Below, one piece after another: positions 1 to 64,000 of a DNA stretch of 64,000 bases. Under the pieces are notes generated by a model, which searched no databases, was not told the DNA's origin, and saw only the letters and a list, made by a program, of their open reading frames with translations. Positions within the stretch are counted from its first letter, which is position 1; each line of letters begins with the position of its first letter. Location of the stretch: assembly GCF_029888045.1 (NCBI RefSeq), contig NZ_JARXRN010000025.1, positions 402,368 to 466,367 of the forward strand. Direction: 5' to 3'. A program made the position numbers and the translations under genes. Source of the DNA: Luteimonas rhizosphaericola (GTDB lineage Bacteria > Pseudomonadota > Gammaproteobacteria > Xanthomonadales > Xanthomonadaceae).

Positions 1-1146
1 GGTGGTGTTCATGCCGATCAGCAGCGCGGCGATGCCGCACAGCGCGAAGTACAGCAGCATCCGCGCCGGGTTGCCGCGGCTGGCGAAGGTGGCCGCGACC
101 ATCACCACGATCACCGCGCCGTACAGCAGGAACTGGCCGACCGAATAGCCCGCGAAGCTGTTCACCGCGAGGAACACGCCGAACGCCAGGTACGGCAGCA
201 GCAGGGTCAGCATCCGGCGCACGCCGATCGGGGCGCCGAACGCGCCCGCGGCGCCGGCCCAGCGGCCGATCATCAGGCTGGCCCAGTACAGCGACACGAA
301 CGGCGCGATCATCGAGATGTCCAGCCCCAGGCCGCCCTGCTCGACCGGCAGCTTGAGGTACGCCGGCAGGTTGGCGATGGTCGAGACTTCCACGCCCACG
401 TACACGAAGATCGCGATCATCCCCAGCACCAGCTGCGGGTACGAAAACGCCGACGGCTTGTGCGCGAGGCGCGCCGGATCTTCGGCCTCGTCGCGCGCGA
501 TCTCCTCCAGGTCGATGTGGTTGGGCACCGAGGAGAACTTCAGGAACACCGCGACCAGCACGAACGCCGCGCCGAGGATCAGGTACGGCGTCTTCACCGC
601 CTCGATGTTGGCGACGTTGCCGCCGGCCGCGACGCTGCCGAAGATCGCCAGGCTCACCAGCAGCGGGCCGATCGTGGTGCCGAAGTTGTTGACGCCGCCG
701 GCCAGGGTCAGGCGCTGCGCGCCGGTCGCCGGATTGCCCATCATGATCGCCAGCGGGTTGGCCGCGATCTGCTGCAGCGAGAAGCCCAGGCCGACGATGA
801 ACAGGCCCGAGAGCATCAGCCCGAACGAGCCGGCATTGGCCGCCGGATAGAACAGCAGGGTGCCCATGGCCGAGATCAGCAGTCCCAGCGCGATGCCGTT
901 CTTGTAGCCGATCCGGTTGAGCACGTCCGCGCCGATCAGGCGCGAAGTGAGGAAATAGATGATCGAGCCCACCGTGTAGGCGACGTAGAACGCCACCGCC
1001 ACGTACTGGCTCTGCGCCTGGGTGAGCCCGAAGGCGTTCTTGAAGACGGGGATCAGGATCTCGTTGCTGGCGGCGACGAAGCCCCAGAAGAAGAACACGG
1101 TGACCAGGACGCCGAATTGCGACCAGCGGGTCTGATGGGTGGTCAT
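1..1146 (-). CDS. FucP/NagP-type MFS sugar permease, 3' end cut by window
   Basis: The reverse strand from the ATG at 1146 encodes an N-terminus MTTHQTRWSQFGVLVTVFFF followed by GFVAASNEILIPVFKNAFGLTQAQSQY in spaced hydrophobic helices, typical of the FucP/glucose-galactose branch of the major facilitator superfamily. About 382 codons are visible and run off the left edge, so the C-terminal helices are missing. Family members are proton-coupled symporters in the inner membrane for fucose, glucose/galactose or, in Xanthomonas and Shewanella, N-acetylglucosamine (NagP). A perfect LacI-type operator about 160 bases upstream fits sugar induction. I infer a GlcNAc or hexose permease; the substrate cannot be read from the sequence. 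Confidence 0.88.
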   Translation of the reverse strand, partial: MTTHQTRWSQFGVLVTVFFFWGFVAASNEILIPVFKNAFGLTQAQSQYVAVAFYVAYTVGSIIYFLTSRLIGADVLNRIGYKNGIALGLLISAMGTLLFYPAANAGSFGLMLSGLFIVGLGFSLQQIAANPLAIMMGNPATGAQRLTLAGGVNNFGTTIGPLLVSLAIFGSVAAGGNVANIEAVKTPYLILGAAFVLVAVFLKFSSVPNHIDLEEIARDEAEDPARLAHKPSAFSYPQLVLGMIAIFVYVGVEVSTIANLPAYLKLPVEQGGLGLDISMIAPFVSLYWASLMIGRWAGAAGAFGAPIGVRRMLTLLLPYLAFGVFLAVNSFAGYSVGQFLLYGAVIVVMVAATFASRGNPARMLLYFALCGIAALLIGMNTT

Positions 1147-1306
1147 GGGGCCTGCCATTTCGAGTGGTGGGTCGGAAAACAAAGGGCGGCGGTCGGGTGT
1201 CTCCCCTCCCGACCGCCGCCGGCGCCGCATGGCCGGCTGCCAGCGATGCGCCTCTCCTCGCGTCGCGGCGCCGGCCCCCGGTGCACCGGTGCTTGTACAG
1301 GGGGCG

Positions 1307-1320
1307 TGACAACGTTGTCA
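1307..1320. promoter_or_regulatory. Perfect palindromic LacI-family operator
   Basis: The 14-mer TGACAACGTTGTCA equals its own reverse complement and has the central CG typical of LacI/GalR operators. It resembles the core I recall for the Xanthomonas NagR (LacI) box in GlcNAc utilisation genes. It lies in the 356-base gap (1147-1502) between the divergent permease and yqhA-like genes, about 160 bases from the permease start. I see no other recognisable element in that gap. Confidence 0.7.
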
Positions 1321-1502
1321 AACCCGGGCGTCCGATACGCGCGTGGTCACGCGCAAGTCCTTGTCGTGGCGTGGAAACATGTGCGTTGCAGCATCGACAT
1401 CGCGCGGACCCTGCCGGGATGCGCGCGGTCGGTGCCCATCGCCGCTTGGCAGCCTCCCCGCGCATCGCTACCCTCCGCGCTCCCCATCTGCCCGCAGACG
1501 CC

Positions 1503-2156
1503 ATGGCCACCAGCGTTCCGACCCCGCCGCGCCTGCCGCCGCTCGCCCACGTGATCTTCGGCTCGCGCTGGCTGCAGCTGCCGCTGTACCTCGGCCTCAT
1601 CGTCGCGCAGTGCGTCTACGTATTCCTGTTCATCAAGGAACTCACGCACCTAGTGACCGACGCCAACACCCTGACCGAGCAGGGCATCATGCTGCTGGTG
1701 CTGGGCCTGATCGACGTGGTGATGATCTCCAACCTGCTGGTGATGGTGATCGTCGGCGGCTACGAGACCTTCGTCTCGCGCCTCGGGCTGCAGGGGCATC
1801 CCGACCAGCCGGAGTGGCTGAGCCACGTCAACGCCAGCGTACTCAAGGTCAAGCTGGCGATGGCGATCATCGGCATCTCCTCGATCCACCTGCTGAAGAC
1901 CTTCATCGCCGCGGGCGAGGTGGGCCTGCCGGTGTGCGGCACGACCGAGTTCATCGCCGCGGTGTCGGCGCATGCGGAGGCGGTCGCGGGCGGGCTCACG
2001 CTCGCCGAGCCCGCGTGCACGCGGGTGACCGCCGCCGGCGTGATGTGGCAGTCCATCATCCATGCGGCCTTCATCCTCTCGGCGATGGGCATCGCCTACA
2101 CCGACAAGCTGATGACCGGCAGCACCGCGCGGCGCGAGCACGCGACGGCGCACTGA
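1503..2156 (+). CDS. YqhA/UPF0114 family inner-membrane protein
   Basis: The protein of 217 aa (MATSVPTPPRL start) has four predicted membrane helices near residues 25-47, 63-87, 118-137 and 186-205. The signature LIDVVMISNLLVMVIVGGYE, with FVSRL just after it, is characteristic of the YqhA/UPF0114 family, whose function is not established. It is longer than E. coli YqhA (164 aa) because of an insert of about 45 residues between helices 3 and 4. An ATG at 1503 is preferred over the upstream in-frame starts, which would add an arginine-rich segment without family similarity. It stands alone, divergent from the sugar permease. Confidence 0.85.
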   Translation: MATSVPTPPRLPPLAHVIFGSRWLQLPLYLGLIVAQCVYVFLFIKELTHLVTDANTLTEQGIMLLVLGLIDVVMISNLLVMVIVGGYETFVSRLGLQGHPDQPEWLSHVNASVLKVKLAMAIIGISSIHLLKTFIAAGEVGLPVCGTTEFIAAVSAHAEAVAGGLTLAEPACTRVTAAGVMWQSIIHAAFILSAMGIAYTDKLMTGSTARREHATAH

Positions 2157-2908
2157 CAGCTGCAGGCCCGGGACGGGCGAGTCCGGCGCACGGCCCGGGT
2201 GCCGACGCCGGCGGCGCCGGCTTGGGCCAAAGTCGGATGACGGATGCGGGCCGCGCGCCTCAGGCTGAGTCCGTCCGCCGTCCCGCCTCGTCGCCCGCTC
2301 GGCGCCGCGGGGCCCTCACGCGGCACACCACGCGATGATGTGAAAGGCGTTCCACGGCGCGGTGCAGGGCTGCGCGACGCCCGAATACAGGCCGGAACTG
2401 CATGCGCAACGCACATTTTTTCCTGCGCAGTGCTGCGTGAAGACGCTGCGGTTTCCACGGCAACGATCGCGCTGTCATGCGCTTCGCGCCGTCTTGCTGC
2501 ACTGCAAAGTGACACTCCGCGTAACGCCATGTTATCAAATCAGCGCGTTAATGTTAGCGCTAACAAAAATAACAACTGCAGGGAAGCAGGGCCGGGGCCG
2601 TGAAACACGACGACCGCATGCCCGCCGCCGAAGGACGCAACAGCGACCGGGGCGACGGGGCGGCGCGCGTGGGGAGAGAACCCGGTGGAGAGTGTTGATC
2701 GATACGCGGAAGGCGGACGGCGCCGCGGTTGCCCGGAGGAGGGCGTCATCGAAGGATTCCTACTGAAAGTCATGCATAACGGGGAGGGCAGTCGGATGAA
2801 TACGTGCAGATTCAAGTCCCGCACTGAAGCGGGTGGCGGGCCGGTCCCGCCACCACGCGCCAGCGACGTGCTTTTCTTCGCTCCAATCCAGTGCTGAGGA
2901 CATATTCC
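2157..2908 (+). other. Long intergenic leader upstream of TBDR 1
   Basis: This stretch of about 750 bases holds no convincing gene. ORFs reading through it are arginine/proline-rich frame shadows. It contains the LacI-type operator at 2552-2565, followed by an A/T-rich patch suited to a promoter, and then about 340 bases of leader before the TBDR start at 2909. A ribosome binding site, GAGGA, lies at 2896-2900. Confidence 0.5.
2552..2565. promoter_or_regulatory. Perfect palindromic LacI-family operator upstream of TBDR
   Basis: TGTTAGCGCTAACA is a perfect 14-base palindrome with central CG in an A/T-rich island. Its half-site (TGTTAGC) differs from the one at 1307-1320 (TGACAAC), so a different LacI/GalR-family repressor is implied. 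No lacI-type gene is in the window. It is the likely sugar-responsive operator for the receptor at 2909. Confidence 0.72.
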
Positions 2909-5900
2909 ATGAACCATAAGTTGAAGGGCCTGAAGTCGAAGGCGATGTTCACCTTCGTCGGTGGCATGCTCGTCATCAATCCCGCTTTCGCGCAGGACCC
3001 TGCCCCGCAGCAGCCCGCCGCGCAGCAGACCCCGGCCACCGGCCAGGATGCTTCCACGCTCGACACCATCGTCGTCACGGGCCTGCGCAACAGCCTCGAG
3101 AACTCGATGGGGATCAAGCGCGACACCGCCGGTGTCGTCGACGCGATCAGCGCCGAGGACATCGGCAAGTTCCCAGACACCAACCTCGCCGAGTCGCTGC
3201 AGCGCATCACCGGCATCTCGATCGAACGCCGCAACGGCGAGGGCGCGCAGATCACGGCGCGCGGCTTCGGCCCCGGCTACAACATGGTCACGCTCAACGG
3301 CCGCCAGATCCCGGGTGCCGACGCATTCGGCAACGGCGACTCGGTCACGGGCGGCACAGGCGCCGGCACCCGCGGCTTCAACTTCGCCCAGCTGGCGTCC
3401 GAGGCGATCAGCGGCATCACGGTCTACAAGACCGGCCGCTCGGACGTCCCCAGCGGCGGCATCGGCGCCACGGTCGACATCCTGACCAACCGCCCGTTGA
3501 ACCTGCCCGCCGGCCTGACGATGAACGCGGGCCTGAAGCTCGGCAGCGATCAGGCGCAGGTGATCGGCGACAGCATCACGCCCGAGATCTCGTCGATCAT
3601 CAGCTTCGCCAGCGACGACAAGCGCTGGGGCGCCAGCCTGAGCACGAGCTTCCAGAACCGCAAGGGCGGCGAAGTCCAGGCGACCGAGAACGAGTGGCGC
3701 CTGTCGCGCTGGACCGGGACCCCGACGGCCTGGGGCGACCGGGTGGAAGTGATCAACGCGCCGGCGGAGGGCTCGCTGTATTCGGTGCCGGCCGACCTGC
3801 GCTATGCGTTCTCCAACTTCGAGCGCACGCGCATCAATGCCCAGGGCACGCTGCAGTTCGCGCCGACCGATGCGCTCACCCTGACCCTCGACTACACCCA
3901 CTCGACCAACGAGATCGCCGAGGACCGCGGCGAGATGACCCAGTGGCTCAACCAGGGTCCATTCTCGCGCATCGAGTTCGACACCAGCGGCCCGGTGGCG
4001 GTGCCGACCTACATCCGCGAGATCGTGGGCACCAAGGACTTCGGCTACGAGCAGCAGCGCCAGGAGCAGAAGTACAAGCTGGACTCGATCGGGTTCAATG
4101 CCAACTGGCAGGCGACCGATCGCCTGAGCTTCGAGTTCGACGCCCACCGCACCGAGAACAAGAGCCTGCCGAACGACTCGATCACGGGCGCCAGCTCGAC
4201 CGCATTCTCGTTCGCCGGCACCAGCGCGTGCCAGTCCGCCGGCGGCCCGTACTGCGGCGGCAACTGGGCGCAGGAGTACTGGTTCAACACCGGCCTGCCG
4301 ATCATGGCGCGGACCTGGTATCCGGAATCGCCGGACTCGGACGACGCCTTCAACGACGTCAATGGGGTCGTCAACCCGGCGTTCCCGCCGGAGCAGGTGG
4401 GCACCCAGATCCAGCGCATCTGGTACTCGCGCCAGGACAGCAAGATCGAGCAGGGCCGGATCGACGGCGCGTTCGACTTCGACAACGGTCGGCTGTCGTT
4501 CGGTGTCGATTCGTCCAAGGTGCAGATGCGCCGCCTGACCTCGAACGACAACCAGCAGGTGCTCGGAAACTGGAGCGTCAACAACGTCGGCGAGGAGCCG
4601 GGCTTCCAGGACCTGATCCGTCCGATCAACATCGCGGGGCTGTTCGACGACTACAGCACCAACGGTGCGCCGCAGAACGCCTGGTGGGGCAATGCCAGCC
4701 AGCTGGCCCAGTGGGCCACCGGCTTCTACGGTACCCCTTCGAACTTCAACGGCCAGTACAACAACGACAACACGATCGAGGAAAAGACCAGCGCCGCGTA
4801 CCTCCAGTACGAGTTCGACGGTGAGCTGGGCACGATGCCGTTCAACCTCGTCGTGGGTGCGCGCTACGAACAGACCGACCTCACGTCCGTGTCGTCGCTG
4901 CAGGTGCCGCAGTCGATCAACTGGAACGGCGATAACGACTTCGCGATCACCCCGTCCGCCGAACAGCAGCCCTTCTCGGAGGAAGCCGAGTACAACTACT
5001 GGCTGCCGAACCTGGACTTCAGCCTCGACTTCACCAGTTCGCTGAAGGGTCGCGTGTCGCTCAGCCAGACCATCGCGCGGGCGCCGTACGGCAACCTCTA
5101 CGCCGGGCCGACCGCGAACGCGCCGAACGGCTCGGTGCTGCTGGGATTCCGCGCCACCGGTAGCGCGCAGAACCCTGCGCTGCTGCCGCTCGAGTCCGAC
5201 AACCTCGACGTGGCGCTGGAGTGGTATTTCGCCCCGGCCAGCTACGTGTCGCTCACATACTTCGACAAGCGCGTGAACAACTTCGTCGGCAACAGCCAGG
5301 TGACGGAGAACCTGTACGGCCTGCGCGACCCGACCGGTGGGCCCGATGCGCAAGCGGCGCTGGAGTTTTTGAACAGCGCCGCGTGCGAAGCGCAGGTCGG
5401 TCCCGGTGCGGCCGTCCATGCCTGCGGCGCCAATGCGATTGCCCTGTTCACGGCAGCCGCACTGCTGCGCAATGCCGACGTGACCGGTGGCCTGGCCGCT
5501 TACAACGGAACCGACGCGCAGTGGAATGCAATGGAACAGCTGGTGCGCCAACCCGGACGCGCATTCGTCGGCGAGGCGGACGATCCGCTGTACATGTTCA
5601 ACGTCAACCGTCCGCTCAACCAGCAGAAGGCCAATCTCGATGGCTTCGAGCTCGGCAGCCAGTACTTCTTCGGCGACAGCGGCTTCGGCATCCAGGCGAA
5701 CTACACCAAGGTCGACGGGGATGTCGGTATCGACGACGGCGCCGCTCCGGGCGTCCAGCAGTTCGCGCTGCAGGGCCTTAGCGACACTGCCAATGCGGTG
5801 TTCATGTACGAGAAGTACGGTTGGACCGCGCGTCTGGCCTGGAACTGGCGCGACGAGTATCTGTTCGCCGCGAACCAGAACGGATCCAACACCAACCCGT

Positions 5901-6091
5901 ACTATGTGGAGGAGTACCAGCAGTGGGACCTCAGCGTGACCAAGCAGCTGAGCGATAACTGGGCGGTAGGCCTGGAAGCGATCAATCTGACGGGCGAGGA
6001 CGTCCGCTGGCGTGCGCGTAGCGAACTCCAGATGGTTCGTCTGATCGACCAGAGCCCGCGCTACATGGCAGCAATCCGCTACACCTTCTGA
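2909..6091 (+). CDS. TonB-dependent receptor, Xanthomonas/Caulobacter carbohydrate type (TBDR 1)
   Basis: An outer-membrane active transporter of 1060 aa. A signal peptide ends near NPAFA-QD. A TonB-box-like LDTIVVTG follows, then the plug domain (DAISAEDIGKFPDTNLAESL, ITARGFGPGYNMVTLNGRQI) and a long beta-barrel ending in the aromatic RYTF typical of outer-membrane proteins. The plug wording places it in the TIGR01782-like clade used by Xanthomonas and Caulobacter for oligosaccharide uptake. The ATG at 2909 follows GAGGA at 2896-2900, so the in-frame GTG at 2891 is rejected. A LacI operator lies upstream and a terminator directly after it. Substrate unknown. Confidence 0.95.
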   Translation: MNHKLKGLKSKAMFTFVGGMLVINPAFAQDPAPQQPAAQQTPATGQDASTLDTIVVTGLRNSLENSMGIKRDTAGVVDAISAEDIGKFPDTNLAESLQRITGISIERRNGEGAQITARGFGPGYNMVTLNGRQIPGADAFGNGDSVTGGTGAGTRGFNFAQLASEAISGITVYKTGRSDVPSGGIGATVDILTNRPLNLPAGLTMNAGLKLGSDQAQVIGDSITPEISSIISFASDDKRWGASLSTSFQNRKGGEVQATENEWRLSRWTGTPTAWGDRVEVINAPAEGSLYSVPADLRYAFSNFERTRINAQGTLQFAPTDALTLTLDYTHSTNEIAEDRGEMTQWLNQGPFSRIEFDTSGPVAVPTYIREIVGTKDFGYEQQRQEQKYKLDSIGFNANWQATDRLSFEFDAHRTENKSLPNDSITGASSTAFSFAGTSACQSAGGPYCGGNWAQEYWFNTGLPIMARTWYPESPDSDDAFNDVNGVVNPAFPPEQVGTQIQRIWYSRQDSKIEQGRIDGAFDFDNGRLSFGVDSSKVQMRRLTSNDNQQVLGNWSVNNVGEEPGFQDLIRPINIAGLFDDYSTNGAPQNAWWGNASQLAQWATGFYGTPSNFNGQYNNDNTIEEKTSAAYLQYEFDGELGTMPFNLVVGARYEQTDLTSVSSLQVPQSINWNGDNDFAITPSAEQQPFSEEAEYNYWLPNLDFSLDFTSSLKGRVSLSQTIARAPYGNLYAGPTANAPNGSVLLGFRATGSAQNPALLPLESDNLDVALEWYFAPASYVSLTYFDKRVNNFVGNSQVTENLYGLRDPTGGPDAQAALEFLNSAACEAQVGPGAAVHACGANAIALFTAAALLRNADVTGGLAAYNGTDAQWNAMEQLVRQPGRAFVGEADDPLYMFNVNRPLNQQKANLDGFELGSQYFFGDSGFGIQANYTKVDGDVGIDDGAAPGVQQFALQGLSDTANAVFMYEKYGWTARLAWNWRDEYLFAANQNGSNTNPYYVEEYQQWDLSVTKQLSDNWAVGLEAINLTGEDVRWRARSELQMVRLIDQSPRYMAAIRYTF

Positions 6092-6130
6092 CGCCGAACC
6101 TCTCCAAGGCCCAGATGGTGTGAAGGATGG

Positions 6131-6159
6131 GGCCGCTGCGCGCGCAGCGGCCCTTTTTC
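6131..6159 (+). terminator. Rho-independent terminator after TBDR 1
   Basis: GGCCGCTG-CGCGCG-CAGCGGCC forms a perfect stem followed by C and five T residues, 40 bases after the TBDR stop. It separates the receptor transcript from the SapC gene at 6291, so the downstream cluster needs readthrough or its own promoter. Confidence 0.85.
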
Positions 6160-6290
6160 ATGGCCTGTCCGCGCCTCGATTTCCGCGCGCCGGACGGGCA
6201 TGATGGACATGCGGCGCGGCCTGCATGGCGCGAGTACGAATTCTTTCCGGGGCGCGCTGCCAGCGGTCGCCCCGCCCCGCCGGAACCGAC

Positions 6291-7043
6291 ATGGCGCGAT
6301 ACGAACTGCTCGACAACGTGGCCCACAAGGACCTGCGCGTGGTCACGCGCTTCGGTGCGGGCAACGACGACCCCGCGGGCCTGGTCCCCGCCTTCCCGAC
6401 CGAGTTCGCGGAGCTGCAGCGCGAGTACCCGATCTTCCTGCGCAAAGAGGCCGACGGCGGCTTCCATGCCGTCGCCCTGCTCGGCTTCGATGCCGACGAG
6501 AACCTGTATCTGGACGGCGAGCGATGGAATGCCGGCTATCTGCCCGGCGCGATCGCGCGCGGCCCGTTCCTGATCGGTTTCCAGGAGCAGATGCAGGACG
6601 GCACGCTGACGCGCGAGCCGGTGATCCACGTCGACCTCGACCACCCGCGCGTGTCCCGCGACGGGCAGGGCGTGGCGGTGTTCCTTCCCAAGGGCGGCCA
6701 CAGCCCGTACCTGGAGCACGTGACCACCGTGCTCAAGGGCATCCATGACGGGACCGAGGCGGGCCGTGCGATGTACGCATCGCTCGACGCGCTGGGCCTG
6801 ATCCAGCCGGTGGAGCTGGACCTGAAGTTCGACGACGTCCATGGCGCGCGCCTGACCGGCCTGCACGGCATCGATCGCGAGTGCCTCGCCGGGCTCGATG
6901 CCGGGCAGCTGCACGGCCTGCACCGGTCGGGTCTGCTCGAGGGCGTGTACCTGATGCTGTCCTCGCTGTACAACGTGCGCCGCCTGATCGCCGAGAAGCA
7001 GCGCCGGCTGCGTGCCCAGGCCGAGGCGGAGCGGGCCGGCTGA
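6291..7043 (+). CDS. SapC family protein
   Basis: A protein of 250 aa starting MARYELLDNVAHKDLRV matches the SapC family (PF07277) in length and in the motif DNVAHKDLRV near the N-terminus and FPTEFAELQREYPIFLR. The family's biochemical role is unproven. In Xanthomonas and Caulobacter it recurs beside TBDRs with flavin halogenase homologues. The start at 6291 is chosen because the upstream 22-codon extension lacks family similarity. No signal peptide is seen, so it is probably cytoplasmic. The next gene begins 4 bases after its stop, which suggests co-translation. Confidence 0.88.
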   Translation: MARYELLDNVAHKDLRVVTRFGAGNDDPAGLVPAFPTEFAELQREYPIFLRKEADGGFHAVALLGFDADENLYLDGERWNAGYLPGAIARGPFLIGFQEQMQDGTLTREPVIHVDLDHPRVSRDGQGVAVFLPKGGHSPYLEHVTTVLKGIHDGTEAGRAMYASLDALGLIQPVELDLKFDDVHGARLTGLHGIDRECLAGLDAGQLHGLHRSGLLEGVYLMLSSLYNVRRLIAEKQRRLRAQAEAERAG

Positions 7044-7047
7044 GGCC

Positions 7048-8070
7048 ATGGCCGCCGTGCCCGCACCGGTCCGCGAACTCGACGGCTGCCGTCCGGACGC
7101 GCTGCCGCTGCAGGCCCTGCTCGAGGGTGGCGAACCGGTCCTGCTGAAGGGCATCGCCGCCGGCTGGAGCCTGGTCGAAGCCGGGCTCGAATCGACGCAG
7201 GCCGCGATGGCGCACCTGCGCGCGCACGACAACGGCCGCCCGTTGCCCTACTCGTGGGGTCCGCCGGAGACGGGCGGGCGCCCGTTCTACACCGCCGATT
7301 TCACCGCGCTCAACACCCAGGCGTTGCGCGGTACGCTCGCGACGGTGCTGGACGAGATCGCCGCGCACCTGGACGACGCTCACCCGCCGACCCACTACAT
7401 CGCCTCGGTGCCGGTCGACAGCGTGCTTCCGGGGTTGCGCGTGCGCAACGACCTGGATTTCGCCGCCCACGGCATCGACGCGCCGCCGGCGATCTGGATC
7501 GGCAACCGCATCACCGCCTCGTGCCACTACGACGCCCCCGACAACATCGCCTGCTGCGCCGTCGGCCGGCGCCGCTTCACCCTGTTCCCGCCGGAGCAGG
7601 TCCACAACCTGTATCCCGGTCCGCTGGATCCCACCCCGGGCGGCCAGGCGGTGAGCGTGGTCGATTTCGATGCGCCGGACTTCGAGCGTTATCCGCGTTT
7701 CCGCGAGGCGCTCGAGCACGCGCGCAGCGCGGTGCTGGCGCCTGGCGATGCGATCTTCATCCCCAGCATGTGGTGGCATCACGTGCAGGGGCTGGAGCCG
7801 TTCAACGTGCTGGTCAACTACTGGTGGAGCAGCATGCCGGCGTGGATTCCCACGCCGATGCACGCGCTCTACCACGCGCTGTGGTCGATCCGCGACCGGC
7901 CCGAGCGCGAAAAGCAGGCCTGGCGCGAGATCTTCGACTACTACGTGTTCGGTCCCGCGGAACGGGCGGGCGAACACCTGCCGGAGCCGGCGCGCAAGGC
8001 GCTCGCGCCGATCGACGAGACCACGGCGCGCCAGCTGCGCGCGTGGCTGATCGCCAGGCTCAACCGCTGA
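7048..8070 (+). CDS. Cupin-like (cupin_8/JmjC fold) Fe(II) oxygenase homologue
   Basis: The protein is 340 aa. The facial-triad motif is visible as His160-Tyr-Asp162 (TASCHYDAPDNIACC) with a distal histidine at 244/245 (IFIPSMWWHHVQGLEPFNVLVNYWW), as in cupin_8/JmjC 2-oxoglutarate dioxygenases. The Xanthomonas literature sometimes calls these Pass1-related. The substrate is unknown. Translation likely begins at the ATG at 7048, 4 bases after the sapC-like stop, with GAGG of the stop region as a weak binding site. The gene sits between the SapC gene and two halogenase homologues, so it probably acts on the same substrate as they do. Confidence 0.88.
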   Translation: MAAVPAPVRELDGCRPDALPLQALLEGGEPVLLKGIAAGWSLVEAGLESTQAAMAHLRAHDNGRPLPYSWGPPETGGRPFYTADFTALNTQALRGTLATVLDEIAAHLDDAHPPTHYIASVPVDSVLPGLRVRNDLDFAAHGIDAPPAIWIGNRITASCHYDAPDNIACCAVGRRRFTLFPPEQVHNLYPGPLDPTPGGQAVSVVDFDAPDFERYPRFREALEHARSAVLAPGDAIFIPSMWWHHVQGLEPFNVLVNYWWSSMPAWIPTPMHALYHALWSIRDRPEREKQAWREIFDYYVFGPAERAGEHLPEPARKALAPIDETTARQLRAWLIARLNR

Positions 8071-8091
8071 CCGGCGTGCCGGGGAGGGCAC

Positions 8092-9678
8092 ATGGGCACA
8101 TCGAGGGTGCGCAAGGTCGTCATTGCCGGGGGCGGGACCGCCGGCTGGCTGGCCGCGGCGGTCCTGTCGCACCAGTTCCGCGACCTGCTGGACATCACCC
8201 TGGTCGAATCCGAGCAGATCGGCACGATCGGCGTGGGCGAATCGACCATCCCGCCGATCCGCCGGCTGCACCAGCTGCTGCGGATCGACGAGCGCGAGTT
8301 CATGCGCGCCACCTCGGCCAGCTTCAAGCTCTCGATCTCGTTCGAGGACTGGCTGCGGCCGGGGCGGCAGTTCTTCCATCCCTTCGGCTACACCGGGCTG
8401 GGCACCTGGGCCTGCGAGTTCCACCACTTCTGGCTGGCGGCGCAGCAGCGGGGCATCAAGGTTCCGCTGGCGGAATTCAGCCGCGAGGCGATGGCCTCGC
8501 GCGAGCGGAGATTCCTGATCTCCGGCCGCGAGGTGGGCGCGAACGAGTGGACCACGCGCCAGGGCGGCGCGACCGGTGCGCAGGGTCAGGCCGAACTGAA
8601 CTACGCGTACCACCTGGATGCCGGGCTCTATGCGCGGTTCCTGCGACGCTTCGCGGAGGGCTACGGGCTGCGCCGCATCGAAGGCCGCATCGCCGAGGTG
8701 GTGCTCGCGCCCGAGTCGGGCTTCGTCCAGTCGCTGCGGCTGGACGACGGGCGGCTCGTCGAGGGCGACCTATTCATCGACTGCAGCGGCTTCCGCGGGC
8801 TGCTGATCGAGCAGGCGCTGCAGACCGGCTACGAGGACTGGAGCCACTGGCTGCCCTGCGACCGCGCCGTGGCGCTGCAGACGCGGCTGGAAGGGCCCGC
8901 GGTGCCGTACACCCGCGCGATCGCGCACGAGGCCGGATGGCGCTGGCAGATCCCGCTGCAGCACCGCGTCGGCAACGGCTGGGTGTACTGCAGCCGGCAC
9001 ATGAGCGACGACGAGGCGCGCCGGCGCCTGTTGCGGGAAGCCAGCGGCACGCCGATCCGGGACCCGATGGTCGTGCCGTTCACCACCGGTCGGCGGCGCC
9101 TGGCATGGAACCGCAACGTGGTGGCGATGGGGCTGTCGAGCGGTTTCGTCGAGCCGCTGGAGTCGACCAGCATCCACATGGTGGTCTCGGCCGCGGTGCG
9201 CCTGGTGCAGATGTTCCCGATGGAGGGCATCGCCCCGGAGATGGTGGCGCGCTACAACGCCATCAGCCGCCACGAGATGGAGGACGTGCGCGATTTCATC
9301 ATCCTGCACTACCACGCCAATGCGCGCGACGAGCCGCTGTGGCGCGAGTGCCGGGACATGGCGATCCCCGACTCGCTGGCCGAGCGCATCGCGCTGTTCC
9401 GCGAGCGCGCCTACGTCTGGCAGGACGAGGGCGACCTGTTCCGCACCGATTCCTGGCTGCACGTGATGCTGGGCCAGGGGATCGCACCGCAACAGTTCCA
9501 CCCCCTGGGGCTGGCCTTGCCCGAGCCGGAGATCCGGCGCCTGTTCGACACCGTGCGCCAGCCGATCCGCGCCGCGGTGGAGGCGATGCCGTCGCATTCG
9601 GACTTCCTGCGGCAGTACTGCCCGGCGGATGCCGCGGTGTGGGCGGCAGGCGCACCGGCGGCGACGGCCGGCGCATGA
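8092..9678 (+). CDS. Flavin-dependent tryptophan halogenase family protein 1
   Basis: The protein of 528 aa has the FAD dinucleotide motif GGGTAG at residues 13-18 and the conserved lysine at position 79 (SASFKLSISF), equivalent to the hypohalous-acid-binding Lys79 of PrnA. The halogenase signature WRWQIP is at 283-288 and the PLEST segment near 365 carries the catalytic-type glutamate. All landmarks of the tryptophan halogenase family (PF04820) are therefore kept. An FADH2-supplying reductase is not encoded nearby. True halogenation has not been shown for this TBDR-linked subclade, so the chemistry is inferred from the family. It is followed by a paralogue. Confidence 0.9.
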   Translation: MGTSRVRKVVIAGGGTAGWLAAAVLSHQFRDLLDITLVESEQIGTIGVGESTIPPIRRLHQLLRIDEREFMRATSASFKLSISFEDWLRPGRQFFHPFGYTGLGTWACEFHHFWLAAQQRGIKVPLAEFSREAMASRERRFLISGREVGANEWTTRQGGATGAQGQAELNYAYHLDAGLYARFLRRFAEGYGLRRIEGRIAEVVLAPESGFVQSLRLDDGRLVEGDLFIDCSGFRGLLIEQALQTGYEDWSHWLPCDRAVALQTRLEGPAVPYTRAIAHEAGWRWQIPLQHRVGNGWVYCSRHMSDDEARRRLLREASGTPIRDPMVVPFTTGRRRLAWNRNVVAMGLSSGFVEPLESTSIHMVVSAAVRLVQMFPMEGIAPEMVARYNAISRHEMEDVRDFIILHYHANARDEPLWRECRDMAIPDSLAERIALFRERAYVWQDEGDLFRTDSWLHVMLGQGIAPQQFHPLGLALPEPEIRRLFDTVRQPIRAAVEAMPSHSDFLRQYCPADAAVWAAGAPAATAGA

Positions 9679-9729
9679 TGGAGGACCGTCGCGCAGGCGC
9701 GGCGGAATGACGATCGAGGAGTGCACGAG

Positions 9730-11370
9730 TTGAACGATGTGAAGCGCGGGATCCGCAAGGTGGTGATCGCCGGCGGCGGCACCGCGGGCTGGGTGGCGGC
9801 GTGCGCGCTGACACACCAGTTCCGCGAACTGCTGGAGGTGACCCTGGTCGAGTCCGAACAGATCGGCACCGTGGGCGTGGGCGAGTCGACCATCCCCACG
9901 ATCCGCACCTTCCACCGCCTGCTGGGGATCGACGAACGCGAGTTCATGAGCTCGGTGGCCGCGAGCTTCAAGCTCTCGATCTCGTTCGAGAACTGGCTGC
10001 GCCCGGGGCAGCGGTACTTCCATCCCTTCGGCCTGACCGGCCTGGGCAGCTGGGCGTGCGAGTTCCACCATTTCTGGCTCGACAGCCTGCGCCGCGGAAT
10101 GACGTCGGAGCTGGGCGATTACTGCCTGGAAACCGTGGCCTCGCGCGTGGACCGCTTTTCGCTGCCCGGCCACCAGGTCGGCGGGGCCCAGCAGTGGTCG
10201 ACGCGCTGGGGCAACCAGGCGATGGCGCCCGAGCGGCTGGAGGTCAACTACGCCTACCATTTCGACGCCGGGCTGTACGCGGCCTACATGCGCGAGCGCG
10301 CCGAACGGCAGGGGCTGGTGCGCGTGGAAGGCAAGATCCGCCAGGTGCGCCAGCATCCGGAGACCGGCTACGTCGAAGCGCTGGTGCTCGAGGATGGCAC
10401 CGTGCTGGAAGGCGACCTGTTCATCGACTGCACCGGCGGGCGCGCGGTGCTGAGCGAGCAGGCGCTGGGCACCGGCTACGAGGACTGGAACCACTGGCTG
10501 CCGAGCAACCGGGCGGTGGCCCTGCAGACCGAGGCCGATGGTCCGGCGGTGCCCTACACCCGCGCCATCGCGCACGAGGCGGGCTGGCACTGGAAGATCG
10601 CCCTGCAGCACCGGATCGGCTGCGGCATCGTGTTCTCCGACGCGCACATGTCCGACGACGAGGCGACCGCGAAGCTGCTGGCGGAGAACCCCGCCAGACC
10701 GCTGCGCGACCCGTGGATCATCCCGTTCCGCACCGGGCGCCGGCGCAAGGCCTGGAACAAGAACGTGGTCGCGCTGGGCTTGGCGAGCGGCTTCATCGAA
10801 CCGCTGGAGTCGACCAGCATCCACCTCACCCTCAGCGGGGTCGCGCGGCTGCTCAAGCTGTTCCCGGCCGAGGGCATCGACGAGTCGATGGTGCAGCGCT
10901 ACAACGACATCAGCCGCGCCGAGATGGAGCACGTGCGCGACTTCATCATCCTGCACTACCACCTCAACCAGCGCGACGAGCCGATGTGGCAGCAGGTGCG
11001 GCACATGGACCTGCCGGACGACCTCGCCCACCGCATCGGGATGTTCCGCGATCGCGCGCATGCCTCGCAGGGCGAGGACGAGCTGTTCCGGCTCGATTCC
11101 TGGACCCACTGCATGCTCGGCCAGGGCGTGGTGCCGAAGGCGCACCATCCGCTGACCCGTGCGCTGCCCGACGACGCCATGCAGCGCCTGTTCGACGGCA
11201 TCCGCAAGCCGATCGAACGCGCCGTGGCCGCCATGCCCAGCCACCAGCAGTTCCTGGACAGCTACTGCAAGGCGCCGCCATCGGCCTGGGAGCTGATGTA
11301 CGAGCGGGCGCGCGCCCACGCCCGGGTGACCGGCAAGGTCGCGGGTGTCGGCGGCGGACTGGCGACGTGA
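9730..11370 (+). CDS. Flavin-dependent tryptophan halogenase family protein 2
   Basis: A paralogue of the preceding gene: the two align end to end with long near-identical blocks such as VIAGGGTAGW, ESEQIGT, IDEREFM, SFKLSISFE, EPLESTSIH and MEHVRDFIILHYH (MEDVRDFIILHYH in copy 1). Lys81 matches catalytic Lys79. The signature WxWxIP is altered to WHWKIA at 286-291 (Ala for Pro), a departure from canonical halogenases. The start is taken as the TTG at 9730, eight bases after GAGGAG (9716-9721). The GTG at 9721 overlaps that binding site. The product is then 546 aa. Role unproven; possibly a diverged halogenase or a flavin monooxygenase. Confidence 0.88.
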   Translation: MNDVKRGIRKVVIAGGGTAGWVAACALTHQFRELLEVTLVESEQIGTVGVGESTIPTIRTFHRLLGIDEREFMSSVAASFKLSISFENWLRPGQRYFHPFGLTGLGSWACEFHHFWLDSLRRGMTSELGDYCLETVASRVDRFSLPGHQVGGAQQWSTRWGNQAMAPERLEVNYAYHFDAGLYAAYMRERAERQGLVRVEGKIRQVRQHPETGYVEALVLEDGTVLEGDLFIDCTGGRAVLSEQALGTGYEDWNHWLPSNRAVALQTEADGPAVPYTRAIAHEAGWHWKIALQHRIGCGIVFSDAHMSDDEATAKLLAENPARPLRDPWIIPFRTGRRRKAWNKNVVALGLASGFIEPLESTSIHLTLSGVARLLKLFPAEGIDESMVQRYNDISRAEMEHVRDFIILHYHLNQRDEPMWQQVRHMDLPDDLAHRIGMFRDRAHASQGEDELFRLDSWTHCMLGQGVVPKAHHPLTRALPDDAMQRLFDGIRKPIERAVAAMPSHQQFLDSYCKAPPSAWELMYERARAHARVTGKVAGVGGGLAT

Positions 11371-11377
11371 CGGCGCG

Positions 11378-12076
11378 ATGTTGATCCAGCCGCACCCCGG
11401 CCTGCGGCTGCAGGCCCGCCGCATCGGCGCGGAGGGCGCGCCGTTGCTGGTGATCGACCAGGCGGCGGCCGATCCCGACCGCCTGGTGCGCAAGGCCGCG
11501 CGCGGCCACTTCACGCCGCAGGGCACGCTGTTCCCCGGGCTGCGCATCCGCGCGCCGCTGTCGTACGAAATGTTCCTGGAGCAGCTGCTGCGGCCGCTGC
11601 TGGCGCCGCACTTCGGCCTGCCCGCCGACGGCCGCTTCACCTTCCCGATGTGCCACTACTCGCTGGTCACCCTGCCACCGGAACGGCTCGCGTTCCTGCA
11701 GCGCGTGCCGCATGTCGATTCGGTGCAGGGCAACGGCCTGGCGACCATGCACTACCTGTTCCGGGGCGACTGGGGCGGGACCGCGTTCTACCGCCATCGC
11801 GGCACCGGCTTCGAGTCGGTGGACGAAACGCGCCAGGCGGGCTATTTCGCGATGCTGGAGCAGGAGAGCCGTCGCGAGGCCGCCACCGACGGCTACATCC
11901 GCGGCGATTCCCCGCTGTTCGAACGCATCGACGCGGTCGAGGGCGTGTTCAACCGGCTGGTCGTCTACCGGCGCAACTCGCTGCATTCGGGCGACATCGA
12001 CAACGCCCGCATCCCGCCGGCCGACGCGCTGGCCGGGCGGCTGTCGATCAACGGCTTCATCGACATCCTCGCCTGA
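11378..12076 (+). CDS. DUF6445 family protein, 2OG-Fe(II) oxygenase-like
   Basis: The 232-aa product (MLIQPHPGLRLQARR) resembles the DUF6445 proteins found beside TBDR/halogenase genes. Histidine-rich segments (MHYLFRGDWGGTAFYRHR and VVYRRNSLHSGDI) resemble the iron-ligand strands of 2-oxoglutarate-dependent dioxygenases. The gene starts 8 bases after the second halogenase stop and closes the cluster. It would be the second candidate non-heme iron enzyme of the set. I infer an oxidative tailoring role; the substrate is unknown. Confidence 0.75.
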   Translation: MLIQPHPGLRLQARRIGAEGAPLLVIDQAAADPDRLVRKAARGHFTPQGTLFPGLRIRAPLSYEMFLEQLLRPLLAPHFGLPADGRFTFPMCHYSLVTLPPERLAFLQRVPHVDSVQGNGLATMHYLFRGDWGGTAFYRHRGTGFESVDETRQAGYFAMLEQESRREAATDGYIRGDSPLFERIDAVEGVFNRLVVYRRNSLHSGDIDNARIPPADALAGRLSINGFIDILA

Positions 12077-12133
12077 ACGGCGTGGCTGCGCGCGTCGCGG
12101 AGGGCGCGACGCGGGGTCGCGTAAAATGCGTCG

Positions 12134-14314
12134 ATGGATGTGTCCCACCTGATCGACGGGCTGAACCCGGCCCAGCGCGAAGCCGTGTCCGCGCCGCCCG
12201 GCCATTACCTGGTGCTGGCGGGCGCCGGCAGCGGCAAGACCCGCGTGCTCACCCACCGCATCGCCTGGCTGAACGAGGTGGTCGGGGTGCCGGTGCACGG
12301 CATCTTCGCCGTCACCTTCACCAACAAGGCCGCCGGCGAGATGCGCCACCGCGCCGATGCGCTGCTGCGCAACGGCTCGCGCGGCCTGTGGATCGGCACC
12401 TTCCACGGACTGGCGCACCGCCTGCTGCGCCTGCACTGGCAGGACGCGAAGCTGCCCGAAGGCTTCCAGATCCTCGACAGCGACGACCAGCTGCGCCTGG
12501 TCAAGCGCGTAGTCCAGCAGCTGGAACTGGACGAGGCGCGCTTCCCGCCGCGCCAGATCGCGTGGTGGATCAACGGCCAGAAGGACGAGGGCCGCCGGCC
12601 GCAGCACATCCAGTCCGGCGGCGACGAGTGGTCGCAGGCGATGCTGAAGAGCTACGCGCTCTACCAGGAACGCTGCGATCGCGCCGGCCTGGTCGATTTC
12701 GCCGAGATCCTGCTGCGCGCGCACGAGCTGCTGCGCGACACGCCCGCGCTGCTGGCCCACTACCGCCAGCGCTTCGGCCAGCTGATGGTGGACGAGTTCC
12801 AGGACACCAACGGCGTGCAGTACGGCTTCGTGCGCCTGCTCGCCGGCGACACCGGTCAGGTGTTCGTGGTCGGCGACGACGACCAGTCGATCTACGGCTG
12901 GCGCGGCGCCAAGGTCGAGAACATGCAGCGGTTCCTGCGCGATTTCCCCGGCGCGCACACCATCCGCCTGGAGCAGAACTACCGCTCCAGCGCCAACATC
13001 CTCGGCGCGGCCAACGCGGTGATCGCGCACAACCCGGAGCGCCTGGGCAAGCAGCTGTGGACCGACAGCGGCGAGGGCGAGCCGATCGACCTGTACGCGG
13101 CCTACAACGAGATCGACGAGGCGCGCTTCGTGGTCGAGCGGATCGCGCAGTGGGTGCAGGGCGGCGGCAGCCACGGCGACTGCGCGGTGCTCTACCGCAG
13201 CAACGCGCAGTCGCGCGCGTTCGAAGAGGCGCTGCTGGCCGAGCAGGTGCCGTATCGCGTGTACGGCGGCGTGCGCTTCTTCGAGCGCGCCGAGATCAAG
13301 GACACCCTGGCCTACCTGCGGCTGGTGGCCAACCGCGCGGACGATGCGGCTTTCGAGCGCGCGGTCAACACGCCCACGCGCGGGATCGGCGAGCGCACGC
13401 TGGACGAGGTGCGGCGGCGGGCGCGCACCGACGGGGTGTCGCTGTGGGAGGCTTCGCTGCGCGTGCAGCAGGGCGGCGCGCTCGCCGCACGCGCGCGCAA
13501 CGCGCTGGCGGGCTTCCACCAGCTGCTCGACGCGCTGGCCACGGAAGTGTCCGAGCTGCCGCTCAAGGACAAGATCGACCATGTCTTGCTGCGCTCGGGC
13601 CTGCGCCAGCACTACACCAACGAGTCCAAGGGCGCGGCGGACTCGCGCGTGGACAACCTCGACGAACTGGTGTCGGTCGCCTCGCGATTCGTGAAGGGCG
13701 ACGAAGAGGATGCCGCGCAGCTGAGCGAGCTGGTGGCGTTCCTCGCCTACGCGTCGCTCGAAGCGGGCGAGGGCCAGGCCCAGGCCGGCGAGGACGGCGT
13801 GCAGCTGATGACGCTGCACAGCGCCAAGGGGCTGGAGTTCCCGCTCGTGTTCCTGGCGGGTATGGAGGAAGGGCTGTTCCCGAACGCGCGCTCGATCGAG
13901 GAGAGCGGCCGGCTGGAGGAAGAGCGCCGGCTGGCGTACGTCGGCATCACCCGCGCGCGGCAGAAGCTGGTGCTCAGCTACGCCGAATCCCGGCGCCTGC
14001 ACGGCCAGGACATGTACGGCGTGCCGTCGCGCTTCCTGCGCGAGATCCCGTCGGCGCTGCTGAGCGAGGTGCGTCCGCGGCTGCAGGTGTCGCGCCCGGC
14101 CTTCAGCCCGCAGCCGCGGCGCGACTGGGGGCATGCGTCGCTGGACCAGTCGCCCGGGCTCAAGCTCGGGCAGAACGTGGTCCACGCCAAGTTCGGCAGC
14201 GGCATCGTCACCGATCTCGAGGGCAGCGGCGCGCACGCGCGGGTGCAGGTGAACTTCGAGGAAGCCGGCTCGAAGTGGCTGGTGCTGGCGTACGCGAACC
14301 TGCAGGTGGCCTGA
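12134..14314 (+). CDS. uvrD: UvrD/Rep-type DNA helicase II
   Basis: A superfamily 1A 3'-5' DNA helicase of 726 aa. Walker A AGAGSGKT lies at residues 29-36, motif II is DEFQDTNGVQYG, motif III VVGDDDQSIYGWRGA, motif IV QNYRSS, motif V MTLHSAKGLEFPLVFLAG and motif VI RRLAYVGITRARQKL. The C-terminal tail ends in the UvrD-like segment GQNVVHAKFGSGIVTDLEGSG. It unwinds DNA after UvrAB incision and in mismatch repair. Length and domain order match full-length UvrD. The ATG at 12134 directly precedes the conserved start MDVSHLIDGLNPAQREAV. Confidence 0.95.
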   Translation: MDVSHLIDGLNPAQREAVSAPPGHYLVLAGAGSGKTRVLTHRIAWLNEVVGVPVHGIFAVTFTNKAAGEMRHRADALLRNGSRGLWIGTFHGLAHRLLRLHWQDAKLPEGFQILDSDDQLRLVKRVVQQLELDEARFPPRQIAWWINGQKDEGRRPQHIQSGGDEWSQAMLKSYALYQERCDRAGLVDFAEILLRAHELLRDTPALLAHYRQRFGQLMVDEFQDTNGVQYGFVRLLAGDTGQVFVVGDDDQSIYGWRGAKVENMQRFLRDFPGAHTIRLEQNYRSSANILGAANAVIAHNPERLGKQLWTDSGEGEPIDLYAAYNEIDEARFVVERIAQWVQGGGSHGDCAVLYRSNAQSRAFEEALLAEQVPYRVYGGVRFFERAEIKDTLAYLRLVANRADDAAFERAVNTPTRGIGERTLDEVRRRARTDGVSLWEASLRVQQGGALAARARNALAGFHQLLDALATEVSELPLKDKIDHVLLRSGLRQHYTNESKGAADSRVDNLDELVSVASRFVKGDEEDAAQLSELVAFLAYASLEAGEGQAQAGEDGVQLMTLHSAKGLEFPLVFLAGMEEGLFPNARSIEESGRLEEERRLAYVGITRARQKLVLSYAESRRLHGQDMYGVPSRFLREIPSALLSEVRPRLQVSRPAFSPQPRRDWGHASLDQSPGLKLGQNVVHAKFGSGIVTDLEGSGAHARVQVNFEEAGSKWLVLAYANLQVA

Positions 14315-14527
14315 GGGCGACGACCGCGGGCCGCTTCCTGTGCGGGCCGCTTCCTGCCCCAGCGCCAGCTGGCGTCGCATGTCCCGCTGCGCAAGGGGGC
14401 GTGCGCGTGTCGCGATCCCGACCGCGACCGGCGACAGAACCCCACCCGGTCCGGGCCGCAGGCCCACTGGCTGCTGGATACCGCGGCGCCCATCGGGCAC
14501 CTGAGGTCGCGCGTCTCCGGGGACGGT

Positions 14528-14773
14528 TCAGTCGCGGATCCTGAAGCCCGGCGACTCGTCCAGCGTGCCGTCGCCGCGCAGCACCGCATAGCGCTGGCCG
14601 TCGCGGTCGAAGACCACCGGCACCGGATCCTGGAACATCGGCCTGCGCACGAACTTCAGCGTCCAGCGGAAGTGCTCCAGGGTCTCGAGCGCCCGGAGCT
14701 GGGCCGGCGTGAGTCCGCGGCGCAGCGCGGCCGGATCGTCCGGCGCCTGGCCGCGTCGTTCGCGGCCGGTCAT
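14528..14773 (-). CDS. Small conserved-looking hypothetical protein (81 aa)
   Basis: Starts MTGRERRGQAPDDPAALRRG, continues LTPAQLRALETLEHFRWTLKFVRRPMF and ends in a compact strand-rich tail containing VVFDRDGQRYAVLRGDGTLDE. No cysteine, no membrane segment. A GAGG site lies about 7 bases before the ATG at 14773, which favours this start over the ATG at 14797. The even hydrophobic pattern and lack of arginine-run composition distinguish it from shadow frames. I do not recognise a domain with known function; probable small cytoplasmic protein of Xanthomonadaceae. It is convergent with uvrD, with no gene in 14315-14527. Confidence 0.6.
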   Translation of the reverse strand: MTGRERRGQAPDDPAALRRGLTPAQLRALETLEHFRWTLKFVRRPMFQDPVPVVFDRDGQRYAVLRGDGTLDESPGFRIRD

Positions 14774-15013
14774 GGCCTGGCCTCGCAGTGCGTTCATCGA
14801 GACAGGGTGCCGGCGGTCCCCTGCAGGTTGCGTGAAAAAGACAGCCGCGGCGCGGCCGTATGACGCGGATGGCTGGCCAGCGCCGTCGGCGTCGCCGGCA
14901 TTGCGTTCGCCGCGGTGGAACGCTCTGGATCGCAGGCCAGCCGCGCAGCTGCGCGAAAGGCGGCCCCGCATCAGGCACCATGCACGGCGGATGCACGACA
15001 GCAGGAGGACAGC

Positions 15014-15931
15014 ATGCAGCTGGGCATGATCGGACTGGGCCGGATGGGCGCGAACATGGCGCAGCGTCTGCAGCAGGGCGGACACCGGGTGGTGGGCTTC
15101 GATCCCGCGCCCGGAGCGCGCGGGCGCCTGGTCGCGGCGGGGATGGAGGCGGCGGACTCGCTCGAGGCGCTGGTCTCCGCGCTGGAACCGCCGCGCGTGG
15201 CCTGGATCATGGTGCCGGCCGGCGCGCCGGTGGACGCGACCATTGCCGCGCTGCAGCCGCTGCTGGCGCCGGGCGACACCATCATCGACGGCGGCAACTC
15301 GTTCTACCGCGACAGCCAGCGGCGCGCCGCGGCGCTGCGCGAGCACGGCATCGCGTATCTCGACGTCGGCACCAGCGGCGGCGTCTGGGGGCTGGCCGAG
15401 GGCTACAGCCTGATGGTCGGTGGCGACGCGGAGGTCGCCGGGCGGCTGTCGCCGCTGTTCGCGGCGCTCGCGCCCGCGGCCGATCGCGGCTGGGGGCATG
15501 TGGGCCCCAGCGGCGCCGGGCACTTCGCCAAGATGATCCACAACGGCATCGAGTACGGAATGATGCAGGCCTACGCCGAAGGCTTCGCGATCCTGCAGAA
15601 GCGTGAGGACCTGGTGCCCGACATCGCCGCGCTGGCCGAGCTGTGGCGCCACGGCAGCGTGGTGCGCTCCTGGCTGCTCGACCTGACCGCGCAGTCGCTG
15701 GCCGGCAACCCGCAGCTGGAGGGCATCGCGCCCTACGTGCCGGATTCGGGTGAAGGGCGCTGGACGGTGGCCGAAGCGATCGAACTGGACGTGGCGGCGC
15801 CGGTGATCACCCAGTCGCTGATCGAGCGGCTGCGCTCGCGCGAGGGCAATGCCTATGCCGACCGGCTGCTGTCGGCGATGCGCGACGCCTTCGGCGGCCA
15901 CGGCGTGAAGCCCGACCACCCGCCGGGCTGA
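15014..15931 (+). CDS. gnd: 6-phosphogluconate dehydrogenase, short NAD-type
   Basis: The protein has 305 aa, the length of the short 6PGDH branch (classic Gnd is about 470). Rossmann motif GLGRMGANMAQRL lies at residues 6-18, followed by GDTIIDGGNS and the catalytic segment GPSGAGHFAKMIHNGIEYG with the conserved lysine. It oxidises and decarboxylates 6-phosphogluconate to ribulose-5-phosphate in the cytoplasm. A GGAGGA binding site at 15003-15008 sits before the ATG at 15014. No zwf or pgl gene is adjacent. Short-type enzymes often prefer NAD, but that is not visible here. Confidence 0.9.
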   Translation: MQLGMIGLGRMGANMAQRLQQGGHRVVGFDPAPGARGRLVAAGMEAADSLEALVSALEPPRVAWIMVPAGAPVDATIAALQPLLAPGDTIIDGGNSFYRDSQRRAAALREHGIAYLDVGTSGGVWGLAEGYSLMVGGDAEVAGRLSPLFAALAPAADRGWGHVGPSGAGHFAKMIHNGIEYGMMQAYAEGFAILQKREDLVPDIAALAELWRHGSVVRSWLLDLTAQSLAGNPQLEGIAPYVPDSGEGRWTVAEAIELDVAAPVITQSLIERLRSREGNAYADRLLSAMRDAFGGHGVKPDHPPG

Positions 15932-16015
15932 GACGCGCGGACGATTGAGCAGGATCAAGGCGGCGCACGCGCGCGCGTGGCGTCATGGACGCCCATCCAG
16001 ACCGAGGCGCGCGCC

Positions 16016-16465
16016 ATGTACAGGCATCTGCTGATCGCCACCGACGGCTCCGAACTCGCCGGCAAGGGCCTCGATGCGGGGCTGGCCCTGGCCGCCGCGC
16101 TGGGCGCCAGGGCGACCGTCGTCACCGTCACCGAACCCTGGCAGGACCCGCTGCCGGGCGATCCGTCCGGCCTGGCGCTGGCGTTCGAGCTGCGCGAGCA
16201 GCAGCGCCAACGCCACGCGCAGGAGGCCGAGCGGATCCTGGCCGACGCCCGGCGCCGGGGCGACGCCGCCGGCGTCGTGGTCGAAGGCCTGCACGTGGCC
16301 GACCGCCTGCCGGACGAAGCCATTCTCGAGACCGCGCAGGCGGGTGGCGCCGACCTGCTGGTGATGGCCTCGCACGGGCACCGCGGCCTGCGCCGGCTGC
16401 TGCTCGGCAGCCAGGCGCAGTCGGTGGTCAGCCGGAGCGAGGTGCCGGTCCTGGTGGTGCGCTGA
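16016..16465 (+). CDS. Universal stress protein (UspA family)
   Basis: A 149-aa single Usp domain that starts MYRHLLIATDGSELAGKGLD and ends in the nucleotide-binding stretch ASHGHRGLRRLLLGSQAQ followed by VVSRSEVPVLVV. This matches the G-2x-G-9x-G(S/T) pattern of ATP-binding Usp proteins. It is cytoplasmic, with a role in stress survival inferred from the family. The start at 16016 removes a 13-codon upstream extension outside the fold. It lies alone between gnd and a convergent oxidoreductase gene. Confidence 0.92.
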   Translation: MYRHLLIATDGSELAGKGLDAGLALAAALGARATVVTVTEPWQDPLPGDPSGLALAFELREQQRQRHAQEAERILADARRRGDAAGVVVEGLHVADRLPDEAILETAQAGGADLLVMASHGHRGLRRLLLGSQAQSVVSRSEVPVLVVR

Positions 16466-16494
16466 AAAGACGGACGGCGCCGCGGGCACGCGGA

Positions 16495-17547
16495 TCAGGA
16501 CGAAGCGGCCTCCAAGGAAATGCGGCGGCCGGATGCCGCGCTCGCGACGCCCGCCTCCAGCACCTGCAGCACCTCCAGCGCCTGCGCCGGCGTGACCGGC
16601 GGCTCGCCACGACCCAGGATCGCATCGCGCATCGCCGCGTAGCAGGCGCGGTAGTCGCCCCGCGGACCGTCGAACACGCGCGCGACAGGCCCCGTGTCCC
16701 CGATCGTGGTCAGGATCCCCGGCGATGGGTCGTGGCCCCAGTCCCCGGCCCCCGGCACCGTGCCGGCGCGCAGCGCATCCTCCTGCGGATCGAGCCCGTG
16801 CTTGACGTAGCTGCCGCCGGTGCCGTGCGCGGCGAGGCGCAGCGTGTTCGCGGCGACCAGCGCGCCGGCGTGCAGCACCACCCGTAGGCGCGGGTAGTGC
16901 AGCACCACGTGGAACCAGTCGTCGACCACCGCGTCCGCGCGCTGGGCCGCGATGTCGGCCTGGATCGACAGCGGCATGCCGAATAGCTGCAGCGCCTGGT
17001 CCACCAGGTGCGGGCCGAGGTCGAACCACAGCCCGGCGCCGGGCCCGGCGCGCTCGCGCCAGCGGTCGGGGACCTGCGGCCGGAAGCGGTCGAAGTGCGA
17101 GTGCAGTTCCGCCGGTTCCCCCAGGGCGCCGCTCTCGAGGAGGGACCGCAAGGCGAGGAAATCCGAATCCCAGCGCCGGTTCTGGAACACGCTGGCCAGC
17201 CGCCCGGTGGCGCGCGCGACCTCGAGCACGCGCCGCGCCTCGTCCAGCGAGGTGGTGAACGGCTTGTCGACCAGCACGTGGCGGCCGGCCTGCAGTGCGG
17301 CGATCGCGAGCGAGGCATGCACCGCATTGGGCGCGGCGACGACCACCAGGTCGATGGCGCCATCGGCGAAGGCATGCGCCGGTTCCGCGAGCACGCGCAC
17401 ATCCGGCAGGTCGGCGTGTACTTTCGCCGCGTCGCGCGACACCACGGTGTGCAGGCGCAGTCCCGGGGTGGTGGCGATCAGCGGCGCGTGGAAGACCCGG
17501 CCGACGAAGCCGTAGCCGACCAGGGCGACGTTCAGCGCCTCGCTCAT
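16495..17547 (-). CDS. Gfo/Idh/MocA family oxidoreductase
   Basis: The protein of 350 aa starts MSEALNVALVGYGFVGRVFH with the Rossmann GxGxxG, followed by the family EKP-like motif (HVLVDKPFTTSLDEARR near residue 95) and the C-terminal domain with GAGLWFDLGPHLVDQALQLF. Such enzymes use NAD(P) to oxidise or reduce sugars, inositols or biliverdin. The overall wording resembles the YdgJ/YhhX-type branch. The substrate cannot be assigned. It is monocistronic and convergent with the Usp gene, with the DUF2782 lipoprotein gene 37 bases upstream on the same strand. Confidence 0.88.
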   Translation of the reverse strand: MSEALNVALVGYGFVGRVFHAPLIATTPGLRLHTVVSRDAAKVHADLPDVRVLAEPAHAFADGAIDLVVVAAPNAVHASLAIAALQAGRHVLVDKPFTTSLDEARRVLEVARATGRLASVFQNRRWDSDFLALRSLLESGALGEPAELHSHFDRFRPQVPDRWRERAGPGAGLWFDLGPHLVDQALQLFGMPLSIQADIAAQRADAVVDDWFHVVLHYPRLRVVLHAGALVAANTLRLAAHGTGGSYVKHGLDPQEDALRAGTVPGAGDWGHDPSPGILTTIGDTGPVARVFDGPRGDYRACYAAMRDAILGRGEPPVTPAQALEVLQVLEAGVASAASGRRISLEAASS

Positions 17548-17584
17548 TCCCGCGCGCCGCCAGCGCCGGCGCGGCCGCCTGGAC

Positions 17585-17878
17585 TCACCAGCCGAACAGC
17601 TTGAAGTACGTCTGCGGGGCGTCGTCGCCCTCGCGCGTGGACAGCACGCGGCCATCGCGTACGTACAGGTGATAGCTCGGACCCCGCGAGGGCGTTACCT
17701 GCACCACGCGCAGTTCGCCATTGACGCGGTATTCGGTGATCACGTCGCCGTTGGCCTCGGTGCGGGTGGCCTCCTCGGCGCCGGGCGGGATCTCGACCGT
17801 GGCGGGACCGGAGCTGGCGCAGGCGCCGAGCACGAGTGCGGACAGGAAGATCGGCAGCAGGCGGGCACGGGTGCGCAT
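17585..17878 (-). CDS. DUF2782 domain lipoprotein
   Basis: The 97-aa protein has a type II signal peptide with lipobox LGAC (Cys20), then a short linker and the DUF2782 domain (DVITEYRVNGELRVVQVTPS, YFKLFGW at the end). The family is common in Gammaproteobacteria, often encoded next to polA as here (polA begins 165 bases away, divergently). It is probably an envelope-anchored protein of unknown function. The upstream in-frame ORF extension is arginine-rich and is discarded in favour of the ATG at 17878. Confidence 0.85.
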   Translation of the reverse strand: MRTRARLLPIFLSALVLGACASSGPATVEIPPGAEEATRTEANGDVITEYRVNGELRVVQVTPSRGPSYHLYVRDGRVLSTREGDDAPQTYFKLFGW

Positions 17879-18042
17879 GGCGGAGCTCCGGCGGGGGTGG
17901 AGGCCATTATGCGCCGCGTGGATCAAGGCGACGCGAGGGATGCGGCGCGCGGGACGGATCGACGGCTCGACGCAGGATCTGGCGCAGTGGCGTCGCCGGC
18001 GCGTTCCCGGCCGGTGCGACCGGGCGCGCGTAGAATCGGGCC

Positions 18043-20820
18043 ATGCCAAGACTCGTGCTAATCGACGGTTCCTCGTACCTGTTCCGCGCCTTCCACGCGC
18101 TGCCGCCGCTGACCAATGCCGATGGCGAGCCCACCGGCGCGCTGTTCGGCGTGGTCAACATGCTGCGCGCGACGCTGAAGGAGGGTCCGGACTACGCCGC
18201 CTTCGTGGTCGACGCCAGCGGACCGACCTTCCGCGAGGCGCTGTATCCGGCCTACAAGGCCAATCGCCCGCCGATGCCCGACGAACTGCGCGCGCAGGTG
18301 GAGCCGATGTGCCGGATCGTCGAGGCGCTGGGCTTCACCATCCTGCGCGTGCCGGGCGTCGAGGCCGACGACGTCATCGGCACCCTCGCGCTGCAGGGCG
18401 CGGATGCGGGCATCGACGTCACCATCTCCACCAGCGACAAGGATTTCGCCCAGCTCGTGCGGGCGCAGGTGCCCGGCCGCGGGCTGGTGGAACTGGTCAA
18501 CACCATGACCGGCAGCCGCATCGACGGCGACGAGGCGGTGCTGGCCAAGTTCGGCGTGCGCGCCGACCAGATCGTGGACATGCTCGCGCTGATGGGCGAT
18601 GCGATCGACAACATCCCGGGCGTACCCAAGTGCGGCCCCAAGACCGCTGCCAAGTGGCTGTCCGAATACGACACCCTCGACGGCGTGATCGCCAATGCCG
18701 GCGCCATCAAGGGCAAGATCGGCGAGAACCTGCGCGAAGCGCTGCCGCAGCTGCCGCTGAGCCGGCAGCTGGCGACGATCCGCACCGATGTCGAACTCGA
18801 GGTCGCGCCCGACGGGCTGCGCCTGCGCCCGCGACATGTCGACGACCTGCGCGTGCTGTACGCGCGCTACGGCTTCAACCAGGCGCTCAAGGAGCTCGAC
18901 GGTGGCGCCGCGGCGGATGCGGTGGAGAAGGAGCCGGGCCGGGCCCGCGGCAGCGGCCGCATCACCGCACCGGCCGCCACCGACGGGCCGCCGCCGGATC
19001 CGGCGCTGTCGTCGCCCGGCGAATACGAGGCCGTCCTCACCCCGGCGCAGCTGGACGCATGGCTGCAGCGTCTTGCGACGGCGGACGAAATCGCGCTCGA
19101 CACCGAGACCGATTCGCTCGACCCGATGCGCGCCAACCTGGTGGGCATCAGCGTCGCGGTCGAACTCGGCCAGGCGGCGTACCTGCCGCTCGGGCACGAC
19201 TACCCCGGCGCACCCGTGCAGCTCGACCGCGCCGCGGTGCTCGACGCGCTGCGCCCGCTGCTGGAAGACCCGGCCCGGCGCAAGCTCGGCCAGCACGGCA
19301 AGTACGACCTGCACGTGCTGCGCCGCCACGGCGTGGACCTGCGCGGCTACGCCGACGACACCATGCTCGAGAGCTTCGTGCTGAACTCCAGCCAGCGCCA
19401 CGACATGGACTCGCTCGCGCAGCGGGTGCTGGGCTACGGGACGATTCCCTACGAAGCGGTCGCCGGCAAGGGCGCGAAGCAGATCCCGTTCGCGTCGGTG
19501 GCGATCGAGGACGCCACCCGTTACGCCGCCGAGGACGCCGACATCACCCTGCGCCTGCATCGCGAGCTCTCGACGCGGCTGGCGGCCGAGCCGGCGCTCG
19601 AGCGCGTGTACCGCACGATCGAGATGCCGCTGGTGCCGGTGCTGGAGCGGATCGAATCCAACGGCGTGCGGGTCGACGCGGACGAACTGCGCCGGCAGAC
19701 CGCGGACCTGTCCCGGCGCATGCTCGCCGCGCAGCAGAAGGCGACCGAGCTGGCCGGCCGCAGCTTCAACCTCGACTCGCCCAAGCAGCTGTGCGCGCTG
19801 CTGTTCGAGGAGCTCAAGCTGCCGGCGCTGGTGAAGACGCCCAAGGGCCAGCCCAGCACCAACGAGGAGGCGCTGGAGGCGATCGCCGACCAGCACGAAC
19901 TGCCGCGCGTGATCCTCGAGTACCGCGGCCTGGCCAAGCTGCGCAGCACCTACACCGAGAAGCTGCCGGAGATGATCAATCCGCACACCGGCCGCGTGCA
20001 CACCAGCTACCACCAGGCCGGTGCCGCCACCGGGCGGCTGGCCTCGAGCGATCCGAACCTGCAGAACATCCCGATCCGCACCGAGGACGGTCGCCGCATC
20101 CGCAAGGCCTTCGTGGCGCCGGAGGGGCGGCGCCTGGTCGCCTGCGACTATTCGCAGATCGAACTCAGGATCATGGCCCACCTGTCGGAGGACGCCGGCC
20201 TGCTGGGCGCATTCGCCGCCGGCGCCGACATCCACCGCGCCACCGCCGCCGACGTGTTCGGCCGCACCCTGGCCGAGGTGACCCCGAACGAGCGCCGCGC
20301 CGCCAAGGCGATCAACTTCGGCCTGATGTACGGCATGAGCGCGTTCGGGCTGGCGCGCAACCTCGGCATCGGCCGCGGCGAGGCACAGGACTACATCGCC
20401 ACCTATTTCTCGCGCTACCCGGGCGTGCGCGACTACATGGAGCGCACCCGCCAGCAGGCGCGTGACCAGGGCTACGTGGAAACCGTCTTCGGCCGCCGTC
20501 TTTACCTGGACTACATCCAGCGCGGCAACCAGGCGCAGCGCGCCGGCGCCGAGCGCGCCGCGATCAACGCGCCGATGCAGGGCACCGCCGCGGACATCAT
20601 CAAGCGCGCGATGATCGACATTGACGCCTGGCTGGCCGGCTACGCCGATGCGGCGCTGATGATCCTGCAGGTGCACGACGAACTGGTGTTCGAGGTCGAG
20701 GCGGGCTTCGTCGACACCCTGCTGCGCGAAGTGCCGGCGCGCATGTCGGCAGCAGCGGAACTGCGTGTTCCACTGGTGGTGGATTCGGGCGTCGGGACGA
20801 ACTGGGACGAGGCGCATTGA
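18043..20820 (+). CDS. polA: DNA polymerase I
   Basis: The protein is 925 aa with three domains. The 5' nuclease covers roughly residues 1-300 (LIDGSSYLFRAFHAL, VEADDVIGTLA). The 3'-5' exonuclease covers about 325-510 (DTETDSLD, DTMLESFVLNSSQRHDMDSL and the YAAEDADITLRLH motif III), with catalytic carboxylates present, so proofreading is retained. The polymerase domain has motif A with Asp702 (DYSQIELRIMAHLS), motif B (RRAAKAINFGLMYGMS) and motif C (QVHDELVFEV). It fills gaps in repair and removes Okazaki primers. An sX13-like small RNA gene follows it. Confidence 0.97.
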   Translation: MPRLVLIDGSSYLFRAFHALPPLTNADGEPTGALFGVVNMLRATLKEGPDYAAFVVDASGPTFREALYPAYKANRPPMPDELRAQVEPMCRIVEALGFTILRVPGVEADDVIGTLALQGADAGIDVTISTSDKDFAQLVRAQVPGRGLVELVNTMTGSRIDGDEAVLAKFGVRADQIVDMLALMGDAIDNIPGVPKCGPKTAAKWLSEYDTLDGVIANAGAIKGKIGENLREALPQLPLSRQLATIRTDVELEVAPDGLRLRPRHVDDLRVLYARYGFNQALKELDGGAAADAVEKEPGRARGSGRITAPAATDGPPPDPALSSPGEYEAVLTPAQLDAWLQRLATADEIALDTETDSLDPMRANLVGISVAVELGQAAYLPLGHDYPGAPVQLDRAAVLDALRPLLEDPARRKLGQHGKYDLHVLRRHGVDLRGYADDTMLESFVLNSSQRHDMDSLAQRVLGYGTIPYEAVAGKGAKQIPFASVAIEDATRYAAEDADITLRLHRELSTRLAAEPALERVYRTIEMPLVPVLERIESNGVRVDADELRRQTADLSRRMLAAQQKATELAGRSFNLDSPKQLCALLFEELKLPALVKTPKGQPSTNEEALEAIADQHELPRVILEYRGLAKLRSTYTEKLPEMINPHTGRVHTSYHQAGAATGRLASSDPNLQNIPIRTEDGRRIRKAFVAPEGRRLVACDYSQIELRIMAHLSEDAGLLGAFAAGADIHRATAADVFGRTLAEVTPNERRAAKAINFGLMYGMSAFGLARNLGIGRGEAQDYIATYFSRYPGVRDYMERTRQQARDQGYVETVFGRRLYLDYIQRGNQAQRAGAERAAINAPMQGTAADIIKRAMIDIDAWLAGYADAALMILQVHDELVFEVEAGFVDTLLREVPARMSAAAELRVPLVVDSGVGTNWDEAH

Positions 20821-21042
20821 GCCGTGCGAGGCAGTGCGGAAAGCCGGAGTCTGTGAGCGCTCACATCGCGCGCCGGGGTGGTTACGGCCATGCGTCCATG
20901 ACCTTCGGCAGGGTATGTAACTGCATGTAACTTCCCGGAAATACGTCGGCAGCCCGCATGAGGTAAACGCGGGCTGAATTCTTCCGGGTTCCAAGCGATA
21001 TCTTCACGAACTCTCAATGTTCGGGGTGGTCATATAGCTCGC

Positions 21043-21165
21043 GACAGATGCAAGGTCTGTCGCTGATCTCCTCCCATCCCCTGGAGCAGAGATCCGGAAC
21101 GCAAGACTTCTCCCCGAGTCCCGTTCCCCGAGCCCCGCCGGCCCCCCCTGCCTGCGGGGCTTTTT
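21043..21165 (+). ncRNA. sX13/Spot 42-position small RNA with C-rich loops
   Basis: In the 468-base gap between polA and dinB I see consecutive hairpins. Stem GACAGA/TCTGTC is at 21043-21061, GATCTC/GAGATC at 21065-21094 with loop CTCCCATCCCC, and GACT/AGTC at 21105-21120 with loop TCTCCCCG. A terminator hairpin AGCCCCGC/GCGGGGCT plus T-tract is at 21131-21165. Unpaired CCCC motifs recur. Xanthomonas sX13 lies beside polA and regulates mRNAs through C-rich loops that pair with G-rich ribosome binding sites. E. coli Spot 42 and Pseudomonas ErsA share the polA position. Transcript ends are estimated; CATATAG at 21031-21037 may be the -10 element. Confidence 0.68.
21131..21165 (+). terminator. 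Rho-independent terminator of the polA-downstream small RNA
   Basis: AGCCCCGC (21131-21138) pairs with GCGGGGCT (21154-21161) across a C-rich loop and is followed by TTTT. It is about 310 bases beyond the polA stop, too far to be only the polA terminator, and is preceded by a chain of hairpins, which fits the end of an independent small RNA. Confidence 0.8.
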
Positions 21166-21288
21166 ATTGCCCGCACGGCGCCGGCGCACGGAATCGCGCG
21201 ACGTTCCGACGCGGCCTGCACCGCTTGGCCGCAGGCACCCGCCGCAGTCCGCGACGCCGTCGGCGCGGCATCCTAGAATCCGCCTCCC

Positions 21289-22371
21289 GTGCGCAAGATC
21301 CTCCACATCGACATGGACGCGTTCTACGCGTCGGTGGAACAGCGCGACGATCCGACGCTGCGCGGGCGGCCGGTGGTCGTGGCCTGGCGCGGCGCTCGCT
21401 CGGTGGTGTGCGCGGCCTCGTACGAGGCGCGGCGCTACGGCGTGCGCTCGGCGATGCCGGCGCTGCGTGCCGAGCGGCTGTGCCCGGACGCGGTGTTCGT
21501 GCCGCCGGATTTCGCGCGCTACAAGGCGGTCTCGCGCGAGATCCGCGAGATCTTCCACGCCCATACGGACCTGGTGCAGCCGCTGTCGCTGGACGAGGCC
21601 TATCTGGACGTCACCGAGCCGCGGATCGACTCGCCCAGCGCCACCGCCACCGCCCAGGCGATCCGCGCGCAGATCCGCGAGCGCACCCGCCTCACCGCCT
21701 CGGCCGGGGTCGCGCCGAACAAGTTCATCGCCAAGATCGCCTCGGACTGGAACAAGCCCGATGGGCTGTTCGTGGTCAAGCCCGCGCAGGTGGATGCGTT
21801 CCTGCTGCCGCTGCCGGTCGGCCGCATCCCGGGAGTGGGCAAGGTGATGCAGGGCAAGCTGGCCGAACTGGGCGTGCGGACCGTGGGCGAGTTGCGCGGG
21901 CTGGCGCAGGAGGAGCTGCAGCTGCGCTTCGGCAGCTTCGGCGCGTCGCTGTACCGGCGTGCGCGCGGGATCGACGAGCGGCCGGTCGAACCCAACCAGC
22001 CGGTGCAGTCGATCTCGGCCGAGGACACCTTCGAGCACGACCTGCCGCTGGCCGACCTGGTGCCACACGTGCGGCGGATCGCCGAGAAGGCCTGGCAGGC
22101 GGCGGGCCGCAAGACCGGGCGCATCGGTCACACCGTGGTGCTGAAGCTCAAGACCGCGCAGTTCCGCATCCTCACCCGCAGCCTGACGCCCGACGTGCCG
22201 CCGGGCGGATGCGAGGCGTTCACCGCGATCGCGCTTGCCCTGCTCGACCGGGTGGCGCTGCCGCCGGAGACGCGTTACCGCCTGGTCGGCGTGGGCCTGT
22301 CCAACTTCCGCGACGTCGACGAGACGGTGCCGCAGCCGGGGCTGTTCCCCACCCAACCCGCTGTGCCCTGA
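21289..22371 (+). CDS. dinB: DNA polymerase IV (Y family)
   Basis: A translesion polymerase of 360 aa. Catalytic Asp8 is in HIDMDAFYASVEQRD, and Asp102-Glu103 in SLDEAYLDVT. A helix-hairpin-helix thumb (GRIPGVGKVMQGKLAELGV) and little-finger domain (SAEDTFEHDLPLADLV) follow. The C-terminal end PQPGLFP resembles a beta-clamp-binding motif (QxxLF). The start is a GTG at 21289; no in-frame ATG precedes the conserved MRKILHIDMD. The gene is downstream of the sX13-like RNA terminator, so it has its own promoter. No LexA box was recognised. Confidence 0.95.
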   Translation: MRKILHIDMDAFYASVEQRDDPTLRGRPVVVAWRGARSVVCAASYEARRYGVRSAMPALRAERLCPDAVFVPPDFARYKAVSREIREIFHAHTDLVQPLSLDEAYLDVTEPRIDSPSATATAQAIRAQIRERTRLTASAGVAPNKFIAKIASDWNKPDGLFVVKPAQVDAFLLPLPVGRIPGVGKVMQGKLAELGVRTVGELRGLAQEELQLRFGSFGASLYRRARGIDERPVEPNQPVQSISAEDTFEHDLPLADLVPHVRRIAEKAWQAAGRKTGRIGHTVVLKLKTAQFRILTRSLTPDVPPGGCEAFTAIALALLDRVALPPETRYRLVGVGLSNFRDVDETVPQPGLFPTQPAVP

Positions 22372-22563
22372 GCGCGACCCGATGCGTCGTGCGGCGAATG
22401 CATGGGTGAGGCCCGGGAGGCCGCCGCGCACGCAGGCGCGCGCCGGCCCGCCGCCGGGCCGGCCCGGCACGCGCCTACGTCGCCGTGCCACGCCGGGGCC
22501 TGCGGATGCGCCGGGCATCCAGGCATCCGGCGCCGCTAGACTGCAGCTCCCCGACGACGAGAC

Positions 22564-23277
22564 ATGGCGATGACTGCAGGCCCGCGCGCGATGCTGTTCG
22601 ACCTGGACGGCACCCTGGTCGACAGCGCCCACGGCATCGCCTGGGCGGTGAACCAGACGCTTGGCGAGCTGGGCCACCCGTCCGCCGACGACGCGCTGGT
22701 GCGCACCTGGATCGGCGAGGGCGCGCGCTTCCTGCTGCACCGCGCGCTGCGCCACGTCGGTGCCGACCTGCCGGACGGCGACGCCTTCGATCGCGTGCTC
22801 GCCCTGCTGATGCGCCACTACGCGGCGTCGCTGCCGCGCCAGGCGCGCGCCTATCCGGGCGTCGACGACGCGCTGCGCGGGTTGCGTGCGCGCGGCGTCG
22901 CGGTCGCGCTGTGCACCAACAAGCCCGAGCGCTTCATCGATCCGCTGCTCGACGCGCTTGGCTGGCGCGCGCTGTTCGACGGCATCGTCGGCGGCGACAC
23001 CCTGCCCGAATGCAAGCCCTCGGCATTGCCGCTGCTGCACCTGGCGCGCGCGTTCGACGCGCCGGTGGAGGCCTGCGTGATGGTCGGCGACTCGCACACC
23101 GATGCCGCCGCCGCGCGCGCCGCTGGCATGCCGCTGGTGCTGGTGGATTACGGCTATCACCGCGAGTTCGACCTGCACGGTGCGGGCGCGGTGGCGGTCA
23201 CCGGCGACCTGCGCAGCCTGCTGCAGCTGCCGGCGCCCGGCGGGGTCGCGCATGCGATGACCACTGGCGCCGCGTAG
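22564..23277 (+). CDS. gph: Phosphoglycolate phosphatase (HAD superfamily)
   Basis: A 237-aa HAD hydrolase with motif I FDLDGTLVDSAHGI at residues 12-25, motif II (LCTNKP), the motif III lysine (LPECKPSALPL) and motif IV (MVGDSHTDAAAARAAGM). The cap domain resembles Gph/PgsA-type phosphatases (VNQTLGELGHPSADD). It dephosphorylates 2-phosphoglycolate formed during repair of DNA 3' ends, or a related small phosphoester. It follows dinB by about 190 bases with no gene between. The start ATG at 22564 is used; a second ATG at 22570 is equally possible. Confidence 0.88.
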   Translation: MAMTAGPRAMLFDLDGTLVDSAHGIAWAVNQTLGELGHPSADDALVRTWIGEGARFLLHRALRHVGADLPDGDAFDRVLALLMRHYAASLPRQARAYPGVDDALRGLRARGVAVALCTNKPERFIDPLLDALGWRALFDGIVGGDTLPECKPSALPLLHLARAFDAPVEACVMVGDSHTDAAAARAAGMPLVLVDYGYHREFDLHGAGAVAVTGDLRSLLQLPAPGGVAHAMTTGAA

Positions 23278-23385
23278 CCGGCGCTGGACCCGACACCCTG
23301 CCCCGGCAGCACTCGCTGTGACCTGCTGCCAACACGACCGCGTGGCGCGGCGCTAGTCTCGGATCGGGTCAACCGGGAGACGTGG

Positions 23386-23862
23386 ATGAGCGGGATCCGA
23401 CAGGGGGCGGCGGCCGCGCTGTGGCAGGCGGTGATCCGGGAGGCGCTTGCCACGCGCGGCGCGGCGCTCGACGAATCGCAGGAGAGCTACCTGGTCTTCG
23501 TGCTGCTGCGCCACCAGCGCGATGAACGCCTGCTGGCACGCATCCAGGCGCTGGAATGGCTCGATGCGCAGGCGCAGGTCGGCCGTGTGCGCACCGAGGC
23601 GCTGCGGGACGTGGGCGACCGCTGCCTGCTGGTGGCCGGGCTGTTCCCGGCGCTGGCGAGACGGCGCCGGGTGGGCGTGGACTACTTCGTGGACCTGGGG
23701 CGCGGCGCCTACCAGGGCGTGGCCGATGCCGGACGCGACGCCTATGCCGAGCTGTTCGCGCGCCTGGCCGGCACCTACCACGAGCTGGTGGCGACCCTGC
23801 AGGCGGTGCGCGGACACGCCGCGCTGCAGGTGCCCGCCGTCGCCGCGCGCGCGCTGCACTGA
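23386..23862 (+). CDS. Hypothetical protein, helical, 158 aa
   Basis: MSGIRQGAAAALWQAVIREA opens a mostly alpha-helical protein with a regular heptad-like pattern (LDESQESYLVFVLLRHQRDERLLARIQALEW). The C-terminal half contains VGVDYFVDLGRGAYQGVADA. No signal peptide, cysteine cluster or membrane helix. Similar proteins exist in Xanthomonas genomes, to my recollection without known function. It lies downstream of gph on the same strand, 109 bases away. A GAGACG site lies close upstream of the ATG. I cannot assign a role. Confidence 0.7.
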   Translation: MSGIRQGAAAALWQAVIREALATRGAALDESQESYLVFVLLRHQRDERLLARIQALEWLDAQAQVGRVRTEALRDVGDRCLLVAGLFPALARRRRVGVDYFVDLGRGAYQGVADAGRDAYAELFARLAGTYHELVATLQAVRGHAALQVPAVAARALH

Positions 23863-24027
23863 CGGGCGCGCGGCGCGACGCGCGTGCGGCCGGCGGCGCA
23901 CGGTGCACCGCCGGCGATTCGATCCAGCGCCAGGCTGGCGTGCTTCCGCACGCATCGACCGTGTACGCCGCTGCGACGTAAGGCGCCGCATCCGCCGCGC
24001 CAGCCGGTGCGATGTGGCGCCAGGACC

Positions 24028-25899
24028 TCAGCGCGCCGGGCGCCAGCGCAGCGCGACGTGGTACTCGCGGCCGGGCTGGTAGTACCAGGCCACCGTTTCG
24101 TACTCGCGGTCGAACACGTTGCTGGCGCGCGCGAGCAGGGTCCAGTCGCGGTGCAGCGCGACTTCCAGGCGCAGGTCGGTGGTGGCGTAGCCGCCCAGGC
24201 GCACCACGTTCGCCGGATCGTCGTAGCGGCTGCCGGCGGCCTGCACGGTGATCCCGGCGCGCAGCGGGCCGAAGCCGCGATCCAGGTCCAGCCGCCCCGT
24301 GCTGCGCGCGCGGCGCGCGAGCAGGTTGCCGTCGTTGGCGCCGCCGCTACGGTCGCGCGGATCGGTGTGGCTCAGTTCCAGTCCCAGGTCGATCCCGGCC
24401 AGCGTGGTGCCGAACGCGAATTCGGCGCCGCGGATGCGCGCCTGGTCGATGTTGCTGCCCACGCCGCGATAGTCCGGCGGCGGGTAGACGAACACGATCA
24501 GGTCGTCCACCCGGCTCTCGTACACGTCGAACGACCAGTGGTGACTTTCGGTGATGCGGGAGACGCCGAGGTTGAGGCTGGTCGACTCCTCCGGCCGCAG
24601 GCCGGGGCTCTCCGAGCCCGGGTAGTACAGGTCGTTGAAGGTCGGCGCCTTGAAGCCGGTGCCGAGCGAGGCGGTCAGCCGGATGCCGGAGTCGAACGCC
24701 AGTCCCCAGCCCAGCGCGCCGGTGACGTGGCTGCCGAACTGCTGGTTGTCGTCGTGGCGCACGCTGGCCTGGAACCGCTGCGCGCCGGCCTGGCCGCCGT
24801 AGGCGAGGAACACGCCGGTGTTCTCGCGCTCGTCGACCGCGTAGGCGGTGGCGCTGTCGACGCGGTCGTTGCTGTGGTCGACCCCGGCGCTCAGCAAGTG
24901 GTCCTCGGCCAGCTGCACGTCGGCCTGCGCCGAGGCGCTGTCGCGGCGGGTCTGGAAATCGCTGCGCGGCAGGGTGTCGAGGAAGTCGTCGGAGCGGTCG
25001 ACGTTGCGCGCCAGGGCGAAGGTCAACGCCAGGCGGCCGTCCTCTGGCACGTGCCGCAGCCGCGCGCCGGTGACCTGCTGGCGCGTGCGCGAACGGTTGG
25101 TCCAAGAGCCGTCGAACTCGTTCTCGGCGTCGGCCTGCAGGAACTGCCCGTCGAGCACCAGCGCCTCGCCGAAGCGGTAGCCGCCGCGCAGGTTGATCGA
25201 GGTGTTGCGGTAGCCGTCGTCGTCGGGTTCGTCGGCGAAACAGCCCTGGAACAGCGCGCCGGAGCCGCGGCAGGCGTTGATGCCGTCGGTGCGATCGACG
25301 GCGCCGTGGGCGCCGATCCAGCCGCGTTCGCCGCGGTGGTCGAAGCCGGCACTGGCCTCGCGCGCGGCGTGGCTGCCGCCGCCGACGCTGGCGTAGGGCG
25401 AGAAGCCGGGCTCCCGGCCGCCGCGGGTGAACACCTGGATCACGCCGCCGATCGCCTCGGAGCCGTACAGGCTCGAGCGCGGCCCGCGGATGATCTCGAT
25501 GCGTTCGATCTGCGCCAAGGGCAGGTCCTGGATCGCGGCCATCCCGGCGGTGGCGGAGTTCATCTTCACCCCGTCCACCAGCACCAGCACGTGGTCGGAT
25601 TCGGTGCCGCGCAGGAACAGGCTGCTGAGCTTGCCGCGGCCGCCGGTGTTGCCGACGTCGATGCCGGCGCGGCCGCGCAGCAGTTCGATCAGGTCGCGCG
25701 CCTGGCTGCGCTCGATGTCGGCGCGTTCGATGACCTGGGCCGGCACCAGGCTGTCGGCGAGCCGCTGCTCGCTGCGGGTGGCGGTGACCAGCACGGTGTC
25801 GAGGTCGGTGGCGGCGGCATCGGCGCGCGCCGCCCCGGGCAGGGTGGATGCGGACAGGAACAGGGCGGCGGCGATGGCCGCGGGCAGGGAACGTTGCAT
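24028..25899 (-). CDS. btuB: TonB-dependent vitamin B12 receptor
   Basis: An outer-membrane receptor of 623 aa. The signal peptide (MQRSLPAAIAAALFLSASTL) ends near ARADA, and the TonB box is DTVLVTATR. The plug contains LIELLRGRAGIDVGNTGGRG and RIEIIRGPRSSLYGSEAIGG, closely worded like BtuB. The 22-strand barrel ends in HVALRWRPAR. The length fits BtuB (about 615). The cobalamin riboswitch in its leader makes the substrate assignment secure. The long upstream ORF extension lies in the riboswitch and is not coding. It imports B12 into the periplasm with TonB energy; no btuCDF genes are adjacent. Confidence 0.95.
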   Translation of the reverse strand: MQRSLPAAIAAALFLSASTLPGAARADAAATDLDTVLVTATRSEQRLADSLVPAQVIERADIERSQARDLIELLRGRAGIDVGNTGGRGKLSSLFLRGTESDHVLVLVDGVKMNSATAGMAAIQDLPLAQIERIEIIRGPRSSLYGSEAIGGVIQVFTRGGREPGFSPYASVGGGSHAAREASAGFDHRGERGWIGAHGAVDRTDGINACRGSGALFQGCFADEPDDDGYRNTSINLRGGYRFGEALVLDGQFLQADAENEFDGSWTNRSRTRQQVTGARLRHVPEDGRLALTFALARNVDRSDDFLDTLPRSDFQTRRDSASAQADVQLAEDHLLSAGVDHSNDRVDSATAYAVDERENTGVFLAYGGQAGAQRFQASVRHDDNQQFGSHVTGALGWGLAFDSGIRLTASLGTGFKAPTFNDLYYPGSESPGLRPEESTSLNLGVSRITESHHWSFDVYESRVDDLIVFVYPPPDYRGVGSNIDQARIRGAEFAFGTTLAGIDLGLELSHTDPRDRSGGANDGNLLARRARSTGRLDLDRGFGPLRAGITVQAAGSRYDDPANVVRLGGYATTDLRLEVALHRDWTLLARASNVFDREYETVAWYYQPGREYHVALRWRPAR

Positions 25900-26035
25900 G
25901 CAGGGCTCTCCATGGCGCGCACACCCGCGCACGCGCCGGTTTCGGTCGGGTCGCGACAGGGAGAGCGGAGGCCGCGGAACCGGAGACGCGCGCCGGCATC
26001 GCCGCCGCGACGCCCTCCGCGCCGCAACCAGTGGA

Positions 26036-26250
26036 CTCCGTGGCCGGTCTCCGGACTCGCGCGCTGGGCATTGGATGCCCTGGCCGTCGCGCCTTCCCAT
26101 GCCCTGGGCACAGTGGCGGATGCGGCGGCCTGACGCGCTTACCGTTGCGGGGGCAGTGCCGGACTGGCCGCGTCGCATGCTGCGACGCCGGCGTCACCGG
26201 CTTCCCGTTTCAGCCCTTGGGCGCATGCCCGCGGGCCACCTCGAAGCGCG
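26036..26250 (-). promoter_or_regulatory. Cobalamin riboswitch (B12 element) controlling btuB
   Basis: On the minus strand the conserved B12 box GAGTCCGGAGACCGGCC is at 26058-26042. Upstream come GAAACGGGAAGCCGGTG, GGCACTGCCCCCGCAACGG, CCACTGTG and GGGAAGGCGC in the canonical order of the AdoCbl-binding element. The aptamer ends about 140 bases before the btuB ATG at 25899, leaving room for an expression platform. High cobalamin would repress the receptor. Boundaries are estimated from the conserved blocks. Confidence 0.95.
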
Positions 26251-26500
26251 GGCATTGTAAGCCACGCGGTCATACGCGGGCGGATGTCCGTGGGGCAGGC
26301 GTCGTCGGCGCTGTGGGCGCGCGCCGCGGACCTCGGCGCGCGCGCGGATCGGCCCAGCCCCTGCCGGCGCATCGGACCGCACATAGGCCCATGGCAGCCG
26401 GCCCACGCGGCGCGTCGATCAGGTACGCAGGCCCGAGGGTTGTCCACCGAGACCTGGTTCGCACCGACTGGCGCGGCCCGTCGGCCGGGCCGTCGCAGGA

Positions 26501-26881
26501 TCAGTCGCGTTCGCCGCCGCCGGAGGGATCGTCGAGGAAGCCGAACGCCGGCGCGGCGGATTCTTCCTGGTGGTGGGTGGTCGTCACCGGCGCGGCGGCC
26601 GGACGCCCACGCGGCGGCGGCAGGTCGGCCGTGGCCGCCTCCACCGCGGCCACCAGTTCGGCGCGCCGGGCCTCGGGCACTTCCTGCCAGTGGCAGTCCT
26701 GCAGCGCGCCTTCCAGCGCGTACAGCATGTTGAGGCTCGGTTTGAAGCCGGCGCGCTTGACCCGCATGAACGCGTCCACCGGCCCTGCACTGATCAGGTC
26801 GGCCTCCGTGCGCAGCCCCACCTGGCGCAGCCAGGCGGCGGACTTGGGACCGATGTTGCGCATTTTCAGCGGTGCATTCAT
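26501..26881 (-). CDS. TfoX/Sxy C-terminal-domain protein
   Basis: The 126-aa product carries only the TfoX C-terminal domain: MRNIGPKSAAWLRQVGLRTEADL then GPVDAFMRVKRAG and LNMLYALEGAL, a helix-hairpin-helix-like fold. A low-complexity acidic/proline tail of about 45 residues follows. The TfoX N-terminal domain needed in the full competence regulator is absent, so a link to competence is uncertain. Its start codon overlaps the stop of the upstream fRMsr gene (ATGA, 26878-26881), so the two are translationally coupled. Confidence 0.85.
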   Translation of the reverse strand: MNAPLKMRNIGPKSAAWLRQVGLRTEADLISAGPVDAFMRVKRAGFKPSLNMLYALEGALQDCHWQEVPEARRAELVAAVEAATADLPPPRGRPAAAPVTTTHHQEESAAPAFGFLDDPSGGGERD

Positions 26882-27360
26882 GGCAGCGACTCGACGTAGA
26901 TGCGGGCGAGGGTTTCCAGCCCCTCCTGGTCGATAACGTCAAAACGGGCCGGATCCGGGCTGTCGAGGTCGAACACGCCCACCAGTGCGCCATGCTGCAC
27001 CAGCGGCACGACCAGTTCCGAGCGCGACGCCGCGTCGCAGGCGATGTGTCCCGGGAAGGTATGCACGTCGTCCACCCGCTGGGTCTGGCGCGTGCGCGCG
27101 GCGGCGCCGCACACGCCCCTGTCGAGCGGAATCCGCACGCAGGCCGGCAGGCCCTGGAACGGGCCGACCACCAGTTCGGTGCCGTCGAAGAAATAGAAGC
27201 CGACCCAGTTCAGCCGCGGCAGCGCGTGGTAAACCAGCGCGGACAGATTGGCGGCGTTGGCGATCCGGTCGCGCTCGCCGTGGAGCAGGGCGCGCGCGTG
27301 GTCCGCGAGCTGGGCGTATTGCTGCGGCCTGTCGCCGCTTAGACTGGAGGCGGTGAACAT
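26878..27360 (-). CDS. Free methionine-(R)-sulfoxide reductase (GAF domain)
   Basis: The protein is 160 aa, the size of YebR/fRMsr (MsrC). It is a single GAF domain with the three characteristic cysteines Cys74, Cys84 and Cys108 in PACVRIPLDRGVCGAA and PGHIACDAASRSELVVP. It reduces free methionine-R-sulfoxide using a Cys sulfenate/disulfide cycle in the cytoplasm. The start at 27360 (MFTASSLSGDRPQQYAQL) is preferred because the upstream extension lacks family similarity. It forms a two-gene operon with the TfoX-C gene through an ATGA overlap. Confidence 0.93.
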   Translation of the reverse strand: MFTASSLSGDRPQQYAQLADHARALLHGERDRIANAANLSALVYHALPRLNWVGFYFFDGTELVVGPFQGLPACVRIPLDRGVCGAAARTRQTQRVDDVHTFPGHIACDAASRSELVVPLVQHGALVGVFDLDSPDPARFDVIDQEGLETLARIYVESLP

Positions 27361-27608
27361 CGGGCCAGTGTAGCAGTGGCCCGCGCGCGACCTGAGGAGA
27401 CGGCGGTGGGGCGGTGGCATCGGGACATGGGCCGCATCCGGCAGCGTGGAGCGGCCGGGACGCGGGTGCAGCGTGCGGCGTTCCGGCCGCGTGATGCGTG
27501 CCGCGCGCGGTCCGGGGGCCGGATCGATCCTGCACGCCTGCCTCGCAGCCGGGCGTCCCGCGCGGCGCGTGGAGGCGGCCGCGCCGTCGTCGTGGACGCG
27601 GCAGCGCG

Positions 27609-28301
27609 ATGACGCGCGCCTGGTTCGTCACCGGCACCGACACCGGCGTCGGCAAGACCGTCGCCTCGGTGGCCCTGCTGCATGCGCTGCGCGGGCGCGG
27701 GCTGCGTGCGGTGGGAATGAAGCCGGTGGCCAGCGGCTGCGACTGGAGCGACGGCGGCTGGCACAACGAGGACGCGCTGGCGCTGATCGCGGCGAGCGAT
27801 CCTCCCCCCACCTACGGCGACGCCAATCCCTATGCGCTCGAGCACGCCACCGCGCCGCAGCTCGCCGCGCGCGATGCGGGGGTGTCGGTGGCGCTGCCGG
27901 TGCTGCGATCGGCGTATGCGCGGCTCGCGGCCACGGCGCAGGCGATGGTGGTTGAGGGTGCCGGCGGCTGGCTGGCGCCGATGGGCGACGGCCTGGACCA
28001 GTCCGCGTTCGCGCGCGCGATCGGCGCCGACGTGGTGCTGGTGGTCGGGCTGCGGCTGGGGTGCCTGAGTCATGCGCGGCTGAGTGCGCGCGCGATCGAG
28101 GCGGACGGTTGCCGGTTCGCAGGCTGGATCGGCAACACGATCGAGCCGGACTTCGACCGGTTCGACGACTATCTGGGGTTGCTGCGGGAGGCGCTGCCCG
28201 CGCCCTGCCTGGGCGTGCTGCCGCATCTGCCCTCGCCAGGCGTGGCGTCCGGCGGCGCGACGGCCGCCGCGCGGATCGATGTGTCGTCGCTGCTGTCCTG
28301 A
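27609..28301 (+). CDS. bioD: Dethiobiotin synthetase
   Basis: A 230-aa P-loop protein with Walker A TGTDTGVGKT (residues 8-17), KPVASGC and VEGAGGWLAPM. It makes dethiobiotin from 7,8-diaminopelargonic acid, CO2 and ATP. The ATG at 27609 is chosen because the motif GTDTGVGKT must lie near the N-terminus; the ORF extends further upstream without similarity. No other bio gene is adjacent. The next gene is convergent (RND permease, stop at 28381). Confidence 0.94.
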   Translation: MTRAWFVTGTDTGVGKTVASVALLHALRGRGLRAVGMKPVASGCDWSDGGWHNEDALALIAASDPPPTYGDANPYALEHATAPQLAARDAGVSVALPVLRSAYARLAATAQAMVVEGAGGWLAPMGDGLDQSAFARAIGADVVLVVGLRLGCLSHARLSARAIEADGCRFAGWIGNTIEPDFDRFDDYLGLLREALPAPCLGVLPHLPSPGVASGGATAAARIDVSSLLS

Positions 28302-28380
28302 GCGGGCGATGTCGCCCACGGACTAACTGCGACGCGTCGGATAGCGCGCTGACCCGTGCCGGCGGACCCGCTCCGTGGCG

Positions 28381-31300
28381 TCAGCCGTGCTGCGGAGCCG
28401 GTGGCGGCAGCGGGGCGTCGTCGCCGTGGGCGGATGACGGACCGCGCGCGTGGTCGGCATCGTGCGCGTGGTCGCGCGCCAGGTACAGGTAGAACGCCGG
28501 CAGCACGAACAGGGTGAACATCGTGCCGATGGTCATGCCCGACGCGATCACCATGCCCATCGAGAAGCGCGAGGCCGCGCCCGGGCCGCTGGCGATCAGC
28601 AGCGGGATCATCGCGAACACCAGCGCCGCGGTGGTCATCAGCACCGGGCGCAGGCGGATGGCGGTGGCCTCCTCGATCGCCTCGCGCTTGGACAGGCCCT
28701 GCTCGATCTGCAGCTTGTTGGCGAACTCCACGATCAGGATGCCGTGCTTGGAGATCACGCCCACCAGCGTCACCAGCCCGACCTGGGTGTAGATGTTGAT
28801 GCTCATGCCGGGGAACGCCTCGATCCCCGAGAAGCCCAGGATGCCGCTGACGATCGCGAGCACGTTGAGCGTCAGCAGCGCGCCGCAGATCGCCATCGGC
28901 ACCGTAAGCAGCATGATCGTCGCATCGCGGAAACTCTCGAACTGCGCCGACAGCACCAGGAAGATGATCACCAGCGCCAGCGCCAGGGTCAGCAGCATCG
29001 CCGAGCCCTCCTGCTTGAATTGGCGCGACTCGCCTGCGTAGTCGACGCTGTAGCCCTGCGGCAGCACTTCCGCCGCGGCCTGGTCGAGGATCTCCAGCGC
29101 CTCGCCCTTGCTCACCCCGGGGCGCGGCATGAACGTGATCGACACCGCGTTGAGCTGCTGGAAGCGCTTGAGCGACTGCGGCTGCGCGCTTTCCTTCAGC
29201 GTGACCAGGGTCGACAGCGGGATCAGCTCGCCGTCGCGGGTGCGGGTGTAGTAGTTCTCCAGGTCGCTGGCGTTGAGCCGGTCGCTGCGCTGCACCTGCG
29301 GGATCACCAGGTACGAGCGGTTCTGCATCGCGAAGCGGTTGGTGTAGCCGCCCGAGAGCATCGACGCCATGTCGGCGGCCAGGGTGCGCATGTCGATGCC
29401 GAGCGTGGCCGCCTTGTCGCGGTCGATCTCGACCTCGATCCGAGGCTTGTCGATCTTCAGGTCCTTGTCGAGGAAGATGAAGCGCTTGCTGTCCATCGCC
29501 CGCTGCAGGATGCCGTCGGCCAGCTCGTTGAGCTGGGAGAGTTCGCCCACGCCGCCGATAATGAACTCGCCGCCGCCGTCGCCGCCCGCGCTGGGCAGCG
29601 ACGGCGGCACCAGGGCGAAGGTGTTCAGGCCGCTGACCTGGCTGATCTGCGGCTGCAGTTCCTGGTCGAGCACCTGCTTGGTCGAGCGGTCGCGCTCGCT
29701 CCAGGGCTTGAGCACGAAGCCTGCCATCGCCATCGGGCTGGCGCCGCCGCCGCTGCCGCCGAAGCCGCCGTTGAACAGGAAGTAGTCCTGCACCTCGGGC
29801 ACGCCCTTGGCGATCTGGGTCACCTGCTCGGTATAGCGTTCAACGTAGTCCAGGGTCGCGGTCGGGTCGGCCTGGGCGATGGAGAAGATGAAGCCCTCGT
29901 CCTCCAGCGGCGCCTGCTCCTTGGGCGCGGTCATGTACAGGAACACGCACGAGACCAGCACGATCGCGCCGAACAGCGCGATGATCGACTTGGTCTCCAG
30001 TGCCCCGTGCAGGCGACGCTGGTAGCCGTGGCGCAGCTTGTCGAAGCGCGCGTCGAGCCAGGCTTCGAGCCGGCCCTTGCTGCCCTCCGCGTGCGGCTTG
30101 AGGATCTTGGCGCTCATCATCGGCGAGAGCGTCAGCGCGATCACGCCCGACAGCAGCACCGCGCCGGCCAGGGTGAAGGCGAACTCGGTGAACAGCACGC
30201 CGGTCAGACCGCCCTGGAAGCCGATCGGCAGGTACACCGCCACCAGCGTGGTGGTCATCGCCACCACCGGCCACGCCAGCTCGCGCGCGCCCTTGATCGC
30301 CGCGTCGTAGGGCGACATGCCCTCCTCGATGTGGCGGTGGATGTTCTCCAGCACGATGATCGCGTCGTCCACCACGATGCCGATCGCCAGCACCATCGCC
30401 AGCAGCGTGAGCAGGTTGATGGTGAAGCCCATCAGCAGCATCAGGAACAGCACGCCGACCAGCGACAGCGGCACGGTCACCGCGGGGATCAGCACGCTGC
30501 GCAGGCTGCCCAGGAACAGGAAGATCACCACGATCACGATGATCACTGCCTCGATGATGGTGGTCACCACCTCGTTGATCGCGTCCTGGATCGCCTCGGT
30601 GCTGTCGTAGGGGATGGTGGCGATGATGCCCTCGGGCAGCTGCGGCACGATCTCGTCGTCCCACAGCTCGCGCACGTCGCGGATCACGTCCAGCGAGTTG
30701 GCGTCGGGCGCGACGAAGATGCCCATGAACGTGGCCGCCTCGCCGTTGATGCGCACCGAGGTGCCGTAGTTCTCCGAGCCCAGCGCCACGTCCGCGACGT
30801 CGCCCAGGCGCACGATCGCGCCGCCTTCCTCGCGCACCACCAGCTCGCGGAACTCGTCGGCGTTGCGCAGGTCGGTGCGCGCGGTCATGTCGATCGCGAC
30901 CATCTGACCCTTGGTCGAGCCCACCGCCGCCAGCACGTTGTTCGACGACAGCGCGTTGGAGACGTCGCTGGCGGTGACCTGCAGCGCGGCCATGCGCTCG
31001 GGCTTGAGCCACACGCGCATCGCGAAGGTGCCCGCGCCGAGGATGTCCGCGCGCTGCACGCCGGGCACGGTGACGATCTTCGGCTGCACCACCCGCGTGA
31101 GGTAGTCGGTGATCTGGTTGTTGTTGAGCGTCTCGCTGGCGAAGGACACGTACATCGCCGCGATCTGCTGGCCCTGCTGCAGGTCGATCACCGGGTCCTC
31201 GGACTCCGGCGGCAGCTGCCCGCGCATCTTGTTGACCTTGGCCGCGATCTGGGTGAGCGCCTCGTTCGGGTCCTGGTCCAGGCGGATGTAGGCCTGGATG

Positions 31301-31569
31301 GTGCTCACGCCCGCCGAGCTGGTCGAGGACAGGTAGTCGATGCCCTCGGCGCTGGCGATCTCGCGCTCCAGCGGCGTGGTGATGAAGCCCTGGATCAGGT
31401 CCGCGTCGGCGCCGTAGTACACCGTGGTGACGTTGATCACCGCGTTGCGCAGCTCCGGGTACTGGCGCACGTTGAGTTCGGAGAACGCGCGCAGGCCGAA
31501 GATCAGGATGAACAGGCTGACGACCATCGCCAGCACGGGCTTGTTGATGAAGATGTCGGTGAATTTCAT
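28381..31569 (-). CDS. RND multidrug efflux permease A (HAE1 family)
   Basis: An inner-membrane proton-driven pump of 1062 aa. It has 12 transmembrane helices in the two-repeat RND layout with large periplasmic loops (MKFTDIFINKPVLAMVVSL start). The proton-relay acidic pair is in GIVVDDAIIVLENIHRH and the relay lysine in GVISKHGILIVEFANK. The N-terminal wording is like MexI/VexD-type pumps rather than AcrB. It is the last gene of a TetR-adaptor-permease operon, 127 bases behind the adaptor, with a hairpin between. No outer-membrane channel gene is present, so a TolC-like protein must come from elsewhere. The tail is His/Asp-rich (DHAHDADHARG). Confidence 0.95.
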   Translation of the reverse strand: MKFTDIFINKPVLAMVVSLFILIFGLRAFSELNVRQYPELRNAVINVTTVYYGADADLIQGFITTPLEREIASAEGIDYLSSTSSAGVSTIQAYIRLDQDPNEALTQIAAKVNKMRGQLPPESEDPVIDLQQGQQIAAMYVSFASETLNNNQITDYLTRVVQPKIVTVPGVQRADILGAGTFAMRVWLKPERMAALQVTASDVSNALSSNNVLAAVGSTKGQMVAIDMTARTDLRNADEFRELVVREEGGAIVRLGDVADVALGSENYGTSVRINGEAATFMGIFVAPDANSLDVIRDVRELWDDEIVPQLPEGIIATIPYDSTEAIQDAINEVVTTIIEAVIIVIVVIFLFLGSLRSVLIPAVTVPLSLVGVLFLMLLMGFTINLLTLLAMVLAIGIVVDDAIIVLENIHRHIEEGMSPYDAAIKGARELAWPVVAMTTTLVAVYLPIGFQGGLTGVLFTEFAFTLAGAVLLSGVIALTLSPMMSAKILKPHAEGSKGRLEAWLDARFDKLRHGYQRRLHGALETKSIIALFGAIVLVSCVFLYMTAPKEQAPLEDEGFIFSIAQADPTATLDYVERYTEQVTQIAKGVPEVQDYFLFNGGFGGSGGGASPMAMAGFVLKPWSERDRSTKQVLDQELQPQISQVSGLNTFALVPPSLPSAGGDGGGEFIIGGVGELSQLNELADGILQRAMDSKRFIFLDKDLKIDKPRIEVEIDRDKAATLGIDMRTLAADMASMLSGGYTNRFAMQNRSYLVIPQVQRSDRLNASDLENYYTRTRDGELIPLSTLVTLKESAQPQSLKRFQQLNAVSITFMPRPGVSKGEALEILDQAAAEVLPQGYSVDYAGESRQFKQEGSAMLLTLALALVIIFLVLSAQFESFRDATIMLLTVPMAICGALLTLNVLAIVSGILGFSGIEAFPGMSINIYTQVGLVTLVGVISKHGILIVEFANKLQIEQGLSKREAIEEATAIRLRPVLMTTAALVFAMIPLLIASGPGAASRFSMGMVIASGMTIGTMFTLFVLPAFYLYLARDHAHDADHARGPSSAHGDDAPLPPPAPQHG

Positions 31570-31605
31570 CGCGCTTCTCGTGTCCTCCCCCGCGGGAGGG
31601 GGTGA

Positions 31606-31644
31606 GGGACACCCGCTTGCACGGCACTGCCGTGCGGGTGTCCC
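31606..31644. other. Long perfect hairpin between RND adaptor and permease genes
   Basis: GGGACACCCG (31606-31615) pairs with CGGGTGTCCC (31635-31644), with a second nested stem CACGGCA/TGCCGTG inside. A further palindrome CCCCCGCGGGAGGGGG lies just beside it. There is no T-tract. It sits in the 127-base adaptor-permease gap, so it may tune mRNA stability or differential expression, or be a copy of a dispersed extragenic palindrome. Confidence 0.6.
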
Positions 31645-31696
31645 GAACGGCCGGCGTGCTGCGCCGGACCGGATGGGTGGGGAGGTCGCTCGTGTC

Positions 31697-32887
31697 TCAG
31701 CGGTTCTCCGCCTCGGGCCGCGCATCCGCGCTCGGCTGCACCTCGTTGTTGATCGTCACCTCGGCGCCGTTGCGCAGCTTGAGCAGGCCGCTGGTGGCGA
31801 CCTGTTCGCCGGGCTTGAGCCCGTCGGTCACCGCGATCAGGTCGCCGCGGGTGGCGCCGGTGGTGACGAAACGCTGGTTCACCACCAGCTTGTCGCCGGT
31901 CAGCGGCTTGCCCTGCATGTCGGTCTCGCCCTCGGCGCGCGGGGTCTTGGTGATCACGAACACCGCGTTGCCGTATGGGTTGAAGCTGACCGCGGTCTGC
32001 GGGATCACCACCACCTCGCGCTCGCCGCCGAGGTCGAAGTCCACGCGCGCGAACGCGCCCGGGCGCAGCAGGCCGTCGGGATTGTCCAGCGTCGCCTGCG
32101 CGGTGAAGTTGCGCGTGTTCGGGTCGACCCCCGGCTCGATCGCCGTGACCGTGCCTTCGAACACCTGCCCCGGCAGCCCCTCCAGCGTCGCTCGGACCGG
32201 CGTGCCCGGTTCGAGGTCGTCCATCTGCTGCTCGGGCAGGGTGAAGTCGAGGTAGATCGGATCGAGCTGCTGCAGGCTGACGATCGGCGTTCCCGGTGAG
32301 ACGAACTGGCCGAGGTTCACCTTGCGGATGCCCAGCTCGCCGGAAAACGGCGCGCGGATGGTCTTCTGCGCGATCAGCGCGCGCTGGGCGTCGGCCTGCG
32401 CCTGTGCGCTGGCCGAGGCCGCGACGCGCTGCTGCATCTCGTCCAGCGACACCAGCTGGTCCTGGCCGAGCTTCTGCCAGCGGTCGGCCTGTACCTTGGC
32501 CAGCCGGGCCGAGGTCTCGAGCGATTGCAGCGTGGCCGCCTCGTTGTCGGTGTTCAGCCGCACCAGCACTTCGCCGGCGCGCACCGGCTGCCCGGCTTCG
32601 AACTCGATGCTGCGCACCACGCCGCCGGCCTCGGTCGTCACGTCGGTGCCGTTCACCGCCACCAGCGTGCCCACCGCCTGCGCATCGTCGGACCAGCGCT
32701 CGGTGCGCGCCTCGGCCGCGCTCACGGCCGAGGCCGGCTGCGGCATGTTGTCGAAGAACTTGTTGGTCTGCGCGCCGATGATCGCCTTGACGGCGAACAC
32801 GCCGCCGAAGATCAGCAGGGCGGCGACCAGCATCAGGATCAGGCGCAGCGTGAAGCGGGGCTTGCGCGGCTTGGGGGCGGTGGACAT
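31697..32887 (-). CDS. RND efflux periplasmic adaptor A
   Basis: A membrane-fusion protein of 396 aa, anchored by one N-terminal helix (RLILMLVAALLIFGGVFAV, residues about 14-32) rather than a lipobox. Next are a lipoyl half-motif (GGVVRSIEFEAGQPVRAGEVL), an alpha-hairpin, a second lipoyl half (IRAPFSGELGIRKVNLGQFV) and beta-barrel/membrane-proximal domains. It links permease A to an outer-membrane channel. It starts 27 bases after the TetR stop, so regulator, adaptor and permease form one transcription unit. Confidence 0.93.
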   Translation of the reverse strand: MSTAPKPRKPRFTLRLILMLVAALLIFGGVFAVKAIIGAQTNKFFDNMPQPASAVSAAEARTERWSDDAQAVGTLVAVNGTDVTTEAGGVVRSIEFEAGQPVRAGEVLVRLNTDNEAATLQSLETSARLAKVQADRWQKLGQDQLVSLDEMQQRVAASASAQAQADAQRALIAQKTIRAPFSGELGIRKVNLGQFVSPGTPIVSLQQLDPIYLDFTLPEQQMDDLEPGTPVRATLEGLPGQVFEGTVTAIEPGVDPNTRNFTAQATLDNPDGLLRPGAFARVDFDLGGEREVVVIPQTAVSFNPYGNAVFVITKTPRAEGETDMQGKPLTGDKLVVNQRFVTTGATRGDLIAVTDGLKPGEQVATSGLLKLRNGAEVTINNEVQPSADARPEAENR

Positions 32888-32914
32888 GGGAGGAGCCTTC
32901 GGGGGAGTCGACGA

Positions 32915-33655
32915 TCAGGGGCGGACGGGATACGGGCAGGGCGCGTCGAACACGTCGCGGCACAGGCGCTCGGTCATGCGGTCGAGCGCGGCGTCGTCGC
33001 CGGGATCGAACAGGGGGCGCCAGCCGTAGCCGTTGAGCAGGTAGTGCAGGTGCTTGAACAGCAGGCGGTAGGGATCCCCGATGCCGGACGGATCCAGCAG
33101 GCCCTGCTGCTGGGCGAGAGTATGCATGCCCAGGCACAGGATCCATGGGCCGATCGTCAGGCGCTCGTCCGGCAGGGCGAAGTCGTACGGCAGGTCGCCG
33201 TCGCGCCGGGCCTGGGCGGCGATCCCGTCGACCAGGCGCGCCAGCGGTTCGCAGGCCTCGAGCGCGCGCCGGCGGCTGTCTTCCGAGGCCGCGCCCCAGA
33301 CCACGTCGGTCCACACGAACTGCGCCAGGCGGAAGTGCTCGGGCTGTTCGTGCAGCACGATCAGGTCGGCCAGGGCGATGGCGAGGATGCGTTCCCGGGT
33401 CGGCCCGGGCCAGCGCGCGGCGCGCTCGAACAGTTCCACCCGGCCCAGGCAGTTGCGGGTCGACAGCGCCACCAGCAGGTCTTCCTTGCTGGCGAAGTGC
33501 TTGTACAGGGTGCCGATCGCGTACTCGCACTCGTCCGCGATCTTCGACATCTGCAGATTGAGCAGGCCGTCACGCTGGATCAGCGCCTGCGCGCAGTCGA
33601 GGAAGCGGTCCTCGCGGTGCGCGAACTCGCGTTGTCTGCGATCGACAGTGGACAT
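32915..33655 (-). CDS. TetR/AcrR family transcriptional regulator
   Basis: A 246-aa protein with an N-terminal helix-turn-helix: ALIQRDGLLNLQMSKIADEC then YAIGTLYKHFASKEDLLVAL (residues about 22-62). The larger C-terminal ligand domain suits a drug-sensing repressor. The start at 33655 (MSTVDRRQREF) removes a 20-codon proline/arginine-rich extension. It is first in the operon with adaptor A and permease A and diverges from a second adaptor-permease pair. The 220-base shared gap contains an imperfect palindrome, so it may repress both pumps. Confidence 0.92.
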   Translation of the reverse strand: MSTVDRRQREFAHREDRFLDCAQALIQRDGLLNLQMSKIADECEYAIGTLYKHFASKEDLLVALSTRNCLGRVELFERAARWPGPTRERILAIALADLIVLHEQPEHFRLAQFVWTDVVWGAASEDSRRRALEACEPLARLVDGIAAQARRDGDLPYDFALPDERLTIGPWILCLGMHTLAQQQGLLDPSGIGDPYRLLFKHLHYLLNGYGWRPLFDPGDDAALDRMTERLCRDVFDAPCPYPVRP

Positions 33656-33811
33656 GGGAACGGCACGACGGCCGGGGGAGGGGCGGGCGGGGTGCGCATT
33701 GTGAACCAGATTCATTCCATGATCCAGCGTACATGCCGCGTCCCGACGGCGTGGCCACGGGTGTTGGCCGCCCCTGACTAACGGCAGGGGGCCGTCCGCC
33801 GGACGACACTC

Positions 33812-33828
33812 TATACTGTCCGGTACAG
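33812..33828. promoter_or_regulatory. Candidate promoter and TetR-type operator between two RND systems
   Basis: In the divergent gap 33656-33875 the sequence TATACT (33812-33817) resembles a -10 element for the plus-strand pump. It overlaps the imperfect palindrome CTGTCCGGTACAG (33816-33828; five of six pairs match). This is the only palindrome with intact CTGT/ACAG arms I noticed in the gap. Assignment to the adjacent TetR protein is inference. Confidence 0.45.
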
Positions 33829-33875
33829 AAATTCAGCCGTTGCCGGCCCCCGCCGGCCCGACAGGGACTGCCCGA

Positions 33876-35129
33876 ATGCGTCGCTTGCCCATCGCCCTCT
33901 CCGCCCTACTCCTGCTGTCCGCCTGCGGCGGCGACGACACTCCGCAGGCGCCGCCGCCGCCCGAAGTCGGCGTGATCGAGGCCGCGAGCGCGGATCTGCC
34001 GCTGACCCTGGACGTGGGCGGCCGGCTGGCGGCGTTCCGGACCGCTGACGTGCGTGCCCGCGTGCCCGGCGTGCTGCAGGAGCGCGTCTACACCGAGGGC
34101 AGCGACGTGCGCGAGGGCGAGGTGCTGTTCCTGATCGACCCCGCGCCGCTGCAGGCCGCGCTCGGCACCGCGCAGGCCTCGCTCGCCCAGGCCCAGGCCA
34201 ACCACGCCAACGCCCGCGCCAACGCCGACCGCGCGCGCAAGCTGGCGCCGCAGAACTACGTCTCCGCCGCCGACCTCGACAATGCGCTGGCGGCCGAACG
34301 CAGCGCCGCGGCCGCGGTGCAGGCCGGTCGCGCGGCCGTGGATTCGGCGCGCATCAACCTCGGCTACGCCACCGTACGTGCGCCGATCAGCGGCCGCGCC
34401 GGCCGCCAGCGCGTGACCGAGGGCGCGCTGGTCGGGCAGGGCGAGGCAACCCTGCTCACCACCGTCGACCAGATCGACCCGCTGTACGCGAATTTCTCGC
34501 TCGGCGTGGGCGAACTGGCGCGCATCCGCGAGGCGCAGTCGGCGCCGGGCGCGGAGTCGAGCGTGGAGGTCGTGCTGCCGGACGGCAGCGTGTACGCGCA
34601 CGCCGGCACGCTGGACTTCTCCGGCGACATCGTCGATCCCGCCACCGGCGCGATCTCGATGCGCGCGCGCATCCCCAATCCCGACGGCCAGCTGCTGCCC
34701 GGCACCTACGTCAGCCTGCGCGCGCAGCTGGGCGAACTGCAGGACGTGTTCGCGATCCCGCAGGCCGCGGTGCAGCGCGATGCCAAGAGTGCGTACCTGA
34801 TGGTGGTGGGCGAAGACGGCAACGTCGCGCGCCGCGATGTCACGCTCGAGCGCGCCGAAGCCGGCCGCTGGATCGTGAGCGGCGGCCTGGCGGGCGGCGA
34901 GCAGGTCATCGTCTCCGGCCTGCAGAAGGTCAAGGCCGATGCGCCGGCGAAGGCGGTGCCGTGGACGCCCGCGCCGGCGCCTGGCTCCGCGCCCGCATCC
35001 GGCAGCGCGCAGGCGCCCGCGACCGGCGCCGGCGAGACGCCCGCGCCCGGAACCGCGCCCGCGGGCGACGCACCCGATGCGCCGCCGGCGGAGAACGACG
35101 CCGGCGCCGATCCCGCCACCGGGGGCTGA
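33876..35129 (+). CDS. RND efflux periplasmic adaptor B (lipoprotein, AcrA-like)
   Basis: A 417-aa membrane-fusion protein with a type II signal peptide and lipobox LSAC (Cys17), as in AcrA/MexA. Lipoyl halves (ADVRARVPGVLQERVYTEGS and VRAPISGRAGRQRVTEGALV) flank the alpha-hairpin. The barrel domain and C-terminal membrane-proximal domain follow. The last 55 residues are an unusual Pro/Ala/Gly low-complexity tail absent from AcrA. The ATG at 33876 gives the proper signal peptide. Permease B starts 6 bases after its stop. Confidence 0.93.
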   Translation: MRRLPIALSALLLLSACGGDDTPQAPPPPEVGVIEAASADLPLTLDVGGRLAAFRTADVRARVPGVLQERVYTEGSDVREGEVLFLIDPAPLQAALGTAQASLAQAQANHANARANADRARKLAPQNYVSAADLDNALAAERSAAAAVQAGRAAVDSARINLGYATVRAPISGRAGRQRVTEGALVGQGEATLLTTVDQIDPLYANFSLGVGELARIREAQSAPGAESSVEVVLPDGSVYAHAGTLDFSGDIVDPATGAISMRARIPNPDGQLLPGTYVSLRAQLGELQDVFAIPQAAVQRDAKSAYLMVVGEDGNVARRDVTLERAEAGRWIVSGGLAGGEQVIVSGLQKVKADAPAKAVPWTPAPAPGSAPASGSAQAPATGAGETPAPGTAPAGDAPDAPPAENDAGADPATGG

Positions 35130-35135
35130 CCGGCC

Positions 35136-38100
35136 ATGTCACGGTTCTTCATCCACCACCCGGTCTTCGCCTGGGTCATCGCGATCCTGATCTCGCTCAG
35201 CGGCGTGATCGCGCTGCTCAACATGGGCGTGGAGTCCTATCCCAACGTCGCGCCACCTCAGGTCACCGTGGGCGCGAGCTACCCGGGCGCCGATGCGCGC
35301 ACCGCCGAGCAGGCCGTCACCCAGGTGATCGAGCAGCAGCTCACCGGCATCGACAACCTGCTGTACTTCAGCTCGACCTCGAGCTCGTCCGGCCGGGTGT
35401 CGATCACCCTCACCTTCGAGACCGGCACCGACGCGGACATCGCCCAGGTGCAGGTGCAGAACAAGGTGTCGCTCGCCACGCCGCGGCTGCCGACCGAGGT
35501 GGTGCAGCAGGGCGTGGTGGTGGCCAAGGCCAACAGCGGCTTCCTGATGGTCGTGGGCCTGCGCTCGAGCGACCCGGCGATGGACCGCAACGCGCTCAAC
35601 GACCTGATCGCCTCACGCATCCTCGAGCCGCTGGCGCGCGTGCCGGGCGTGGGCAACACCCAGCACTTCGGCTCCGAGTACGCCATGAACATCTGGCTCG
35701 ACCCGGTCAAGCTGCAGGGCTACGGCATGTCGGCCAGCCAGGTGCTCACCGCGGTGCGCGGGCAGAACGCGCAGTTCGCCGCCGGCTCGATCGGCGCCGA
35801 TCCGGCGCCGCAGGGCCAGGGCTTCACCGCCACGGTGGCGGCCGAGGGCCGCTTCAGCACGCCCGACGAATTCCGCAACATCATCCTGCGCGCCGACAGC
35901 GACGGCGCGGTGGTGCGCCTGGGCGACGTGGCCCGGGTGGAGGTCGGCGCCCAGGGCTACGGTTTCGACGCCAAGTTCAACGGCCAGCCCACCGGCGCGG
36001 TCGCGGTGATGCTGCAGCCGGGCGCGAACGCGCTGGCGGTGGCCGAGGCGATCACCGCGCGCATGGACGAGCTGCAGACGACGTTCCCCGCCGGGGTGGA
36101 GTGGTACACGCCGTTCGACAGCACCACCTTCGTGCGGATCTCGATCAACGAGGTGGTCAAGACCCTGATCGAGGCGGTCGTGCTGGTGTTCCTGGTGATG
36201 CTGCTGTTCCTGCAGAACCTGCGCGCGACGATCATCCCCACGCTGGTGATCCCGGTCGCGCTGCTGGGTACCTTTCTGGGCCTGAGCCTGATCGGCTACA
36301 CCATCAACCAGCTGACCATGTTCGCGATGGTGCTGGCGATCGGCATCGTGGTCGACGACGCGATCGTGGTGATCGAGAACGTCGAACGCATCATGTCCGA
36401 GGAGCACCTGCCGCCGGTCGAGGCGACCGAGAAGGCGATGGACCAGATCACCGGCGCGGTGGTCGCGATCACGGTGGTGCTCGCCGCGGTGTTCATCCCC
36501 AGTGCGCTGCAGGGCGGCGCCTCGGGCGAGATCTACAAGCAGTTCGCGATCACGATCGCCATGGCGATGGCGTTCTCGGCCTTCCTCGCGCTGGGCTTTA
36601 CCCCGGCGCTGTGCGCGACCTTCCTCAAGCAGCACGCGGCCCCGGGCGAGCATCCGGACGGGAAGAAGGAGAACTGGATCGTCCGCAACTTCAACCGCGG
36701 CTACGAGCGGGTGAGCCGCACCTATGTCGGCCACATCGGCAGTGCGATCCGGCACGCGCCGCGCTGGATGATCGTGTTCGCCGCCCTGAGCGTGGCCTGC
36801 GGGCTGCTGTTCACGCGCCTGCCCGGAAGCTTCGTGCCCGAGGAGGACCAGGGCTACGCGCTGGCGATCGTGCAGCTGCCGCCGGGCTCGACCCTGCAGC
36901 GCACCCAGGCGGTGTTCGAGCAGGTGCGCGGCACGCTCGAAGGCATCGACGGCTTCGAGGGCATGATGCAGATCGCCGGCTTCAGCTTCGTCGGCCAGGG
37001 CGAGAACGTGGGCATGGCGTTCGTCCGGCTCAAGCACTGGGACGAGCGCGACGTCACTGTGCCCGAGTTCATCCAGCAGGCCAACGGGGCGCTGCAGGGC
37101 GTGCGCGACGCGTCGATCTTCGTGGTCAACCTGCCCACGATCCAGGGCCTGGGGCAGTTCGGCGGGTTCGACATGTACCTGCAGGACCGCGCGAGCCTCG
37201 GCCGCGAGGCGCTGGGGCAGGCGCGCGACACCCTGCTCGGCGCCGCCGCGCAGCGCGGCGACGTGCTGTCCGGCGTGCGCCCGAACACGCTGGCCGACTC
37301 GCCGCAGCTGCAGCTCGACGTCGACCGTGCCCAGGCGCAGGCGATGGGGCTGGCGGTGGGCGATGTGTACAACGCGATCCAGCTGATGCTGGCGCCGGTG
37401 TACGTCAACGACTACTTCGCCGAGGGCCGCATCAAGCGCGTGATCATGCGTGCCGATGCGCCCTACCGCACCGGGCCGGAGTCGTTCTCACGCTTCTTCA
37501 GCCCGTCCACGCAGATGGATGCGGACGGCAACGCGGCGATGATCCCGCTCAGCAACGTGGTGGCCTCTGAGTGGGTGATGAACTCGCCCTCGCTCACCCG
37601 CTACAACGGCTATTCGGCGGTGAACATCAACGGCGCGCCCACCCCGGGCCGCAGCTCCGGCGAGGCGATGAACGCGATGGAGGACATCGTGGCCGAGGAG
37701 CTGCCCACCGGCATCGGCTTCGACTGGACCGGACTGTCCTACCAGGAAATCATCGCCGGCAATACCGCGACCCTGCTGCTGGTGCTCTCGGTGCTGGTGG
37801 TGTTCCTGTGCCTGGCCGCGCTGTACGAGAGCTGGTCGATCCCGGTCTCGGTGCTCCTCGTGGTGCCGCTGGGCATCCTCGGCGCGGTGGTGTTCACCAT
37901 GATGCGCGGGCTGTCGAACGACATCTTCTTCAAGATCGGGCTGGTGACGGTGATCGGCCTGGCGGCGAAGAACGCGATCCTGATCGTGGAGTTCGCGGTG
38001 CTCGAACGCGCGGCCGGCAAGACCCTGCGCGAGGCGGTGGTGGAGGCGGCGCGCCTGCGCTTCCGCCCGATCCTGATGACCTCGCTGGCCTTCATCATGG

Positions 38101-38321
38101 GCGTGGTGCCGATGGCGATCTCCACCGGCGCCGGCGCCAATGCGCGCCACGCGATCGGCACCGGCGTGATCGGCGGCATGCTGTTCGCCACCTTCCTCGG
38201 CCTGCTGCTGATCCCGGTGTTCTTCGTCGCGGTGCGGCGCATGCTCGGCGACAGCATGGACGAGCCGCTCCCGGGAACGGGCAAGGCCACGCCGGCGTCG
38301 GGACCTGTGTCGAAGGGTTGA
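35136..38321 (+). CDS. RND multidrug efflux permease B (AcrB/MexB-like)
   Basis: A 1061-aa RND pump with the AcrB-type start MSRFFIHHPVFAWVIAILIS and GVESYPNVAPPQV. The proton-relay pair is in GIVVDDAIVVIENVERI and the lysine in GLAAKNAILIVEFAVLE. The periplasmic funnel and hydrophobic-pocket loops are of normal length. It is co-transcribed with adaptor B (6-base spacing). There is no outer-membrane factor gene. This is the classic broad-specificity HAE1 type, clearly distinct in sequence from permease A on the other side of the TetR gene. Confidence 0.95.
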   Translation: MSRFFIHHPVFAWVIAILISLSGVIALLNMGVESYPNVAPPQVTVGASYPGADARTAEQAVTQVIEQQLTGIDNLLYFSSTSSSSGRVSITLTFETGTDADIAQVQVQNKVSLATPRLPTEVVQQGVVVAKANSGFLMVVGLRSSDPAMDRNALNDLIASRILEPLARVPGVGNTQHFGSEYAMNIWLDPVKLQGYGMSASQVLTAVRGQNAQFAAGSIGADPAPQGQGFTATVAAEGRFSTPDEFRNIILRADSDGAVVRLGDVARVEVGAQGYGFDAKFNGQPTGAVAVMLQPGANALAVAEAITARMDELQTTFPAGVEWYTPFDSTTFVRISINEVVKTLIEAVVLVFLVMLLFLQNLRATIIPTLVIPVALLGTFLGLSLIGYTINQLTMFAMVLAIGIVVDDAIVVIENVERIMSEEHLPPVEATEKAMDQITGAVVAITVVLAAVFIPSALQGGASGEIYKQFAITIAMAMAFSAFLALGFTPALCATFLKQHAAPGEHPDGKKENWIVRNFNRGYERVSRTYVGHIGSAIRHAPRWMIVFAALSVACGLLFTRLPGSFVPEEDQGYALAIVQLPPGSTLQRTQAVFEQVRGTLEGIDGFEGMMQIAGFSFVGQGENVGMAFVRLKHWDERDVTVPEFIQQANGALQGVRDASIFVVNLPTIQGLGQFGGFDMYLQDRASLGREALGQARDTLLGAAAQRGDVLSGVRPNTLADSPQLQLDVDRAQAQAMGLAVGDVYNAIQLMLAPVYVNDYFAEGRIKRVIMRADAPYRTGPESFSRFFSPSTQMDADGNAAMIPLSNVVASEWVMNSPSLTRYNGYSAVNINGAPTPGRSSGEAMNAMEDIVAEELPTGIGFDWTGLSYQEIIAGNTATLLLVLSVLVVFLCLAALYESWSIPVSVLLVVPLGILGAVVFTMMRGLSNDIFFKIGLVTVIGLAAKNAILIVEFAVLERAAGKTLREAVVEAARLRFRPILMTSLAFIMGVVPMAISTGAGANARHAIGTGVIGGMLFATFLGLLLIPVFFVAVRRMLGDSMDEPLPGTGKATPASGPVSKG

Positions 38322-38336
38322 CGGCTGGCGGGTCAG

Positions 38337-38360
38337 GCGCGTGGCGGAGCCGCCACGCGC
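38337..38360. terminator. GC-rich hairpin between convergent genes
   Basis: GCGCGTGGCGG-AG-CCGCCACGCGC is a perfect 11-base-pair inverted repeat in the 150-base gap between the RND permease stop and the kinase stop (38472). It lacks a T-tract, so a bidirectional structural terminator is likely but not certain. Confidence 0.5.
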
Positions 38361-38471
38361 ATCGATGCGTGGCGGCCGCGTGGCCGCGCGCGCGTGGAGC
38401 GACGGGTGCGCGGCCCATGCCGGGCGATGGCGCGACGAGCGGGCCGCGCCGTCACGCGCGACCCGGGCGAC

Positions 38472-39410
38472 TCAGCCTTGGCGCGCCAGGTGCATGGCGT
38501 AGAAGGCCGCACCCAGGTGCGGCGGATGCAGCGGCGCGCGCAGGTCGAAGCGCGGGCAGGCCGCGTGCAGCGCCTCGGTGAATGGCGCCAGCAGCAGTTC
38601 GCCGGCGCTGAAGGCGCCGCCCGAGTAGGACACCGGCACCGCTTCGCCGTCGTCGAACGCGAGCGTGCGGCGCAGCGCATCGGCGATGCGCGCCAGCTCT
38701 TCGCCGGCGACCCGGAAGATGCTCGCGGCGGTGGCGTCGCCCAGCCCGGCGGCCTCGGCGACCAGCGGCGAGAGCTGCGCCAGCGCGCCGCGCGCCAGCG
38801 CGTGCTCGCCGTACACGTGCGCGCACAGGTCCAGGTCCTGCCGCAGTGCGAGCCGTTCGCGCAGCAGCGCGTGCAGCGGGCCGCGCGGCAGCCGGCCGTC
38901 GCTCATGCGCGAGAACGCGTTGAGCCCCTGCACCGCGATCCAGTACGCCGAGCCTTCGTCCGAGAACGCCTCGCCCCAGCCGCCGCAGCGCGCCGATGCG
39001 CCCGCGCGCTGGCCGTAGCCGATCGATCCGGTGCCGGCGACGATGTTGATGCCGTCGCCGCAGTCGAACGAACCGGCCCAGCCGCAGACCATGTCGTTGT
39101 CGCAGGTGTAGCGCTCGTGGCCGAGCAGGTCGCGCGGCAGCGCGTCGAGCAGCGGCGTGACCCGGCTGTCCTCGCCGTAGGCGGGCAGGCCGAAGAACGC
39201 GTGGTCGATCGCGGCGCGGGAGCGCCCGGCGCGCGCGAGCGCCGCGTCGATGCCTTCGCCCAGCGCCGCCCGCACGCCGTCGAGGCCGACCTGGGGATGG
39301 TAGGTGGTGCCGACCCGGGCCTCGCCCAGCAGGCCGCCGCTGGCGTCGACCACGGCGACGCGGGTCTTGGTGCCGCCGCCGTCGACGCCCAGGTAGCAGT
39401 CGCCCGCCAT
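38472..39410 (-). CDS. BadF/BcrA-type amino-sugar kinase (AgaK-like)
   Basis: A 312-aa ASKHA-fold kinase. The phosphate-1 motif is GVDGGGTKTRVAVVD near the N-terminus, followed by CDNDMVCGWAGSF and the adenosine segment GINIVAGTGSIGYG, then GGWGEAFSDEGSAYWI. This is the BadF/BcrAD-type N-acetylhexosamine kinase layout seen in Xanthomonas/Shewanella NagK and AgaK. Its position after agaS and agaZ, with a TGATG junction to agaS, points to phosphorylation of GalNAc or galactosamine at C6. It is the final gene of the five-gene operon. Confidence 0.87.
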   Translation of the reverse strand: MAGDCYLGVDGGGTKTRVAVVDASGGLLGEARVGTTYHPQVGLDGVRAALGEGIDAALARAGRSRAAIDHAFFGLPAYGEDSRVTPLLDALPRDLLGHERYTCDNDMVCGWAGSFDCGDGINIVAGTGSIGYGQRAGASARCGGWGEAFSDEGSAYWIAVQGLNAFSRMSDGRLPRGPLHALLRERLALRQDLDLCAHVYGEHALARGALAQLSPLVAEAAGLGDATAASIFRVAGEELARIADALRRTLAFDDGEAVPVSYSGGAFSAGELLLAPFTEALHAACPRFDLRAPLHPPHLGAAFYAMHLARQG

Positions 39411-40573
39411 CAGTCGGCCAGTGGGTGGATGCGCACGCCCTGCACGACGCGGTTCACCGTGCCCTGGCGGTTGGGATTGTCGGGCGACAGGCCCAGCGCG
39501 CGCGAGGCGAGGAAGGCGTAGACCTGCGCGACCGCGATGTACGGCCACAGCAGGTCGACGTCGGCGGCCGTGGCCAGGCCGGGCACCGCCAGCGTGTCGC
39601 GCGCGCCGGGCGTGCGCGGCTGCGCGCCCACCTCGATCACGCGCGCGGCGCAGCCGTCGCGGCGCAGCTCGTCCACCAGGTCGTGGTCGTAGGCGCGGGT
39701 CATCGGGTCATTGGACACGAACACCACCACCAGCGTATTGCCGGTGACGAAGGTCTTGGGCCCGTGGCGGAAGCCGAGCGGCGTGTCGAAGCAGGTCGCC
39801 ACCGCGCCATTGCTCAGTTCGCCCAGCTTGAGGCAGGCCTCGCGCGCCAGGCCCTGGAACGGGCCACTGCCCAGGTACACCACGCGGTCGAAGCCGCGCA
39901 GCGCCAGTTCCTGCAGCATCGGCCGCGCCTGCACGATGACCGCGGCGGTGGCGTCGGCGATCGGCGCGACCCGCGCGTCCAGCGCGGGAATCCCGCCCAG
40001 CGCGGCCAGGGTGGCGTACATCATGCAGCTGAAGCTCGAGGTCATCGCGAAGCTGGCGTCGTGGGTTTCCTCCGGCAGCGTCAGCGTCAGCGCCTGGCGC
40101 GCGCTGATCCGCGCCAGTGCGCCCTCGGCATTGCAGGTCACCACCAGGTGGCGCACGTCGCGCACCAGGGATTCGGCCAGCTGCACCGCGGCCAGGCTCT
40201 CGGGGCTGTTGCCGGAGCGGCCGAAGGAGACCAGCAGCAGCGGCTGCGCCGGGTCCAGGTGCAGGCGCGGGCAGCTGACCAGGTCGGTGGTCGGCACCGC
40301 GTCCACGCGCGCGGCGAGCTGGCGGTCGAGCACCGCGGCCAGGCATTCGCCGATGTAGGCCGAGGTGCCGGCGCCGGTGAGGATCACCCGCGCCGACGCG
40401 TCGCCGGCGAGCGGCGCGACGAAGGCCTCGATCCGCTCGCGCATCGCGGCCAGCAGGGTGTGGGTGCGCTCGAGCATGCGCGGCTGCTGCACGATCTCGC
40501 GCGCGGTCCACAGCGCGCCGGAGGCGTCGAGCTCCGGTTCCGGGATGCCGAGCAGCAGGTCAACGGGAGTCAT
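39410..40573 (-). CDS. agaS: AgaS-type SIS-domain sugar isomerase/deaminase
   Basis: A 387-aa protein with two SIS domains: ILTGAGTSAYIGE and LLVSFGRSGNSPESLAAVQLA in the first, VVYLGSGPFQGLAREACLKL in the second, then DTPLGFRHGPKTFV. Wording and length match AgaS, which deaminates galactosamine-6-phosphate to tagatose-6-phosphate. The gene begins inside the 3' end of agaZ (14-base overlap) and ends in a TGATG junction with the kinase. Its start at 40573 (MTPVDLLLGIPEPEL) fits family N-termini. Confidence 0.92.
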   Translation of the reverse strand: MTPVDLLLGIPEPELDASGALWTAREIVQQPRMLERTHTLLAAMRERIEAFVAPLAGDASARVILTGAGTSAYIGECLAAVLDRQLAARVDAVPTTDLVSCPRLHLDPAQPLLLVSFGRSGNSPESLAAVQLAESLVRDVRHLVVTCNAEGALARISARQALTLTLPEETHDASFAMTSSFSCMMYATLAALGGIPALDARVAPIADATAAVIVQARPMLQELALRGFDRVVYLGSGPFQGLAREACLKLGELSNGAVATCFDTPLGFRHGPKTFVTGNTLVVVFVSNDPMTRAYDHDLVDELRRDGCAARVIEVGAQPRTPGARDTLAVPGLATAADVDLLWPYIAVAQVYAFLASRALGLSPDNPNRQGTVNRVVQGVRIHPLAD

Positions 40574-41852
40574 GGTGGGGATGGCAGGCACGGTGGTAGT
40601 CGTCCAGGACGGTGGCGACATGCGCCATGGCGAGGGAATGGGGATCGGCGTCGGCGCGGCCCTCGCGCAGGGCGCGCAGGGCGTGCGGCAGGTACTGGCC
40701 GAGCAGGGCGATCGACGGCGGCTGTGCGCGCAGGTTGGCGAACAGCCGCTCGCGCGCCTGTTCGATCCGGGGGTCGGGCCAGTAGTAGCGGATGCGGTCG
40801 CTCAGGCTGTACGAGAGGTCGCGTTCCAGCTGCGTGCCGGTGGCGTGGTAATAGCGCTGCCAGTGGCCCGGCTGCGCGTGCATGCGCGCCAGCGCGACCT
40901 CGCGCAGGTTGGCGCGATCTTCCGGCGCGACGGTCTCGCGCTCGATCGCGTCCAGCGCCCACAGCGCCTCGCGCAGGGCGAACGTGAGCCCCGGGCCCAC
41001 TTTCAGGATCGCGAAGTGGTCGCGCACCAGCGTGGCGAGTGCGTCCTGGGTCTGGTAGTCGGTCGAATGCGCCTCGAACACCATGCCCGGTACCGCCAGC
41101 ACCGCCTCGCTCAGGGCGCGCGCGGCCTTGGGCCGGTAGTCGATCACCTCGTGGTGGTCGAACTCCACGCCCGGCTGCACCACCGAGGCGATCACCCGGC
41201 GCCAGGCGTCGTCCAGGCCGGCCGCGGCGAAGGCGGCGCGGTGGGCGTCGATGGTCGCCAGCGCCGCGTCGGGCGTGGTCACGGAGAGGCCTTCGATGGC
41301 CTCGGTCGCGCCGCCCGGCACCGGCACCTCGGTGCCGATCACGTACACCAGCGGTTCGCCGCCGGCCGCCGCGTGCGCGGCCTCGGCCGCGCGGCACAGG
41401 CGTACCGCGCGGGCGACGATGGTCGCCTCCGGCAGCGGCACCGGATCGCCCTCGCAGGCCATCGAGCAGTCCAGGTGGATCTTGCGGAAGCCGGCGGCCA
41501 CGTAGGCCGCGACCATCGTCTCGGCCTTGTCCATCGCCGCATCCGCGCCGAGCGCGGTCCACGGGTTCGGGCCCAGGTGGTCGCCGCCGAGCGCGATGCG
41601 CGCGTGGTCCACGCCGACCGCGTCGGCGATGCCGTGCACGAAGCGCACGAAGTCCGCCGGCGTCATGCCGGTATAGCCGCCGTCCTGGTTGACCTGGTTG
41701 CAGGTCGCCTCGAACAGCGCCACCGGCGCGTCCACGCGCTGCGCATGGCGCAGCGCCGCTTCGATCACCAGTGGATGGGCCGAGCACACCGAGGCGATGC
41801 CGCAGGCGTCGCCGCCGCGATGGCGCTGGATCAGGTCGAGCATGACGCGCAT
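40560..41852 (-). CDS. AgaZ/KbaZ/GatZ family tagatose-phosphate protein
   Basis: The protein is 430 aa, the normal length for GatZ/KbaZ/AgaZ. Landmarks are GIASVCSAHPLVIEAAL, EATCNQVNQDGGYTGMTP, LGGDHLGPNPW, FRKIHLDCSMACEGD and YVIGTEVPVPGG. In enterobacteria this is the non-catalytic partner of tagatose-1,6-bisphosphate aldolase. In Shewanella, AgaZ was proposed to be a tagatose-6-phosphate kinase. No aldolase partner (AgaY/GatY) is present in the window, which favours the kinase reading or a stand-alone role here. It lies between the DMT permease and agaS genes. Confidence 0.92.
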   Translation of the reverse strand: MRVMLDLIQRHRGGDACGIASVCSAHPLVIEAALRHAQRVDAPVALFEATCNQVNQDGGYTGMTPADFVRFVHGIADAVGVDHARIALGGDHLGPNPWTALGADAAMDKAETMVAAYVAAGFRKIHLDCSMACEGDPVPLPEATIVARAVRLCRAAEAAHAAAGGEPLVYVIGTEVPVPGGATEAIEGLSVTTPDAALATIDAHRAAFAAAGLDDAWRRVIASVVQPGVEFDHHEVIDYRPKAARALSEAVLAVPGMVFEAHSTDYQTQDALATLVRDHFAILKVGPGLTFALREALWALDAIERETVAPEDRANLREVALARMHAQPGHWQRYYHATGTQLERDLSYSLSDRIRYYWPDPRIEQARERLFANLRAQPPSIALLGQYLPHALRALREGRADADPHSLAMAHVATVLDDYHRACHPHHDSR

Positions 41853-41868
41853 GGCGTGCGGTTCCGTG

Positions 41869-42777
41869 TCAGGGGCGGGGCGCGGCGGGTGCGCGCTCGG
41901 GTTCCATCACCAGCAGCAGCGAGGCGACCAGCGCCAGCGCCAGGCCGACCATCTTCAGCGGCCCCGGCACCACGCCGGCGAACAGCAGCGACAGCACCGC
42001 GGTCACCAGCGGCGCGCCGGCATTGGTCAGCGGTGCCACCACGATCGCCTTGCCGTAGCGGAAGGCGTACACCAGCGTCAGCGCGCCGACGGCGTTGAGG
42101 ATCTGGATCGCCGCGGTCATCCACGGGCCGTCGAGGCCCAGGTTCACCGGCTGGCTGAGATCGGTCATCGTCCAGGCCACGGGCACCAGCAGCAGCGCGC
42201 CGGCCATCATGTAGAAGAAGATGCTCTCGGCGCTCACGCTGTCGTTGGCGAGCTTCATGAAGTAGGCCTGCACTCCCCAGGCCGCCATGATCAGCAGCGC
42301 CAGCGGGAACCAGCCAAGGCCCTGCGCATCGCCGTCGCCGAACGACAGGTCCAGCATCGGCAGCGCCACCAGCGCCAGCACGATGCCGGCCGCGCCCAGC
42401 CTGCCGGTGCGTTCGCGCAGCAGCAGCATCGACAGCGCGATGGTGACCACCGGCGAGAGCGAGATGATCGGGAAGATGAAGTATGCCGGCCCGGTGGTCA
42501 GTGCCTTGAACAGGATCATCTGCCCGCCCGCGCCGAGCAGGCCGATGGCCATGCCGAACCCGATCGCGCGCGGGCTGCGGTCCAGCGCCCAGCCCGCGCG
42601 CCCCAGCACGAACAGCGCCGGCGGAATCATCGTCAGCGCCCACACGCAGTACACCAGCGTGTCGGGGAAGCCGCGCTCGGCCGACAGCCCCGCAAGCGCG
42701 CCCCAGGCGCCCCACAGGACGACCGTCACCAGCGCGTAGGCCAGCCACGGGCGGGCACGCTGCGAGCCGGCGCTCAT
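41869..42777 (-). CDS. EamA/DMT superfamily permease
   Basis: A 302-aa inner-membrane protein with ten predicted helices in two EamA repeats (WLAYALVTVVLWGAWGALAG; PIISLSPVVTIALSMLLLRE; GALTLVYAFRYGKAIVVAPL). The DMT superfamily includes drug, metabolite and nucleotide-sugar permeases. Here it takes the place normally held by an amino-sugar permease. Its start overlaps the alpha-galactosidase-like stop (ATGA, 42774-42777). I infer GalNAc/galactosamine or product transport across the inner membrane. Confidence 0.88.
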   Translation of the reverse strand: MSAGSQRARPWLAYALVTVVLWGAWGALAGLSAERGFPDTLVYCVWALTMIPPALFVLGRAGWALDRSPRAIGFGMAIGLLGAGGQMILFKALTTGPAYFIFPIISLSPVVTIALSMLLLRERTGRLGAAGIVLALVALPMLDLSFGDGDAQGLGWFPLALLIMAAWGVQAYFMKLANDSVSAESIFFYMMAGALLLVPVAWTMTDLSQPVNLGLDGPWMTAAIQILNAVGALTLVYAFRYGKAIVVAPLTNAGAPLVTAVLSLLFAGVVPGPLKMVGLALALVASLLLVMEPERAPAAPRP

Positions 42778-44867
42778 GCCGCGCCGCCCTCGGGCGTGGC
42801 CTGCAGCAGCAGGAAGCCTTCGAAGCGCGCATCGAGGCGCGCCGCGCCCGCGTCCACCACGCCCAGGTCGCGCGCGTTGAACAGGTCGCGCACGCGCCAG
42901 CGGCCGCGCGACAGTCCGCGCAGTTCGACCGCACCGCTCCAGTCGTCGGCGTAGAAGGCGTAGTACATCGCGCCATCCTTCGCGATTGCGTGCGCCTCGG
43001 GCCTGTCGAAGCCGATGTCGTACAGCGCGCCGCGGTATTCGCCCTTCGGCAGCATGTGCGCCTTGTACAGGTCCACCCACTTGCGCCACAGCGCTTCCTT
43101 CTCCGGCGTCAGCACGAAGCCGCCGGGCGGCAGCGGGCCGGGGTTGGGGCGGTCGGTGTCGCGCGGCCAGGTGAACTTGGTCGAGATCACCGCGCCGATG
43201 CCGACGCTGCTGGCGAAATCCTGGCCGCCGGTGCTGAGTTCGACGTGGTCGCCGGCGTAGCTGCTGCCGCGCCCCATCAGCGCCTTGACGGTCTTGCCCT
43301 TGTGCCGCACCTGCCACGACGAGAGCGGATCGGACGAGGGGAACTGGTCGGTCGCCGGCAGGTTGTGGAACGCGAACGCGGTGCCGCAGGGGCACAGTTC
43401 CACCACCGCCTCGGGATTGGCCGCGCGCGCGGCGGCGTGGATGGCGTTCCAGAAGTCGGGCATCTTCTCGCACGACTCGGCCGGGTGCGCGTGGTTGTGC
43501 GCGGGGTTATGGCAGGGCGCGACCGCGTTGAGGTGCTGGCCGTCGAGCTTCAGGCCCTCGAAGCCCCATTCGCCGATCGCCTTCTTCACGAACGCGACGT
43601 AGTAGTCGATGGTCTTGCCGTAGGCGGGGCACTGGGTGAGCGCGTTCCACCACGTCACCTTCTGGAAACCGCCGTACTCGTCGAGCAGCAGCATGTCCGG
43701 GTGCTGGTGCAGCACGTCGCTGCCGGGGTCGGCCGCCAGCGGCGCCAGCCACAGCCGTGGGCGCAGGCCCTGGGCGCGCACCGCATCGGTGAAGGCGCGC
43801 ATGTCGGCGTCGCCGCGCGGGAACTTGCGCAGGTCGATCGCCCAGTCGCCCTCGTTGGTCTGCCAGCCGTCGTCCAGCACCGCCCACTCGAACCCGAGTT
43901 CGCGCGCCTTGGGCAGGGTCGCCAGCACCTGCTCGGTGGTGAAGTCGCGCTCGTAGCCCCAGGCGCACCAGATCGGCGCGAAGGTGGACGCCGGCACCTC
44001 GCGCGCGGCGATGCCCTGGTCGCCCAGCAGGCCGCGGTAGAGTTCGAGCGGGGCGTAGAAATCGCCGCTGTGCACGCACAGCAGCGTGCGTTCGGTCGTC
44101 AGCGTGCCGCCCGGCGGCAGCGTGGCCGGCTGCGCGCTTTCAAGCGCGATGCTGGCGCCGCGCGCGGTCTTGCGCACCGGCATGTCCAGCAGCCGCGGCA
44201 CCGCCTCGACATGGCCCACGGCCAGGCCGCCATCGCGGCGCCACAGGTCGGCCACCGGGGTGCCGCCACCGTAGTCGGACGAATCCATCGCCAGGGTGTT
44301 GCGCTGGTTGAAGTCGGCGTCCACCGGCTGCACCCAGTCGCGCCGGTCGGTATGGGTGGCGCCGGAGAAGCTCCAGAAGCCCCCGGGCGCATCGTCGAGC
44401 TCGTGCGCTGCGTTGCGCCAGCCGGCCAGCTCCACCGGGGCGTCGCCGCCGTTGCGCCAGGTGGTGGCCAGGATCGCCAGGCCGGGATAGCGTGCGTAGA
44501 AGGTCAGGTCGACGGTCTTCTCGATCCCGCCGGCCGAGCGGCCGCGCAGGACATGGCGCCGTCCGCTGCCATGGCGCGCGTCGTCCAGCGGTTCGATGTG
44601 CTCGTCGACGAAGGCGAAGTCCTGCAGTTCGCTGCCATCGGCCAGCAGCAGCACTTCGCTGGGCTGGAAGCCGGTCATCGCGGTGCCGCCGCGCTCGATC
44701 GCGGTATGCATGCGCGCGTCGAAGCGGATCGACAGGTGGTCGTCGTGCGCCACCGCGCGTGCCGGCCGGGAGGACCCGGCACGCGCGGCGGACACAGAGG
44801 GGAGCGCGGCCAGCGCGACGGTGCCGGCGGCCAGCTTGAGGACGGTGCGGCGTCCGATCGGGGTCAT
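42774..44867 (-). CDS. Tat-exported GH36 alpha-galactosidase/alpha-N-acetylgalactosaminidase
   Basis: A 697-aa glycoside hydrolase with a twin-arginine signal (GRRTVLKLAAG, Arg6-Arg7; cleavage near SAARA). It has an N-terminal beta-sandwich, a TIM barrel with VLDDGWQTNEGDW and the probable nucleophile Asp442 (EGLKLDGQHLN), and the probable acid/base Asp513 in FPSSDPLSSW. This is the GH36/melibiase layout, a family that contains alpha-galactosidases and alpha-N-acetylgalactosaminidases. The operon with agaZ, agaS and a kinase favours alpha-linked GalNAc as the sugar released. It is the first gene of the operon. Confidence 0.88.
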   Translation of the reverse strand: MTPIGRRTVLKLAAGTVALAALPSVSAARAGSSRPARAVAHDDHLSIRFDARMHTAIERGGTAMTGFQPSEVLLLADGSELQDFAFVDEHIEPLDDARHGSGRRHVLRGRSAGGIEKTVDLTFYARYPGLAILATTWRNGGDAPVELAGWRNAAHELDDAPGGFWSFSGATHTDRRDWVQPVDADFNQRNTLAMDSSDYGGGTPVADLWRRDGGLAVGHVEAVPRLLDMPVRKTARGASIALESAQPATLPPGGTLTTERTLLCVHSGDFYAPLELYRGLLGDQGIAAREVPASTFAPIWCAWGYERDFTTEQVLATLPKARELGFEWAVLDDGWQTNEGDWAIDLRKFPRGDADMRAFTDAVRAQGLRPRLWLAPLAADPGSDVLHQHPDMLLLDEYGGFQKVTWWNALTQCPAYGKTIDYYVAFVKKAIGEWGFEGLKLDGQHLNAVAPCHNPAHNHAHPAESCEKMPDFWNAIHAAARAANPEAVVELCPCGTAFAFHNLPATDQFPSSDPLSSWQVRHKGKTVKALMGRGSSYAGDHVELSTGGQDFASSVGIGAVISTKFTWPRDTDRPNPGPLPPGGFVLTPEKEALWRKWVDLYKAHMLPKGEYRGALYDIGFDRPEAHAIAKDGAMYYAFYADDWSGAVELRGLSRGRWRVRDLFNARDLGVVDAGAARLDARFEGFLLLQATPEGGAA

Positions 44868-44919
44868 GGGACGGTTCCGAAGGAGTGCGGGGGCATTCTG
44901 CGCGACGGCTTCGAGTGAT

Positions 44920-44962
44920 GCAACATTTTTGTTGCGATATGTTGTATATAAGTTTCGTTACA
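44920..44962. promoter_or_regulatory. Divergent promoter region with inverted repeat and TTTCGTT element
   Basis: The 112-base gap between the GH36 and amidohydrolase genes has an A/T-rich core. GCAAC-ATTTTT-GTTGC (44920-44935) is a perfect inverted repeat, TGTATATAAG follows, and AGTTTCGTTACA (44951-44962) repeats the DeoR/AgaR-type element seen before TBDR 2. It probably carries both divergent promoters. Confidence 0.55.
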
Positions 44963-44979
44963 TTCCCATGGAGCCCGCG

Positions 44980-46098
44980 ATGCACGCCCGAACCCTTGCC
45001 TGCCTCGGCGCCGTGCTGGCGCTCGCGACCGCCTGTGCGCCGGTCGCCACCACCCCCGCCATGGCCGGCGCGCCCGTGCCGGACGCGACCTACACCATGG
45101 CCGATTTCGCCCGCGTGGCGAAGTTCGACGCGCACGTGCACGCCAACACCTCCCAGCACGCCTTCCTCGACCAGGCCGCGGTCGACAACTTCGAACTGCT
45201 GACGATCAACGTCGACTATCCGGTGTTCCCGTCGATCGCCGACCAGCGCACCGCGGCGCTGGCGCTGGCGAAGGCCGATCCCGCGCGCCTGCACTGGGCC
45301 GCCACGTTCTCGATGGACGGCTTCGGCACGCCGCAGTGGCGCAGTTCGGTCGGGCAGGCGATCGACGCCGCGGCCAATGAGGGCGCGCTGGCGGTCAAGA
45401 TCTGGAAGAACGTCGGCATGATCGAAAAGGATGCGCACGGGCGCCTGGTCATGCTCGACCATCCCGCGCTGGCGCCGGTGGCCGAACACGTGCGCGCGCG
45501 CGGCTTGGCCCTGATCGGCCACCAGGGCGAGCCGCACAACTGCTGGCTGCCGCTGGAGCAGATGACCACCGACAACGACCGCGAGTACTTCGCCAACCAT
45601 CCGCAGTACCACATGTACCTGCATCCGGACGAGCCCTCGTACGAGGACCACATGGCGGTGCGCGACCGCTTCGTGGCCGCGCACCCGCAGTTGCGCTTCG
45701 TCGGCGCGCACATGGCCAGCCTCGAATACGACGTCGACCGCGTGGGCGCGTTCCTCGACCGGTTCCCCAACGCCAGCGTCGACCTCGCCGCGCGCATGAG
45801 CCAGGTGCAATACCAGTCGGTGCGCGACCGCGAACGCGTGCGCCGCTTCTTCATCCGCTACCAGGACCGGATCCTCTACGGCACCGACCTCACCCAGGGT
45901 CCGGATGCGGAACCGGCCGAGTTCGCGCGCAGCGCGCACGAGACGTGGACCTCCGACTGGCGCTACCTCGCCACCGGCGAATCCCAGCGCGTGGACATGA
46001 TCGACGCCGACGTGCCCGGCCTGGCGCTGCCGCGCGATGTGATCGACAGGATCTACTTCGCCAACGCGCGCCGCGTGTTCCTGCGCGACGGCCGCTGA
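44980..46098 (+). CDS. Exported amidohydrolase (amidohydrolase_2 family), probable lipoprotein
   Basis: A 372-aa TIM-barrel metal hydrolase (PF04909-like). Metal-ligand motif FDAHVHANTS lies near residue 47. Later histidines are in LIGHQGEPHN and FVGAHMAS, and the catalytic-type aspartate in RILYGTDLTQGPD. The N-terminus has a signal peptide ending LATAC, a relaxed lipobox, so it probably acts in the periplasm. The start at 44980 follows GGAG (44970-44973) with 6-base spacing. It shares a promoter region with the GalNAc operon. An exported enzyme is unlikely to be the missing GalNAc-6-phosphate deacetylase; a lactonase or deacylase role is possible. Confidence 0.82.
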   Translation: MHARTLACLGAVLALATACAPVATTPAMAGAPVPDATYTMADFARVAKFDAHVHANTSQHAFLDQAAVDNFELLTINVDYPVFPSIADQRTAALALAKADPARLHWAATFSMDGFGTPQWRSSVGQAIDAAANEGALAVKIWKNVGMIEKDAHGRLVMLDHPALAPVAEHVRARGLALIGHQGEPHNCWLPLEQMTTDNDREYFANHPQYHMYLHPDEPSYEDHMAVRDRFVAAHPQLRFVGAHMASLEYDVDRVGAFLDRFPNASVDLAARMSQVQYQSVRDRERVRRFFIRYQDRILYGTDLTQGPDAEPAEFARSAHETWTSDWRYLATGESQRVDMIDADVPGLALPRDVIDRIYFANARRVFLRDGR

Positions 46099-46117
46099 GT
46101 CGATGCGCGCGCCGGCC

Positions 46118-46897
46118 TCAGGCCAGCAGCAGTTCGAACCCGAGCTGCTGGCTGGCGGCGCGGATCTCCTCCGGCGCGCCGGTGTCGGTGATCAGCACGT
46201 CGAGCTCGCGCACCGGGATGATGCGGTGCAGGCACACGGTGCCGAACTTCGAACTGTCGGTGATCGCCACCACGTGCCGCGCGGCCTCGACCATCTTGCG
46301 GTTGAGCATCGCCTCGGGCTCGTAGTGCGTGGTGATTCCGCGTTCGAGGTCGAAGCCGTCCACGCCCAGGAACAGGCGGTCCACGTGCAGCGCGTCGAGC
46401 GCCTCGACCGTGAGCCCGCCGTAGAAGGCCATGTTCTTGCGCCGCAGCTCGCCGCCCAGCATCACCAGGCGCAGGTTGGTCTTGGGCGTGAGCGCGGTGA
46501 GCACGCCGAAATCGTTGGTGACCACGGTCACCTCGATGTTGGGCAGCGCCTCGGCCAGCTGGATCGCGGTGGTACCCGAATCGATGGCGATGGTGTCGCC
46601 GGCCTTGACCAGGGCGGCCGCGCGCTGGCCGATGCGCCGCTTCTCGTCCAGGTGCGCGGTGCGCTTGGCCTCGTAAGGCGGCTCGGCCAGGGTGCCGCCG
46701 ACCACGTGGCTGTCGATCGCGCCGCCGTAGGCGCGCGCCATCACCCCGCGTTCGGCGAGGTAGCGCAGGTCCTTGCGCACGGTCTGCATGCTGACGCCGA
46801 ACCGCCGCGCCAGCGCGGTCACCTGCACGCTGCCGTGCTGGCGCACGAGTTCGCTGATCTGCAGGCGTCGCTGGCTGGTGTCGCGGGTGGCGGCCAT
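46118..46897 (-). CDS. agaR: DeoR-family transcriptional regulator (AgaR-like)
   Basis: A 259-aa DeoR regulator: N-terminal helix-turn-helix VQVTALARRFGVSMQTVRKD, then a sugar-phosphate-binding domain (IAIDSGTTAIQLAEAL, LGGELRRKNMAFYGGL, FLGVDGFDLERGITTHYEPE). AgaR repressors respond to GalN/GalNAc phosphates and bind TTTCGTTT-type sites; such sites lie directly upstream. The AAGGAAAGGA binding site supports the ATG at 46897 over the one at 46933. It is transcribed away from TBDR 2 and likely controls both itself and the GalNAc genes. Confidence 0.9.
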   Translation of the reverse strand: MAATRDTSQRRLQISELVRQHGSVQVTALARRFGVSMQTVRKDLRYLAERGVMARAYGGAIDSHVVGGTLAEPPYEAKRTAHLDEKRRIGQRAAALVKAGDTIAIDSGTTAIQLAEALPNIEVTVVTNDFGVLTALTPKTNLRLVMLGGELRRKNMAFYGGLTVEALDALHVDRLFLGVDGFDLERGITTHYEPEAMLNRKMVEAARHVVAITDSSKFGTVCLHRIIPVRELDVLITDTGAPEEIRAASQQLGFELLLA

Positions 46898-46930
46898 GGG
46901 GTCCTTTCCTTGTGACGCCCGAGTATGCGA

Positions 46931-46997
46931 CATTTCGTTAAATTTCGCTATTGATGCAAAACGAAACATGAGATAGGCTCGGTTTCGTTTCGTTAAG
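46931..46997. promoter_or_regulatory. AgaR/DeoR operator cluster between agaR and TBDR 2
   Basis: Three TTTCG-rich elements lie in the divergent gap: ATTTCGTTAAATTTCG (46932-46947), the inverse CAAAACGAAACATG (46957-46970) and GGTTTCGTTTCGTTAAG (46981-46997). E. coli AgaR sites are built of repeated TTTCGTTT-like units, so these match in kind. They flank both starts (46897 minus, 47031 plus). Confidence 0.72.
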
Positions 46998-47030
46998 CCT
47001 TGCCGCCCAACGCCCGAGGAGAGAGCCGCC

Positions 47031-49901
47031 GTGACACCCGCCCGCCTGCACCGAAAGACGCTTTTCTGCAGTATCGCCCTGGCCCTGCTGCCGTCCGCGG
47101 CCTTCGCCCAGCAGGCCGGGGCCGACACCACCGCCGATCCTCAGGCCGGCCAGCCCGCCGCGGAGTCGATCGAATCGCTCGACACCGTGATCGTCACCGG
47201 CGTGCGCGGCAGCCTCGCGCGCGCCACCGAACTCAAGCGCGAATCCTCGACCGTGCAGGACTCGATCAGCGCGCTGGAGCTGGGCAAGTTCCCGGACGAC
47301 AACGTGGCCGATTCGCTCAGCCACATCACCGGCGTGTCGATCTCGCGCACCGCCGGCGGCGAAGGCCAGAAGGTGAGCGTGCGCGGCCTCGGGCCGGAGT
47401 ACACGCTCACCACCTTCAACGGACGCATCCTCGCCACCGACGGCGCCGGGCGCGATTTCGCCTACGACGTGCTGCCCGCGGACGTGATCAGCGGCGCCGA
47501 CGTGATCAAAGGCGCGCAGGCCTCGCTCACCGAGGGCGCGATCGGCGGCCTGATCAACCTGCGCTCGGCCAGCCCGTTCGACCAGGCCGGCCAGCATGGC
47601 GTGGTGCGGCTGGAGGGCGACCGCAACCTGATGTCCGAGCAGAACGGCGGCAAGCTCTCGGCCGCCTACAGCAACACCTTCGCCGACGACACCTTCGGCG
47701 TGCTGCTGGGCGTGGTCTACGGGCGCCGCAAGGACCGCACCGACGTGGCCGGCAACGACGGCGGCTGGAGCCGCAACGCAGACCCCACCGACGAGAGCTG
47801 GCTGTGGGGCAACACCTGGGGCGGGCACATCGACCCCAACGGCAACGGCGTGCTGGACGAGGAGGAATACGGCCTGATCGGCCCGGGCCAGTTCCGCATC
47901 GGCTCGATCCTGGAGGAGAAGAAGCGCAAGGCGTTCTCGGCGAAACTCGAGTGGCGGCCGAGCGACAGCGTGAAGATCTCGGTCGACGGGCTGAAGACGC
48001 GCCTGGACTCGCCGCAGGTGGGCTACCAGCAGTCGTACTACCCGCTGTTCGCGCCGGGCCGCTGGTCGAACATGACGATCGACAACGGCATCGTCACCGA
48101 CTTCACCATGGACAATCCGGATCCGGAACTGCGGCTAAACCCCGAACTGCTGAACCAGACCGAGTACCGCGTGGTCGATACCGACCTGTACGGCGTCAAC
48201 GGCGAGTGGAAGGTCAACGACGACTTCACCGTCACCGCCGACCTGTACCGCTCGACCTCCAGCCGCTATTCCGGCGGCCAGGACTCGTACGTGGTGCTGC
48301 GCATGGCGCGGCCGAACACCGCCCGCATCTGGCTCGACGGGGGCATCCCCAACGTCGACGCGGACTTCGACGACGGGCGCAACCTGATCGACGGCCTGGC
48401 CAACGGCGAATTCGGCCCCAGCGATTTCAACACCCACTACTTCTCGCTGGCCGGCGACAACATCGACGACCGCATCAACGGCGGCTCGGTGGCCGGCGAG
48501 CTGTACGTCGGCGAGCTCGGGATCGAACGGCTGAAGTTCGGCTTCAACCGCACCGACCGCCGCAAGGCGCGCGACCTGGTCAACAACGCGCTCAACGGCG
48601 GCGCCGACTACTACTCCAGCGGCAACGCGATCAACGTGGGCGACCTCGGCGGCAGCGTGCTGTCGGACACCTTCAACCTGCCCAACTTCATGAGCGGCGT
48701 GTCGTCGGTGTTCCCGCGCTCGTTCCTGGGCTTCGACGTGCCGGGCTACATCGCCGCGCTGCGGGCCTACGACGGCAATCCGCGTCCCGGCGGCGGCACC
48801 TACGACTACGCCGCGGCCGCGCCGGTGTGGAACCCGCTGCAGAGCTACCGCGTGAGCGAGAAGACCAACGCGGCCTATATCGAACTCGACCTCGCCGGCG
48901 ACCGCTGGGAGGGCAACGCCGGCCTGCGCCTGGTCAAGACCCAGACCACCGCCCAGGCCTGGGACGCGAAGATCCTGAGCATCGTCGAGTTCGGGGCGTT
49001 CAACTACTCCGCGGTGTACGACGAGCCGAGCTCGGTGTACCAGGAGGCCGAGTACACGTACGCCCTGCCGACCGCCAACTTCACCTGGCACTTCACCGAC
49101 GAGCTGCAGCTGCGCCTGGGCGCGGCCAAGACCATGGCCCGCCCGGCGGTGAGCCAGCTGGCGCCCACCAACACCACCGAAAGCGTGTCCTGGGGCGAGT
49201 TCACCCAGATCTACGGCGGCAACGCCGAGCTCAAGCCCTACACCGCGCGCCAGGGCGACGTGTCGCTGGAGTGGTACTTCTCCGAGAACTCGATCGCCAA
49301 CTTCGCCGTGTTCCACAAGCGCATCGAGAACCAGATCACCACCAGCTGGGAGCCGGGCCAGGACATCGGCGTGGGGCCGATCGTCGACACCGACGGCAAC
49401 CCCATCACCGACGGACCGACCCTGTTCAACGTGATGCGCCCGATCAACGGCGACTACGCCAAGGTGCGCGGCTTCGAGGCCGGCCTGCAGCACTTCTGGG
49501 ACAACGGCTTCGGCTTCCGCGCCCAGTACACGCGCAACTGGTCGAAGAGCTGGGTGGCCGACGAGGAGCGCCCGCTGGAAGGCATCGCGCCGTCGGTGTA
49601 CTCGCTGGGCGTGATGTACGAGAAGGGCGCGTGGTCCGCCGGCGCGACCGCCGACCACACCGACGGTTTCGTCACCGCGATCAACGTGCTGGGGGGCGGC
49701 TACAACGAGCAGGCGGATCCGATCACCTGGCTCACCGCGCACGTCTCCTACAACGTCAACGACGACTTCACCGTGTCGCTGGAGGGCAGCAACCTGCTCG
49801 ACGAGGAGAACACCTACAGCATCAACGGCAATCCGCTGCTGTCGCAGGGCTACTATCGCTACGGGCGTTCGCTCACCCTGGGGCTGAGCTACCGCTTCTG
49901 A
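47031..49901 (+). CDS. TonB-dependent receptor in amino-sugar locus (TBDR 2)
   Basis: A 956-aa outer-membrane receptor of the same clade as TBDR 1. The signal peptide ends SAAFA-QQ, the TonB box is LDTVIVTG, and the plug contains DSISALELGKFPDDNVADSL, VSVRGLGPEYTLTTFNGR and GAIGGLINLRSA. The barrel ends LTLGLSYRF. The start is a GTG at 47031 behind GAGGAGAG. The AgaR-type operators immediately upstream predict induction by GalNAc or galactosamine-containing glycans. The DUF4832 gene follows on the same strand after a hairpin. Confidence 0.95.
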   Translation: MTPARLHRKTLFCSIALALLPSAAFAQQAGADTTADPQAGQPAAESIESLDTVIVTGVRGSLARATELKRESSTVQDSISALELGKFPDDNVADSLSHITGVSISRTAGGEGQKVSVRGLGPEYTLTTFNGRILATDGAGRDFAYDVLPADVISGADVIKGAQASLTEGAIGGLINLRSASPFDQAGQHGVVRLEGDRNLMSEQNGGKLSAAYSNTFADDTFGVLLGVVYGRRKDRTDVAGNDGGWSRNADPTDESWLWGNTWGGHIDPNGNGVLDEEEYGLIGPGQFRIGSILEEKKRKAFSAKLEWRPSDSVKISVDGLKTRLDSPQVGYQQSYYPLFAPGRWSNMTIDNGIVTDFTMDNPDPELRLNPELLNQTEYRVVDTDLYGVNGEWKVNDDFTVTADLYRSTSSRYSGGQDSYVVLRMARPNTARIWLDGGIPNVDADFDDGRNLIDGLANGEFGPSDFNTHYFSLAGDNIDDRINGGSVAGELYVGELGIERLKFGFNRTDRRKARDLVNNALNGGADYYSSGNAINVGDLGGSVLSDTFNLPNFMSGVSSVFPRSFLGFDVPGYIAALRAYDGNPRPGGGTYDYAAAAPVWNPLQSYRVSEKTNAAYIELDLAGDRWEGNAGLRLVKTQTTAQAWDAKILSIVEFGAFNYSAVYDEPSSVYQEAEYTYALPTANFTWHFTDELQLRLGAAKTMARPAVSQLAPTNTTESVSWGEFTQIYGGNAELKPYTARQGDVSLEWYFSENSIANFAVFHKRIENQITTSWEPGQDIGVGPIVDTDGNPITDGPTLFNVMRPINGDYAKVRGFEAGLQHFWDNGFGFRAQYTRNWSKSWVADEERPLEGIAPSVYSLGVMYEKGAWSAGATADHTDGFVTAINVLGGGYNEQADPITWLTAHVSYNVNDDFTVSLEGSNLLDEENTYSINGNPLLSQGYYRYGRSLTLGLSYRF

Positions 49902-49911
49902 CGGCGCCACC

Positions 49912-49934
49912 CGGCCGGCCCGCGTGGCCGGCCG
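49912..49934 (+). terminator. Intercistronic hairpin after TBDR 2
   Basis: CGGCCGGCC-CGCGT-GGCCGGCCG is a perfect 9-base-pair stem ten bases after the receptor stop, with no T-tract. It probably attenuates rather than ends transcription into the DUF4832 gene at 49960. Confidence 0.45.
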
Positions 49935-49959
49935 TTCCATCGGACAGGGAGTCGAGGCG

Positions 49960-51525
49960 ATGCGGGGATGGAAGATCGTGGCGGGCGTGGTTCCGCTGGT
50001 CGTGGGACTGGCCTGCGGCGGTGCGTCGCAGGCGGTGCCGCGCAGTGCGGAGCGGTGGGTGGAGCTGCGGGCGATCGCCGACGGGTGGTTCGGGACGACC
50101 GCCTCCCGGCGCATCGCATCTCCGACAGCGTTGCGTCATGTGGGGGCGGCGGCGCCGCGACGCGTCGCGGCCGCGCCGGTGGTCGCCAGCTGGACCACTG
50201 CGCCCTCCGTCCCGATCGTGCCCTCCGCAGCGCCCTCGGTGCCCGCCGGAGCGCAGGCGGCGCCGCGCGTCACCGGCGGACGCGGCCATCGCCACCGGCG
50301 TGCGGCGGCCGCGTTCGAACCGGTGCCGCTGCAGTCGCGCATCGACGCCGTGCAGCCGATGACCGGCATCGTGCTGTGGAGCGACAACGCGTCCGGCCTG
50401 GCCGCGCTGGGCGACGACGTGCAGCTGGAGTTCGCCTACCTGCGCTACCGCGACGTGAGCCCGACCTCGAACGTCTTCGACTGGTCCGCCGTCGACACGC
50501 GCCTGGCCGCCGCGGCCGCGCGCGGGCACCAGATGATCCTGCGCTTCCACGACACCTATCCCGGCCGCACGGAGATCTCGATCCCGGCCGACATCGCCGA
50601 CGGCCCGGACCACGTCACCGCCTTCCACACCGTCGAGGGCCGGCGCACCTTCATCCCCGACTGGCGCTCGCAGCGGCTGCGGCAGTTCGTGCTGGACTTC
50701 TACAGCCGTTTCGCGCAGCGCTACGACCGCGACCCGCGCCTGGCCTTCGTGCAGGTGGGCTTCGGTTCCTACGCCGAGTATCACCTGTGGGACGGGCCGC
50801 TGACGCTGGGGCAGACGTTCCCGTCCAAGGCCTTCCAGCGCGAGGCCCTCGAACACCTCGGCGCGCGCTTCGCGCAGACGCCATGGTCGGTGTCGATCGA
50901 TGCCGCGAGCGAGGTCTACTCGCCGTTCCCGTCCGTGCCGTCGCTGCGCACCCTGCGCTTCGGCCTGTTCGACGACTCCTTCATGCACGAGCGCCACTCG
51001 GAAAGCGACAGCGAGTACAACCGCGCCGCCTGGCGCTTCTTCGGCGACGCGCGCCATCACGACGGCCCCGCCGGCGGCGAGTTCAGCTACTACAGCGAAT
51101 ACGACCAGGCCCACGTGCTCGACCTGCCCAACGGCCCGCACGGCCGCAGCTTCGAATCCTTCGCCGCCCAGTACCGCATCAGCTACATCATCGGCAACGA
51201 CCAGCCGCGCTACCAGCCGCGCGCCCGCATCCGACAGGCCTCCATGGCCACCGGCTACGCCTTCCGCATCACCCGGCTCGAGAGCAACGGCCAATGCGTG
51301 CGCCTGACCGTGCGCAACGATGGCGTCGCTCCCATTTACCACGACGCCTGGCCCGCCGCGAACGGCCATCGGGCGGCCGCCTCGCTCAGGGGTGTTCTGC
51401 CGGGCGCGACACGCGATTTCGAGACCTGCCCGGGAGCCCACGCGCGCGACGCGCTGCAGGTGAGCATCGAGAGCGACCGACTCGTGCCGGGTCAGCGGAT
51501 CCAGTTCGAGGCGGCGCTGCAGTAG
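49960..51525 (+). CDS. Exported DUF4832-type TIM-barrel protein, putative glycosidase
   Basis: The protein is 521 aa. A signal peptide (MRGWKIVAGVVPLVVGLACG) is followed by about 95 residues of Ala/Pro/Arg-rich linker. A barrel domain then has VLWSDNAS, LEFAYLRYRDVSP, MILRFHDTYPG, LAFVQVGFGSYAEYHLWDG and RFGLFDDSFMHERH, with conserved acidic residues placed as in retaining clan-A-like hydrolases. A C-terminal DUF4832 beta domain follows (RITRLESNGQCVRLTVRNDG). No activity is established for the family as far as I know. Its position behind the AgaR-controlled TBDR suggests it trims the imported or captured amino-sugar polymer. Confidence 0.8.
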   Translation: MRGWKIVAGVVPLVVGLACGGASQAVPRSAERWVELRAIADGWFGTTASRRIASPTALRHVGAAAPRRVAAAPVVASWTTAPSVPIVPSAAPSVPAGAQAAPRVTGGRGHRHRRAAAAFEPVPLQSRIDAVQPMTGIVLWSDNASGLAALGDDVQLEFAYLRYRDVSPTSNVFDWSAVDTRLAAAAARGHQMILRFHDTYPGRTEISIPADIADGPDHVTAFHTVEGRRTFIPDWRSQRLRQFVLDFYSRFAQRYDRDPRLAFVQVGFGSYAEYHLWDGPLTLGQTFPSKAFQREALEHLGARFAQTPWSVSIDAASEVYSPFPSVPSLRTLRFGLFDDSFMHERHSESDSEYNRAAWRFFGDARHHDGPAGGEFSYYSEYDQAHVLDLPNGPHGRSFESFAAQYRISYIIGNDQPRYQPRARIRQASMATGYAFRITRLESNGQCVRLTVRNDGVAPIYHDAWPAANGHRAAASLRGVLPGATRDFETCPGAHARDALQVSIESDRLVPGQRIQFEAALQ

Positions 51526-51678
51526 CTAGCGTCGTACCGGACGGCGTGCGGATGATCGGTGGCGGGACTGTCCGACCAGCGGAGGGATTTGCTCGTCGCA
51601 CTCCGGGGATGATGGCTTCTCGACTATTCGGCGTTCGCTCTGGGCGGCCATTCGCCGCCTCACGCGATTGCCACCGAA

Positions 51679-51927
51679 TCAGTCCTTGGATCGGCCAAGG
51701 CCGAGGCCATGGTAGACCAGCACACACCCGAGCAGGAACGGAAACGACACGATCATAATGAAACGGAGCGGATCGTCCGCGACGTGTACAACGACGACGC
51801 TGGCTACACGTCGACGTCGCCCTGTAATGGACGCGATACCTGTCACAAGAAAGAAGATCCACACCGCCCAGCTGAGCAACCCGAGGGCGAAAAGCGAATA
51901 TGCAGGCTCGTGCTTTCGGCCAGTCAT
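51679..51927 (-). CDS. Cassette-borne small membrane protein (82 aa)
   Basis: MTGRKHEPAYSLFALGLLSW begins a protein with two predicted membrane helices (SLFALGLLSWAVWIFFLVTG and RFIMIVSFPFLLGCVLVYHG) separated by an arginine-rich basic loop. No recognised domain. The reading direction matches the other cassette genes, and attC site 52085-52142 lies upstream of it in that direction, so it is the third cassette ORF. No attC is visible after its stop, so the cassette may be fixed. A longer start at 52008 is possible. Confidence 0.5.
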   Translation of the reverse strand: MTGRKHEPAYSLFALGLLSWAVWIFFLVTGIASITGRRRRVASVVVVHVADDPLRFIMIVSFPFLLGCVLVYHGLGLGRSKD

Positions 51928-52084
51928 TGCACCTGCGTTCCGAGCGTGTTGAGCGGGCAGGAGCCAGTATCGCTTGGAACTCGCGCGGATGCCTAGCCCT
52001 TGCGGCATGCCGCGCGGATCGGCGCTTTCGCAGATGACGATGGCCTCCAGGTGAACCGAGCCCGCGCCACCCAATGCAACGGAA

Positions 52085-52142
52085 CTGAAGCCTGAGTCAA
52101 GCCGACCCGCGAAGCGGTTTCGGCTTGAATGAATTGTTAGGC
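52085..52142 (-). repeat. Integron attC site, downstream core degenerate
   Basis: Read on the minus strand it starts with core GCCTAAC followed by AATTCATTCAAGCCG and a CCGCTTCGCGG hairpin tip, then CGGCTTGACTCAGGC. This is the class 1 integron/Xanthomonas-type attC plan. The distal GTTRRRY core is missing (TTCAGTTCC instead), so recombination at this edge may be impaired. The stop TAA of the cassette-2 gene lies inside the first core. Confidence 0.82.
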
Positions 52143-52451
52143 GGCACGCTGCACATTGAACAGCACAAGCACGTAGCCAACGATCACGAGAACAACAAGC
52201 GCATAAGTGGAAGTGTGTTGCGCGGGACGTGGGAGGGAACAGAACCTGTCCCGCAAGGTGTACAGAAGCACGCAAGATGCGGACGACGCAAAGAAGACGC
52301 ATACCACAAGCCACTCGCGTGCACTTAGCGTAGCCGATACGATTGCCGCGCCAAGTGCGAAGAGCCCGAGCGGCAATGCCGCGGCACTGACGCCGAACGC
52401 GGCTATCCAGGAACGAGTGACTAGAACTGTGGCCCGACTCGTAGTGTCCAT
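52137..52451 (-). CDS. Cassette-borne membrane protein (104 aa)
   Basis: The product MDTTSRATVLVTRSWIAAFG... has four hydrophobic stretches (AFGVSAAALPLGLFALGAAI; WLVVCVFFASSASCVLLYTL; STYALVVLVIVGYVLVLF among them), so it is an integral membrane protein with no recognised domain. The start ATG lies five bases after an attC core (GTTAGGC) and the stop TAA lies in the next attC core, the hallmark of a gene cassette. Base composition is less GC-rich than the flanking chromosome. Confidence 0.72.
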   Translation of the reverse strand: MDTTSRATVLVTRSWIAAFGVSAAALPLGLFALGAAIVSATLSAREWLVVCVFFASSASCVLLYTLRDRFCSLPRPAQHTSTYALVVLVIVGYVLVLFNVQRAA

Positions 52452-52454
52452 GCC

Positions 52455-52514
52455 GCCTAACACCTGAGTTAAGCCGCGCCGCGAAGCGGCGTCGGCTTGG
52501 ACGAATTGTTAGGC
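52455..52514 (-). repeat. Integron attC site, 60 bases, complete
   Basis: On the minus strand: GCCTAAC core, AATTCGTCCAAGCCGACG, hairpin tip CCGCTTCGCGG, CGGCTTAACTCAGG and closing core GTTAGGC. Both RYYYAAC and GTTRRRY cores are intact and the arms pair imperfectly with the extra-helical bases typical of attC. It closely resembles aadA-type and Xanthomonas integron attC sites. The TAA stop of the upstream cassette ORF is inside the first core. Confidence 0.92.
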
Positions 52515-53102
52515 CGCGCCGATTTGACGGCACAAGCCCTCAAATTGGGTGAGGGCAGACTCAAGGAGGGTAGTGAGCTTGCCCACGACGTTGCCAGCAG
52601 AATCCCGCACGTCTGCGTCTATCACGACCTGAAGTGGCTCACCATCGAGGTGGGTGATAATTCCTTCAGGAAATTTAATCTGGATTGTCGCCTTGCTGCC
52701 GCCAGCCTTGGGCTCCAGGCGCATGCCTCGGTGGACATTGTGCAGCGTTGGAAACAGGCCGGAGTGACCGCCGTTGCGATCAAAGCCTCCATGCTTTTCT
52801 GTATTGGCCAGGTCCTTTAGTACCTTGAGCTCAAAGCAGGCTTGAGTAAACTGCTCAAGAGGAGCGGTGCTCTGCTTATGCTCTCTAAGCCACCGCTTCA
52901 GATGATCTGGTAGATTAGCGAGCAATGCGATGGCCGAATGCGCGTTGTTCTCGATCTCTTCAGGTGACATGTCCTTATCGAAGGTCATGCGGCCGGTAGT
53001 GCCTTCCTGCACGTACTTAACAGTCGACTGTATGTCGGTCTCTACGACCGTGCCGAGCGATGCGTAGATTCGCTGAATTCGCTTACCAATACTGGTGGAC
53101 AT
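52509..53102 (-). CDS. Cassette-borne hypothetical protein (197 aa)
   Basis: MSTSIGKRIQRIYASLGTVV starts a soluble, mainly helical protein in its first half (IQRIYASLGTVVETDIQSTV, NLPDHLKRWLREHK) with a beta-rich second half (ATIQIKFPEGI, EPLQVVIDADVRDSAGNVV). No domain with known function is recognised. It is preceded by a GTTAGGC core at 53112-53118 and ends with its TAA in the attC core, so it is a complete cassette. Codon choice is visibly more A/T-tolerant than in neighbouring genes, indicating transfer. Confidence 0.75.
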   Translation of the reverse strand: MSTSIGKRIQRIYASLGTVVETDIQSTVKYVQEGTTGRMTFDKDMSPEEIENNAHSAIALLANLPDHLKRWLREHKQSTAPLEQFTQACFELKVLKDLANTEKHGGFDRNGGHSGLFPTLHNVHRGMRLEPKAGGSKATIQIKFPEGIITHLDGEPLQVVIDADVRDSAGNVVGKLTTLLESALTQFEGLCRQIGAA

Positions 53103-53111
53103 GCCTGCGCG

Positions 53112-53143
53112 GCCTAACACTAATTAGACCCCGGAACCGGGGT
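53112..53143 (-). other. Core site and palindromes at head of cassette array (attI-like or attC remnant)
   Basis: Minus-strand GTTAGGC (53118-53112) precedes the first cassette ORF. Just upstream are CTAATTAG (53120-53127) and the hairpin ACCCCGG-AA-CCGGGGT (53128-53143). The second core of an attC is not present and no integrase gene follows, so this may be an attI remnant or a decayed attC. The rest of 53144-53389 holds nothing I recognise. Confidence 0.4.
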
Positions 53144-53389
53144 GTAGCGAGGAGTATTCAGCCTCGCCCGACGCCGGTCAAACGCTTCTAGCAGCGCATC
53201 CGTCAAGGACTTCCAATCCCTTCGGGCCGGCTGCTGCGGCCTTGGCGTCGACGGGCGAGCCGCGGATCCGAGGTGATAACTCTTATCCAGTCGAAAGTGC
53301 CGGATATCCCGTCAGATCTAGGCGCGCCTCGCGATGCGCGCTCTCGCCTGATCTTTCGGAGCGCCGGCTGCAGGTCGTGACGATCAGGC

Positions 53390-53422
53390 ACAAAAAAACC
53401 CGGCAGCCTGCGCTGCCGGGTT
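53390..53422 (-). terminator. Rho-independent terminator of the phasin gene
   Basis: AACCCGGCAG (53397-53406) pairs with CTGCCGGGTT (53413-53422). On the minus strand the stem runs into seven T residues (the A-tract at 53392-53398). It lies 52 bases past the phasin stop. Confidence 0.92.
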
Positions 53423-53473
53423 CTTGCGTCGACGCGCCGAAGGGGCGGCGGCGACGGCTTGGGGACTACTGGA

Positions 53474-53878
53474 TCAGCGACGCTTGGCCGTCTTGGTGGC
53501 CGAAGCCACGACCTTCTCCGCTTCGGCCTGGGCCTTGACGGTGGCGGACTCGAGCTGCGACTTGGCGAGCTCGGCGATCGCCTCGTTGGTCTTGACGGTC
53601 GAGCCGAACACTTCCTGGCCGGCGCTGATGGTGCGCTCGACGTTCTCGCGGGCGATCTGCACGCCCTTCGGGAACAGGGTCTTCATGCCGTCGAAGTCGC
53701 GCACGTCGGCCGCGGCGCCGAAGAACGCGAAGGTGGCTTCGGCGTTCTCTTCGAGGGTCGCCATGTTCAGGCCGAAGACCTTGTGGGCGTTCTCGAGGGC
53801 AAGCTGGTTGATGCGCGCGGCGGTGTCGGCGAACTGACGCGTCGCGGCGGCGAACTGCTCGTTGTACTGGTAGTTCAT
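53474..53878 (-). CDS. Phasin family protein
   Basis: A 134-aa helical amphipathic protein (MNYQYNEQFAAATRQFADTA; KTLFPKGVQIARENVERTIS) with a Lys/Ala-rich C-terminal tail (ATKTAKRR), matching the phasin_2 family. Phasins coat polyhydroxyalkanoate granules; in organisms without PHA genes they may act as general stress or lipid-surface proteins. No phaC or phaZ is nearby. It has its own promoter with a palindrome over the -35 box and a strong terminator, so it is probably well expressed. GGAG before the ATG serves as binding site. Confidence 0.9.
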   Translation of the reverse strand: MNYQYNEQFAAATRQFADTAARINQLALENAHKVFGLNMATLEENAEATFAFFGAAADVRDFDGMKTLFPKGVQIARENVERTISAGQEVFGSTVKTNEAIAELAKSQLESATVKAQAEAEKVVASATKTAKRR

Positions 53879-53930
53879 GGTGATCTCCTGCGATCAGTGG
53901 CCGGCACGGAATTGCCGGGTTGTGCGGTGC

Positions 53931-53961
53931 ACCATACCTGGCCTTTTGTTGCGATGCAACA
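53931..53961 (-). promoter_or_regulatory. Phasin promoter with palindromic operator
   Basis: On the minus strand TTGCAT (53959-53954) and TATGGT (53936-53931) are spaced by 17 bases, a good sigma-70 promoter. The palindrome TGTTGC-GAT-GCAACA (53947-53961) covers the -35 element. TGC/GCA-rich palindromes are typical of PhaR sites in front of phasin genes, so PhaR-type repression is a reasonable inference. Confidence 0.65.
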
Positions 53962-54013
53962 TATTTCGGCCGTGGGCGGCCGCCCTGTTCAGGAGGCTTG
54001 ATAAATCAGACAC

Positions 54014-54376
54014 TTACGCGTCAGGGCCGGTGTAACGGCAGCCCGAGGTGCAGGTTTCGTGGACCACCACTGCGCTGAGCAGGGGCAGCGCCGGGCGCAG
54101 CCGGTCCCAGATCCAGATCGCCAGGCGCTCGCTGGTCGGGTTCTCCAGGCCGGGCACGTCGTTGAGGTAGTGGTGGTCGAGCTGGTCGTACAGCGGGCGG
54201 AAGGCGGCCTTGATGTCGGCGAAGTCCATGACCCAGCCGGTGTCCGCGCCGGGTTCGCCGCTCACGTGCAGCTCCACCCGGAACGAGTGGCCGTGCAGGC
54301 GCGCGCACTTGTGCCCGAGCGGCACGTTGGGCAGCCGGTGCGCGGCTTCCAGGGTGAAGCTCTTGAAGATGTCCAT
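54014..54376 (-). CDS. queD: 6-carboxy-5,6,7,8-tetrahydropterin synthase
   Basis: A 120-aa protein of the PTPS/QueD family. The zinc histidines are in EAAHRLP and [11 protein letters not shown], the catalytic Cys in [10 protein letters not shown], and [19 protein letters not shown] and [12 protein letters not shown] follow. It converts dihydroneopterin triphosphate to 6-carboxytetrahydropterin for queuosine biosynthesis. Length and motifs are complete. It stands alone, with no queC, queE or queF adjacent. Confidence 0.94.
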
Positions 54377-54620
54377 CGCGGGATTCTCCGCTCATCGACG
54401 GGAGCCGGCAACGGCGGTCGCATCCACCTGGGCGCCAGATGCGTAGCGGCGGTGCAAGGGTCCCCGATCGCGTGCGCGCCGTTCTGGCGGCGCGTCCCCC
54501 GATGACTCACGCGGGCGATGCGCGGGCGTACGTTACGATTGCGGCCCGGTACCAGGGCCGCGCGATGCGCGCCGGATGCCGTTCCACACCACCGCCATGC
54601 CCCCGCGAGGAGCAAAGCCG

Positions 54621-56303
54621 ATGACGCCCCAAGACCTGCTGAGCACCTACGGACCCCGCGAGTCGATGGAGTACGACGTGGTGGTGGTGGGCGCGGGCCC
54701 GGGCGGGCTGGCGACGGCGATCCGCCTGAAGCAGCTGGCCGCCGAGCACGGGCGCGAGGTGTCGGTGTGCGTGCTGGAGAAGGGCTCCGAGCCCGGCGCG
54801 CACATCCTCTCGGGCGCGATCATGGATCCGCGCGCACTGGCCGAGCTGTTCCCGGACTGGGAGTCGCGCGGCGCGCCGCTGAAGCAGGCGGTGACGCACG
54901 ACGAGTTCCTGTTCCTCGACGACACCGGCGCGAAGTCCACGCCCGCCTTCCTGCTGCCGGACTGCTTCCGCAACCACGGCAACTTCGTGGTGTCGCTGGG
55001 CGCGGTGACGCGCTGGCTCAGCGCCCAGGCCGAAAGCCTGGGCGTGGAGATCTTCCCCGGCTTCGCCGCCGACGAGGTGCTCTACGCCGAAGGCGGCGCG
55101 GTACGCGGCGTGGCCACCGGCAACCTGGGCCTGGGCAAGGATGGCGACCCCACCGCCGAATTCCAGCTCGGCATGGAACTGCATGCGAAGTACACGATCT
55201 TCGCCGAAGGCTCGCGCGGCCATCTCGGCCGCCGCCTGATCGAACGCTTCGGCCTCGACCAGGGCCGCGACCCGCAGAGCTACGGCATCGGCATCAAGGA
55301 GCTGTGGCAGGCCGATCCGGCGAAGCACCAGCCGGGCCTGGTGGTGCACACCGCCGGCTGGCCGCTGCCCGACGACACCTACGGTGGCTCGTTCCTGTAC
55401 CACGCCGAGGACGGCAAGATCGCGGTCGGCTTCGTGGTCGGACTGGACTATCGCAACCCCTACCTGAGCCCGTTCGAGGAATTCCAGCGCTGGAAGACGC
55501 ACCCGTCGATCCGCAAGCACCTCGAAGGCGGCAAGCGCATCGGCTATGGCGCGCGCGCGATCACCGCCGGCGGCCTGCTGTCGCTGCCGAAGCTGGTGTT
55601 CCCCGGCGGCGCACTGGTCGGCTGCGAGGCAGGCACGCTCAACGCCAGCCGGATCAAGGGCAGCCACGCCGCGCTCAAGACCGGCATGCTCGCCGCCGAG
55701 GCCGCGTTCGCCGCGCTGGGCGAAGGCCGCGCGCAGGACGAACTGTCGGCGTATCCGGAGGCGTTCGAGTCCAGCTGGCTGCACGGCGAGCTGCAGCAGT
55801 CGAAGAACTTCAAGCAGTGGTTCAAGAAGGGCCGCACGCTGGCGACGCTGATGACCGGCATCGAGCAGTGGCTGCTGCCGCGCCTGGGCATCCGCAACCC
55901 GCCGTGGACCCTGCACCGCGACACGCCCGACCACGCCTGCCTGGAGCCGGCCGCGCAGCACGCGAAGATCACGTACCCCAAGCCCGACGGCGTGCTCACC
56001 TTCGACCGCCTGAGCTCGGTGTTCCTGTCCAGCACCCACCACGACGAGAACCAGCCCAGCCACCTCACGCTGAAGGATGCGTCGGTGCCGGTGGAGGTGA
56101 ACCTGAAACAGTACGCCGGCCCCGAGGCGCGCTACTGCCCGGCGGCGGTGTACGAGTTCGTCGGCGAAGCCGGCAACGAGCGCCTGCAGATCAACTTCGC
56201 CAACTGCGTGCACTGCAAGACCTGCGACATCAAGGACCCCACCCAGAACATCGTCTGGGTCGCCCCGCAGGGCGGCGGCGGTCCGAACTACGCGGGGATG
56301 TAG
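54621..56303 (+). CDS. Electron transfer flavoprotein-ubiquinone oxidoreductase
   Basis: A 560-aa membrane-associated flavoprotein. The FAD motif VVVVGAGPGGLATAIRLKQL is near residue 20. Ubiquinone/FAD segments LSGAIMDPRAL and GCEAGTLNASRIKGSHAA follow. The C-terminal ferredoxin-like domain carries the 4Fe-4S cysteines (Cys529, Cys532, Cys535 in NCVHCKTCDIKDP, plus the upstream Cys in RYCPAAVYEF). It passes electrons from ETF (fatty-acid and amino-acid oxidation) to ubiquinone. The ATG at 54621 is chosen because GAGGAG lies 9 bases before it; the ATG at 54576 has no binding site. Confidence 0.95.
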   Translation: MTPQDLLSTYGPRESMEYDVVVVGAGPGGLATAIRLKQLAAEHGREVSVCVLEKGSEPGAHILSGAIMDPRALAELFPDWESRGAPLKQAVTHDEFLFLDDTGAKSTPAFLLPDCFRNHGNFVVSLGAVTRWLSAQAESLGVEIFPGFAADEVLYAEGGAVRGVATGNLGLGKDGDPTAEFQLGMELHAKYTIFAEGSRGHLGRRLIERFGLDQGRDPQSYGIGIKELWQADPAKHQPGLVVHTAGWPLPDDTYGGSFLYHAEDGKIAVGFVVGLDYRNPYLSPFEEFQRWKTHPSIRKHLEGGKRIGYGARAITAGGLLSLPKLVFPGGALVGCEAGTLNASRIKGSHAALKTGMLAAEAAFAALGEGRAQDELSAYPEAFESSWLHGELQQSKNFKQWFKKGRTLATLMTGIEQWLLPRLGIRNPPWTLHRDTPDHACLEPAAQHAKITYPKPDGVLTFDRLSSVFLSSTHHDENQPSHLTLKDASVPVEVNLKQYAGPEARYCPAAVYEFVGEAGNERLQINFANCVHCKTCDIKDPTQNIVWVAPQGGGGPNYAGM

Positions 56304-56456
56304 GGATCGGGCCTGCGGCCGTTCTTCCGCGTGGCGGAGAAGCACAGGCGCACGCGGCGAACCTCATACCACGCGCGTCTTCCCTCCCTTCCCCGTTTCA
56401 CCGAGGAAGGAAGGCCGGTCCGCACGAAGACTCTGCTACGCCACCCTCGCCACGAG

Positions 56457-58166
56457 CTAGTTGCCGGCGTGTCCGAGCCTCACGGCATATGGGCCGAAGG
56501 TGTTGCCGATGAAGCCGCCGGCGGTGTCGACGCTCAGCAGGCTGGCGTCGAGGTCGGTGGCAAGCGGCTGCCAGTCGCCGCCGTCGAGCGCGTAGTCGAC
56601 CTCCAGCCGCGGCGCGGCGAGCCGGAACCGGAGCGTCGCCTGCGCGGGCATCTCGGGCAGCGCGACGCGCGCACGTTCGCGGCCGGCGGCGGGGTCGTCC
56701 TCGCCGGCGCGCTGCAGCAGCACCAGCGCCGCGCCGTCCGCGCTGCGTTCGAGCGCGGCGACCATATGCGCGGATTCGTTCTGCAGCAGGGCGAGCCCCG
56801 CGAGCTCGCCGGCCTCGAGTGCGCCCGGGTCGAGCGTGGTGGAGAACGTGGCGCGGTGGTGCTGCAGCCGGTGTCCGACGTACGACGACAGGGCCGCGCC
56901 CGTGCCGTGCAGGCCGAGCGGCGTGGGCGAGGGCGTGATGCGCAACCCACCGGCGCCGGTGGCGAACCAGGGCTGCGCGGGCGGATCGAGCAGCACCCAC
57001 TGCGCCGGCAGCGCCGCGCCGTCGAAGGATTCCGTCCATGCCATCGGTCCGCCGTTCGGGCGCCTGGGCGCATCGCCGGGCGGCAGTGCCGGACGCGCCG
57101 ACAGCGCCGGGACCGCTTCGCCGCGCGGCAGGATCACCGGCCAGCCGTCCTGCCACCGCACCGGCAGCAGGAAGGTCTCGCGGCCGAGGTTGTACTGGTT
57201 GCCGCGGTACGGGCGGGTGGCGAGGAATACCGCCCACCACGTGTCGTCCTGAGCGCGCACGAACTGCGCGTGGCCGGTCGAGGTGACCGGGTCGGGGCGC
57301 GCCGGATCGAGATCGCGCTGGGTCAGCGTCGGGTTGCCCGTCCACGCCTCGTACGGGCCGGTCACCTCGCGGCTGCGCCAGATCATCTGCGCGTGCTGCT
57401 CGCCGGTGCCGCCTTCGGCCGCGGTCAGGTAGTACCAGCCGTCGTGCTTGAACACGTGCGGGCCTTCCACATGCTCGGGGTTGCTGGCCGGGTCGACGCC
57501 GGCGTCCACCAGCTGCAGCCGCGGGCCCACCAGCGACAGCGTCTTCGCATCGAACTGCTGGATGAAGATCGCGCGGTGCCCGTCGTAGCGCATCGGGCCG
57601 TCGGGCACGCCGTTGTTGACCAGCCAGGCGCGGCCGTCGTCGTCGCAGAACAGCGAGGGGTCGATGCCGTCGAGATCCAGCCACGCCGGATCCGACCACG
57701 GCCCCGCCGGATCGCGTGCGGTGATGACGAAATTGCCCATGCCGCGGCCGGGGCAGTAGAAGCAGGTGTTGGCGATGTAGAACGTGCCATCGAAATGGCT
57801 GATGGTCGCGGCGAACAGGCCGCGGCTCAGCGCTTCGCCGTCGCCGTAGGGCATCTGGTCGACGCGGTCGATGGCGTTGCCGATCTGCCGCCACGACACC
57901 AGGTCGGTGCTGTGGAAGACGGGCAGCCCGGGGAAATACCCGAAGCTGGAGGTGACCAGGTAGTAATCGTCGCCGACCCGGATGGCGGAGGGGTCCGGGT
58001 AGAAGCCGGCGAGCACGGGGTTCGCATACTGCGTCGCGCCGGGGGCGGGGCCGCCGTCGTCGCCCTGGTAGTCGACGCGGATGAAGCGCGCTTCGCCGGC
58101 GCAGGCGCCGCCGATGGCCAGCAGCAGAACGAGCAGGGTACAGAGGGCGGCGGCGTGTCGTTGCAT
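56457..58166 (-). CDS. Exported GH43-family glycoside hydrolase
   Basis: A 569-aa secreted enzyme with a signal peptide (LCTLLVLLLAIGGACAG). The five-bladed propeller carries the GH43 catalytic carboxylates: Asp58 (GFYPDPSAIR), a second Asp in LDGIDPSLFCDDDGRAW and the acid Glu in NPEHVEGPHVFK. From about residue 350 a concanavalin-like C-terminal domain (WTESFDGAALPAQWVLLDPP) follows, as in beta-xylosidase/arabinofuranosidase/galactanase types. It is the last gene of the galactonate operon, 5 bases after dgoK, so a galactose-releasing activity is plausible but not provable here. Confidence 0.88.
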   Translation of the reverse strand: MQRHAAALCTLLVLLLAIGGACAGEARFIRVDYQGDDGGPAPGATQYANPVLAGFYPDPSAIRVGDDYYLVTSSFGYFPGLPVFHSTDLVSWRQIGNAIDRVDQMPYGDGEALSRGLFAATISHFDGTFYIANTCFYCPGRGMGNFVITARDPAGPWSDPAWLDLDGIDPSLFCDDDGRAWLVNNGVPDGPMRYDGHRAIFIQQFDAKTLSLVGPRLQLVDAGVDPASNPEHVEGPHVFKHDGWYYLTAAEGGTGEQHAQMIWRSREVTGPYEAWTGNPTLTQRDLDPARPDPVTSTGHAQFVRAQDDTWWAVFLATRPYRGNQYNLGRETFLLPVRWQDGWPVILPRGEAVPALSARPALPPGDAPRRPNGGPMAWTESFDGAALPAQWVLLDPPAQPWFATGAGGLRITPSPTPLGLHGTGAALSSYVGHRLQHHRATFSTTLDPGALEAGELAGLALLQNESAHMVAALERSADGAALVLLQRAGEDDPAAGRERARVALPEMPAQATLRFRLAAPRLEVDYALDGGDWQPLATDLDASLLSVDTAGGFIGNTFGPYAVRLGHAGN

Positions 58167-58171
58167 CGCGG

Positions 58172-59107
58172 TCAGTCCGTGGCGAGGGCGGCCGGCGGCG
58201 CGACTGCGAGGTTGGCGGAGCGGCGCCGCCACAGCGCATGCAAGCCGCGCGCGGCAAGGTCCTCGGGATGGCGCTGCACCCCGATCTCGAGCGTGGTGAG
58301 CGCACGCGCATACGCGGCGAGCAGGCGTTCGCTGCCGACCAGATGCACCTGCGCCGGGCGTGGGCCTTCCTGCGACAGCGCCCCGCCGCGCAGCTCGTGC
58401 CCGATCAGCAGGCCCGACAGGTACGAGGGCAGCGCGCTTTCGCCGAACTGTCCCGACAGCCCGGTGGTGCGCACGCCGAACAGGTGGTGCAGCAGGCCGC
58501 CCGGATCGCCGCTGCGGCGCAGGCCGGCGTCGAAGGCGTAGCCGTCGAAGCGTCCGTCGTCGGCCGCCATCAGCGCGCCGAGCAGGCTGTGGGTGCGCAG
58601 CAGCGCGTACACCTCGCCCGTCATCGCGGTATGGATGCGCTGGATGCGGCCGTCGTGGATCGTCACCCACTTGCTGTGGGTGCCGGGCAGGCACACGCGG
58701 TGCACGCCGCCGGGCAGCACGTCGAGCAGGGCCGCCAGCTGGGTCTCCTCGCCGCGCATCGCGTCGGGCACCATGTCCGACACCGTGTCGCGCAGCCCGG
58801 GCACCAGCCACAGCGCGCGCTGCTCGAACCCGGGCGGATGGATGCGCTGCAGCTGTCCGGCGATGTCGTCCAGCCCGGCCGGGCAGTCGAGATACGGCAT
58901 CTCGTGCCAGCCGCCGCGCGCGCCGACCATGCCGCACAACAGCACGGTGTCGTCATCCCAGCCGGCGAGCGCCTCGGCCAGGACCTCGCCGTGGCGACCG
59001 CGGCTGGCCTGCGTGCCCTGGTCGCTGCGACGCCGCTCGCGCACCATGCCGTCGCCGTCAACCCGGTACAGGCGCAGGTGGGTGCTGCCCCAGTCGGCGG
59101 CGATCAT
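58172..59107 (-). CDS. dgoK: 2-dehydro-3-deoxygalactonokinase
   Basis: The 311-aa product matches DgoK in length and motifs: MIAADWGSTHLRLYRV with the phosphate-binding loop, GMVGARGGWHEMPY, CLPGTHSKWVTIHDGRI and TAMTGEVYALL. It phosphorylates 2-keto-3-deoxygalactonate at C6 in the De Ley-Doudoroff galactose pathway. Its ATG overlaps the stop of the lactonase gene (ATGA, 59104-59107) and the GH43 gene begins 5 bases after its stop. Confidence 0.93.
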   Translation of the reverse strand: MIAADWGSTHLRLYRVDGDGMVRERRRSDQGTQASRGRHGEVLAEALAGWDDDTVLLCGMVGARGGWHEMPYLDCPAGLDDIAGQLQRIHPPGFEQRALWLVPGLRDTVSDMVPDAMRGEETQLAALLDVLPGGVHRVCLPGTHSKWVTIHDGRIQRIHTAMTGEVYALLRTHSLLGALMAADDGRFDGYAFDAGLRRSGDPGGLLHHLFGVRTTGLSGQFGESALPSYLSGLLIGHELRGGALSQEGPRPAQVHLVGSERLLAAYARALTTLEIGVQRHPEDLAARGLHALWRRRSANLAVAPPAALATD

Positions 59108-60015
59108 GCGGTGCGCAGCCGCGCTTCGGGCAGGCCGGCGTCGGGGGCGAGCGTCAATGCGAACACGCCGCCGGCCTCGGGCGTACGCTCGAGTGCGTCC
59201 GCGTCAAGCTCCTCGCGCGCGGTGGTCACGTACAGCGTGTCCAGCGCCGCGCCGCCGAGCGTGCAGCACGACGGACGCCCGGCGGGAATCGCGACCACGC
59301 GGTCGACCGTGCCGTCGGGCGCGTAGCGCACCACGCGGCCGGCATCCCACTGCGCGTTCCACAGCCCGCCGGCGGCATCCACCGTCGAGCCGTCCGGCGC
59401 CTTGTCGCCCTCGACTTCGGCGAACACGCGCGCGCCGGTCACCTGCGCGCGCTGCGCGTCGTAGTCGCCGCACCAGATGCGCGGCTGCACCGAATCGCAC
59501 CAGTACAGGGTGAGGCCGTCGGGCGAGAAGCACAGCGAGTTCGGCACCGTGGCTGGCGGCAGCGGCAGCTCGCGCAGCCCGTGCGCGGTGGAGAACTGGT
59601 AGAAGCGGCCCAGCGGCGGCGTCGCGCCGGTTTCGTCCTTGGTGCCGAACACGAAATGGCCATTGCGATCGCAGCGGCCGTCGTTGCTGCGCGTGGATGC
59701 GCCGAGCGCGACCTCCAGCGGCGCCAGCGTACGCAGCGCGAGCGGCCGGCCCGCGACCGGCGGTTCGGCGATGCGGATCGACTTGGCCAGCGCCAGCAGC
59801 AGCCGGCCGTCGTCGCACAACGCCAGGCAGCCGAGCGCTTCGGGCACGTCCCACGCATCGGTGGCGCCGCTGGCGGGACTGTGGCGCCACAGCCGGCGCG
59901 AGAGGATGTCGGTCCAGTACAGGCACTGCGCGCGGTCGTCCCAGACGATGCCCTCGCCCAGCTGGCAGCGGCTGTCGATGGCCAGGGCGGCGGTCGACGC
60001 GGACGCGGCGCTCAT
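59104..60015 (-). CDS. SMP-30/gluconolactonase-like sugar lactonase
   Basis: A 303-aa six-bladed propeller of the SMP-30/regucalcin family. Metal ligands are in QLGEGIVWDDRAQCLYWTDI (Glu), RSNDGRCDRNGHFVFGT (Asn/Asp) and PNSLCFSPDGLTLYWCDS (Asn, Asp). It probably hydrolyses galactono-lactone to galactonate in the cytoplasm (no signal peptide). The start at 60015 (MSAASASTAALAIDSRCQ) lies 5 bases from the dgoD stop, and it overlaps dgoK by 4 bases. The galactose dehydrogenase that makes the lactone is not in the window. Confidence 0.9.
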   Translation of the reverse strand: MSAASASTAALAIDSRCQLGEGIVWDDRAQCLYWTDILSRRLWRHSPASGATDAWDVPEALGCLALCDDGRLLLALAKSIRIAEPPVAGRPLALRTLAPLEVALGASTRSNDGRCDRNGHFVFGTKDETGATPPLGRFYQFSTAHGLRELPLPPATVPNSLCFSPDGLTLYWCDSVQPRIWCGDYDAQRAQVTGARVFAEVEGDKAPDGSTVDAAGGLWNAQWDAGRVVRYAPDGTVDRVVAIPAGRPSCCTLGGAALDTLYVTTAREELDADALERTPEAGGVFALTLAPDAGLPEARLRTA

Positions 60016-60019
60016 CGCC

Positions 60020-61171
60020 TCACCACTCCGCCACGCTGCCGTCCGCGTGCCGCCACAGCGGGTTGCGCCAGCGCGGCGGCTCCTGCGCGGCGCGTTCCAG
60101 CCGTTCCACGTCGATCTCCACGCCCAGGCCCGGGCCGGGCAGGGCGGCGATGCTGCCGGTTTCGTCGCATCGGAAGTCGTCCTTGTTGAGCACGTAGTCG
60201 AGCAGGTCCGCTCCTTCGTTGTAGTGGATGCCGATGCTCTGTTCCTGCAGCATCGCGTTCCAGCTGACGAAGTCCACCTGCAGGCAGGCGGCGAGCGCCA
60301 CCGGGCCCAGCGGACAGTGCGGGGCGAGGCCGACGTCGTGCGCTTCGGCCATTGCCGCGATCTTGACGCATTCGGTGATGCCGCCGGCGTGCGACAGGTC
60401 GGGCTGCAGCAGTGCCAGGCCGCCGGCGGCCAGCACCGGCTTGAACTCGGCACGCGAGTACATGCGCTCGCCCGCGGCCAGCGGGATCGAGGTGGCGTCC
60501 GACAGCGGGCGGTAGTACTCCCACTGTTCGGGCAGCACCGGTTCCTCGACGAACAGCGGCTTGAACGGCGCCAGTTCGCGCAGCAGCACGCGCGCCATCG
60601 GCGCGCTCACGCGGCCGTGGAAGTCGATGCCGAAGTCGATCGCGTCGCCCACCGCCTCGCGCACCGCGGCCACTTTCGCCACCGCGGCGTCCACCGCGCG
60701 CGGGCTGTCGATCAGCCGCAACTCCTCGGTGCCGTTGAACTTGAAGGTGTCGAAGCCTGCGGCGTGGTGCGCCTGCATCTGCGCCACGATGTCGGCCGGG
60801 CGGTCGCCGCCGACCCAGCGGTAGGTCTTCATGCGGTCGCGCACCAGGCCGCCGAGCAGCTGGTACACCGGCACGCCCAGGGCCTTGCCCTTGATGTCCC
60901 ACAGCGCCTGGTCAATGCCGGCGATCGCGCTCATCAGGATCGCGCCGCCGCGGTAGAAGCCGCCGCGGTACAGCACCTGCCACAGGTCGTTGATGCGCGA
61001 AGGATCGCGCCCGACCAGGTAGTCGCCGAGTTCCTGCACCGCCGCCTCGACGGTCGCCGCGCGGCCCTCGATCACCGGCTCGCCCCAGCCGCTGACGCCT
61101 TCGTCGGTGTCGATGCGCAGGAACAGCCAGCGCGGCGCGGCCTGCCAGGTGGTCAGCCGGGTGATCTTCAT
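60020..61171 (-). CDS. dgoD: D-galactonate dehydratase
   Basis: A 383-aa enolase-superfamily enzyme with strong DgoD wording: [97 protein letters not shown] and [19 protein letters not shown]. The acid ligands (Asp, Glu, Glu) and catalytic His residues are present. It dehydrates galactonate to 2-keto-3-deoxygalactonate. It overlaps dgoA by ATGA (61168-61171). Confidence 0.96.
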
Positions 61172-61794
61172 GCGGTGTGGCCCATCCATGCGTCGCGGAA
61201 CCGCTGCGCCTGCGTGCGCGTGTGCTCCGCGGTCTGTCCTGCGCGATACAGTTCGCCGCCGATGCCCACGCCCTGGCAGCCGGCGGACAGGTACACGGGC
61301 AGGGTGTCGGGGGTGATGCCGCCGACCGCGAACAGCGGCACCGGTGGCGGCAGCACGCTGCGCAGCGCGCGCACCATGGCCGGCCCGTACACGGCGGCGG
61401 GGAACAGCTTGAGCATCGGCGCGCCGGCTTCGAGCGCGTCGAAGGCCTCGCTGGGGGTGGCGACGCCGGAAACCAGCGGCAGCCCGCGCGCGACCGCGTG
61501 GCGGATCACCGCCGGGCGGACGTTCGGAGTGACGCCCAGCGTGCCGCCGGCCTCGATCAGGGCGTCGACCTGCGCCGGCTCGAGCAGGGTCCCGGCGCCG
61601 ATACGCGCGCGATCGGCGAAGGCCCCGACCGCGAGCGCGACGCTGCGCGCCCAGTCCGGCGAGTTGGTCGGGATCTCGATCGCGTCGTAGCCTTCCTCGA
61701 CCAGCACGCCGACGTGGTCGGCGACTTCGGCCGGCGTGATGCCGCGCAGGATCGCGATCAGGGGCAGGCGGAACGGCGTGGCGGGATCATCCAT
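61168..61794 (-). CDS. dgoA: 2-dehydro-3-deoxy-6-phosphogalactonate aldolase
   Basis: A 208-aa class I KDPG/KDPGal aldolase: [45 protein letters not shown] and the Schiff-base lysine in [13 protein letters not shown], then [14 protein letters not shown]. It cleaves 2-keto-3-deoxy-6-phosphogalactonate to pyruvate and glyceraldehyde-3-phosphate. It is the first gene of the minus-strand dgo operon. The start at 61794 gives the family-length protein. Confidence 0.94.
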
Positions 61795-62004
61795 GCGCGC
61801 GGACGCCTCGGCCCGCCAGGTCCGGTCGCCGGTGCGGCTCCGCGCGCGCCCCGGCCGGCGCCACGCCGCGGCCGTCGGAGTCGCCCTGCAGCGATCGCGC
61901 CATGTGTGTTCCTCCCCCTCGGGACCGGTGATGGAGCCGCGGCCCGGCACCACGGCCGGCGCTGCCCCGGATGACAGCGGCCATAGCCTCGCGTGGGGCG
62001 GTAT

Positions 62005-62031
62005 GTACGACAAATGAAATTTTAGTCGTAC
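62005..62031. promoter_or_regulatory. Inverted-repeat operator between dgoA operon and LysR gene
   Basis: GTACGAC (62005-62011) and GTCGTAC (62025-62031) are a perfect inverted repeat with an A/T-rich 13-base spacer. A further ATTC-N7-GAAT pair (62034-62048) fits the T-N11-A pattern of LysR sites. Both lie in the divergent gap 61795-62074, which otherwise shows nothing recognisable. Confidence 0.55.
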
Positions 62032-62074
62032 GCTATTCTGCCAACGAATAGATGATGCAGCGGGAGAGCGCGCC

Positions 62075-63040
62075 ATGGTGCAGCCGGCAACGGGGTGGTT
62101 CGGCGCCACGCGCCTGAAGACGCGCCACCTCGCGCTGCTGCTGCACCTGTACGAGCAGCGTTCGGTGCTGCGCGCGGCCGAGGCGGCGAACATGACCCAG
62201 CCGGCGGCGTCCAAGCTGCTGGCCGAGATGGAATCGCTGCTGGGCGTGCCGCTGTTCGAGCGCCACGCACGCGGGGTGGAGCCGACCTGGTACGGCCAGG
62301 TGCTGATCCGGCGCGCGCGCTCGGCGCTGTCGGAAATCGGCCGCGCGCACGACGAGATCGCCGCGCTGCGCACCGGCCGCATGGGCCAGGCCGCGATCGG
62401 CACCGTGGTCAATCCCGGCACCACCCTGGTGCCGCAGGCGATCGCGGCGGTCAAGCGCGACTTCCCCGACATCCTGATCAAGGTCGAAATGGACTACAGC
62501 CGGCCGCTGGTCGCGCGCCTGCTCGACGGCCAGCTCGACATCGTGGTCGGCCGGATCATGGGGCCCGAAGGCGCGGCCGAGCTCGACTTCGAACCGCTTG
62601 CCGACGAGCCGCACGCGGTGATCGTGCGCGAAGGCCACCCGCTGGCGCGACGCGAGGCGATCAGCCATGCCGACCTAGCCGAGCAGGGCTGGATCCTGCC
62701 GCCGGAGGCGAGCGTGCTGCGCAACCGGGTCGATGCGGTGTTCCTCGAGCGCGGGCTGCCGCTGCCGCAGAACATCGTCGAGACCGCCTCGCTGCCGGTG
62801 ATCATCCACCTGCTGCGGCACAGCGACCTGCTGACCGCGCTGCCGGCCGAATCGGTGGGGCCGTACCTGCAGACCGGGCAGATGCGGGTGTTGCCGATCG
62901 AGCTGGGCGTGCGCATGGAGTGCTTCGGCATCGTCCGCCGCCGCGACCAGCTGCTCTCGCCCGGGGCCGAGCGCGTGCTCGAGGCGCTGCGGCTGACCGC
63001 GCGCCGGCTCTACGCCCCCGGGGCGCCGCTCCCGGCCTGA
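62075..63040 (+). CDS. LysR-family transcriptional regulator of the galactonate locus
   Basis: A 321-aa LysR protein. The N-terminal winged helix-turn-helix is LALLLHLYEQRSVLRAAEAA then NMTQPAASKLLAEMESLLGV, residues about 15-60. A substrate-binding domain follows (LDIVVGRIMGPEGAAELDFE, PLADEPHAVIVREGHPLA). The wording is like the GbpR/PcaQ-type branch that controls sugar-acid genes. GGGAGAG (62062-62068) supports the ATG at 62075. It diverges from the dgo operon and is the obvious candidate regulator, in place of the GntR-type DgoR of E. coli. Confidence 0.92.
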   Translation: MVQPATGWFGATRLKTRHLALLLHLYEQRSVLRAAEAANMTQPAASKLLAEMESLLGVPLFERHARGVEPTWYGQVLIRRARSALSEIGRAHDEIAALRTGRMGQAAIGTVVNPGTTLVPQAIAAVKRDFPDILIKVEMDYSRPLVARLLDGQLDIVVGRIMGPEGAAELDFEPLADEPHAVIVREGHPLARREAISHADLAEQGWILPPEASVLRNRVDAVFLERGLPLPQNIVETASLPVIIHLLRHSDLLTALPAESVGPYLQTGQMRVLPIELGVRMECFGIVRRRDQLLSPGAERVLEALRLTARRLYAPGAPLPA

Positions 63041-63251
63041 GCACCCGGTCACGGGATTCGTCCCGAACTATTCCGGAAAAGCCTACCTCCCCGCCAAAAA
63101 ATCATTGGTGGCGCATGGCTGCGCGCTCCTATGCTCGCCCCGGACAGCCTGTCTCGCGCTGTCATCCGCGGACGCGCCAACGCGCCGCGCAAGCCATCGA
63201 GCGTCAAAAAAATCCGACTCGCTTGTCATGTGCCCGTGGGAGGGGAACACC

Positions 63252-64000
63252 ATGCCAACGCTCCGCAAGCGCCACCCGGCTGCCGGGACGGCCGCCGCCG
63301 ATCTCCGCCCGTACCGCCGTTCCGCCATCGCCGTGGGCATCGCGCTGATGCTCGCCGCCAACGCGCAGGCGCAGGAGGCCCCACCCGCAGCGGACGCGGA
63401 CCAGACCGCCACCCAGCTCGACACCGTCACCGTCACCGGTATCCGCGGGTCGGTGTACCGGGCCCAGGACATCAAGCGCGACGCGCCGACCTTCGTCGAC
63501 TCGGTCACCGCGCTCGACATCGGCGCGCTGCCCGACCGCAGCGTCACCGAGACGCTGTCGCGCATTCCCGGCGTCACCATCGACCGCTTCCTGTCGGTGG
63601 GCGATCCCGAGCACTTTTCGGCCGAAGGCGGCGGCGTGCAGGTGCGTGGCCTGACCCAGGTGCGCTCCGAACTCAACGGCCGCGACAGTTTCTCCGCCTC
63701 CGGCGGGCGCGCGCTGAGCTTCCAGGACGTGCCGTCCGAACTGATGGCCGGCGTGGACGTGTACAAGAACCAGACGGCCGAGATGATCGAAGGCGGCCTG
63801 GGCGGCACGGTCGACCTGCGCACCTTCATGCCGCTCGACTTCGAGGAGAGCCGCCTGGGCGTGTCGTTCAGCGCCAACCGCGGCGACTTCGCCGACCAGG
63901 TGAAGCCGTCGGGCTCGATCCTCTACAGCAACCGCTGGGAGACCGATGCGGGCGATTTCGGCATCCTGGTCGACGTGGCGCATTCGGAGCTGGCCACGCG
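63252..64000 (+). CDS. TonB-dependent receptor, 5' part (TBDR 3), cut by window end
   Basis: The first 249 residues of a receptor in the same clade as TBDRs 1 and 2. A long N-terminal signal region (MPTLRKRHPAAGTAAADLRP, hydrophobic IAVGIALMLAANAQAQ) precedes the TonB box LDTVTVTG. The plug domain contains DSVTALDIGALPDRSVTETL, VQVRGLTQVRSELNGRD and MIEGGLGGTVDLRTFM. The barrel begins at SRLGVSFSANRG and runs off the window. Its location after the LysR and dgo genes points to a galactose-containing oligosaccharide as substrate. Confidence 0.94.
   Translation, partial: MPTLRKRHPAAGTAAADLRPYRRSAIAVGIALMLAANAQAQEAPPAADADQTATQLDTVTVTGIRGSVYRAQDIKRDAPTFVDSVTALDIGALPDRSVTETLSRIPGVTIDRFLSVGDPEHFSAEGGGVQVRGLTQVRSELNGRDSFSASGGRALSFQDVPSELMAGVDVYKNQTAEMIEGGLGGTVDLRTFMPLDFEESRLGVSFSANRGDFADQVKPSGSILYSNRWETDAGDFGILVDVAHSELAT

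What the first reader, a model, noticed from the sequence alone, without database searches (positions are those of the whole stretch)
6291..12076. Compact oxidative cluster of unknown purpose: SapC, cupin/JmjC-like oxygenase, two flavin halogenase homologues and a DUF6445 protein behind a glycan-type TBDR
Seen: five tightly spaced genes (gaps of 4 to 51 bases) with intact flavin-halogenase and HxD...H iron motifs, directly after a carbohydrate-type TonB receptor. Known: similar gene sets recur beside TBDRs in Xanthomonas and Caulobacter, but no product or reaction is established. There are no biosynthetic scaffold genes (NRPS, PKS) and no flavin reductase, so this is not an ordinary halogenated natural-product cluster. 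Inference: these enzymes may modify the receptor, a peptide, or the imported sugar ligand. This is my best candidate for an undescribed system.
Basis: partly seen in the sequence, partly recalled or inferred. Interest (0 to 1): 0.8.

Follow-up and report, generated by a model that had tools for sequence, protein, structure and literature searches.

The report
Sugar-receptor oxidative enzyme module
A set of oxidising and halogenating enzymes travels as a unit with one family of outer-membrane sugar receptors in many bacteria; what it modifies is unknown, and the receptor itself is the leading candidate.

Summary
The five genes are real, tightly spaced and catalytically intact, in a Luteimonas genome. 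SapC, an FIH-like cupin hydroxylase and a halogenase travel as a block behind one clade of TIGR01782 receptors: of the 80 best SapC loci kept from named genomes, 78 carry receptor, cupin and halogenase in one orientation. The gene trees mirror each other, paralogous sets included. DUF6445, in 30 of 80, folds as a prolyl-hydroxylase-like 2OG-Fe(II) oxygenase. SapC gives a confident model with no PDB fold match. Related halogenases also lie beside other TonB receptors (29 of 40 loci). Reduced forms exist: eight receptors keep only the cupin beside them, and four genomes without any halogenase still have receptor and cupin. The parts are separable and meet at the receptor, which argues against a linear natural-product pathway. 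My best reading, about 0.4, is modification of the receptor in the cytoplasm. The residue test gave no support: the clade's conserved Trp residues persist in genomes without a halogenase. The linkage is well supported; the substrate is not established.

The parts
2909..6091 (+). TonB-dependent receptor, TIGR01782 family, SapC-linked clade (ORF open from GTG 2891; ATG 2909 precedes a signal-peptide-like N-terminus, judged by eye)
   Evidence: TIGR01782 723.5 bits; Plug and TonB barrel; clade (row L131 is this gene)
6129..6154 (+). intrinsic-terminator-like hairpin between receptor and SapC
   Evidence: similar hairpin within 150 bases of the receptor stop in 20 of 27 clusters, against 86 of 540 mononucleotide shuffles; the built-in scan of window 2500-12300 finds no overall excess (3 found, 4.1 expected)
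6291..7043 (+). SapC (PF07277), no signal-like N-terminus, confident model with no PDB fold match
7048..8070 (+). Cupin_8 / JmjC-type 2OG oxygenase, nearest solved relatives FIH and JMJD5 (ORF open from GTG 7012)
   Evidence: PF13621 227.7 bits; FIH 3.4e-21; HxD...H in 27 of 27 clusters
8092..9678 (+). flavin-dependent halogenase 1, an extra copy: absent from the same-genus cluster L073; a two-halogenase layout is also seen in L208 and L209 (Luteimonas)
   Evidence: PF04820 624.2 bits; trees and layouts; motifs
9721..11370 (+). flavin-dependent halogenase 2 (ORF from GTG), groups with the single halogenase of other type-1 clusters; BrvH/Xcc4156 group
   Evidence: PF04820 605.3 bits; 9luq 528, 6y1w 504, 6frl 430 bits; tree
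11378..12076 (+). DUF6445, predicted 2OG-Fe(II) oxygenase with prolyl-hydroxylase-like fold
   Evidence: PF20043 259.7 bits; H113xD115...H204, R222 invariant in 20 of 20 (numbering of the aligned sequence, one residue ahead of the ATG); fold matches P3H1, HygX, Tpa1, P4H

Best explanation
Shown: SapC, the FIH-like cupin and a halogenase (often a second halogenase and the P4H-like DUF6445 oxygenase) form a co-inherited accessory module of one clade of outer-membrane sugar-type receptors, with the enzyme genes placed behind the receptor gene and, in most clusters, behind a terminator-like hairpin. Inferred: the module acts on the receptor polypeptide. SapC, with no signal peptide, would bind the nascent or Sec-bound receptor in the cytoplasm and present segments to the cupin and DUF6445 (hydroxylation) and to the halogenase (bromination or chlorination of an aromatic side chain). 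The modified receptor would then be exported and inserted in the outer membrane with altered ligand binding, stability or sensitivity to phage or bacteriocin. The enzymes are separable, so the modifications would be separate marks on one target, not steps of one pathway.
For: 1) The receptor is the constant partner: 78 of 80 SapC loci, 27 of 27 cluster-type loci, mirror trees. 2) Neighbouring sugar genes vary (GH3, GH1, xylose-type genes; GH92; GH13, GH31, GH9, GH39, GH97) while a TonB receptor stays: 21 of 25 strong halogenases in 7 genomes lie within 5 kb of a TIGR01782 receptor (hand count; these genomes were chosen as carriers of the module), as do 4 of 4 in the own genome; 29 of 40 loci outside SapC clusters have a TonB-type receptor within 5 kb of a halogenase (3 of these 40 are also among the 25). 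No random-gene control was run. 3) Reduced forms: 8 of 8 fetched receptors lacking SapC keep the cupin alone, in two places of the tree; L322 has receptor + halogenase alone. 4) The closest solved relatives include protein hydroxylases (FIH, JMJD5; P3H1, Tpa1, P4H), and the halogenase belongs to the open-site group for which peptides were already suggested (PMC7336383, PMC5945002; passages). 5) SapC, cupin and DUF6445 lack signal-like N-termini (and by eye). 6) Terminator-like hairpin between receptor and enzymes in 20 of 27 clusters, fitting an abundant substrate and scarce enzymes.
Against: The Trp, His, Asn and Tyr residues typical of this receptor clade are kept in all 10 receptors without a linked halogenase, including those of four genomes with no halogenase at E <= 1e-20, so those Trp residues are not explained by halogenation. 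Receptors without a linked cupin (L182, L322) lose no informative residue. The fold matches of DUF6445 also include small-molecule oxygenases (HygX, AndA, SptF, OkaE), and those of the cupin include C2orf60 and JMJD7. For the halogenases the hydropathy check does not separate their N-termini from the receptor's (1.50 and 1.57 against 1.61); no signal-peptide predictor was run. In 11 of 40 non-SapC halogenase loci no TonB receptor was found within 5 kb. Operon inheritance alone can make trees agree. Two of 80 SapC loci have SapC without the rest (L222, L277). No proteomic data were available.
Confidence: 0.4

Rival explanations
1. Ligand tailoring: the receptor imports aromatic or phenolic glycosides or feruloylated oligosaccharides, and the cytoplasmic oxygenases and halogenase hydroxylate or halogenate the released aglycone for detoxification or catabolism.
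For: GH3, GH1, sugar transporter, LacI and xylose-type genes lie beside a number of clusters; the solved relatives of this halogenase group act on free indole or indole derivatives (PMC5945002, PMC7336383; passages).
Against: Linked sugar genes vary across unrelated glycans, including GH92 and starch-type GH13/GH31 enzymes. 61 of 80 named loci have none of the seven gene types searched for within the stretch held. Aromatic-catabolism genes were not looked for systematically.
Confidence: 0.2
2. The enzymes make a small halogenated molecule or modify a short peptide (RiPP-like, siderophore-like or signal) that is exported and retrieved by the receptor.
For: TonB receptors take up such molecules (established knowledge); the peptide halogenase MibH is a structural precedent named in PMC5945002 (passage).
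Against: No scaffold gene among the proteins scanned. Receptor-to-SapC gaps are about 83-447 bp (median 150.5) in the 16 clusters without an intervening halogenase, and the window gap holds only a 27-codon + strand ORF opening with GTG and two nested minus-strand ORFs. Small ORFs were not compared across clusters, so a precursor is not excluded.
Confidence: 0.2
3. The halogenase and cupin no longer modify anything but serve as flavin/oxygen/2OG sensors or chaperones for receptor expression.
For: The parts are separable and tied to the receptor gene; SapC has no enzyme-like match.
Against: The catalytic Lys is kept in 41 of 42 halogenase rows (the other is a C-terminal fragment that does not cover it) and Glu in 42 of 42; the cupin triad in 27 of 27; DUF6445 HxD...H + R in 20 of 20.
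Confidence: 0.1

Closest known systems
Flavin-dependent halogenases BrvH (6frl) and Xcc4156 (6y1w), non-tryptophan group
   Same: With 9luq (528 bits) the best solved relatives of halogenase 2: 6y1w 504, 6frl 430 bits; act on indole, open active site, native substrate unknown (PMC5945002, PMC7336383, PMC8269204; passages)
   Different: The receptor-SapC-cupin context is not discussed in the passages seen; 'TonB', 'SapC' and 'cupin' do not occur in the main text of PMC5945002
FIH / JMJD5 (JmjC-type protein hydroxylases)
   Same: Sequence match E 3.4e-21 to FIH, HxD...H triad
   Different: Bacterial and receptor-linked; substrate unknown
Prolyl hydroxylases P3H1, Tpa1, algal P4H (2OG-Fe(II))
   Same: DUF6445 model matches at Foldseek E 1e-4 to 1e-3; HxD...H + R
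   Different: TM-scores near 0.45-0.5, no PDB sequence match at E <= 1; small-molecule oxygenases score similarly; substrate unknown
CUT loci (carbohydrate utilization containing TBDRs), Blanvillain et al. 2007, PMC1790865 (passages)
   Same: Receptors of this kind in sugar-gene neighbourhoods
   Different: 'Halogenase', 'SapC' and 'cupin' do not occur in its main text
QhpG / LodB / GoxB protein-modifying flavoproteins
   Same: Weak sequence match of the halogenases; precedent for flavoproteins acting on protein side chains (recalled)
   Different: Scores 22-34 bits against cut-offs of 240-400: not members

Membership tests
TIGR01782 TonB receptor | score above curated cut-off 310 | tested here: met
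   723.5 bits
SapC PF07277 | score above 28.9 | tested here: met
   198.1 bits
Flavin-dependent halogenase (PF04820, variant A) | GxGxxG, catalytic Lys and Glu, WxWxIP (motif roles recalled) | tested here: met
   the second halogenase reads WxWxIA
Free-tryptophan halogenase (PrnA/RebH type) | halogenates free Trp | not testable with these tools
   best PDB matches are 9luq, Xcc4156 and BrvH, above the Trp halogenases; BrvH and Xcc4156 do not act on free Trp (PMC5945002, PMC7336383; passages)
JmjC/Cupin_8 2OG oxygenase | family match and HxD...H metal triad | tested here: met
   activity not tested
2OG-Fe(II) oxygenase, P4H-like (DUF6445) | 2OG-oxygenase fold with HxD...H and a 2OG-binding Arg (roles recalled) | tested here: met
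   enzyme activity not tested
Halogenated natural-product cluster | scaffold biosynthesis genes and flavin reductase beside the halogenase | tested here: not met
   none among 8 window proteins and 18 proteins of the two other own-genome loci; whole window not scanned
RiPP cluster | conserved short precursor gene | tested here: inconclusive
   window gap holds no convincing candidate; small ORFs not compared across clusters
CTQ/amine-dehydrogenase maturation (QhpG, LodB, GoxB) | score above curated cut-off | tested here: not met
   22-34 bits against 240-400
CUT locus | receptor with degradative enzyme, regulator and inner-membrane transporter | tested here: inconclusive
   the adjacent paralogous set has LacI and GH3, and an MFS gene lies between the sets; none within the five-gene cluster itself

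The most novel reading that the evidence does not exclude
Bacteria post-translationally hydroxylate and halogenate their outer-membrane sugar receptors. SapC is a previously unrecognised fold that delivers exported surface proteins (TonB receptors, and adhesins in other genomes) to oxygenases and flavin halogenases in the cytoplasm; this is the missing native function of the BrvH/Xcc4156-type 'orphan' halogenases.
Probability: 0.3. Interest if true: 0.92.

Novelty: new variant of a known kind. Interest (0 to 1): 0.66.

Why it matters
The halogenases related to BrvH and Xcc4156 have solved structures but no known substrate. This work ties the family genetically to TonB receptors, narrows the candidates and makes the question testable by receptor mass spectrometry. 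It predicts DUF6445 to be a 2OG-Fe(II) oxygenase and flags SapC as a confidently modelled fold with no solved match found. If the receptor is the substrate, halogenation and hydroxylation of outer-membrane proteins would be a new layer of control over nutrient uptake.

Tried and rejected
Residue test: W352, W561, W678, H419, N289, N316 and Y335 looked like candidate marks typical of the receptor clade. All are kept in the receptors without a linked halogenase, so they cannot be called halogenation sites. A P231G change looked suggestive but also occurs in two receptors with full modules, L009 and L340. Residues lost in receptors without a linked cupin, L182 and L322: one conservative change each, nothing informative; both genomes carry a cupin elsewhere.

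Hidden precursor peptide: none convincing in the window gap; not compared across clusters. Xylose link to XCC4120: considered, but the eight named Xanthomonas loci printed (L232, L235, L237, L241, L251, L252, L264 and, as a Stenotrophomonas, L253) show none of the sugar genes searched, so it is not claimed. Natural-product cluster and CTQ maturation rejected on what was scanned.

SapC fold search in PDB, VIA and the viral library gave no match at E <= 0.001 or Z >= 2. Nine paper searches on halogenase, receptor, SapC and related terms showed no title or abstract start describing the module. Most listed papers were not opened, among them three that hold both 'tryptophan halogenase' and 'TonB-dependent' (PMC3377617, PMC3684763, PMC11337851; listing only). 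The library lacks most subscription papers and all preprints. Passages only were read of PMC4911050, where the SapC hit is a clay name, and PMC11340318, which lists one transposon insertion in a tryptophan halogenase under genes affecting colony morphology.

Rows dropped or partial: receptors under 800 aa (L087 among them) and the L073 partial copy were left out of the receptor tree; its row L132 is the same gene as L010 and was mislabelled unlinked. In the column test the unlinked set excluded L182, L132 and L172, and four rows near DUF6445 only were in neither set. L080 was left out of the mirror trees because its stretch ends before the second halogenase, so 26 of 27 were used; the receptors of L087 and L119 and the broken halogenase of L115 entered as partial pieces. 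Alignments A1, A3 and A2 used 42 of 49 and 25 of 49 SapC and 20 of 21 DUF6445 proteins. The 40 non-SapC halogenase loci were chosen by hand for spread, by halogenase place only. In one search only two candidates per genome were scored. Of the receptors without a nearby SapC, G247:C75 was not examined and G205 (L336) ends inside a halogenase gene.
Full report
OBSERVATION. The finding holds. Both halogenases keep the FAD motif, catalytic Lys and Glu; the second reads WxWxIA where the first reads WxWxIP. The cupin keeps HxD...H. The window is from Luteimonas: the nearest SapC relatives in named genomes are 91% (L. saliphila) and 90% (L. kalidii) identical, and both have the same two-halogenase layout. 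Just upstream of the window lies a paralogous set LacI-receptor-SapC-cupin-halogenase (L009), and another contig has a receptor-halogenase pair near a GH92 gene (L010). All 4 full-length halogenase matches of the genome lie within 4 kb of a TIGR01782 receptor; four further matches are weak and partial. The genome has 10 receptors over that family's cut-off.

IS IT A UNIT? Across 151 genomes of the order, SapC occurs in 55, DUF6445 in 47 and strong halogenases (E <= 1e-60) in 77. I fetched 60 stretches, up to 20 kb each, around SapC or DUF6445 hits and mapped them, with the two own-genome loci and the window, using own-genome proteins as queries. SapC occurred in 49 of them. 27 are of the cluster type (score over 150), and all 27 have a receptor, a cupin and at least one halogenase in the same orientation. 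The other 22 belong to a second SapC subfamily in which none of these neighbours was found. An independent scan of named genomes with a SapC profile found 409 relatives; of the best 80 kept, 78 have receptor, cupin and halogenase, and 30 have DUF6445. The two exceptions, L222 and L277, show SapC without the rest; they are on contigs of 10.9 and 5.5 kb, but L222 holds over 8 kb upstream of SapC, enough for a receptor.

CO-INHERITANCE. For the 26 clusters used, distance matrices correlate at 0.915 (receptor-halogenase), 0.863 (SapC-receptor), 0.910 (SapC-halogenase), 0.891 (cupin-receptor), 0.785 (cupin-SapC) and 0.837 (cupin-halogenase), each with 0 of 2000 permutations reaching it. Genomes with two sets (G000, G001, G061, G032) split into the same two types in all four trees. 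Linkage alone can produce this, so it shows a unit of inheritance, not physical contact. The second window halogenase groups with the single halogenase of the other type-1 clusters; the first is an extra copy. Receptors linked to SapC form one clade, whose only member without a cluster in that tree was L182.

TRANSCRIPT LAYOUT. A terminator-like hairpin follows the receptor stop in 20 of 27 clusters, against 86 of 540 mononucleotide shuffles. In the window it is at 6129-6154; the built-in scan of window 2500-12300 finds no overall excess of such hairpins and no sigma-70-like promoter. The likely effect, inferred, is much receptor and little enzyme.

THE PARTS. DUF6445: invariant H-x-D...H and R across 20 aligned proteins; model pLDDT 94.6; best fold matches collagen prolyl 3-hydroxylase P3H1, HygX, Tpa1 and, a little lower, algal P4H, with small-molecule oxygenases such as AndA among them. 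I therefore assign it to 2OG-Fe(II) oxygenases. Cupin: nearest solved proteins are FIH (3.4e-21) and JMJD5; C2orf60 and JMJD7 follow. Halogenase 2: nearest are 9luq, Xcc4156 and BrvH. Published work on the last two says the native substrate is unknown; one suggests peptides and the other larger substrates, by likeness to the peptide halogenase MibH (PMC7336383, PMC5945002; passages). SapC: pLDDT 96.5, best PDB sequence match E 0.051, no Foldseek match at E <= 0.001 in the PDB and none at VIA Z >= 2.

WIDER PATTERN. Strong halogenases sit within 5 kb of a TIGR01782 receptor in 21 of 25 cases in seven genomes, counted by hand; the seven were chosen as carriers of the module, and two of the four exceptions (G061:C22, G032:C12) proved to lie beside the other receptor type below. 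Of 40 further halogenase loci outside SapC clusters (3 of them among the 25), 12 have a TIGR01782-like receptor within 5 kb. Fourteen have a neighbour of one outer-membrane receptor type (mutual profile matches; PF25183 in 14 and PF00593 TonB barrel in 17 of the 30 neighbours scanned), and 3 have a Plug + TonB barrel protein. In 11 none was found. No random-gene control was run. Neighbouring sugar genes vary: GH3, GH1, FGGY kinase, xylose-isomerase-like and sugar transporter, GH92, GH13, GH31, GH97, GH9, GH39 and glucoamylase (only the first 25 families of each table are shown). In the 80 named loci, 61 have none of the seven gene types I searched for within the stretch.

REDUCED MODULES. A profile of the receptor clade found it in 89 of 348 genomes and the cluster-type SapC in 87 of the same 348. 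Eight receptors without SapC nearby were fetched (L328-L335); all eight have the cupin directly behind the receptor and neither SapC nor halogenase in the 17-kb stretch. They fall in two places of the receptor tree. Five of these eight genomes (G203, G096, G068, G081, G131) carry SapC and a halogenase elsewhere; G047, G199 and G165 carry no cluster-type SapC. L337 (G151) keeps SapC (with an internal stop) and cupin but no halogenase; L322 has receptor + halogenase only, in a genome with a full cluster elsewhere. Genomes G047, G199, G165 and G151 have no halogenase at E <= 1e-20. So cupin and halogenase can each be found with the receptor alone, and the receptor-cupin pair persists without any halogenase.

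RESIDUE TEST, NEGATIVE. If a conserved receptor Trp were the halogenation site, receptors in halogenase-less genomes should be free to lose it. They do not: W269, W352, W561, W678, W778, W986, H419, N289, N316 and Y335 are present in all 10 receptors without a linked halogenase. These residues must have another role there. A variable or non-conserved site is not excluded.

MECHANISM. The argument for the receptor as target is by elimination. SapC, cupin and DUF6445 look cytoplasmic by their N-termini; for the halogenases the crude check does not decide, and I rely on their family. The sugar genes vary, no scaffold gene was seen among the proteins scanned, the parts are separable, and the constant partner is a TonB receptor. 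The nearest solved relatives of the two oxygenases include protein hydroxylases. It is an inference, held at about 0.4. The ligand and small-molecule readings remain open.

LITERATURE. Nine full-text searches on these terms listed no paper whose title or abstract start describes the module; most listed papers were not opened. PMC1790865 defines CUT loci, and 'halogenase', 'SapC' and 'cupin' do not occur in its main text. The library omits most subscription papers and all preprints, so prior description elsewhere cannot be excluded.

Noticed in passing
L099:10164-19901, L101:10412-19901, L107:10629-19901: In 3 of the 22 solitary-type SapC loci the next gene is a giant (over 3000 aa, cut by the locus end) secreted-looking, Gly/Ala/Ser/Thr-rich, Arg-poor protein resembling filamentous-haemagglutinin-type adhesins (resemblance judged by eye; no Pfam hit in the first 1945 aa of the L099 one). 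SapC may serve exported surface proteins more widely.
   Followed up: partly
L288-L294, L296, L299, L301-L304, L306: Halogenases of the same superfamily sit beside an outer-membrane receptor type with OMP_b-brl_4 (PF25183) and mostly CarboxypepD_reg domains in 14 loci, a separate receptor-halogenase partnership.
   Followed up: partly
L115; SapC places in G175, G243, G219, G151, G171: Some clusters are decaying: halogenase broken by a stop in L115 (X. arboricola judging by the contig length shared with L264), SapC with one internal TGA in four other genomes and two TAG in G171. Described only.
   Followed up: no
L078, L079, L082, L084: Divergent DUF6445 genes lie near a TonB receptor and a gene that clusters with a GH13 amylase (checked in L082), without SapC.
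   Followed up: no
L312, L316: Loci with three halogenase genes near a TonB receptor; L316 also has a cupin.
   Followed up: no
window 47031-49901: A second TIGR01782 receptor in the window, with no halogenase match near it.
   Followed up: partly
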